Below, piece by piece: positions 1 through 32,348 of a DNA stretch of 32,348 bases. Origin of the DNA: a virus. The DNA is taken from IMG/VR virus record IMGVR_UViG_3300042345_000367, positions 1 to 32,348 of that record. One strand, 5' to 3'. Position 1 is the first letter of the stretch. Each line of letters begins with the position of its first letter. A program made the position numbers and the translations under genes. The notes below the pieces were generated by a model. The model had not been told where the DNA came from and did no database searches. It worked only from the letters and a program-made list of their open reading frames with translations.

Positions 1-424
1 TAAGGCATCCAGACAATACAATAATGCCTTCCGAGTATTCATTTAATATCTCCCTATCAATACGTGGCTTATGATAAAAGCCTTCGTTCCATGCAAGCTC
101 TTGCAAAATGTTTATGTTTTCTAATCCTTTTTTATTCTTTGCTAATAGGATAATGTGATTGTATGCCTGAATTGATTTATCTGTTTTAGATGAACGATCA
201 AATCTGTCTGTGGGGGATATGTATGCCTCAACCCCAAGTATAGGCTTTATTCCTTGATCTTTACATGCTATCTGCATTTCACGATGTGAAGATAGTGTTC
301 CATGATCTGTAATTGCTAATGCTGTCTGACCAGCATCCTTTGCTGCCTTTACAAGTTCGGCAGGAGAGTTAAGACCATCCATTAATGAATAGTAAGAATG
401 CACATGTAAATGTGTGAATGACAT
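1..424 (-). CDS. dnaE: DNA polymerase III alpha subunit, N-terminal PHP part (runs off the left edge)
   Basis: This is the first 141 codons of a bacterial-type (C-family) replicative DNA polymerase; the rest lies beyond position 1. The N-terminus carries the PHP domain hallmarks: THLHVHSYYSLMDG at residues 4-17, ITDHGTL at 38-44, GVEAYI near residue 64 and an NHIILLAKN segment, all known metal-site or core motifs of the PolC/DnaE PHP domain. The ATG at 424 is preceded by a good ribosome binding site (GGCGGAGAG, a few bases upstream) and lies 24 bases after the stop of the ssDNA-binding protein gene. It is the last visible gene of a replication operon with primase, helicase and SSB. The histidine and aspartate ligands seen so far are intact, so the PHP site may be active as a proofreading nuclease; that is inference. 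Identification is firm, but the catalytic palm cannot be seen. Confidence 0.93.
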   Translation of the reverse strand, partial: MSFTHLHVHSYYSLMDGLNSPAELVKAAKDAGQTALAITDHGTLSSHREMQIACKDQGIKPILGVEAYISPTDRFDRSSKTDKSIQAYNHIILLAKNKKGLENINILQELAWNEGFYHKPRIDREILNEYSEGIIVLSGCL

Positions 425-448
425 TAACTCTCCGCCTTTAATCTGAAC

Positions 449-1120
449 TTACCAGTCTACGCTGCTACTTGAAGCTGAAGACTCTTCTGCATTACCTGCT
501 TCGCCCATATAGAAGCCTTCTTGCTCTGCATATGGAACGTGGCGTACTGCTGTTTTTTCTAGGTCATACAATTCCAGCGCAGTGAAATCAAATGGTGTTT
601 CGTCTTTTGCTAATGGAATAATTGTATAACTTGTGTCTGTCTTTGAACCATTGCGCTTAATTCTCCACATCAAGTTAGTGATGCTTCCCATTTCGCCAGC
701 GTATTCAATTAAGGTAGGTGTAATTGTTTTACCGCTTGTACCTTGTGAAAGAATTGCAACATATGGCTCTTCTTTACCATCGTCTACCAAGACGTTGATA
801 TATAGGCGGGTCCTGGCCTTCCAGCCAGCCTTTGGATCCTTGCGATGTTGTTCGTTTGCCCAGTCACGTCCCTCTGACTCCATTGTATCTAGAGCCTTGC
901 GACGATAATCCTTTGGGTTAGTGTGCTCTAATGCGATAAATCCGCAACCAAGCTTATCATTATATGTTGGTGAATCTGGATCAAGTTCCTGAAGGAATCT
1001 AATCTTTACGCTTTCGCCGTCTTCAACTTTTAGCCAACGGCCTTTGTTTTCGTCTCCGCCAGAATATGACGGCTTATCGAGTGCTTTGTTTAGGTCCTTT
1101 AGACCCTTTACTATACTCAT
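449..1120 (-). CDS. Probable single-stranded DNA-binding protein
   Basis: This 223-residue protein probably coats single-stranded DNA at the replication fork. It opens with a short basic segment (MSIVKGLKDLNKAL), then a beta-rich body beginning VEDGESVKIRFLQEL, a pattern I associate with ssDNA-binding proteins of actinobacterial phages. It ends in a Ser/Glu-rich tail finishing in Val-Asp-Trp, resembling the acidic, aromatic-tipped tails by which SSBs recruit partners. No E. coli-type OB-fold signature is obvious, so the assignment rests on general pattern and on its place between primase and DNA polymerase. The ATG has a very strong ribosome binding site (AAGGAGATACAT before ATG) and its own candidate promoter in the gap after primase, fitting a protein needed in large amounts. 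Another nucleic-acid-binding replication protein is the main alternative. Confidence 0.68.
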   Translation of the reverse strand: MSIVKGLKDLNKALDKPSYSGGDENKGRWLKVEDGESVKIRFLQELDPDSPTYNDKLGCGFIALEHTNPKDYRRKALDTMESEGRDWANEQHRKDPKAGWKARTRLYINVLVDDGKEEPYVAILSQGTSGKTITPTLIEYAGEMGSITNLMWRIKRNGSKTDTSYTIIPLAKDETPFDFTALELYDLEKTAVRHVPYAEQEGFYMGEAGNAEESSASSSSVDW

Positions 1121-1168
1121 ATGTATCTCCTTGTTTGTAGTTGATGGTATATATCCATCTGTGTTTTC

Positions 1169-1177
1169 ATTATATCA
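1169..1177 (-). promoter_or_regulatory. Extended -10 promoter candidate for the ssDNA-binding protein gene
   Basis: Read on the minus strand the bases are TGATATAAT, an extended -10 element. The TGA is also the primase stop codon. No good -35 hexamer is present at 16-18 bp, which extended -10 promoters tolerate. Expected start of transcription is near 1162, giving a leader of about 40 bases that contains a small inverted repeat (GATGG/CCATC) and a strong ribosome binding site. Confidence 0.55.
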
Positions 1178-2173
1178 CGAGTTCCAGGATCTGTATTCCA
1201 TGTCGGATACAGAATTTTTAATACAAGCTTTTATTTCCTCATCGGTTAAATCGCCAGCATCTTTTGCACCATGAGGATATATCTTACCATATTCGTACGA
1301 AGCCCACAAGAGGTCTTTGAACTTTAATTTATTGGCTATGCTATATCCCAATTCCCTGCCAGCAACATCACTATCTGTCATTATAGTTATTTTATTAAAA
1401 TGTCTATTTAATAGATTGTGTTGTTCTGTTGACAAGAATCCACCTAGTGTTGCTACAACATTTGGGAAACCAGCTTGATGCACACGGATTGCATCAAAAC
1501 TGGATTCTACTACTATAACCTGATCACCAATTTTTTTGGCACGGTTAAGATTAAATAATGTTTTACTCTTTGGCAAGTTTGTACTGTTCTTAAATACTTT
1601 ACCTTCTATTGATCTGCCTACAATTCCAATAGGCATTCCGTCTGGGCTATGAACTGGAACAGTTACCATTCCCATGTTTTCTGAATAGCCTAATTCAAAG
1701 TAAGATAAAGCCTCGGACAATATTCCACGAGACTTAAAATACTCTTTGGCTTTGTCGCTTGACATTAATCCACTGTGCAGTTTACCTAATGTGTCTTTAG
1801 AAAATTCTTCAAACACTGGTTTGTCTGCCATTGTCTCTGCAAGTAACTCGTCAAAGTTTTCTAGGGCTTCCGCCTCCTTTGAAGATATAAACCTCATTGC
1901 CTCAAACTCAGTCTTATTCATTACACGCTTAACTAATTCTTGAAGAGTTCCCGCTTCTCCACATGCTGGGTTAAAGCAAATGAAAGCGCCCTTTTCACGG
2001 CTTACGCTAAAGCTAGATGTATGTCTGTTTGAATGAAATGGGCAGTAGCATAGAAAGTCATTGCTAGTTTCACCAGTCACGTTCAACCCTATTGATTTTA
2101 GGATTGACTTGATATGTGCTGGCGTGTACTGCGTGGTATCGACTTCCCTTGCGTTATACCCTCTGATTGCCAT
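1175..2173 (-). CDS. DNA primase (CHC2 zinc finger plus TOPRIM)
   Basis: This primase makes the RNA primers for replication and should act with the DnaB-like helicase two genes upstream. With the start at 2173 it has 332 residues. A zinc-binding N-terminus has CPFH at residues 44-47 and the second ligand pair at Cys66 and Cys71 (CFNPAC), then a central TOPRIM domain with the acidic motifs VVESSFDAI and TDSDVAGR. It is much shorter than host DnaG (about 580-600 residues) and lacks room for the C-terminal helicase-binding domain, as in many phage primases. The reading frame is open to an ATG at 2224, but 2173 is preferred: it is preceded by GGGAAAGAAGAAGG, and the extra 17 residues would overlap the upstream gene further. 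The second zinc pair is spaced C-x4-C rather than the usual C-x2-C, so it may be an unusual site. Confidence 0.9.
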   Translation of the reverse strand: MAIRGYNAREVDTTQYTPAHIKSILKSIGLNVTGETSNDFLCYCPFHSNRHTSSFSVSREKGAFICFNPACGEAGTLQELVKRVMNKTEFEAMRFISSKEAEALENFDELLAETMADKPVFEEFSKDTLGKLHSGLMSSDKAKEYFKSRGILSEALSYFELGYSENMGMVTVPVHSPDGMPIGIVGRSIEGKVFKNSTNLPKSKTLFNLNRAKKIGDQVIVVESSFDAIRVHQAGFPNVVATLGGFLSTEQHNLLNRHFNKITIMTDSDVAGRELGYSIANKLKFKDLLWASYEYGKIYPHGAKDAGDLTDEEIKACIKNSVSDMEYRSWNS

Positions 2174-2400
2174 GCCTTCTTCTTTCCCACATAAACACCA
2201 TGAATGCTCATTAAGAACTTCCATGTCTCGCCCGTAAATTCTACCGAAAAGGCAGGGTCTATGTCAAGTACCCTGACATATCCTTTGCCTCTCATGTCAT
2301 GAATTAATAAATTTTCATACTGCGGTCTTAAACTTATTAATTGAGAATTGTCATGAAACTGTACTTCAATTTGAAATCTTTTAATTTTTCGATGAGTCAT
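2098..2400 (-). CDS. Small conserved-looking replication-operon protein, unknown function
   Basis: This 100-residue basic protein begins MTHRKIKRFQIEVQF, continues with a mixed beta/alpha body and ends in a segment rich in Lys, Arg and Ser. I do not recognise a named domain. Its start overlaps the last 20 bases of the helicase gene and its end overlaps the primase start by about 76 bases in another frame, so it sits tightly between the two. This suggests a helper of the primase-helicase pair (for example a loader or adaptor), but that is context only. The protein-like hydrophobic pattern (LLIHDMRGKGYVRVLDID, then FLMSIHGVYVG) and the location make it a real gene rather than a shadow frame. 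Confidence 0.72.
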   Translation of the reverse strand: MTHRKIKRFQIEVQFHDNSQLISLRPQYENLLIHDMRGKGYVRVLDIDPAFSVEFTGETWKFLMSIHGVYVGKKKAWQSEGITQGKSIPRSTRQHISSQS

Positions 2401-3631
2401 TATTTATAGCTGGTAGGTTTTCATAAATCGGGGTAATAATACCTCGATTAATATCCCAATCGAGATAGAAATCAAAATCTTGGCCGTGACGATTCTTTCT
2501 TGAAACAACTTCAATCATATTGGTTCCTGGGTATCGGTGAATAGCCATAGCCATATCCGCATCATATTCAATCGCCTTTGACCAAGCAACTTGGCTCATC
2601 ATTGGAGGATTTTCTTGATCTGATATATCGTCTGCTGTGGCTGCAGTAATATCTATTACGGGAATATTATTTGATACCGCAAGAAGTTTAAACTCACGAG
2701 ATATATTACGGTTACGCTCTACCTCAGAGTTACTTCTCTTATTGTCATTAAACAACTGATGGTAATCAAGGATAACTAAGTCTGGCTTGTGCTGATCAAT
2801 CTTTCCTTGAATAGTTGCAGGTGTTACTTCTGCAGTTCCCTCATTAGAAACTAGAACGAAAGAACTCTTACCTTCAAACTTCTTTTTACCCCAAGACTTA
2901 AATGTATCTAGGTCGATATCACCTTTTGACAAATCGCTGGCACGGAATAAACCAGAGCCAAGCATTGTATAAATACGGTCACGCATATTTTCTGGAGACA
3001 TTTCAAGGGATACAATCATTGGCTTAAAGCCTTGCTCCCAAGCCTTACACGCTAGGTATGAGGTAAACCATGTCTTACCCTTTCCTGGCCAACCAATAGC
3101 AACAATTAAATGTCCTGGAGCCATACCTGTAGGATAGGCAGCATCGATTGCTTCAAAGCCTGTTAGGATTCCTGGGCTTCCTCCCATTGCTGCAGAACGT
3201 TCTTTAACTGAAAGAAAATGATTCTCTGCTGCTTCTAAATCAATAACATCTACGTCACGAACATTGTTTGTAAACTTTGTTAGGGATGCAAGCTTCATTT
3301 GCATTTCTGCAAGTACACGGGCTGCTGCATCTTCTTTTAATGCTGATCCAGATTGAATAAGAATTGATTTCAATCTACTAGAAAGATATTCATTCTTAAG
3401 TTTATCTAAATAATAACCAGTCTCTCCCTTAGTGGCAACTGGCTCAAAGTCTTTGAAACGCTCTACTAATATTCCTACTTCTGGGACAGCCTTAAATTTA
3501 TAGTAATATGACTTTAAAGAATTCCAAATGTCACGGTGTGATGTAAAGATATCGTCTACGTTATCTGCAAGCAGTGTACTGATATCTTTATTCTTACATA
3601 CTGCAGAGATTAGTTCCGCCTCTGTATTCAT
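2381..3631 (-). CDS. Replicative DNA helicase, DnaB-like
   Basis: This 416-residue protein is a RecA-fold hexameric helicase that unwinds the fork 5'-3'. A helical N-terminal domain (residues 1-120) resembles the DnaB N-terminal domain, though it is short. A linker leads to the ATPase core: GFEAIDAAYPTGMAPG at 158-173, Walker A GWPGKGKT at 180-187, the IVSLEMS strand at 206-212, Walker B DLVILDYHQL at 284-293, and SRKNRHGQDF near 377-386, the position of the arginine finger and C-terminal motif in DnaB proteins. It is a little shorter than host DnaB (about 450-470). Its ATG overlaps the upstream stop in an ATGA arrangement, implying translational coupling. Together with primase, SSB and DNA polymerase it gives the phage most of its own replisome. 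Confidence 0.92.
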   Translation of the reverse strand: MNTEAELISAVCKNKDISTLLADNVDDIFTSHRDIWNSLKSYYYKFKAVPEVGILVERFKDFEPVATKGETGYYLDKLKNEYLSSRLKSILIQSGSALKEDAAARVLAEMQMKLASLTKFTNNVRDVDVIDLEAAENHFLSVKERSAAMGGSPGILTGFEAIDAAYPTGMAPGHLIVAIGWPGKGKTWFTSYLACKAWEQGFKPMIVSLEMSPENMRDRIYTMLGSGLFRASDLSKGDIDLDTFKSWGKKKFEGKSSFVLVSNEGTAEVTPATIQGKIDQHKPDLVILDYHQLFNDNKRSNSEVERNRNISREFKLLAVSNNIPVIDITAATADDISDQENPPMMSQVAWSKAIEYDADMAMAIHRYPGTNMIEVVSRKNRHGQDFDFYLDWDINRGIITPIYENLPAINNDSSKN

Positions 3632-3945
3632 TTATCTCCCTCAACCATTCTCTTTGTTTCTTCTCTTAAGATACTCCTGTGTAGTTTATCTTTTTCCGTA
3701 TCGTGCTGAACCCTATCAATCTTATCAAAATTATAATAAAAGAATTGTAGAGGGTGCCCATACTTAGATGTTTTAAAATAGTATATCAAAAGCTGTTTGG
3801 CTCTTTCAAATCCTACACTATCTATAACATCCTGCATAGCCCACTTTTCTCTAAACTTATTTAGCCTAGGCTTCTTATTATATTTCTCTAAGTAAAGAGA
3901 TTCATATAAACCAATTAAAACATATGGCTGTTTTTCATTTGCCAT
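3628..3945 (-). CDS. Small hypothetical protein upstream of helicase
   Basis: This 105-residue, highly charged helical protein starts MANEKQPYVLIGLYESLY and contains many Lys, Arg, Tyr and Phe residues (for example LLIYYFKTSKYGHPLQFFYY). No catalytic or metal motif is visible. Its stop overlaps the helicase start (ATGA) and its start overlaps the previous gene by 11 bases. Its size, helical character and position directly before a DnaB-type helicase would suit a helicase loader or adaptor, but nothing in the sequence proves that; there is no AAA+ motif as in DnaC. Confidence 0.7.
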   Translation of the reverse strand: MANEKQPYVLIGLYESLYLEKYNKKPRLNKFREKWAMQDVIDSVGFERAKQLLIYYFKTSKYGHPLQFFYYNFDKIDRVQHDTEKDKLHRSILREETKRMVEGDK

Positions 3946-4141
3946 TCTTTAATTCCTTTTCGACTTCACGAGTCTTTTCAATAAGCTTGTTCTCTACAAA
4001 GGCGTATACTCTTTCGGTAGCCGTCTCTACATTTTCACCTTTACGAACATCATCTTCAACTCCAACATTAATTCTAATGCTTTCGTAATTTCCTAGGTTA
4101 CGTGTAAAAGATAGATCTACCTTAACTCTTGTTTCTGCCAT
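3935..4141 (-). CDS. Small acidic hypothetical protein of the replication operon
   Basis: The 68-residue product begins MAETRVKVDLSFTRN and has a beta-rich first half (YESIRINVGVEDD) followed by a charged helix (ATERVYAFVENKLIEKTREVEKEL). The frame is open to an ATG at 4156, but the ATG at 4139-4141 is preferred: it overlaps the upstream stop as TAATG and is preceded by GGAAGGCGGAG, a good ribosome binding site. No named domain is recognised. The fold pattern (strands then one long helix) recalls small nucleic-acid-binding or dimerising proteins, without proof. Confidence 0.7.
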   Translation of the reverse strand: MAETRVKVDLSFTRNLGNYESIRINVGVEDDVRKGENVETATERVYAFVENKLIEKTREVEKELKNGK

Positions 4142-4623
4142 TACTCCGCCTTCCATACAGGTACAAATTTACCGTCATCGGTCTTAGTATACAATATTAA
4201 GTTGTGTTTGAGAAGGGCCCTAAGTTCCGACTTTGATGGCAAATCCCTTATGTGTCCAGCATCAATAATAAATTCATGAATGTCCAATATGTCCGATTCG
4301 GACAACATGTACTTAGACCATTTACTATCTGGATTACTAATTGGATACATTTTTTGAGGCTGTTTAATTTTGCCCTGTAAAATATATTCTTCTATAGTAA
4401 CCCTATGTCTACCTAGAATTTTACTAACTTCTATTACAGTATAGGCTTTTTCCATATTCTTATCTACTTGAGAATAAGAATACATCATCCTTTTTTTATC
4501 TAAATAACACCAAGCAATCAACTCATCTTTTGCTCTTGATAGCTTAAGTACTTTATGTAGCTTGCCATTTAAGAAGAAATAGACGAATTTTTTGCGTAGT
4601 CCCTGTCTGTTTTTTCTAGCCAT
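4141..4623 (-). CDS. Helix-turn-helix DNA-binding protein (MerR/excisionase-like)
   Basis: This 160-residue protein probably binds DNA. The central stretch from about residue 57 (MEKAYTVIEVSKILGRHRV) through TIEEYILQGKIKQPQ and YMLSESDILDIHEFI matches the winged helix-turn-helix pattern of MerR/excisionase-type proteins: a helix, a turn at the GRHRVT segment, a recognition helix, a basic hairpin and a following helix. The N-terminal 56 residues are basic with a small sheet (FVYFFLNGKLHKVLKL). The start used overlaps the zinc ribbon gene by 55 bases; a shorter product from Met57 is possible. Four bases upstream of the ATG is a perfect 12-bp palindrome (see 4628-4639). It lies in the replication operon, so it could regulate that operon or mark an origin, both inferences. 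Confidence 0.75.
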   Translation of the reverse strand: MARKNRQGLRKKFVYFFLNGKLHKVLKLSRAKDELIAWCYLDKKRMMYSYSQVDKNMEKAYTVIEVSKILGRHRVTIEEYILQGKIKQPQKMYPISNPDSKWSKYMLSESDILDIHEFIIDAGHIRDLPSKSELRALLKHNLILYTKTDDGKFVPVWKAE

Positions 4624-4757
4624 TTACCGAATGCATTCGTTTCTTTATTGATCATCCATCGCTTTCCGCAAAGGATGCAAAACAACTCCGTGTGTAGTTT
4701 TTGAGAAAAAACTCTGTCTACAAACACTCTTCCACCGCACCTTTGACATTTCATCAT
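4569..4757 (-). CDS. Small zinc ribbon protein
   Basis: The 62-residue product starts MMKCQRCGGRVFVD and has two CxxC knuckles, CQRC at residues 4-7 and CILC around residues 28-31 (CGKRW follows), spaced as in a zinc ribbon. The C-terminus is basic and polar. The frame is open to 4868, but the ATG at 4757 overlaps the phosphoesterase stop as ATGA, a coupling pattern used repeatedly in this genome, so the longer version is unlikely. Its end overlaps the HTH gene by 55 bases. Small phage zinc ribbons like this often bind nucleic acid or RNA polymerase; the actual partner is unknown. Confidence 0.72.
   Translation of the reverse strand: MMKCQRCGGRVFVDRVFSQKLHTELFCILCGKRWMINKETNAFGKWLEKTDRDYAKNSSISS
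4628..4639. promoter_or_regulatory. 12-bp perfect palindrome just upstream of the HTH gene
   Basis: CGAATGCATTCG reads the same on both strands and ends four bases before the HTH gene's ATG (4623), inside the end of the zinc ribbon gene. It could be an operator for the HTH protein, or could fold over its weak ribosome binding site. A chance palindrome cannot be excluded. Confidence 0.35.
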
Positions 4758-5554
4758 AGCGTGAATGTCTTTCCGTCCACAACGCATGAGTAGTCTGGAG
4801 CAATATGAATCATTTGAATATGAGGATAATCGTTTACAATATGTGCAATAGCAAAACCTTTTTGCCAATCGTGGTGCTGAGTATACTTCATGCCTGGCCC
4901 CTTTTCATCACACATATGACCAATTTCATAGCCACGAAGAGTTTCTCCTTCGCCACCATTTCTAAGTTCATATGTTACCATATGAGAAGCAATTCTGTGC
5001 GAGTGGCCACGGATTAATGATACTTGTAGGTCTTCCATATCTTTTCTTACTGAACCAGTTGCTGCAATAGAAATACCGTGGTGTACGTGAACATCTCCAA
5101 AGCGGCGCTTAGGGAGTGAGTCATAATAAATATATTCGTAACCTAATGAATCTAAAGACCATAGTGACTCTGGAGTAACATCTTTTGCATAGTCTGGAAG
5201 CTTTTTGTCTATATAATCAAAGATACGTATATCGTGGTTTCCTAGTGCTGAAAATAATTGTGCATCTGGAAGCATATCTCTTGTCTTTGCATAAAAATCT
5301 CTTGCGCCTTTTGCTTCATGGCGCATCATTGGGACAATTAAATCACGGCTGTCGTCCTTATGAAGTTGAAGAAACTCTGCAGATCTTCCTTCTGTGTATT
5401 TGCTATAGCAAGCCTGGTCATCTGTATCGCCTAGATAATCGACTACATCTGGCTTAAACCATTTCATTACCTTAAACCATAGCGCAATCATCTTATCATC
5501 CTGATAAGGAAATTGCTGATCGGATGACAACATCCATTTTAAATCGTTTGTCAT
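4754..5554 (-). CDS. Calcineurin-like metallophosphoesterase
   Basis: This 266-residue protein has the motifs of the calcineurin-like metallophosphoesterase family: a first metal motif at Asp12-x-Gln14 (SSDQQFP, with Gln where the family usually has His), GDTDD at 42-46, the GNHD block at 105-108, HVHHG at 156-160 and GHSHR at 183-187. These are the ligands of a two-metal phosphodiester or phosphomonoester hydrolysis centre. The substrate is unknown; nucleases (Mre11/SbcD type), nucleotide phosphodiesterases and protein phosphatases share this fold. It is the first gene after a terminator and promoter and heads the replication operon, with its stop overlapping the zinc ribbon start, so a DNA or nucleotide role is more likely than a structural one. 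A clear ribosome binding site (AGGGAAG) precedes the ATG. Confidence 0.88.
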   Translation of the reverse strand: MTNDLKWMLSSDQQFPYQDDKMIALWFKVMKWFKPDVVDYLGDTDDQACYSKYTEGRSAEFLQLHKDDSRDLIVPMMRHEAKGARDFYAKTRDMLPDAQLFSALGNHDIRIFDYIDKKLPDYAKDVTPESLWSLDSLGYEYIYYDSLPKRRFGDVHVHHGISIAATGSVRKDMEDLQVSLIRGHSHRIASHMVTYELRNGGEGETLRGYEIGHMCDEKGPGMKYTQHHDWQKGFAIAHIVNDYPHIQMIHIAPDYSCVVDGKTFTL

Positions 5555-5569
5555 TTAACTTCCCTGCGT

Positions 5570-5594
5570 AAAAAAGGGTCACGGAGTCGTGACC
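5570..5594 (-). terminator. Rho-independent terminator between the accessory and replication blocks
   Basis: On the minus strand a perfect 7-bp stem GGTCACG/CGTGACC with a 4-base loop (ACTC) is followed by CTTTTTT. This is a canonical intrinsic terminator, positioned to stop transcripts from the structural/accessory genes before the metallophosphoesterase gene. It is not bidirectional: on the plus strand no T-run follows the stem. Confidence 0.88.
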
Positions 5595-5608
5595 TTGATA
5601 TTATCTAA

Positions 5609-5636
5609 ATTGTAGCATATAAAGCTAGGTTGTCAA
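5609..5636 (-). promoter_or_regulatory. Near-consensus sigma-70-type promoter for the replication operon
   Basis: Read on the minus strand: TTGACA (5631-5636), a 16-bp spacer, then TACAAT (5609-5614), with TGC directly before the -10 as in extended -10 promoters. The predicted start of transcription is near 5602, so the hairpin at 5577-5594 would form within the first 30 bases of the transcript. It should drive the metallophosphoesterase-to-polymerase genes unless the terminator attenuates it. Confidence 0.78.
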
Positions 5637-5642
5637 TAAGTA

Positions 5643-6065
5643 TTATGCAAATGCTAGGTAGTAGAATTTGCAGTTTCCGCCATATGCAGCATCTCCGCCT
5701 ACGCATCTAACTTTACAATTTGCTGAAGTATCAGTTAATGAAACAACCTGTGGAGCATAAATTAAAGCTTGATTTTTTCCCGAATAGTATTGGGTAAGTA
5801 TAATTGATTTAGGCTTAGCCCCTAGTCCAGATATATTAATTGTAAATGGAGTCCATGTTCCAGCTTTTAGTATTACTGTGTCTGATATTCCAGCAACAAA
5901 TTTAGGGATTGTAAGATCTCCTGCTGTAGATGCTTCAAAGTTGATTGTAGTTCCAGCTGTTGTTGTTTTTGGAATACTGGCCTGAAGCTTAGCAACTTCT
6001 TGAGCCAAGGACTGGATTACGGATGCGTCAATTGGATCGCCATCGTTAAATGTAGGTATTGCCAT
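5643..6065 (-). CDS. Small structural-type protein, possibly a fibre or tip accessory
   Basis: This 140-residue protein has a short helical N-terminus (PIDASVIQSLAQEVAKLQASI, a likely coiled-coil trimerisation segment) followed by a beta-rich body of small and polar residues, ending in the aromatic strand CKFYYLAFA. A short coiled coil plus a beta-sandwich head is a common layout for phage fibre tips and small receptor-binding proteins. Its ATG overlaps the upstream stop as TAATG, and it is the last gene before the terminator, so it belongs to the tail-accessory transcript. Three Cys are present near the C-terminus (residues about 117-132). No named family is recognised; a virion-surface role is inference. 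Confidence 0.62.
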   Translation of the reverse strand: MAIPTFNDGDPIDASVIQSLAQEVAKLQASIPKTTTAGTTINFEASTAGDLTIPKFVAGISDTVILKAGTWTPFTINISGLGAKPKSIILTQYYSGKNQALIYAPQVVSLTDTSANCKVRCVGGDAAYGGNCKFYYLAFA

Positions 6066-6469
6066 TACAAGTTTTCTCCTAAATCATGAGACAAAATTTC
6101 TTTTTCAGAAACCTCAATCATTTTTGACCTATCTAAACCATATCGATTAAACGAGTCTGGGTCTACGATGTGTCTTAGTTTATTTTGTGATACTAGATAC
6201 ATTTTACCATCTGCTAGATTCTTGATTAAGGTGCCGTCTCTGAATCCCAGCTTTCCAACAAGCTTAGTTCCTGATAACGCCGCTTCAGTTGCCAATACCG
6301 TAGTAAAGCACCAAGACTGGGCGGCTCTATCCGAAATTAATCTATATCTCTTACCATCTTTTATCCAATATGTATCTTTATCTGTTTTAACAGCGATACC
6401 TGAAGGAAAATTAGTTGGTAATGTTATCGAGCTTTTCTGAATAGGCTTCTGCCGCTTCAAATTTAGCAT
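6065..6469 (-). CDS. Two-repeat beta protein of unknown function
   Basis: The 134-residue product contains two copies of a short repeat: a strand pair with a conserved pattern (DTYWIKDGKRYRLIS in the first, GKMYLVSQNKLRHIVD in the second), each following a segment such as PSGIAVKT or DGTLIKNL. The second copy continues to a PDSFNRYGLD turn. I have the impression of similar repeats next to lysins or on secreted proteins of Actinobacteria, where they are thought to bind surfaces, but I cannot confirm this. The start overlaps the upstream gene by 59 bases in another frame and has only a moderate ribosome binding site (GAGAAAGAAAAAG). The next gene follows with a TAATG overlap. Function is open: tail accessory or cell-surface binding. 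Confidence 0.62.
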   Translation of the reverse strand: MLNLKRQKPIQKSSITLPTNFPSGIAVKTDKDTYWIKDGKRYRLISDRAAQSWCFTTVLATEAALSGTKLVGKLGFRDGTLIKNLADGKMYLVSQNKLRHIVDPDSFNRYGLDRSKMIEVSEKEILSHDLGENL

Positions 6470-6614
6470 CTTTTTCTTTCTCTTTTTGCACTAGCTGTTC
6501 CGTAATATTTGTATAGTCTGCACGTAAAATTGCAATTTGAGTTTCATAATTTGAAACAATTTCGCCTATTCTTTGCTGCAGTGCTGTTATCACTAATTGA
6601 GCTTTATCTGTCAT
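6411..6614 (-). CDS. Small coiled-coil protein
   Basis: The 67-residue product is almost entirely helical and charged (QQRIGEIVSNYETQIAILR then LVQKEKEKDAKFEAAEAYSEKL), with heptad-like spacing of Ile, Leu and Ala. There is no signal peptide, membrane segment or catalytic motif. A ribosome binding site (AAGG) lies just before the ATG. It is five bases downstream of another small helical protein and overlaps the next gene by 59 bases. Together these may form a small oligomeric accessory; no function is recognised. Confidence 0.58.
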   Translation of the reverse strand: MTDKAQLVITALQQRIGEIVSNYETQIAILRADYTNITEQLVQKEKEKDAKFEAAEAYSEKLDNITN

Positions 6615-6619
6615 TTACC

Positions 6620-6850
6620 TTACTCTTCTGTATTTGAAGTCAGGGAATCTCTTTCCGTGACAAGGGCTGCTCTTTTTGCTGTTGCAGCAGTAATTCTAGT
6701 ATTAATATTTGAGACCTGTGAAGCATCTGGACTAGCAATAGCATTAAGTTCTAGTAAATCTAGCTCTAAGCCATATAGGGCATAGTTGACTGATTTTATA
6801 TGCTGGTCTACTATCCCAAGTTTTTCTTCGTGTGTTAGTTCAATTGTCAT
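6620..6850 (-). CDS. Small helical protein at the head of a short operon
   Basis: This 76-residue helical protein begins MTIELTHEEKLGIVDQHIK and ends Ser/Thr/Glu-rich. I do not recognise a family. It has an excellent ribosome binding site (GGAAGGAGG, six bases before the ATG) and is preceded by a strong promoter whose expected transcript leader would be only about 10-15 bases. That makes it the first gene of a short transcript containing the coiled-coil protein, the two-repeat protein and the small structural protein. No membrane segment is visible, so it is not a simple holin. Confidence 0.62.
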   Translation of the reverse strand: MTIELTHEEKLGIVDQHIKSVNYALYGLELDLLELNAIASPDASQVSNINTRITAATAKRAALVTERDSLTSNTEE

Positions 6851-6867
6851 ATTAACCTCCTTCCATT

Positions 6868-6895
6868 ATTATATCATTTAGATTTAATTAGTCAA
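6868..6895 (-). promoter_or_regulatory. Near-consensus promoter with extended -10 and very short leader
   Basis: Minus-strand TTGACT (6890-6895), 16-bp spacer, TATAAT (6868-6873) with TG one base before it. The ribosome binding site begins only a few bases after the predicted transcription start. It would drive the small genes from 6850 down to the terminator at 5570-5594. Confidence 0.82.
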
Positions 6896-6897
6896 TA

Positions 6898-7125
6898 CTA
6901 CCACTTATGGATTGGGCAGGAAGCCTTTAAAAGCTTTGTCTTCCCAGGCATAAAGCAGCCACACTGTTTACACTGTTTTGTCAAACCTATAAGTTCTGGG
7001 CAGGATTGGCAAATAGAATACCTTTTTTCGGCCTCTTCTGCAGGCGCCCATTCTGAATTTGGATTAACTAAATCCCAAGGTCTAGTCTCTCCGAGTTTTT
7101 CTTTATACTCTTTCCATTTAGACAT
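6898..7125 (-). CDS. Small cysteine-rich zinc-binding protein
   Basis: The 75-residue product carries a CQSC pair near residues 39-42, a CKQCGC cluster near 52-57 and a final CPIHKW motif, spaced like a compact zinc-binding domain (CxxC, CxxCxC, then C-x-x-H). The N-terminal half is helical and charged (MSKWKEYKEKLGE). I recall similar small proteins in phages annotated as DUF6171-like, but cannot confirm the family. The ATG overlaps the upstream stop as TAATG. A nucleic-acid or protein-binding role is plausible; it is not an obvious enzyme. No own promoter is seen, so it depends on the leaderless promoter upstream. Confidence 0.68.
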   Translation of the reverse strand: MSKWKEYKEKLGETRPWDLVNPNSEWAPAEEAEKRYSICQSCPELIGLTKQCKQCGCFMPGKTKLLKASCPIHKW

Positions 7126-7517
7126 TATTCATACACTCCTGGAACAATAAATTGACCATCTCGATATAACCAATTTAACCCTACTTTTTGTATATGCCTG
7201 TGTATAGACTCATCACCTTTAATTATTTGAGGATCTGAAAGCAATATTGAATACATTTTTTCATCTACGATAATTCTTTCTACCCCATAAGAGCAATCAA
7301 ATTTTACGCAAAATCTGTCTTCTACTGGAAGGGGAAGTTCACACTCTTCAAAATTTGTAGCAGATATTAGTTTTTCTGTAATTTCTTGATTAACTCCTAT
7401 AATCTCTACAATCTCTTCTTCTATTACAAAAAGGATCATATTGGCAGATTCCCCAATAGCCAATTTATTTTTTTTGACTCCTAGGTTATTCCAATTTTCA
7501 AAATCTAAAATAATCAT
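7125..7517 (-). CDS. Unknown protein with an apparently leaderless start
   Basis: This 130-residue acidic protein begins MIILDFENWNNLG and is rich in Ile, Glu and Asp (for example VIEEEIVEIIGVNQEITEKL), suggesting an alpha/beta domain. Its end (WLYRDGQFIVPGVYE) is aromatic and Gly-rich. No named domain is recognised. No ribosome binding site precedes the ATG; instead TATAAT lies six bases before it, with TG in the extended -10 position and TTTACA 17 bp further, so transcription should begin at or within a base or two of the start codon. This looks like a leaderless gene. It follows the large fibre gene by about 50 bases and couples to the zinc-binding gene by TAATG. Role unknown, perhaps a fibre accessory. 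Confidence 0.65.
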   Translation of the reverse strand: MIILDFENWNNLGVKKNKLAIGESANMILFVIEEEIVEIIGVNQEITEKLISATNFEECELPLPVEDRFCVKFDCSYGVERIIVDEKMYSILLSDPQIIKGDESIHRHIQKVGLNWLYRDGQFIVPGVYE

Positions 7518-7523
7518 ATAGTC

Positions 7524-7552
7524 ATTATACCAATTTTATTAATTTTTGTAAA
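7524..7552 (-). promoter_or_regulatory. Promoter giving a leaderless transcript
   Basis: Minus-strand TTTACA (7547-7552), 17-bp spacer, TGGTATAAT with the -10 hexamer at 7524-7529, then six bases to the ATG (7515-7517). Normal initiation 6-7 bases after the -10 puts the transcript start at the start codon. No Shine-Dalgarno sequence is present. Confidence 0.78.
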
Positions 7553-7566
7553 TACCCTATAATTTA

Positions 7567-10500
7567 TTAAGAATAGGCTGCACAGCATGTGGACCTAGAC
7601 CCATCTGAGTTATTGTTAGCAGCACATTCTCCTTCATAATAACAAGTAGAATAATTATTACTATTTGAGTTATATGCATCATAATATTTACAGACGTATT
7701 TATATGAGATACATACTGGTGGTGCTGGGTTTGTAGATTGGCAGGAAGGATATCCTGAAGTGCTACAAGATCTAGAATAACCAGATCCTGAAGCAGAGTT
7801 ATTGAATGTAGATGTAGAATATCCGCAATTTCCTACTCCTCCTCCAGGATAAGACTCAGTACAATACCAGGTAGTAGTTGGGCAAGCTGGTGGATTAGAG
7901 GCTGAAGGATAGCTTCCAGTGTTGTTAAAACTACAAACAGTTCTATAGCTTGAGCATACTACTTCAGACACATCTGAGCTAGAAGTAAATGTATCATCAG
8001 GAATTCCAGCCTGATAGTAATTTGTTCTGCAGTGGTATTGATATGGTGCATCTACGTGCCCACATCTTCCATTAGTAAGCACATATGAGCCATATGTTGT
8101 GCTGCTAGAGCATCCAGAAGTATCATAGCTGCTTCCATCCCAAGATCCGCCTACATAAATTTTTCTTCTATAATATGTTGTAGTTACATTTCTATTAAAT
8201 GTTCCAGAGCATTCGTAAGTAGTGTTTTCATACCAATATTCGCAGGGTCCGTATGTTGTTTGTAATAAAGGTGGAGTATATGTTATTTGGCTTGTAGCGG
8301 ATGTTCCAGTCTGGTTTGGTCCACCATAAACAGTTAAAGTAATTGTTACAGGAGCACCAGAATATACATTAAAATTGCTTCCTGAGTCCGATGTATTTGA
8401 TGATGTTTCTGTTGTTCCATAATCTAGATAATTTGCCACTTGAGTTTGTAATACATTTAAAAAATATGATGCTTGGTTAGTTGATGACCAATTAACCGTT
8501 ACTGTAACTAATTGAGTAGATGCTGTAGATGGTGCAGAGGCACTTAGTGCTGTAATTGTAGGGGTAACTGCAGCACCTCTTGTTCCAGTTACACCATTTC
8601 CAACTGGATACCAAGGGCTTACTCCTGTGCTGTATCCGTCGCTAACCGCACCTCTTGCTTGCACCCAATACCATCTTGTAACTCCAGAACCAATTGTAGT
8701 ATCTAAAAATGGTGAAGTTTTGTTTAAAAAATCTCCTTGAGTTACATTGTTTATAGGATTTCCACTTGGAGAAGTATTCCAAAATATATTGTACCCAGTT
8801 GCATTAGATGAGCCACCAAATGTTAAGTTAACTCCGTCTGTTCTATTTGTTGTTGCAGTAAGAAATGTTGGGCTTTGAATACTAGCACCGACATTTATTA
8901 CTCTTTCTCTAGTACCTATGTTTGTAAATCCTTGTGGAACGGTAATCAATCTTGCAGTAAATGCTCCATTGGTTGTATAGGTATGATCCCAGGTTGTATA
9001 GGAAGGATTGCTTGTTCCTGTGGGCCATGCAATGTTTTCAACAGTTCCATCACCAAAATCTATTCCGTATGATCTTGGATACGATGCGTATCCTGAAGGA
9101 TATGAGTCTCCAGTAACTGAAAACCTTATTGTTTGAGGAGCGGAGCCAACTGTATAATTGTTAGCAGACAGTACGCTTTGTGTATGTGGGTGAATATATA
9201 TTGATCCCCCAGCGGATCCAAGCAAATAAGTTGCAGATAGATTGGTATTCCCATGATTAGAAGATACTACTCCTGTGTAATAGGATGTGCCCCCACCAGA
9301 TTTTGTAGCACTTAATCTAAACTCAAACCAGTACTTTGCTTGGCCTCCTCCGTATGTTGGAGATCCAGTTAAAAAGTTTGAATTTATATAAGTTCTCCAT
9401 ATAACGGTAGCAGATGTTCCAGATTGTGATACAGAATATGGAGAAACATCTGTGGGGAATCCTCCACTTATAGTAGCACCGCTATCATAATTTAAATATA
9501 TTCCAGTGTCGGCTTTATAAATCCTTGGCTCAAAATTAAAAGTTGCTCCACTTTCATAATTTGCCACTTGAGCAACTATCTCAAAGTAGGCTTGGGATAC
9601 AATTCTAGGATCAGATTGATTATCCATTACGGTGTCTACTTGACCATCATACGTTCTTAAACTTACGCTTGTTATGGTAGGAGTTGCGCCAGTAGAACCC
9701 CAATAGCTAACGGGTGCTGCATAATGTGCAGTATAGGAATTTTCTAAATAAAGTTCAGCAACAATATATTCTCCTGGTTGAAGCGGCGTAGTGCTTACCC
9801 CATAATTACTATATATTGTTAAAACATTTGAGGTATTTGTATCAGATAAATAAGTTGAGTCATATGATCCAGAAACATAGTCGTATCCAGTTTCAATATT
9901 AATTTCTTTTAATTTTGTGCCGCCTGGAGACTTGCTTGTATTTTTCCACCATCTTAAAACTGGGGTTCCCCCAAGGTACCCTCCTGGCTTTATCCACCAC
10001 CCCCAGCGTATTTGAGCATTTAATTCAATAACATCAAAACTAGAAAATCCGCTTTGCCCTTGTAAAACTCCACCTGTTTTAGAAAGAACTGTATAGCTAA
10101 CTAGCGCTGGTTCTCTTTTAATAACTTTAATCGGTTGAGAATAGGCAACTAACTCTCCGTCTACGTTTTTTGCCGTTAATTGATAAAACGTGTAGTATCC
10201 TTCTGCTTGATCCCTGTCTTCCTGACTCTCTGTTGCAAAATCTACTGTGTCGGTAGTAGAATAAGTTGTTCTGTCAACTAAACCATCAATATTAGTAGAT
10301 GCCTTCATTCTGTAATTTGATTTTGTAATTGGAGTTGTTCCATTAAATGAACCATCATCTCCCCATAGCTTTAAAAATGTTCCAGATGTTCCAGCATCTG
10401 TACTACAAAATAATTGTGGGCTGGTTGCTGCATACAATGGCGGCACACCACTGCCTGTTCCACTGAATCCTCCAATTCTTATTCTAATTGGATCATCTAA

Positions 10501-10668
10501 ATCAACGGACGGAGGATTTCCTGGCCACATCTTTGTCCAGCCATTTATTGTTTTGCTAAAAACACCTGTTGCCGATACCCATCCAGAGTTTACTTTAGCC
10601 CATACTTTTTTTGTAACTCTCCAGTCTGTTGAAGAACCAGTATTAGCAACTTTAGAAAGAATACCCAT
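7567..10668 (-). CDS. Large tail fibre or tip protein with PKD-like domain and Cys-rich C-terminus
   Basis: This 1033-residue protein is probably a virion tip/fibre component. The N-terminus (WRVTKKVWAKVNSGWVSATG and GWTKMWPGNPP) resembles the short repeats that anchor fibre proteins. A long series of Ser/Thr/Tyr/Gly-rich sheets follows. About residues 495-590 look like a PKD-type domain: GIDFGDGTVENI near 540 and a WDHTYTTNG strand, the FGDGT and HTY signature. Fibronectin-like strands lie at about 596-690 (NATGYNIFWNTSPSG). From about residue 806 to the end the composition changes: 18 of the protein's 19 cysteines lie in the last 228 residues, with Asn, Ser, Thr, Tyr and Gly dominating. This C-terminal part is the best candidate for a receptor-binding head. 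It follows another large fibre gene with only a few bases between and has the ribosome binding site AGGAAA. Confidence 0.72.
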   Translation of the reverse strand: MGILSKVANTGSSTDWRVTKKVWAKVNSGWVSATGVFSKTINGWTKMWPGNPPSVDLDDPIRIRIGGFSGTGSGVPPLYAATSPQLFCSTDAGTSGTFLKLWGDDGSFNGTTPITKSNYRMKASTNIDGLVDRTTYSTTDTVDFATESQEDRDQAEGYYTFYQLTAKNVDGELVAYSQPIKVIKREPALVSYTVLSKTGGVLQGQSGFSSFDVIELNAQIRWGWWIKPGGYLGGTPVLRWWKNTSKSPGGTKLKEINIETGYDYVSGSYDSTYLSDTNTSNVLTIYSNYGVSTTPLQPGEYIVAELYLENSYTAHYAAPVSYWGSTGATPTITSVSLRTYDGQVDTVMDNQSDPRIVSQAYFEIVAQVANYESGATFNFEPRIYKADTGIYLNYDSGATISGGFPTDVSPYSVSQSGTSATVIWRTYINSNFLTGSPTYGGGQAKYWFEFRLSATKSGGGTSYYTGVVSSNHGNTNLSATYLLGSAGGSIYIHPHTQSVLSANNYTVGSAPQTIRFSVTGDSYPSGYASYPRSYGIDFGDGTVENIAWPTGTSNPSYTTWDHTYTTNGAFTARLITVPQGFTNIGTRERVINVGASIQSPTFLTATTNRTDGVNLTFGGSSNATGYNIFWNTSPSGNPINNVTQGDFLNKTSPFLDTTIGSGVTRWYWVQARGAVSDGYSTGVSPWYPVGNGVTGTRGAAVTPTITALSASAPSTASTQLVTVTVNWSSTNQASYFLNVLQTQVANYLDYGTTETSSNTSDSGSNFNVYSGAPVTITLTVYGGPNQTGTSATSQITYTPPLLQTTYGPCEYWYENTTYECSGTFNRNVTTTYYRRKIYVGGSWDGSSYDTSGCSSSTTYGSYVLTNGRCGHVDAPYQYHCRTNYYQAGIPDDTFTSSSDVSEVVCSSYRTVCSFNNTGSYPSASNPPACPTTTWYCTESYPGGGVGNCGYSTSTFNNSASGSGYSRSCSTSGYPSCQSTNPAPPVCISYKYVCKYYDAYNSNSNNYSTCYYEGECAANNNSDGSRSTCCAAYS

Positions 10669-10676
10669 TTATTTTC

Positions 10677-13600
10677 CTAATACGTGATCATAATATCGCC
10701 AACATTACCTGTCGTAGGTGATGGGTTACTTGCTGTTTGTTTAATATAAATATTTCTAACATATGCACCAGTAGTTCCACCTGGATACACTAAAGGTGCT
10801 CCTTTTCTTAAACGTAAACTTGCGTCTATGCTTATCCATGGCACTCTAAGAGATGTGTTTGTTGTTTGAACAGAAGAAGTGCTTGATTTTGATAAGTCTC
10901 CAAGATAAAGTCCTTCTGTAAACAAAAGAGATGACTTAGTTCTAGAAAACATTGCAGATTGTGTTCCTCCAGCTAAAATTTCTGTATATCCAGACGTACT
11001 AGTGCTTTCTAGCCTAAGTATTTGATCTGATGAAATCTTACCGTTAGCAATGGTTAGGGTGGGTGTTAAAGTTAGTCCCCCACTGCTTGCATTTGAGCCA
11101 TCGGAGTTAGCGTCAGAATCTCCGTCTAACCCAGAATCTGAATAAGCTACTAAACCGCTTGAGGTAATTTGATTTGAAACAGTAATTGTTGCTGCACCAA
11201 TTGTTCCACCAGTTATACTTGGAGCTGAAAGAGATATATTAGAAAATACTGTTCCATTAAAGAATGCATCTCCGCCAGACGTTAATCTAAAATTCTTTGC
11301 AGATATTCCTCCGCCAGTTAAATTGATTGCTGTTCCAGCAGTAGAGAAATCAGACCCATCATTAGTTCCAGAATGATTTTGACTCTTAATTGTTCCTGTA
11401 GTTATTTTGCCACCATCAATTGTAGTAACGTTACTCATGTCTGTTTTAGCAAGTCCTGCTACAGCGTCTGCAGAAGCATAACCAGTAATAATAGCTGATT
11501 TCATTACTACTGTTCCGTTTGCCTGTACATAAAAATTAGAAGAGGTGCTTCTAGGTCCACCTGCCCAAATAACGATATCCGCTTCGTTATTTAAATCTGG
11601 GGCAGCAATTCCTGCAGTATAACTAGCACTCGAAGCTCTTATTTGAGAATTAGAAGAATCTAAAGTTATTGTTCCTTGATTAGAAGTTTTATTAATAGAA
11701 GAAGAGTTAACATTCCAGCCACCTATGTTTGCACTTGCTGTTGTGAGAAGGCCAGTAGATCCATTAATTGTTGTTATACCATTTGTAGTTGATGAGTTAA
11801 ATGTAAGACCTAAATTATTTAATATGTATCCAGAACCACTTAATGCACCCTGTGGAGTAAGGGTTCCAGAATATAAAGATCCTCCAGAGGCAATAGAAAC
11901 GTTTCCGCTAAATGTTCCCTGTCTTGCTGTAATGTTTCCGTCTATTGCAAACGTGTTACCGTCCCAGTATAGGTAATTACTGTTTGATCCGCCAACTTTA
12001 AGCCTTGCACTATTAGCTGCGTTTAAATACCAATAGTTGCTGTCATCAAAATATAATCCTTTATTTCCAGTATTTGAATTAACTATATTTATTTGACCAT
12101 ACATCGATGAATGGAATTGGCACTGATAATAAAGAATATCAGGTGCATTTTGTGGAACCTGAAATGTAATTACACCAGAGTCTCTTGTGCCAGAAGTTAA
12201 AGACACTCCGCTAGAAAATACATTTAAAGCATTATATCCATTTCCCGAAGTTTGAATATAAAATGGATGCCCTGGGGCATTTATATTAAATGTGTAAGTA
12301 ACTCCACGAGATAGAGTTAAGGTTGCTGACTGTGTGCCGTTTACTGAATATGAGCCTGCTCCATTATTAGTTACAGTAAACTGTGTACTTGTTATTGGTG
12401 CTCCAACTCCTACGCCAAACTGAAATGGGCCTCCAGTAATATAATTAGTAACCGCTGGGGTTCCAGTGACTAAAACATCTGGGCCTGCAACGTATGATGT
12501 TGATGTATTATTGTATTCATCATAAGTAGCAACTGCAATCTTATAAGTTGCGCCAATTGCTAGTCCGCCTAACCTATATGTAGTTCCAGATCCTGGAGAA
12601 TCTACATAAGAAAATGTTGTATTGTTATCATTACTAAATCTAATTCTATATCCACGTAATCCGCCACCTGTAACAGCTGGCCAAGATATGTCTGCGTATG
12701 CATTAAACCCTAAATATCCGCTAGTATCAATTCCACTTACTGCTGTTACTGACGAAACATTGTCTGGGCCAGTGTTATCTACAACAACAGGGCTTGTTGG
12801 CTCTACTTGTACGGCAGCCCCGTAGCTACCAAATGCTTCGGTGTCGTCCATAAATCTTGCACGTACCCATCGCTTATTTGTATTTGGAACAATTACAACT
12901 GCTGGGTTAGTTGATCCAGAAAATATATCTGAAAATCCAGTTGTTGGAGCCGTGCTAGCGCTTGACTCAACTTCTTGTATTTCTATTTTAGAAAAATTTG
13001 CATTAGTTGGTATAGTATAAGAAACGCTATAGCCATTGCTTATTGGAGAAGCAGTAATTGTTGCAGCTGGAAGACTGCTTGCGTAAGCTGATAATGGAAA
13101 CGATAAAGCAGCTCCCTCATTCCCATATATATTTACAGTTTTTATTGTTGCAGATATATTCCTTTGAACTAGTCCAAACATGGCTTTGTTTTGAGATAAG
13201 CTAAGAACATAAGATTGAGCAGATACTCCTGATGTTGGAACAATTTCAACTACCCTTGAAGTATTACCACTTGTTGAGGTTAATGTTATTCTATAATAAC
13301 TAAAAAATTCTTCTGCTGGATTGTGTGTCCAATTTAATTTAAAATTTGAACCAATCCACTCTGCTGATAATGCAGTTGGTAAAGTATTTGGGATAAGTTT
13401 TGGAGTTTCAAATTGGGCAGTGCTGAATGGAGACTCAACTCCGTCAACAGAAACTACTGTTAGCTTAACACTGTGCGCCCTTGGCGGCACTGCTACTCTT
13501 ATGGATCCAGCAGATTTTAAAAATCCAACTAGCCTATACGGTGAGCCAATTAATGTTTCGTCTTTTATATAAACATTAATTCTATCAAATGCTTTTGTAT

Positions 13601-13913
13601 AGGCATTTCCATTGGCATCTTGACCGTTCCAAGAAATAATAAGCTGGCCATTAAAATAAGTTAAGTCTGTATTTAAAAATTTAGGTGCAGTTAAAGTAGG
13701 GATTTTAGCAGTTGTTAGCTTAAATCCAGGAGACCAACCACTTCTAGTATTATCTTCATATATCCATTGAAATTGAAATGCATATGGTGTATCTAGCAAT
13801 AAACCAGTAACTGGAACATCAAAGTATAATTGATCTGTTGTTAGTTGTGTCTTGCCTGCTAAGTCTGGCTGGATTACCTTGCCGCCGCCTTCTTCAAATG
13901 CTTTTAAAACCAT
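10677..13913 (-). CDS. Tail fibre with fibronectin type III-like repeats and a cupredoxin-like domain
   Basis: This 1078-residue protein is probably a tail-tip fibre or host-specificity protein. Fibronectin-like repeats occupy roughly residues 75-170, 180-275, 280-370 and 380-485 (typical fragments: QLIISWNGQDANGN, FKLNWTHNPAEEFF, ADISWPAVTGGGLRGY). Residues about 505-612 look like a cupredoxin: His549 (GHPFY), Cys598, His601 and Met604 (YYQCQFHSSMYG) match the type 1 copper ligands, with the C-x2-H-x2-M loop of amicyanin. From 613 onward comes a long repetitive beta region with fragments like GNITARQGTFSGNVS and an Asp-rich patch (SGLDGDSDANSDGSN), suggesting a beta-helix or calcium-binding fibre. 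It starts directly after the previous gene's stop (TAAATG). Copper binding is inferred from motif spacing only. Confidence 0.74.
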   Translation of the reverse strand: MVLKAFEEGGGKVIQPDLAGKTQLTTDQLYFDVPVTGLLLDTPYAFQFQWIYEDNTRSGWSPGFKLTTAKIPTLTAPKFLNTDLTYFNGQLIISWNGQDANGNAYTKAFDRINVYIKDETLIGSPYRLVGFLKSAGSIRVAVPPRAHSVKLTVVSVDGVESPFSTAQFETPKLIPNTLPTALSAEWIGSNFKLNWTHNPAEEFFSYYRITLTSTSGNTSRVVEIVPTSGVSAQSYVLSLSQNKAMFGLVQRNISATIKTVNIYGNEGAALSFPLSAYASSLPAATITASPISNGYSVSYTIPTNANFSKIEIQEVESSASTAPTTGFSDIFSGSTNPAVVIVPNTNKRWVRARFMDDTEAFGSYGAAVQVEPTSPVVVDNTGPDNVSSVTAVSGIDTSGYLGFNAYADISWPAVTGGGLRGYRIRFSNDNNTTFSYVDSPGSGTTYRLGGLAIGATYKIAVATYDEYNNTSTSYVAGPDVLVTGTPAVTNYITGGPFQFGVGVGAPITSTQFTVTNNGAGSYSVNGTQSATLTLSRGVTYTFNINAPGHPFYIQTSGNGYNALNVFSSGVSLTSGTRDSGVITFQVPQNAPDILYYQCQFHSSMYGQINIVNSNTGNKGLYFDDSNYWYLNAANSARLKVGGSNSNYLYWDGNTFAIDGNITARQGTFSGNVSIASGGSLYSGTLTPQGALSGSGYILNNLGLTFNSSTTNGITTINGSTGLLTTASANIGGWNVNSSSINKTSNQGTITLDSSNSQIRASSASYTAGIAAPDLNNEADIVIWAGGPRSTSSNFYVQANGTVVMKSAIITGYASADAVAGLAKTDMSNVTTIDGGKITTGTIKSQNHSGTNDGSDFSTAGTAINLTGGGISAKNFRLTSGGDAFFNGTVFSNISLSAPSITGGTIGAATITVSNQITSSGLVAYSDSGLDGDSDANSDGSNASSGGLTLTPTLTIANGKISSDQILRLESTSTSGYTEILAGGTQSAMFSRTKSSLLFTEGLYLGDLSKSSTSSVQTTNTSLRVPWISIDASLRLRKGAPLVYPGGTTGAYVRNIYIKQTASNPSPTTGNVGDIMITY

Positions 13914-14840
13914 TTAAAACTCCAACAATAACTTATATTCTATGTCCACTGGTCTTCCAGGTTTTTTGATTAGTGGCGTAGATAATATAGATCTGCTAAT
14001 AATTCCGTATGAAGGATCAAATGTATCCTCATCATTAAGTCTAATTCCATCAAAATAAACTGTAGTCGCTCCACCAGTTGCTGTTACCTCAACTCCAATT
14101 TTAGTAATTGAAGAAGGATCTGGTAAATTAGGAGCAGCAGTATAATTTGCAAATAAGTTGCTTAAAGATAGATTTTGAATTTTATCTCCAGTTCCAGAAG
14201 ATGGAGTAAAATCTATATGATAATACGCTGTTGGTGAGCTGTAAAATTTAATACGAATTTTAGAAAGATTGGTGTCCGCTTTTTTATAAGCAATCGAGAT
14301 CGAATCATTAACACTATATCCAGATATATCATAAGATACTAAAGAGTTTGTGTACTCTTTTGTGCTTCCCGATGCTGCGTCTACTCTTACAGTAGAGTCA
14401 CTGATTTTAGATAAAAATGTATATGCCCCAGTAGAATCTTGAGTATTGCTTTGAAGAACTGGATTGCTTGTGCCGTCAAACCAATTAAAATTATTTGTAA
14501 ATGAAGTAACAAATTGGCTATCAAAGTTATTTATAGAAGATCTTCCTCCAGGATATAATCCTATCTCAGATATAACTCCAGAAATATCTTGAGGTATTGT
14601 TGCTTTATAAATAATTCCATAAGAAAAAACTGCATCCCCGTCTACATCAACTCCAGTTTGAGATATGTCAATACTAGACAACTCTACTGGAAGCCTATAG
14701 AATTCAAACTCTAGTCTTGTATCATTTCCCTTAATGTTTGGAGTTGTTGACCCTATTCCAAATGCAAGCTCTTTGGAAGAAATCAAGTTGTTTCCAGCCA
14801 AAGAATTAGTTAAAAATCTTTTTCCAAATTTAGTTATCAT
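13914..14840 (-). CDS. Tail-tip or baseplate protein, unnamed family
   Basis: The 308-residue product starts MITKFGKRFLTNSLAGNN. It has two parts: an N-terminal segment (about 1-105) with GISEIGLYP-like strands, similar in style to proteins that attach to the tail tip, and a middle region of about residues 110-275 resembling a carbohydrate-binding sandwich (ends with TTVYFDGIRLND). The final segment (RSILSTPLIKKPGRPVDIEYKLLLEF) returns to the first type. This suggests an attachment domain interrupted by an inserted sandwich domain. It overlaps the upstream stop by ATGA and runs directly into the fibre gene. No named family is recognised; a role in the tip/fibre complex is inferred from context. 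Confidence 0.62.
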   Translation of the reverse strand: MITKFGKRFLTNSLAGNNLISSKELAFGIGSTTPNIKGNDTRLEFEFYRLPVELSSIDISQTGVDVDGDAVFSYGIIYKATIPQDISGVISEIGLYPGGRSSINNFDSQFVTSFTNNFNWFDGTSNPVLQSNTQDSTGAYTFLSKISDSTVRVDAASGSTKEYTNSLVSYDISGYSVNDSISIAYKKADTNLSKIRIKFYSSPTAYYHIDFTPSSGTGDKIQNLSLSNLFANYTAAPNLPDPSSITKIGVEVTATGGATTVYFDGIRLNDEDTFDPSYGIISRSILSTPLIKKPGRPVDIEYKLLLEF

Positions 14841-15229
14841 TGTTTTGTCCTCTTAACATCTACGCCTTTAAGAACTTTTCCGCTGCTATTTGTAACCCTA
14901 AACACAACTCTAACGCTAGGATTATTTGCAGCATCGTATACTACTGTATTAGATAAAACCTTGATATCAGATAGCAACGGTGTTGAGTTTCCGCTAGTCT
15001 CATCATCTGTATTTCTATCGTCTGGATTAAATTCTTCTTCTTCAACTTCTTCTAAAACATTCAAATTGCTTTCTGATTGCTGTCCAAGCAATCTGGCCGC
15101 CGCTGCATTAGCATTTAGAAAAGCTAGATAGTTTGAGTTGGTAGTATTGGCTAAAAGAGAGTCTGCAACCGTGGCTAGCGGAGCTGCCGTTGGTTGTGAA
15201 CTGGAAGAAGTCTTGGATTGCTTTGCCAT
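14837..15229 (-). CDS. Small tail-region protein with leaderless start, unknown function
   Basis: This 130-residue protein has a Ser/Ala-rich low-complexity N-terminus (MAKQSKTSSSSQPTAAPL), an Ala/Asn-rich helix (NYLAFLNANAAAARLLGQ), a strongly acidic linker (LEEVEEEEFNPDDRNTDDE) and a small C-terminal sheet domain (DIKVLSNTVVYDAANNPSVR then VTNSSGKVLKGVDVKRTKQ) with an Ig-like look. There is no Shine-Dalgarno sequence before the ATG; a TGGTATAAT box ends six bases upstream, so the transcript is probably leaderless. It opens the fibre sub-operon after the hub gene and overlaps the next gene by ATGA. Function unknown; the acidic linker and small domain might act as an adaptor between hub and fibres. 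Confidence 0.62.
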   Translation of the reverse strand: MAKQSKTSSSSQPTAAPLATVADSLLANTTNSNYLAFLNANAAAARLLGQQSESNLNVLEEVEEEEFNPDDRNTDDETSGNSTPLLSDIKVLSNTVVYDAANNPSVRVVFRVTNSSGKVLKGVDVKRTKQ

Positions 15230-15235
15230 TTTTTT

Positions 15236-15244
15236 ATTATACCA
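15236..15244 (-). promoter_or_regulatory. Extended -10 promoter giving a leaderless transcript of the fibre genes
   Basis: On the minus strand TGGTATAAT (hexamer at 15236-15241) sits six bases before the ATG at 15227-15229. No convincing -35 is found at 16-18 bp. The layout (same TGG-TATAAT, same six-base distance) repeats that found at 7524-7529. Confidence 0.65.
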
Positions 15245-15248
15245 TTTA

Positions 15249-18200
15249 TTAACTATAAATTGATCTAGTAGTTATTTTGGTATTTATCCCCCCATCAAAG
15301 CTAGTGTCTACATTGGATACTATAAATTTTTGCGTTCCATCTAAACCATTAGAGGGATAGCTAATTGTAACAAGATCTCCTACCGAAATCAAGGGGTTGG
15401 AGAATATTTCTAGCTCGCATACAGATTGTTTTTTAGACCATTGATCTTTAATCCAATCAGATAATGATTTAGCGTCATCTTCGGTTTGAATCCATGTTGA
15501 TTCAAAAGTCACTTGCTCTGGGTTACTAAATTCATTAATGGTTTTATCTAAGTATTCATTTTGTCCAGACTGAACCACTGTATTTCCAATAATGCTAAAT
15601 GATGCAAATTGAGAATCGTCTAGGGGAACAAATGTGCCCGCATTATTTAAAACATATACCTCTGCCCCAAATGATGTTAGTCTTGATCCTAGCACCTCTA
15701 CATACTGGCTTAGCCCAGTACTTGGAAATATTGGAAAACCAGGACGAGAATCATATTTAATACTAATTTTTCTTAGTTCTCTGGCAACCGTACCAAATTC
15801 ATCTACCTTTCCACCTGGTAGCGTAGATTTTTCAAAATTACTAGTAAGCTTTTCTCCATAAAGAAAGTTTAATGTTGTAGAGCCAAATCGACCATAGTAT
15901 TGATCTTGCATAATACCATTTTTATATTGCTCTTCATTTAATGGGACGGCATATACGTAATCAAAGAACGCCGACCCAGTACTTGAATAAATTGCTATAT
16001 TTGAAGTTGGAGATATAATGTTAGTTGTATCTAGGGCTGATATTTTAAAGTTATTGATAAATACATCTATAAGAACAGCACCTGCTACTGAATCGTAATT
16101 TACACGAATATCTACTTTATAAGAAATAGAACCAGCAATATAATTAAGAGTTTTTTGTTTTTCATTTTGAGAATCTGTTAAAGGAGTTTTTACGCCGTTA
16201 ACTACTTTAAATATTCCAAGAGCCCTGTCTGATCCACTGTCGGCTAGGTTGCTGGTTGTTTCCATAGAAACATAGTATCCAGTCATCCCATTATTGCTAG
16301 TAAAAAATCCAATTCCGCCAGCAGCATCTACATCTTTTACGGTGCTTTTAAAAAACATTCCTGTGCCAAATGTGTAGTATTTGCCAGTAACATCTGCGCC
16401 TAAATTTTTTACGGCTACAGAATTTAAATTTTTATTTACAGAATCACATGTTATTTGAAATAAAGATTTTTGAATTTTTTTAACTGAAGGGGTAGTTGTT
16501 TCTACGGGAGTAGACTCTAGTGTTGGAGGAGTTGCAATTGACCAAGCTACGTTTGATGGTGTACTGCTAACAGTTGTCGTATCTGTTGAAGAATTAGTTT
16601 TAAAAATATTATTGTAGCCATTCCATCCAGAAGCTGCACCAGATCCAGCTGCGGTATGTGCTGCTGCGGTTGTTCCAAAGGCTCCTCTTGATTTTATTCT
16701 AACTCGACCAGTTTGTCCGTAAGCCTTATTTGCTGGAATTAATAAAGATACATCATTTGCAAATTTTTGCAAATCGCTATTTTTTTCTATAGGTATTTTT
16801 GTTATTGTGCCTAGCTTATTTATATATTGATACTCGATTGCATCATACTCTATAATTTCAGAATCAATAACTAAATAACCAGAGTAGTTATAAATAATTT
16901 GATTAGTCTGCTGGTTAACTGTAATAGGTGATAAGCTTATCCAGTCTCCAGCTGCAGATGTAGAGGAAAGTGGAGTGTTTAAAGAATATGCTCCTAGATA
17001 AGATGATCCAGATTTCCATAAAGGCTGTGCACTTCCTAGAAACTCACTAGCTGTTGTTGGGTTCCATAAAATTTTTACCTGATTAGCTGCTGGCAAATCT
17101 CTTTTCTGAAGAGATATAATGTTGGGCAGGGTGCTCCCATCTTTTGCATATTTAAAATTCCAATGTGGTGTGGTTTGAGAAACCAAATAGTCTCTAGTAT
17201 AAAACTGCAAAATATTTTTTTCATCAAATGTGGCTACCATCTGAGAGTCTCTACAAATTTCTTGTATGCAGCTCCATACGTTTTTAGAATCATCTGTCCA
17301 CCAGTATATAGGACTTAAAATTGATTTGTCCGTTATTTTACCAGTAAGGTCTGTTTTATATTTTATGTTATAGCTTGTAAATCCAACATTGTCTAATAGT
17401 TTTCTAATAATACCTATGGCAGAAGTATCTTTACATACTAATCCAGGAGAAATGATATCTTGAAGAATCTTGGCTCCGTCAAGTGCGTCTAGATTAATAT
17501 CTCCAAATTCAGAAGTGGTCCAGTTATTTACATAGAAAGTGCCTTGCTTTACCTTTTCATAATTTCCTCCAGTATCAGATAACGGAGCCCCAGAATAATA
17601 AACTTTAATATATGGGTTTAGCTCTACATTCTTGTACATATATAAGTTGGAAGAATTAAAGGCTGTTCCCTTTTCGTATGAAATTATTTTTCTTGCAGAC
17701 TCGTAAGAAATTAAACTGGCTGACATTGAGTTTGCCGACACTTTACCTACTGGAAGAATATCGTCTGGGCTGGTTGAAGACTCTTGTGCAATAGAGAAGT
17801 CTACAATGTGTGGGGTTATATCTGCAACCCATCTAGGAGACAGTTCAATTACTCCTACGTGTAAGCCAAAAGTTCCAGAGGTTGATAATGACAATGCTGA
17901 TATTGAAGTAGGAGTTGACAATGTAGTTGGTTCGGTTGTAGTCCAGGTACTGCCATTGTAATAAATAGTTAATGTTCCAGCATCATAGTTTTTAGATCCG
18001 CTTGTTGTGAATGGCTTTATATCAGCACTAGTTCCTGTAGCTAAAGCTGATCCGCCTTCTTTTGATATAGTCCATGTAGATGGAATAGAATGAGATATTT
18101 CAAATCTAACAACTATCTTATTTGTTAATACTGTTTGAGGATATGTAATAGTTACATTAGCTCCAGAATTTCTTTCAGATAACCAATACTTATAGTAAGT

Positions 18201-18515
18201 ATCTGAGCCAGCATAATAAGTTCTATAGCTTAATGGATAATCTATATTCTTAGGATCCTTCCATGTATTTAAATCTACATCTCCAAACACTCCGTATTTA
18301 ACTCCAGCGCCAATTGGTCTGAATGGTTTTATAACAGAAGAAGCAGGAAATAATTTTTTATAAGGCTTTGATCCATCTGGACTAGTATATTCTGAACCAG
18401 TAACAATAATGTTGTCTACCATTGAATTCATATTGTATTCTACGGTACATCCTATATTTGTTTTAACAGTTGTATTTTGTTCTAGTAATGTTTTGACAGC
18501 TGGGGCAATAATCAT
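15249..18515 (-). CDS. Tail-tip hub protein (minor tail / Tal-like) with inserted jelly-roll domain
   Basis: This 1088-residue protein probably forms the tail-tip hub. Segments such as TPHIVDFSIAQESSTSPD, NVWSCIQEICRDSQMVATF, and the C-terminal EIFSNPLISVGDLVTISYPS resemble the gp27/Tal-type hub pattern, in which a ring-forming core ends with a small sheet (DLVTI then TQKFIVSNVDTSFD). Between about 675 and 856 sits an extra region (KSLFQITCDSVNKNLNSVAV onward, with GIGFFTSNNGMTGYYVSME and ILIDVFINNFKIS-like strands) that looks like a concanavalin/LamG-type jelly roll, probably for carbohydrate binding. The ATG overlaps the previous stop as TAATG. No peptidase or lysozyme motif was seen, so cell-wall cutting is not supported. 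Confidence 0.72.
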   Translation of the reverse strand: MIIAPAVKTLLEQNTTVKTNIGCTVEYNMNSMVDNIIVTGSEYTSPDGSKPYKKLFPASSVIKPFRPIGAGVKYGVFGDVDLNTWKDPKNIDYPLSYRTYYAGSDTYYKYWLSERNSGANVTITYPQTVLTNKIVVRFEISHSIPSTWTISKEGGSALATGTSADIKPFTTSGSKNYDAGTLTIYYNGSTWTTTEPTTLSTPTSISALSLSTSGTFGLHVGVIELSPRWVADITPHIVDFSIAQESSTSPDDILPVGKVSANSMSASLISYESARKIISYEKGTAFNSSNLYMYKNVELNPYIKVYYSGAPLSDTGGNYEKVKQGTFYVNNWTTSEFGDINLDALDGAKILQDIISPGLVCKDTSAIGIIRKLLDNVGFTSYNIKYKTDLTGKITDKSILSPIYWWTDDSKNVWSCIQEICRDSQMVATFDEKNILQFYTRDYLVSQTTPHWNFKYAKDGSTLPNIISLQKRDLPAANQVKILWNPTTASEFLGSAQPLWKSGSSYLGAYSLNTPLSSTSAAGDWISLSPITVNQQTNQIIYNYSGYLVIDSEIIEYDAIEYQYINKLGTITKIPIEKNSDLQKFANDVSLLIPANKAYGQTGRVRIKSRGAFGTTAAAHTAAGSGAASGWNGYNNIFKTNSSTDTTTVSSTPSNVAWSIATPPTLESTPVETTTPSVKKIQKSLFQITCDSVNKNLNSVAVKNLGADVTGKYYTFGTGMFFKSTVKDVDAAGGIGFFTSNNGMTGYYVSMETTSNLADSGSDRALGIFKVVNGVKTPLTDSQNEKQKTLNYIAGSISYKVDIRVNYDSVAGAVLIDVFINNFKISALDTTNIISPTSNIAIYSSTGSAFFDYVYAVPLNEEQYKNGIMQDQYYGRFGSTTLNFLYGEKLTSNFEKSTLPGGKVDEFGTVARELRKISIKYDSRPGFPIFPSTGLSQYVEVLGSRLTSFGAEVYVLNNAGTFVPLDDSQFASFSIIGNTVVQSGQNEYLDKTINEFSNPEQVTFESTWIQTEDDAKSLSDWIKDQWSKKQSVCELEIFSNPLISVGDLVTISYPSNGLDGTQKFIVSNVDTSFDGGINTKITTRSIYS

Positions 18516-18985
18516 TATACTTCTTCCAACTCAATAGATACATTCCAGTGTGGTTGTAGTCCACGCTTAACAACTGAAAAATTACAGCCTCCAAATATTA
18601 CAGTATATTCCTCATACCCAGAAGATGTTTGATCGGTACCATTTTTAGCTAAATTAATTCTAATTTTAAATGACTGCTGCCCTTCTTCGCTTAGGTAGAA
18701 TGATCTAAGGTCTTCTGCTCCCCATGCTCCATCTACCGTTAATGTCCTATATGAAGGCAACATAGACCAAGAAGCTGAGAACTTTCTTTTATCCGCTATG
18801 TAATTTTTTCTTAAAGTTCCGTTAGATGTTCTTACTACTTTTTCAATTCTATCAATAGAAAAACCTAAATCTGATCTATTATGCTCAGTAACCTTATTCC
18901 ATATTTTAGTTGTTCCAGCAGGAGTGGCTAGTAGGTCTTTGGCTTCTATGCTCAAAATTGATCCTCTAGGTAGATACATGCTCAT
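18515..18985 (-). CDS. Distal-tail-like minor tail protein
   Basis: This 156-residue protein lies between tape measure and hub, where siphophages encode the distal tail (Dit) or similar ring protein. It is beta-rich; notable segments are DKRKFSASWSMLPSYR, AWGAEDLRSFYLSE and a C-terminal HWNVSIELEEV strand, a pattern I associate with small minor tail proteins of actinophages. Both ends overlap neighbours as TAATG, so it is translationally coupled to tape measure and hub. At 156 residues it is shorter than classical Dit proteins (about 250), so it may be only the ring-forming N-domain. Assignment relies on position and fold pattern. Confidence 0.7.
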   Translation of the reverse strand: MSMYLPRGSILSIEAKDLLATPAGTTKIWNKVTEHNRSDLGFSIDRIEKVVRTSNGTLRKNYIADKRKFSASWSMLPSYRTLTVDGAWGAEDLRSFYLSEEGQQSFKIRINLAKNGTDQTSSGYEEYTVIFGGCNFSVVKRGLQPHWNVSIELEEV

Positions 18986-21900
18986 TATATTGCTCCTCCT
19001 ACGTACTTGCTAGGTCCTTCTTTAGCACTAACTAGTGCAAGCTCTTGCTTAAACTTACGCATCACATCATCTGCAGTTACGTTTGTTCCGTTTAAGTTAA
19101 TATCTATATTATACAGATTATTGCTATTTGGGCTATTTGATATATTAACTCCATTAAACTTAGTCTGTGTAGGAAGATCAAATCTAGGCATAGTAGCAAT
19201 ATTTGGATATACAGTTCCTGAGAAATTAGGGTCTATTGCAATACCCTCTTGCTGATAACCTAAAGAATTTCTTCTATCATTTACTAAGAGCTTATCTCCT
19301 GCCGCAAATGGGCCTCCAAGGGATTTGCTTGTTCTGTCTCCAGCAACAACGTCTGGATCATTTACCAGCATTTTCTTGCCAGTAGTTGGATCAGTTCTCC
19401 AGTCAGCATTTTTTACTCTGTAGTATCTGCCCTGATAAACGAATATATCATCATCGTCTAAATTACCTTCTTGAACAACTTTTCTTTTACTAGGGTCGTC
19501 TAGCACATAGATTCCTGCTTTATTTTTTGTATTTGTTAATCCAGTAATTCCTTCATCAACTGGACTAAAAGGATTTTGTTTTGTGTAAGAAACTCTTCCA
19601 GTCTTAATTTGACCAGTATACAGAGTAACTTCATCTGCATGAATTTCTTTAAGGGCTTTGCTCATTTGATCAATTATAGATTCTGGCTTTTCTGTAATAC
19701 CAAGTTTTTTACCAAACTCTCCTAGGGCAACCAAGGCTTCTTTGTATTCTGGGCTATCTTTAAATTTAGGAATGGTTTGCAAACCATATATAACATTAGA
19801 AAGATTTGTTGTGTACGTGGTTAAATTATCATTAAGGGTCTGAGCCTTCTTTTGTAGTCCAACTAGACTATCGCCTGCAAGGGCTGCTTTGTCTGCTAGG
19901 TCCTGATTTTTCTTAGAAAGATTATCTATCTTATCTTGAAGAGGTTTAATCTCAAGTTCTGCCTTAGTTAGAATTGCTTCTTCTGCCGCCTTACGATTAG
20001 CATCATTTAGTAATTGCTCTATTCCCATCTGCTCTTCTGCATATGCCGTCATGTTTCCTGTGGCAAGTGCTTGCTGGGCTCTTAGTTGAGCTTTTTGAAT
20101 TTCTAATTGAGTATTTTCCGCCTCAGTTGCTTTACGAATTCCATTAATTTTATCCTGAGCAGCTTTTCTAATTTTCTCTATTTGTTTGTTAAGAGCAGCA
20201 ATTGCGTCTCTGCTATCTATTTGAGCCTTTGCAGACTGGCCTCTTTGTGCCTTTTCAAGATCTTTGATCTTTCCCTTTAACCTATCGTACTCTTTATACT
20301 GTGCTCCAACAGCCCCTGTTGTTTTTACAGTACTTGTAATAATTGAAGAAAGCTTTGCTGCAGCAACTGCTGCTGTGCCGCTAAGAGTAGAAACATCTAT
20401 ATTAACACCTTGAACAAGCAACTGATACTTTGCCCACGCCGAAACAAGGGTGTCTGTAGAGTTTAGTGTCTTGGCCAACTCTGGGCTGGTTTTTCCAATT
20501 TCATCAATTACTCCCCTTGTAAGATGTGTTTGGTTTTTATAAGAATCATTAATCTTGTCTATTTGTTCAGTAGTTGCTTCTCCTACTGTTTTTACTGCAG
20601 ATTTATTTTTTGCAGCCGCTTCTTCGCTCTTTCTAATTGTTTCAGAAATAGACCCATTAATTGCTTCAAATGAGTTTAGTATTGCTGATGCCTGACCCTT
20701 AGTGTCAGAAGCAATCATTGCCGCTTCAAATGTTTTTGTTGTTTGAATTGCTGCATCTTGAAGAGTTTGTATTCCCTGGAAAGCTTTATTTCCAATTGCA
20801 GTTCCAGCCAATGAGGCATTTTTAGATTCTGCAATTAAAGCGTATATCTTTGCCGTTGCTTCTTCTGCTGAATCTCCTGCTGCCATAAATTGAGCTTTAA
20901 GTTGAATTGCTACTTGACCAACATCTTTTCTGTCTGTTTGATCAAATAGTTTGATGTAGTCTTGCATAGTAGACTTTACTTGCTCTTTGAGTTTCTTGTA
21001 TTGCTCAATAGTCATTTTAATTGGAACGTTAGCATTTGTCATGCTTTCATAAATCATTTTATTTTGAGCCTTCAATGCCTTAGCATCTTCTATTGCTCCT
21101 TTTATTTGCTTATTATAATCAGTATATTTATATCCAGCTTTTTGAGCTGCATCTGCAGTCATTCCAAATGCCGCTCTATTCACTCTTAATTCTTCTGTAT
21201 GCTCTTTATGCTTTTTAATAAGGAATCCCACAGTTGCTCCAACAGCAGTCAGACCCAATCCTAGTGGGCTTGTAAGCCTTAGAAGTGAACTAAATCCTTT
21301 AAGCAGTGGTCCAAATACTCTGGCAATTCCTGAAAGACTACCAGCGGTTTTTGATGCTGCTGCAGATAAACTATTAAGTGGTCCAACAGGTTGTTTTAGC
21401 TGTGCTGGAATCTTATCCATTTGTCTTCCAAATATTCCTCTTTGACCGCCTTCTGCTCCGCCGCTCATTCCGCCAAATGAGTACATAGACCCAAGTAGGC
21501 CAGAGCCCATTGATATTGCTGTTCCTAGTCCGCCACCTATTTGAGAACCAAGCATCTGTCCGCCAATTGCAATTCCAGTTCCACCAAGCATACTTCTAAC
21601 CATGCCACCACGATTATATCCTTGAACCATTCCGCCCATATTATATTTTTGTCCGTTTGGAGATGGAACCATTCCGCCCATGTTATATCTTGGAACCATT
21701 CCTCCAGCAGACATTTGTAAAGGAACACCCCTTCTTACCTGCCCTAGCTTACCTAAAATTGCTGATACTGATCCCCACATCTTTGATCCTAAATGACCTT
21801 TTTGTACGCCAAACATTCTTCCCAGGGTCATCTTGTTTGCTCTTGGGTCTGTGGTTGTTCCACTAGGAATATGGGTCATTTTTCCAGCGTCTTTATCAAT

Positions 21901-24900
21901 TGAATAAACTGGATTATCTAGTAACTCTTGCGCTATCCCTAAATGTGTTTCGTTTTGTCCACCGCTGAACCCGCTAGAAGTTCCTAGTAGCGCTCTCATT
22001 ATTCCGCCAACAAAACCTGTTCCGCCTTTTCCGTTAACTCTACGTGAACCCATTAATGAAGTTTCTTGAAAGAAATTAATTTTTGCGCCTGATGCTGGGT
22101 CTACTCTAAATAATTGAGCAGCGTGTCTCTTTAACAGATTTTCTTGCATAAATTCTAGTTCTTGTTTAGATAAAACACGATTTCCATATGAAGCCAGTCT
22201 TTGAGACAATGCCTTTTCGTAATTATTTAAATGAAAACGTAATTTATTTTTATCATATCCAAGTTCTTGACCTGCTTGATAAAGCAATGAGACTGGTGGT
22301 AACCCTGAAGATCTTAATCCTCTATAGTCTGATGCAATGTTTCTTCCACTTAATACCATAGGAGCATTTCCACCAACACTCCTTCCCTCTAAGCCCTGGT
22401 TTAACGCTGTAGATTGCCAAAGCATTTGAGCAGATAAATGCTCTGGTCCACCTTTGTTCAAGGCTTCGAGTAGGGGTAATGTTTGTGGTGTTACAGATGA
22501 TGCACGAACAACGTACTCTCCTGGAGTAAGCATTGCTGGAACAACATCTGTTCCAGAAGGTTGAGCTTGTGCAAGCTGCCTCTCTGCTAGTAGTCTATTT
22601 ACTTGTCTTGACATAGAAGGTCTATATCTATCGCTTCCGCTGTTTAGATATACTGGGCCACCCATAGAAAACTTTTTAGGAATTGTTGTTTCAATATTAT
22701 ACCCAGCGCCAGATGTTCTTACACCAAGTACGCCAGCAATTCTATTAATAAAATCTCTTGTCCTACCCTTTTTAAATAATTCTCTCATATTAGACTTACC
22801 AGCGGCATCTACTACTGGCTGATTTAAAGTAGGTACCATTGTAGGATTAATTGTTCTGCCCATTGATGCTGCTGATGCAGAAACAGAAGAAGCAATCATT
22901 TGCTCAGTTTGTAAATTAAGAGCAACAATCTTTGCTCTAGCAGCTTCAACCGTTAATTTGCCTGCACGAAGTTCTGCTACAATCATTGCGGACTCTCTTG
23001 CTGCGTTATCTGTAAGCTTTGAAACAACTGGCAAAATGTCATCGAACTGCATCATAAACTCTTTGCTTACGGTTCCAGTTGCAGCAATTGTTTTCTTTAA
23101 TGTTTCAATTTCTGCTTTTGATTGCATACCTAATGTTGCCATCATTGCATGCCATCGGGCTGCTTCTCCAGAAACAATACCTGTCGAAACTCCCTTTACT
23201 GTTGTTAATCCAGGAACATTTGGCAAAGGCTCGTTCATATAAATTTGTGGATTTTGACCTATTGCTGCGTTTACTGGAATTGCTCCTGGAACCATTCCAA
23301 ACATTGTCTGTGATGCTGGATCTCTTCCAACTCTTGAAACCATATGAGAACTTGCTCTTGTTCCGTAATCTCCAGCTAGTGGGTGATCTTTGTTAACAAC
23401 TCTTTGTCCGCCTGCAGCCATTACTAAATTGCCTGCCATTGTGCTAACTGCTGGATTTACTGCCATTGCTCCTGATTTTGCTTTTGCCTCTAGCATTGCA
23501 AATTCATCGAGTAGGTTTCTTAAAGCTTGCTGTAGTACTGCCGCCGCTTTAGCGTCGCTGTAGAAAGACTGTTCAACTAATTTACCAGCTTTTTCTGCTG
23601 CTAGCATTTCTGGAGTTAGATATTTCCATCCTTCTCCACCTTTAAAGAATGCCTTCATGTGTGAAGCACCCTTTAGTAAATATCCAAAGAAGTTTGCCAA
23701 CACGCCCGTAAGCATAATTACTGGTCCAATAATTGCAGTAAATCCGCCTAACAAAGCAAGTATCTGTTTAACTGGTTTAGGTAGATTGTTTGCAAACTGA
23801 ACAACTTTATCTATAACCTGAATTAATACTGTATTTATTGTTAAAAATTGTTCTCCTACTTCGGCCAGCGAAGCCTTAAGGCTTTCTAATGCTCTTCTAT
23901 ACTTACCAGAAGCGGATTCTGTTACTGCTGACAACTCTCGATCAGCAACTTGAGCCAGTTCAGAAGATGAGGCCTTCATTAAATCTAGTACTTGTAGTGT
24001 CTGGCTACCTTGTCTTCCCAAGTTTTCAAATAATGCGTTAAGTCTTGAGAATTGAAACTTACCAAATAATTGTTCAATTGCTTGTTGTTTTTGAAGCGGA
24101 TTTAAATTATCCAAAGCTCCCTGTAGTGCCATCAAGGTTCCAGTCAAATTGCCAGCATTATTGTTTACAATCCCAAGAAGATCAATTCCTAAAGTTTGAA
24201 ATTTACCTACCGCAACATCTGTTGGGTTAATCAAAGAAGCAAGTGCTGACTTTAGTGCATTAGCACCTTCTGATGCGTTAATTCCACCTTCACGCATCGC
24301 TGTTAAGTAAAGAGCTAAATCTTGTACGCTTCCGCCCAATCCTTGAATAACTGGACCAGCTTTTGGAATTGCTTCTACTAAATCGTTTAGAGTTGTTGAT
24401 GTTTGGTTTTCAACTGCGTTTAAGAAGTTAATTGATTCTGAAAGCTCATCTGTATTTTGTTTAAACGCTGACTGAATAGCTAGTGTTGCTTTCATAGCCT
24501 CTTGACGATCTACTTCACCAAGTACCGCTAATCTGGTAGTTTCTTGAATTGAACCTAGTAACTCATTACCAGTCTTTCCAGTTGCTGCAATATCCGCTGC
24601 TAATCCAATTGTTTCTTTAAAGCTAACACCCATTGCTGCAGATATTTGTTTTGCAGTGTCTGTAACTTCTCTGCGAACTCTTCCTAATTCTTGAGCAGAG
24701 GTTCCAGCAACATCTCCATAAACCTTAGTTAAACGAACTAATTCTTGATCTGCTTCTCTAAATGCTTTAGCAGCTGATGCTCCAAAAGCCATGAGTGGGA
24801 CCGTTAATCCGACTGTTAACTGACGGCCTGCCCACTGAGTATTTTTACCCCAGTTAATAAGTTGTCCAGCACCATCTTGAAGAACTTTATTCATTATCTG

Positions 24901-25374
24901 AAGTTCTTGTCTTGCTAGCGCTGCTTTATTTTTTACCTCATCCAGACCTCTTGGAACATGCACATTAAACTGCATAAGTCCTTGTGCATTTCTGCCTAGC
25001 GGTTGTAATACTGAGTTCTGTAGAGCTACCTGTTGTTTTGCTAAATCTCTTATAAGTCCGCCAGAAGTTCTAGCATGATCCCTAAAAGTATTAAAATATT
25101 GATTTAGCTTTAATTTTCCGCCATCTAAATTCTTTCCAAACTTTTCTACATCTGATTGTAGACTTACAAAGTGTGTTGAGAACTGTCCAGTACTTCTAAG
25201 GGTATCTGAAAATGATCTATTCATGACGGCAATTTGATTTGCCATCATCTTATTTGAGTTAGCTAATTGTTCCTGTAATTTAGATAGGCTAGCCGTAACC
25301 TTATGCACATCGGCAATAAGGGCTGAAAAGTCAGCATTAGCGACTATCTTGGTACTGATTGTTTCGTCAGCCAT
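18985..25374 (-). CDS. Tape measure protein (TP901 type)
   Basis: This 2129-residue protein sets the tail length and is carried inside the tail tube. Residues 1-160 are coiled coil; the core at about 200-520 (FREADQELVRLTKVYGDVAG, then MREGGINASEGANALKSALA) is the TP901 tape-measure domain. Hydrophobic membrane-type segments occur near 535-568 and in the regions following residue 1260 (MLGGTGIAIGGQMLGSQIGGG and SPLGLGLTAVGATVGFLI). A TPGEYVV motif typical of tape measures lies near 950. A GGMV-type repeat spans about 1218-1260 and long coiled coils about 1690-1845. Using the known rule of about 0.15 nm per residue, the tail would be close to 320 nm, long for a siphovirus; this is an estimate. 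A weakly spaced ribosome binding site (AGGGAG) precedes the start. Confidence 0.93.
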   Translation of the reverse strand: MADETISTKIVANADFSALIADVHKVTASLSKLQEQLANSNKMMANQIAVMNRSFSDTLRSTGQFSTHFVSLQSDVEKFGKNLDGGKLKLNQYFNTFRDHARTSGGLIRDLAKQQVALQNSVLQPLGRNAQGLMQFNVHVPRGLDEVKNKAALARQELQIMNKVLQDGAGQLINWGKNTQWAGRQLTVGLTVPLMAFGASAAKAFREADQELVRLTKVYGDVAGTSAQELGRVRREVTDTAKQISAAMGVSFKETIGLAADIAATGKTGNELLGSIQETTRLAVLGEVDRQEAMKATLAIQSAFKQNTDELSESINFLNAVENQTSTTLNDLVEAIPKAGPVIQGLGGSVQDLALYLTAMREGGINASEGANALKSALASLINPTDVAVGKFQTLGIDLLGIVNNNAGNLTGTLMALQGALDNLNPLQKQQAIEQLFGKFQFSRLNALFENLGRQGSQTLQVLDLMKASSSELAQVADRELSAVTESASGKYRRALESLKASLAEVGEQFLTINTVLIQVIDKVVQFANNLPKPVKQILALLGGFTAIIGPVIMLTGVLANFFGYLLKGASHMKAFFKGGEGWKYLTPEMLAAEKAGKLVEQSFYSDAKAAAVLQQALRNLLDEFAMLEAKAKSGAMAVNPAVSTMAGNLVMAAGGQRVVNKDHPLAGDYGTRASSHMVSRVGRDPASQTMFGMVPGAIPVNAAIGQNPQIYMNEPLPNVPGLTTVKGVSTGIVSGEAARWHAMMATLGMQSKAEIETLKKTIAATGTVSKEFMMQFDDILPVVSKLTDNAARESAMIVAELRAGKLTVEAARAKIVALNLQTEQMIASSVSASAASMGRTINPTMVPTLNQPVVDAAGKSNMRELFKKGRTRDFINRIAGVLGVRTSGAGYNIETTIPKKFSMGGPVYLNSGSDRYRPSMSRQVNRLLAERQLAQAQPSGTDVVPAMLTPGEYVVRASSVTPQTLPLLEALNKGGPEHLSAQMLWQSTALNQGLEGRSVGGNAPMVLSGRNIASDYRGLRSSGLPPVSLLYQAGQELGYDKNKLRFHLNNYEKALSQRLASYGNRVLSKQELEFMQENLLKRHAAQLFRVDPASGAKINFFQETSLMGSRRVNGKGGTGFVGGIMRALLGTSSGFSGGQNETHLGIAQELLDNPVYSIDKDAGKMTHIPSGTTTDPRANKMTLGRMFGVQKGHLGSKMWGSVSAILGKLGQVRRGVPLQMSAGGMVPRYNMGGMVPSPNGQKYNMGGMVQGYNRGGMVRSMLGGTGIAIGGQMLGSQIGGGLGTAISMGSGLLGSMYSFGGMSGGAEGGQRGIFGRQMDKIPAQLKQPVGPLNSLSAAASKTAGSLSGIARVFGPLLKGFSSLLRLTSPLGLGLTAVGATVGFLIKKHKEHTEELRVNRAAFGMTADAAQKAGYKYTDYNKQIKGAIEDAKALKAQNKMIYESMTNANVPIKMTIEQYKKLKEQVKSTMQDYIKLFDQTDRKDVGQVAIQLKAQFMAAGDSAEEATAKIYALIAESKNASLAGTAIGNKAFQGIQTLQDAAIQTTKTFEAAMIASDTKGQASAILNSFEAINGSISETIRKSEEAAAKNKSAVKTVGEATTEQIDKINDSYKNQTHLTRGVIDEIGKTSPELAKTLNSTDTLVSAWAKYQLLVQGVNIDVSTLSGTAAVAAAKLSSIITSTVKTTGAVGAQYKEYDRLKGKIKDLEKAQRGQSAKAQIDSRDAIAALNKQIEKIRKAAQDKINGIRKATEAENTQLEIQKAQLRAQQALATGNMTAYAEEQMGIEQLLNDANRKAAEEAILTKAELEIKPLQDKIDNLSKKNQDLADKAALAGDSLVGLQKKAQTLNDNLTTYTTNLSNVIYGLQTIPKFKDSPEYKEALVALGEFGKKLGITEKPESIIDQMSKALKEIHADEVTLYTGQIKTGRVSYTKQNPFSPVDEGITGLTNTKNKAGIYVLDDPSKRKVVQEGNLDDDDIFVYQGRYYRVKNADWRTDPTTGKKMLVNDPDVVAGDRTSKSLGGPFAAGDKLLVNDRRNSLGYQQEGIAIDPNFSGTVYPNIATMPRFDLPTQTKFNGVNISNSPNSNNLYNIDINLNGTNVTADDVMRKFKQELALVSAKEGPSKYVGGAI
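21598..21720 (-). repeat. Tandem GGMV-coding repeat within the tape measure gene
   Basis: Near-identical 23-base units at 21624-21646 and 21666-21688 (one mismatch, period 42) plus degenerate copies on both sides encode a GGMVP/YNxGGMV pattern (for example YNMGGMVPSPNGQKYNMGGM). The repeat lies between a soluble region and a hydrophobic region of the protein. It is a candidate site for slippage-based length change. Confidence 0.8.
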
Positions 25375-25384
25375 TTATATTAAA

Positions 25385-26049
25385 CTACTCCCTGGAGTAT
25401 CCTAATCCCGCTCCAATTCCAAATCCAGCTTGCGCTGCGAAATTTCCTTGTAGCGAAACAACATCGTTGCTAGTGGCATTTATACCTGCTGCTCTCAAAC
25501 GAATGTCTTCGAAACTAGGGCCTCCTTTTTTATCATCTTCGTACTCACCTATTTCCACTCCCTTTAAGGATGCAAAGAACTTTTTGTCTTCATGATCCTT
25601 TTTCTTTAAAGCTTTTAGAGTATTAATAAGTTCTGGCATTGATAAATTTTCTTCAAGTTCATCGTAATTTTTCCAATGTCCTAAAAGAAAAACTTCTCCT
25701 TCTAAAGCGGCTAAATCTAGTTCTGACCAGCCAGAACCGCTGCCGCTAGTAGGTTTGGGTCGTCAAGTTTGATTCCTCCGCAAACTTCTAGAATGCGGTT
25801 CATTGTTGGAACATCAATAGCATCTTCAAATGCTTCTCTGTCTGCTACCAACTCTGGTAGTTGTTTTTCTAGTGCAATTGCACATGCATCAATAAGGATA
25901 TTAAGTGTATCATCCTCTGTTTGTGATTCTGCTGTCTTTTTGATAGCTACCATGAACTTACGAAGTTCTTTAATTGATAGTGGTTTTAGCTTTACGGTCT
26001 GCCCGTTTTGTAGCTGTACCTCTTCTACATCATATACTGTTGTTGCCAA
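25385..26049 (-). CDS. Tail assembly chaperone, frameshifted long form (gpGT-type)
   Basis: Expressed by a programmed -1 frameshift from the short chaperone frame: complement join(25753..26049, 25385..25753), 221 residues in all. The first 99 codons end at Asn (AAC) of the slippery heptamer; translation then continues in the -1 frame as PTSGSGSGWSELDLAALEG, then VFLLGHWKNYDELEENLSMP, into a Lys-rich helix and a Gly/Ala-rich C-terminus. This tail resembles the T part of siphophage GT chaperones, which bind the tape measure during tail assembly. The ATG at 25639 within the T frame is not needed. The pair lies between tail tube and tape measure genes, the standard location. The long form is not part of the mature virion in known phages. 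Confidence 0.9.
25706..25759 (-). promoter_or_regulatory. Programmed -1 frameshift signal with nested stem-loops
   Basis: On the minus strand C CCA AAC (25753-25759) is a canonical X XXY YYZ slippery heptamer in frame. Five bases later comes AGCGGC (25742-25747), which can pair with GCCGCT (25706-25711); inside is GTTCTG/CAGAAC (25732-25737 with 25720-25725) around a six-base loop. The nested stems begin at a spacing typical of stimulatory structures. The -1 frame then stays open to the T-type C-terminus. Confidence 0.9.
25717..26049 (-). CDS. Tail assembly chaperone, short form (gpG-type)
   Basis: This 110-residue protein (starts MATTVYDVEEVQLQNG) is helical, with an acidic body (KLKPLSIKELRKFMVAIKK, then DACAIALEKQLPELVADREA). 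It is the ordinary translation product of the chaperone frame and ends shortly after the frameshift site. The initiation codon is TTG at 26047-26049, supported by a strong ribosome binding site (AAGGAGG, six bases before). In known siphophages the short and frameshifted forms together keep the tape measure soluble while the tube polymerises. It lies between the tube gene and tape measure gene, as expected. A promoter at about 26079-26107 may control its level. Confidence 0.9.
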   Translation of the reverse strand: MATTVYDVEEVQLQNGQTVKLKPLSIKELRKFMVAIKKTAESQTEDDTLNILIDACAIALEKQLPELVADREAFEDAIDVPTMNRILEVCGGIKLDDPNLLAAAVLAGQN

Positions 26050-26078
26050 TTTAATCCTCCTTGGATCTAGTCCTAATC

Positions 26079-26107
26079 ATTATACTAAAAGAAATATACT
26101 AATACAA
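26079..26107 (-). promoter_or_regulatory. Promoter upstream of the tail chaperone and tape measure genes
   Basis: Minus-strand TTGTAT (26102-26107), a 17-bp spacer and TATAAT (26079-26084). The -35 matches only three consensus positions; there is no TG extension. It lies just downstream of the hairpin after the tail tube gene, so it could restart transcription of the chaperone and tape measure genes. Confidence 0.6.
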
Positions 26108-26114
26108 CCACAAA

Positions 26115-26136
26115 GGCCCCCAATTTCTTGGGGGCC
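26115..26136 (-). terminator. Strong hairpin after the major tail protein gene
   Basis: A perfect 9-bp stem (GGCCCCCAA/TTGGGGGCC) with a 4-base loop lies 22 bases past the tail tube stop. On the minus strand the stem is followed by TTTGTGGTTGT, a weak U-run, so it may terminate only partly and also protect the 3' end of an abundant mRNA. Confidence 0.8.
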
Positions 26137-26157
26137 CTGTAGATAATTATTTAATTA

Positions 26158-26880
26158 TTATACAACCAATACACGGTCAACGATCTTACCGTATTCTTGT
26201 CCTTCGTAGCCGCTCATAGCGGTTGGGAGTAGACGGAATGTTACTGGGAATGTAGTTGGGGCTGATCTTGCCAATGTGAAAGCTGATTGCTGCACTGACA
26301 AAACACGACGTGCATAATATACACGCTCTACCTGAGCACCTGCTGTAGTTGGTGCTTGACCAACTGCAATAAGCTGACGCTCTGTTGGTGCAATACCAAG
26401 AGCTCCTGCTGCAATACCAAGGGTATCTCTCTTTGATGTACCAGTTCCTGTAGAAATAATTGTGTTATTCTGAGAAATTGCGCTATTGTTAGCTGGATCA
26501 TCTGGCTGACCAAAAATAACTAGAACGTTCTCTAGTGTACCTTCTGTCATTTCAGTTGCGATCATAACCTCCATCGCTGACTTGAACAGCTTAGCTGTAT
26601 CAAGAAGCTGATCCACTGTTACTGAATCATATGTTGGGTTGTAAGTGATCTGCAAACCGTTGTTTGTAAAACCTACGTTTCTGTAGTAGAATGTTCCAGA
26701 ATCTTTTGCGTTAAGAGTATCTGTATAAGATACGCCTGTAGCAAATGCTGAAGCATTTGTTGTTCCTGGCTCGGAATTCTCATATGTTGCGTATCCTGAA
26801 GTTGTTGAGTCAATGTTTGAAATGAACAACGGGGATGCACCTACGAGAATATTTTTAGCATTACCTGCGTTTTGTGCCAT
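26158..26880 (-). CDS. Major tail tube protein
   Basis: The 240-residue product (starts MAQNAGNAKNILVGASPLF) has the composition and pattern of a siphophage tail tube protein: an N-terminal segment with VGASPLFIS, long sheet-forming stretches (FYYRNVGFTNNGLQITYN), an acidic helix (LLDTAKLFKSAMEVMIATEM) and a C-terminal VPVTFRLLP-type strand (FPVTFRLLPTAMSGYEG). It lies between tail terminator and assembly chaperones, the expected place. The ribosome binding site AGGAGGT lies nine bases before the ATG, suggesting strong expression, and the gene is followed by a 9-bp hairpin. Many subunits are needed, especially if the tail is about 320 nm long as the tape measure predicts. Confidence 0.87.
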   Translation of the reverse strand: MAQNAGNAKNILVGASPLFISNIDSTTSGYATYENSEPGTTNASAFATGVSYTDTLNAKDSGTFYYRNVGFTNNGLQITYNPTYDSVTVDQLLDTAKLFKSAMEVMIATEMTEGTLENVLVIFGQPDDPANNSAISQNNTIISTGTGTSKRDTLGIAAGALGIAPTERQLIAVGQAPTTAGAQVERVYYARRVLSVQQSAFTLARSAPTTFPVTFRLLPTAMSGYEGQEYGKIVDRVLVV

Positions 26881-26999
26881 GTGTTTCTTACCTCCTATAT
26901 TTCAATATATATATATTTTCTTAAAATCTTAAATTAAAGCTGGCTAGGCTTCTTTCCTCTTAGGATAAGTTTATTCCATAATGGGTAAAAAGGCAAACC
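26881..26999. other. AT-rich gap before the tail tube gene, no clear promoter found
   Basis: A 119-bp gap between tail terminator and tube genes contains a run of alternating A/T (about 26904-26916) and the tube gene's ribosome binding site. A weak stem (GGCA/TGCC) followed by a five-T run lies at about 26987-27014. Candidate -10/-35 pairs are poor compared with the other gaps; whether this gap carries a promoter is undecided. Confidence 0.4.
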
Positions 27000-27512
27000 T
27001 TAAAGGAACCTGCCCTGACCGTCTGTAATTCTCGAATACTTGATTTCTAGTATGACTTCGGCTGCAAAGAATCCCTGTAGCTCCTCTGAGGGGGCTGTTG
27101 GAGATATGTCGGCTATATAAACTGCGTGGAACTTAAACTTATCTGATAGCCCAGTCCATTTATTGATGCTTCTAGCAGACTCATCAACACGCCTGAACTC
27201 ATCTGTCATGTAGTTTCTAATTTCATTAATTTCGGATATATCCGTTGAGTATATTGTAAAAAGTATCTGTTCACAACAAATTAGCCAGTTGTCCTCATAA
27301 GACATTCCTATCTTGTCGTAGACTATGTGCTTTTTCCCGCTCAAAAATTGATTCATTTCTGCTGATTGCTGAACTGGAATAATTGGAATAATATTTTCAT
27401 TTAAATTATCTGACCAGTAGTCATCCTCATCAAATATGTTTCTAGTATACAGCTCTTTCCAGAGGTACTTTCTTAACTCTATCATTGCATCTAGTTTATA
27501 GTTTGCTGTCAC
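27000..27512 (-). CDS. Tail terminator protein
   Basis: This 170-residue protein lies between the neck protein and major tail protein, where siphophages encode the tail terminator that caps the tube and joins it to the head. It starts MTANYKLDAMIELRKYLW, with an N-terminal helix, an IIPIIPVQQS strand, a central NWLICCEQILFTIYS strand, a helix EINEIRNYMTDEFRRV and a terminal sheet (FFAAEVILEIKYSR), a pattern consistent with tail-completion folds. Its ATG overlaps the neck gene stop as ATGA. No signature residue allows a more precise family name. Confidence 0.75.
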   Translation of the reverse strand: MTANYKLDAMIELRKYLWKELYTRNIFDEDDYWSDNLNENIIPIIPVQQSAEMNQFLSGKKHIVYDKIGMSYEDNWLICCEQILFTIYSTDISEINEIRNYMTDEFRRVDESARSINKWTGLSDKFKFHAVYIADISPTAPSEELQGFFAAEVILEIKYSRITDGQGRFL

Positions 27513-28291
27513 ATTACACCGCCAAATGACGCTGTAAGGGCAGCATCTGCCTGAGACCTAATAGCATTTGCAGAAAAAGAATACTGAACTTTTTTAATAT
27601 TAGAAGGAACTCTTAGTGCTTTAGTCATGCTTGAATTAAATATTTTTTGGAATCCAGATCTCTTAATAGATTCATTTACTAATCTTCCGCTAAAAAATCT
27701 TGAGTGAGCTAGCGTGAATTGATTACGTGCACCAGATCCACCAGGTCTTTTTACTGTAACTGGCATACCCTTTGGCATAAATACTGTTTCTCCATCAGCT
27801 TCAAAAACTAATCTTTCAGAATTTTTTGGTCTAATTACTAAAGGCTTACCTGCTTCCATAATTGAAGCCTTGTTTGCGAATACGTGTCTTCTTTTTCCGT
27901 TTGCTGAAGGAACCATAGATGTTGAAGGAAGCAGATCATAGTCTATTCTAAAAGACAATCCTTCTGCAGACAACTTGTTAAGCTTAAAAAGTCTTGCTGT
28001 TTTATTACCAGTCTTTTTCCACTCATAAACATGGTGTAAGGACTTAGGCCTAGATCTAGCTAATGCGTCTATATAATTTCCAAAATCTAAATTTATCTGA
28101 TCAAACATTACTTTAGTAAATGCATTTTGAAATTGTTTGTTTGTTGTTAATTTAGATATTACTGCTGCCTCATAATATACAAAAGCTGATATCTGAGCTA
28201 CTGTACTGTCTTTAAGAGGTCCGCTTTGGTTTGAATACATCATTCTCTCTAGTCCGCTTGATACCTGAACCAGTAATCCGCTATTGTCCAA
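27509..28291 (-). CDS. HK97 gp10-like neck or tail-completion protein
   Basis: The 260-residue product is in the place of gp10-type neck proteins, between head closure and tail terminator. The body contains the basic strand-helix HHVYEWKKTGNKTARLFKLNK, typical of this group in actinophages, and a MVPSANGKRRHVFANKASIM segment. The N-terminus is helical (LKDSTVAQISAFVYYEAAVI). It overlaps the upstream gene by 11 bases and its stop overlaps the next start as ATGA. No catalytic motif is expected. The assignment depends on synteny and on the HHVYEW motif. Confidence 0.7.
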   Translation of the reverse strand: MDNSGLLVQVSSGLERMMYSNQSGPLKDSTVAQISAFVYYEAAVISKLTTNKQFQNAFTKVMFDQINLDFGNYIDALARSRPKSLHHVYEWKKTGNKTARLFKLNKLSAEGLSFRIDYDLLPSTSMVPSANGKRRHVFANKASIMEAGKPLVIRPKNSERLVFEADGETVFMPKGMPVTVKRPGGSGARNQFTLAHSRFFSGRLVNESIKRSGFQKIFNSSMTKALRVPSNIKKVQYSFSANAIRSQADAALTASFGGVM

Positions 28292-28709
28292 TTTGTTGGT
28301 TCTCCGATCTCTTCATTGAAGAATTGTATCCTATGACTCTGCCAAAGGGGTCTGTGATTGGAGTTGTTCCTATAACTTCAAATACCGTAGGGGTTTCACT
28401 TGGAAAGTTAATCTCTGTCCAAATTGGGTTACCTTCTCGATCACGAATGTTTGTAACTTTTTCTCTTGCTATAAGCCTCTCAGATGTTCTAACTTGAATA
28501 ACCTGATCATTAAGGTACTTATTGCTAAACACCTGTTTGTCGCTTGATCTGGTTGTTGCAGAATTACTAATTACGCCCTTGGCGTGACAATTAACTGTTT
28601 TATAATAATTCCATTCTCTTTTAATAGCTCCCGTATCTGGGTCTTGCATATCTGACTGACGATAAACGTCTAAGTACATGGAAAGAACTGACTCTATTAA
28701 CTCATTCAT
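28281..28709 (-). CDS. Head closure (stopper) protein
   Basis: This 142-residue protein lies after the head-tail adaptor and before the neck protein. A central strand-rich part (VIQVRTSERLIAREKVTN) and a C-terminal TVFEVIGTTPITDPFGRVIG match the general look of head closure/stopper proteins, which seal the portal after packaging. The start overlaps the adaptor stop as TAATG. A ribosome binding site lies in the adaptor's end. Role assigned by synteny and fold pattern; no catalytic residues are expected. Confidence 0.72.
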   Translation of the reverse strand: MNELIESVLSMYLDVYRQSDMQDPDTGAIKREWNYYKTVNCHAKGVISNSATTRSSDKQVFSNKYLNDQVIQVRTSERLIAREKVTNIRDREGNPIWTEINFPSETPTVFEVIGTTPITDPFGRVIGYNSSMKRSENQQIGQ

Positions 28710-29686
28710 TACAACAACATGACCTGAGAAATTACGTAATTAGATAGCAATTGATCTGCATATAAATTACCAGTTCCAGAGGTTGCCTCTCCAGAGTATT
28801 CAAAATCCCAGTCAAATGTTGAAATCTTTTTAATATACTTATTCTTCCAGGCTAAATCCTTTGAAAAATAATCTTTCATTAATTCTATACATGCTAACTC
28901 TACTTCGTCTGGAACCTCTTGGTATCCAAATCTTGCATATACCTGATACCTGTCACCTTGTTTAAAAAAGTCTACAGAGTCATGAATGCTAGGAGGAATC
29001 ATGCCATTGGCAGTATATACTGTATTGTCTAAAGCAGACGTTCTATCTATCCTTAACCCAAAGCCGTTCTCAGTAATGTTTACCGATCTTCCCCAGTTAT
29101 TAACTTTAGGGGTAGCTAAAGAATCTAACAGAAGGTAGTCGTTAGCATACATTCTGTGTACTTGAATTAATTTAGAATTAAATATTAAAGTGTCTGAATC
29201 GCTTCCATACACTAAGTGCGTCTGGTCATAGGGATAAAAATTTTGACCAGTATAGTTTTCAATTACTTTACGAGCATATCTTTCAGCTAAGACTAATTCT
29301 GAATACGATTTATAATTAGGGTCTGATCTGTCTCCGCCAAATTTTAGCTCCTCACGAGTTTGCTCTAAATCAGTATAAGACTTTACGACATAGAGATTAT
29401 GCTCTCTTGTCTGAGCTATACCCACTACGTTATATGTCCAACGTAATTTTAATGTTCTAGTTCTTGAAACTACATTCTGAGGAAGAAATACCTGATATAC
29501 ACCAACATCTGTTTCGACTTTTTCTGCTGTCAATGTTGCCTGAATTGTGGTAGGAGATACTGGATTAATTGGATCGTTTGTTATGTCATAAACTAATACT
29601 GTTGGTAGGTTATCAGAGTCTTGCTCTTCACCCCTCCAATAAACTTTATGCTTTACTCCTGCTGTAGACCCTACGTAAATCTCCAT
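28709..29686 (-). CDS. Head-tail adaptor (connector) protein
   Basis: The 325-residue product combines an N-terminal Ig-like domain (residues about 1-100; fragments VKHKVYWRGEEQDSDNLP and YQVFLPQNVVSRTRTLKLRW) with a C-terminal half containing the helical features of gp6-type adaptors (SELVLAERYARKVIENYTG and VPDEVELACIELMKDYFSKD). The latter helix is the common signature of the adaptor ring beneath the portal. The extra N-terminal sheet domain may be exposed on the neck. It lies downstream of the SAP-like gene and overlaps the closure gene as TAATG. Confidence 0.76.
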   Translation of the reverse strand: MEIYVGSTAGVKHKVYWRGEEQDSDNLPTVLVYDITNDPINPVSPTTIQATLTAEKVETDVGVYQVFLPQNVVSRTRTLKLRWTYNVVGIAQTREHNLYVVKSYTDLEQTREELKFGGDRSDPNYKSYSELVLAERYARKVIENYTGQNFYPYDQTHLVYGSDSDTLIFNSKLIQVHRMYANDYLLLDSLATPKVNNWGRSVNITENGFGLRIDRTSALDNTVYTANGMIPPSIHDSVDFFKQGDRYQVYARFGYQEVPDEVELACIELMKDYFSKDLAWKNKYIKKISTFDWDFEYSGEATSGTGNLYADQLLSNYVISQVMLL

Positions 29687-29699
29687 AGTGTAGGCTTAG

Positions 29700-30101
29700 T
29701 TAGTTGTAATACTCCTGGACTTCCTTTGGAGTTGCTAATCTAAAGCCGTCCTCCTTATCAAAAATTTCTTGAGCGTATTCCTTGCTCATTGCAATAAATG
29801 GGTGCTCTTTTGTGAACGTGAATCCCATAATATCATACCTAAAGTTATCTCTAGTCATTCTTACTAATACTGTGTTTTCTGGCTGATCCGCCTTTGGATC
29901 AAACTTAGGTAGTACCTCTGTTGCCATGTCTTCAGAATCCTCTTCCATCTTTTCAATGGTCTTGTTGTATACAGACCAAGTTACGCCTTCTTCTGCGAGG
30001 GCTGCAATAATATCGGCTTTGTTCTTTAGGCCTTCTGTCTCAACTGCAAAATCTTCTGCGATCTGCTTTAGTTCTGATACTTTTAATGTCTCAAATGACA
30101 T
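29700..30101 (-). CDS. SAP/HeH-like small head protein
   Basis: This 133-residue acidic protein begins FETLKVSELKQIAEDFAVET and continues GLKNKADIIAALAEEGV, a helix-extended-helix (SAP, LEM or Rho N-terminus-like) nucleic-acid-binding motif. The C-terminus is a separate mixed domain (LVRMTRDNFRYDIMGFTF, then HPFIAMSKEYAQEIFD). The gene is placed immediately after the major capsid gene, a common spot for such small head-associated proteins in actinophages. It has the ribosome binding site GGAG before its ATG and its own promoter just downstream of the capsid terminator. Role in the capsid or head-tail joint is inferred, not shown. Confidence 0.72.
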   Translation of the reverse strand: MSFETLKVSELKQIAEDFAVETEGLKNKADIIAALAEEGVTWSVYNKTIEKMEEDSEDMATEVLPKFDPKADQPENTVLVRMTRDNFRYDIMGFTFTKEHPFIAMSKEYAQEIFDKEDGFRLATPKEVQEYYN

Positions 30102-30128
30102 GTAAATCTCCTATTTCTACTTATAGCA

Positions 30129-30157
30129 ATTATAGCATTATTAAATTAAAATGAAAA
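30129..30157 (-). promoter_or_regulatory. Promoter directly after the capsid gene terminator
   Basis: Minus-strand TTTTCA (30152-30157), a 17-bp spacer, then TATAAT (30129-30134) with TGC immediately before it. The -35 overlaps the U-run of the preceding terminator. It would start transcription of the head-tail joining genes at about 30122. Confidence 0.72.
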
Positions 30158-30183
30158 GCCCCCCAAAAATTAATTTAGGGGGC
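30152..30183 (-). terminator. Terminator after the major capsid protein gene
   Basis: On the minus strand GCCCCC and GGGGGC form a 6-bp GC stem around a loop that can extend by A-T pairs, followed by CTTTTCATTTT. It lies 25 bases past the capsid stop and probably reduces read-through into the tail genes. Confidence 0.85.
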
Positions 30184-30208
30184 ATTTCGGGGATCTAAAT
30201 CCTAATAA

Positions 30209-31255
30209 TTAGGAAGCGACCTTAACGTTCTTGACTACGACCCAAGCGTCTGCTTGCTCGATTTGGCATCCTACACGAGTATACATTGTGTACTCGATAG
30301 AGTCCTTACGTGGCCAGAAGAATCGATATACGGTTACGTCACGCTTGATACCAATAACTACGTTATTTGGGAATGTCAAGTGGATATCTCCGTGTGATCC
30401 TGTTGGATTTGAATAGTCACCAGTTTGAGTTTCTGGAAGTAGTGGTACTTCAACAATCGGAATACCGAATGCGAATGGTGCCACAAATCCTGCTGCTCCA
30501 CCTAGTGCTGATACGCCTTGTCCACGGATAACGCTTGATGCGATATCTTCTGGATTAGCTGTTCCTGCAGTGATGCTGTTCTTGTACAAGAAATCTTGAA
30601 TCAAGTTTGATCCTGCTAGGAAGCGAAGGTCTCCACGACGTTGCTTGTACTTACGTGGCATTGCCTTAAGAGCCTTATTAAATGCTTCACGACTAATTTC
30701 TGCACCGTTGTTATCAACAACACGTCCATTAGCCTTTGACTTTGCAACTACACCCTGGAATGCTGAAAGCAGTCCTGAGCCAGATCCTGTACCGTTAAGG
30801 ATTACATCCTCAATATCGTTACCTGCCTGTGTTGCCATCAAACGTGCAATGTGATCTTCAAGATCTGCACCTTCGATATTATCTTCTAGAGATTCTGTTG
30901 AAAGCTCCCAATCCATGCGGAGTTTCTTTGTTGTTAGAGAGATCTTTGAGAAAGTTACAGCTGCGTTTGCACCTGTTTGGTCTCCTTCAGCTGCGACAGT
31001 CATAAGTCTTTCGCCAACTGACATACGATCAATCTCAGTGGTATCTGCTCTCATTCGGACAGTACGTGCAACTTTACCAATTACGGTAGCGTCGAACATG
31101 TAGTCTAGGAAGCGAGCTGATTGTTCTGCATTAAGCAATCCACCGTTTCCGTTTTCGGAAGCACGGTGTACTCCAGATCCACCTGTAGCGGATGTAAAAG
31201 TACCTGTAGCAGTTGTACCTGCTGCGATTGCTTTTTCTAATGTTTCATTACTCAT
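30209..31255 (-). CDS. Major capsid protein, HK97 fold
   Basis: This 348-residue protein is the main shell subunit. It begins MSNETLEKAIAAGTTATG and has the actinophage capsid pattern LLNAEQSARFLDYMFDATVI at residues about 37-56, then an E-loop-like part, a spine helix (LEDHIARLMATQAGND) and the glycine-rich central region ILNGTGSGSGLLSAFQG. The C-terminal P-domain contains VEVPLLPETQTGDYSNP and IGIKRDVTVYRFFWPRK. The frame is open to a GTG at 31267, but the ATG at 31253-31255 has a better-placed ribosome binding site (AGGTAGGTG). It follows the protease-scaffold gene, as is usual, and is followed by a hairpin terminator plus a promoter, fitting high expression. The name is based on pattern recognition, not a database search. 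Confidence 0.92.
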   Translation of the reverse strand: MSNETLEKAIAAGTTATGTFTSATGGSGVHRASENGNGGLLNAEQSARFLDYMFDATVIGKVARTVRMRADTTEIDRMSVGERLMTVAAEGDQTGANAAVTFSKISLTTKKLRMDWELSTESLEDNIEGADLEDHIARLMATQAGNDIEDVILNGTGSGSGLLSAFQGVVAKSKANGRVVDNNGAEISREAFNKALKAMPRKYKQRRGDLRFLAGSNLIQDFLYKNSITAGTANPEDIASSVIRGQGVSALGGAAGFVAPFAFGIPIVEVPLLPETQTGDYSNPTGSHGDIHLTFPNNVVIGIKRDVTVYRFFWPRKDSIEYTMYTRVGCQIEQADAWVVVKNVKVAS

Positions 31256-31278
31256 TTTATATTTCACCTACCTTATTT

Positions 31279-32348
31279 TTAGTTAAAAATTTCGTTCACG
31301 GAACCGAGGAAAGAACCGTTCCACTTTGATTTTTTGATTATTACTTCCTGAGACCCGCCAAGGTCTGAGGACTTCTTAATTGCAGTCTCTGATTCTACTG
31401 CATCGACACGCTTTTCTACACCATCAATCGTGTTCTTGATGTTTTCTACAGCCTTTGAAAGGGCTGAGTGTTGTTCTGCCAACTCTGAAATTCGACCATC
31501 TACGCTCTTGCTAAATGTTTCAACTGTATCTTTAATAGCTGAAACTTGTGCTGCATTTGCTTCTGAAGCCTTATTCAATGTCTCTGAGAAAAATCCCTTA
31601 AGATCGCCAAGCATCTTTGCAAAATCAGGTTCATCAACCATAACTTCTGATACGTCGGCTGCTTTTTCTAGAGTTTCGGCAGAAGCGTCTGCTACTGCTT
31701 CTGCAGGAGCTTCTTCAACAGCTGGTGCTTCCTCTGCGGGAGCAACTACTGCTGTGTCTTCTACGGCTGCTTCTGGTGCTACTGCATCTTCTGCAACTAC
31801 GTTTTCTGTATTTTCTGACACTTCTTTACCTCCTTCTATGTCTGCCTGTTTTGCAATTTGTGTTTCAGGCATCGACAATCTTGACTTTTTATGTAAATCA
31901 AGAATCTTATCTATTTCTTTTGCTTTGTTAACATCGTTTGATTCTACCCAACCGATCAATGTTGCAGGCTTACCTGTAACTGGTGAATCATATGATGACT
32001 CTGTTGATACAAACACTGAATCAGTGTCTGCACAATAAAAAATATTTTCTGCTACAACTTCTGTTGCCATTCCTTTAAATACTAGCTGACCATTCATTTT
32101 CTGAACAGACAAGATGTTGCATAGCTCGTTTGCTGGTGAGTCAACTACTGACAACTCCATCAATGAGTATTCTTTAATAAATCTAACTGGCTTACCAGTC
32201 GACTTGTTAACTTCGTTTTCTGAATCCGTAATCTTTCCGCCGATTGAGAATCCTGCTAGAGTTCCGTCAAGAATCTTTTCCCAAGTATCCTGTGCACCCT
32301 TTGAGATATATGCGTCAACATACACTCCATTATAAAATTCTTTTGTTG
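31279..32348 (-). CDS. XkdF-like capsid maturation protease fused to scaffold (start outside the window)
   Basis: The visible 355 residues lack the N-terminus: the frame is open to the right edge (TKEFYNGVYVDAYISKGAQ at the edge). The protease region has the GFSIGGKI motif at about 33-40 and EYSLMELSVVDSPANEL at about 59-75, the GFSIGG and SLVDxPAN signature of XkdF-type and related phage maturation proteases. A long acidic, Ala/Pro/Glu-rich segment follows (VAPEAAVEDTAVVAPAEE), then a coiled coil (DFAKMLGDLKGFFSETLN through RVDAVESETAI) and a basic end. The second half looks like a scaffold (delta) domain, so this is a protease-scaffold fusion. It lies directly before the capsid gene. A putative GTG at 32325 is not the true start. 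Catalytic residues could not all be identified. Confidence 0.82.
   Translation of the reverse strand, partial: TKEFYNGVYVDAYISKGAQDTWEKILDGTLAGFSIGGKITDSENEVNKSTGKPVRFIKEYSLMELSVVDSPANELCNILSVQKMNGQLVFKGMATEVVAENIFYCADTDSVFVSTESSYDSPVTGKPATLIGWVESNDVNKAKEIDKILDLHKKSRLSMPETQIAKQADIEGGKEVSENTENVVAEDAVAPEAAVEDTAVVAPAEEAPAVEEAPAEAVADASAETLEKAADVSEVMVDEPDFAKMLGDLKGFFSETLNKASEANAAQVSAIKDTVETFSKSVDGRISELAEQHSALSKAVENIKNTIDGVEKRVDAVESETAIKKSSDLGGSQEVIIKKSKWNGSFLGSVNEIFN

Follow-up and report, generated by a model that had tools for sequence, protein, structure and literature searches.

The tail fibre gene

The window analysed here (the whole 32,348-nucleotide stretch of IMG/VR virus record IMGVR_UViG_3300042345_000367) encodes a 1078-residue protein (Table 1) whose assignment as a tail gene product follows from its location, on the downstream side of the tape measure and other minor tail genes, and from two PHROG matches: one to 'minor tail protein' over residues 180-489 and the other to 'baseplate wedge tail fiber protein connector' over residues 401-613. 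Its FN3-like region is homologous to gp62, a minor tail protein of Streptomyces phage Anedea, and the Pfam fn3 family matches part of that region with 24.5 bits, slightly under its cut-off of 25. The sequence-only reading had placed the domain that is the subject of this analysis among fibronectin-like repeats. That description holds on the N-terminal side, with its sub-cut-off fn3 match, but not after the domain, where a Pfam search of the fibre protein returned no FN3 match. Residues 619-1078, on the C-terminal side, have no match among isolated phages.

Table 1. Positions of the fibre gene, its predicted domains and putative metal ligands, and two further genes of the window
Feature	Positions	Strand	Basis
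Tail fibre/minor tail protein gene, 1078 aa	10677..13913	-	ORF; PHROG matches
FN3-like region, residues 180-471	12501..13376	-	27% identity to Anedea gp62; Pfam fn3 at 408-467
Predicted cupredoxin domain, residues ~503-613	12075..12407	-	AlphaFold2; Foldseek and VIA-align; profile against PDB
His549, first copper-type ligand (GHPF)	12267..12269	-	Position verified; aligns with ligand His of plastocyanin and amicyanin
Cys598, putative ligand, sole Cys of the protein	12120..12122	-	Position verified; profile alignment
His601, putative ligand	12111..12113	-	Position verified; profile alignment
Met604, putative axial-type ligand	12102..12104	-	Position verified; profile alignment
Second large tail protein, 1033 aa	7567..10668	-	Weak PKD match at 502-576
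Zinc-ribbon-like protein, 75 aa	6898..7125	-	Repeated CxxC motifs (CQSC, CKQCGC)

A cupredoxin was looked for in Anedea gp62 and none was found; since the homologue shares the FN3-like region without it, the cupredoxin behaves as a movable module. Compared with the window, the close relatives L001 and L002 show 88-89% identity in the domain and 97-99% in the FN3-like segment before it, as against 63-72% at the two fibre ends, which marks the segment and the domain together as a slowly changing region. The best isolated relatives of the capsid and tape measure proteins, among the matches listed, are Streptomyces phages of ~130 kb, and their likeness makes an actinobacterial host for the window phage plausible. 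The second large tail protein of the window has a strikingly Cys-rich C-terminal part.

Predicted fold and putative copper ligands

An AlphaFold2 model of the domain, made from 32 sequences, is confident (pLDDT 92.4, pTM 0.84) and has the Greek key beta-sandwich of the cupredoxins. Its top Foldseek match in the PDB is rusticyanin (E 1.5e-6), and all of the matches listed at E<=1e-3 are cupredoxins or enzymes assembled from cupredoxin domains. Aligned with rusticyanin by VIA-align, the model gives a Z of 10.8 and an rmsd of 2.5 over 102 residues, at about 21% identity. Searching the PDB with the single window sequence yields nothing real, and a profile is required: profiles of 13 or 32 homologues match mainly cupredoxins (plastocyanin, copper nitrite reductase, amicyanin, auracyanin, pseudoazurin, rusticyanin and CuA domains). 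(One alignment, A1, was too diverse to be usable for locus scanning.) In the profile alignment the first His is paired with the ligand His in plastocyanin and in amicyanin, and the Cys, His and Met with the ligands of the loop, which aligns to that of amicyanin without a gap; this alignment to solved copper proteins implies that the four residues would converge on one metal site. The proposal that the fibre has retained a cupredoxin fold with its metal site is thus supported by the model and the aligned ligands; a fold holding the four residues far apart, which would have told against it, was not what the model and the alignment indicated.

PF25489 (At5g54830-like, its namesake a plant DOMON-type protein) is the sole Pfam family whose cut-off, 27 bits, the isolated domain passes, with 30.3 bits (29.2 in another run), and since the full-length fibre scores 24.7, membership is marginal. 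At E <= 0.1 the window domain has no match to PF00127 (Copper-bind, plastocyanin/azurin), a family that 4 of the 13 homologues match weakly; a search of NCBIfam gave no match.

The residues themselves are where the sequence-only reading had put them: a script located H549 in NAPGHPFYIQTS and C598, H601 and M604 in ILYYQCQFHSSMYG, and the stretch 12078-12401 that had been singled out corresponds to fibre residues 505-612. The type 1 ligand set, His ... Cys-xn-His-xn-Met, is present in cupredoxin order, with the C-x2-H-x2-M loop of amicyanin. 'Amicyanin-like', the earlier label, is therefore apt for the length of the loop but not as a statement of kinship, rusticyanin being the nearest fold and other cupredoxins scoring about as high. 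Chance occurrence of the motif was considered and is ruled out by conservation in the family and by shuffling, any C-x2-H-x2-M having appeared in 1 of 20,000 composition-preserving shuffles of the fibre. The residue that follows the first ligand His is usually Asn in plastocyanin and amicyanin; in the window domain it is Pro, and this counts against reading the site as copper-type.

Taken on sequence and model, fibre residues ~503-613 are nevertheless very probably (about 0.8) a cupredoxin domain in which His549, Cys598, His601 and Met604 make up a complete type 1 copper-type site, a probability that covers the site and not its role. From the fold and the ligand set together we infer that each chain binds a single copper. 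A site for a different metal, or one that is purely structural, is improbable: Cys/His sites are able to take up Zn in vitro, but here the type 1 ligands are all present and in the order found in cupredoxins, and the Met is invariant wherever the domain is intact.

Ligands kept or lost as a set

Among 44 representatives with less than 60% identity, all four ligands are present in 42, and the only column more conserved than the four of the ligands (ranks 2 to 5) is an invariant Tyr. Losses were searched for in scans with one gp9 domain and two degenerate domains as probes, the latter picked in order to find them; in the 240 distinct domains for which every one of the four columns is aligned, four ligands are kept in 177, three in none, two in 2, one in 17 and none in 44, so that 63 domains have two or fewer. 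When the columns were shuffled independently, so few three-ligand domains arose in 0 of 2000 trials at each of three clustering levels. In the intact domains all four ligands, Met included, are invariant. A metal site shared by the four residues predicts all-or-none retention of just this kind, and the ligands would accordingly appear to share one function and to be lost as a unit, as is expected of such a site. The loss events that are independent of one another are few, however, since five changes, of which at least two are forced, are counted on a poorly resolved tree.

The scaffold outlasts the ligands. In the set of domains that have lost them, Tyr94 is kept in 100%, Phe51 in 97-100% and Gly37 in 89-97%, and the original ligand residues are left in only 0-33%. 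IMG/VR loci L229-L306 and L117-L136, for example, have the ligands replaced as a set (by YSQL, LNQM, MSDA or LADA, among others) in a conserved scaffold, and a ligand-free domain is also predicted by AlphaFold2 to be a cupredoxin (pLDDT 97.0; VIA Z 11.4). The ligands would thus be dispensable for the fold. Free variation of Cys and His among homologues had been named as something that would undo the copper-site proposal; these residues are, in fact, invariant in intact sites and lost together elsewhere.

Ligand-free relatives, together with a weak match of the domain to Pfam DUF4352 (25.5 bits, cut-off 25.9), are what might lead one to regard it as an Ig-like beta-sandwich whose ligand set is due to chance or is a relic, with no present metal function. 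We find this scarcely credible: a relic should drift by losing single ligands, yet the three-ligand state is missing from all 240 domains, 53 of the 62 representatives left after clustering at 60% have an intact site, and the structural matches are to cupredoxins.

Some large phage proteins (L005, L007, L008 and L009) have HPFYIQT followed by a long insert and then LYYQDG-D-N, as against LYYQC--H--M, with the first His retained and the loop ligands gone.

Distribution of the domain

Matches to the window domain were found by tblastn in 338 of 50,697 isolated-phage records, 331 of them with Synechococcus, Prochlorococcus and cyanophage names; the remainder comprise one Pelagibacter phage, one Actinomycetia phage and a handful of marine or uncultured phages. 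In many cases the protein that carries the domain, at its C-terminal end or close to it, is a gp9-like baseplate wedge-tail fibre connector. A scan of IMG/VR confirmed the domain in at least 569 stretches (569 of 600). Cellular genomes contributed 11 loci. Two of these, a 149-residue single-domain protein from a Bdellovibrionales MAG and a similar protein from a SAR324 MAG (L104, L108), have lipoprotein-like N-termini and all four ligands, and are recognised by neither Pfam nor NCBIfam; another (L107) resembles phage fibre sequence.

With regard to virions, the S-CREM2 genome, for which there is a virion proteome (PMC10665884), has no copy of the domain on the annotated strand between 42 and 141 kb, and the passages found in the paper on S-SCSM1 do not name the tail proteins that were detected. 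Two observations lie further afield: predicted 'beta-sandwich proteins' of pithovirus/marseillevirus origin in BFVD (A0A481Z6J5, A0A481Z7Q7 and A0A481YVH3) match the phage domain model, and a viral ORF of 1763 aa (L010, frame +2) holds several copies of the domain.

What the site might do

Some phages go on using the domain in ligand-free form, so the basic function of the module must be a structural or a binding/adhesive one; the metal would be an added property, selected for in most lineages. The joint retention or loss of the four ligands suggests that a metal, most likely copper, may be present in many phage tails.

If metal is indeed bound, the role that we favour, tentatively and at somewhat short of even odds, is that of a movable fibre/connector module stiffened by copper, a knob for fibre attachment or host contact. 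The bound copper would link the strand that carries the first His with the ligand loop at the C-terminus, and this link would stiffen a small knob serving attachment of the fibre or contact with the host. Free copper is scarce in the host cytoplasm in which fibres are produced, and loading would therefore probably take place at lysis or in the water; the same copper-poor compartment, as the place where the fibre folds, counts against there being a copper site at all.

The same cupredoxin and the same copper site might be used for redox, either in electron exchange with the host surface or with oxidants, or in sensing whether the fibre is inside the reducing cell or outside it. All four ligands, including the Met, are invariant in intact domains, as they are in electron-transfer cupredoxins; the nearest fold is that of an electron-transfer protein; and the isolated-phage records come nearly all from cyanophages, whose hosts presumably live in the light. 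The domain is located in structural proteins, however, ligand-free versions persist in phages, and within the window neither a redox partner nor any other oxidoreductase could be identified, and on balance a redox role seems unlikely. A related and more sweeping conjecture, to which we would give only a small chance, is that abundant aquatic phages have virions that are copper proteins, in which the loading or oxidation state of redox-active type 1 copper in fibres or connectors, set on leaving the reducing host, arms the fibre or recognises the next host.

A type 1 copper site is buried and does not easily release its metal, which would make it poor at handing over copper. That is one of the difficulties for a Trojan horse role, in which a host copper-uptake receptor would recognise the copper of the fibre; such a receptor is not known, and many copies of the domain lie in gp9-like connectors and not at fibre tips. 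The same idea has been proposed for tail-fibre iron (PMC11705849), and the domain does reside in fibre and connector proteins, but for copper we judge it very improbable.

If phage tails do carry copper sites, the copper in purified virions should be proportional to the number of domain-bearing chains, and the ligand-free sister domains offer a natural control for the effect of the metal. The debate over fibre iron would gain a second metal, the widespread gp9-like cyanophage connectors would acquire a concrete biochemical property and, given the numbers of phages, there would be a bearing on marine trace-metal cycling. The cupredoxin fold is known; its phage-fibre setting appears to be undescribed. 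In a literature search that took in neither preprints nor most subscription papers we found no paper linking cupredoxins with phage fibres and no report of a metal measured for this phage-tail domain. (PMC8115048 concerns true viral nirK and is unrelated.)

Comparison with known systems

Rusticyanin of Acidithiobacillus ferrooxidans, the nearest solved fold, shares the type 1 copper ligand set with the phage domain. Its ligand loop is longer than C-x2-H-x2-M, and it is a free-standing electron carrier, unlike the phage domain, which would be part of the virion. Amicyanin, a free periplasmic electron carrier in methylamine oxidation, has the C-x2-H-x2-M spacing in common with the phage domain, and the profile aligns all four ligands; the phage domain is nonetheless no closer to it, as copper nitrite reductase, auracyanin and plastocyanin score about equally. 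The gp9-like connectors of T4-like cyanophages have the same domain with its ligands intact, but they come from contractile-tailed phages and the protein that carries the domain differs from the window fibre. The fibres of T4 (gp37) and of Alteromonas phage R22Y contain iron in HxH motifs (PMC11705849): they too are phage fibres with a metal, as is proposed here for the copper-type domain, but theirs is an octahedral iron site, in contrast to the predicted cupredoxin site of the phage domain.
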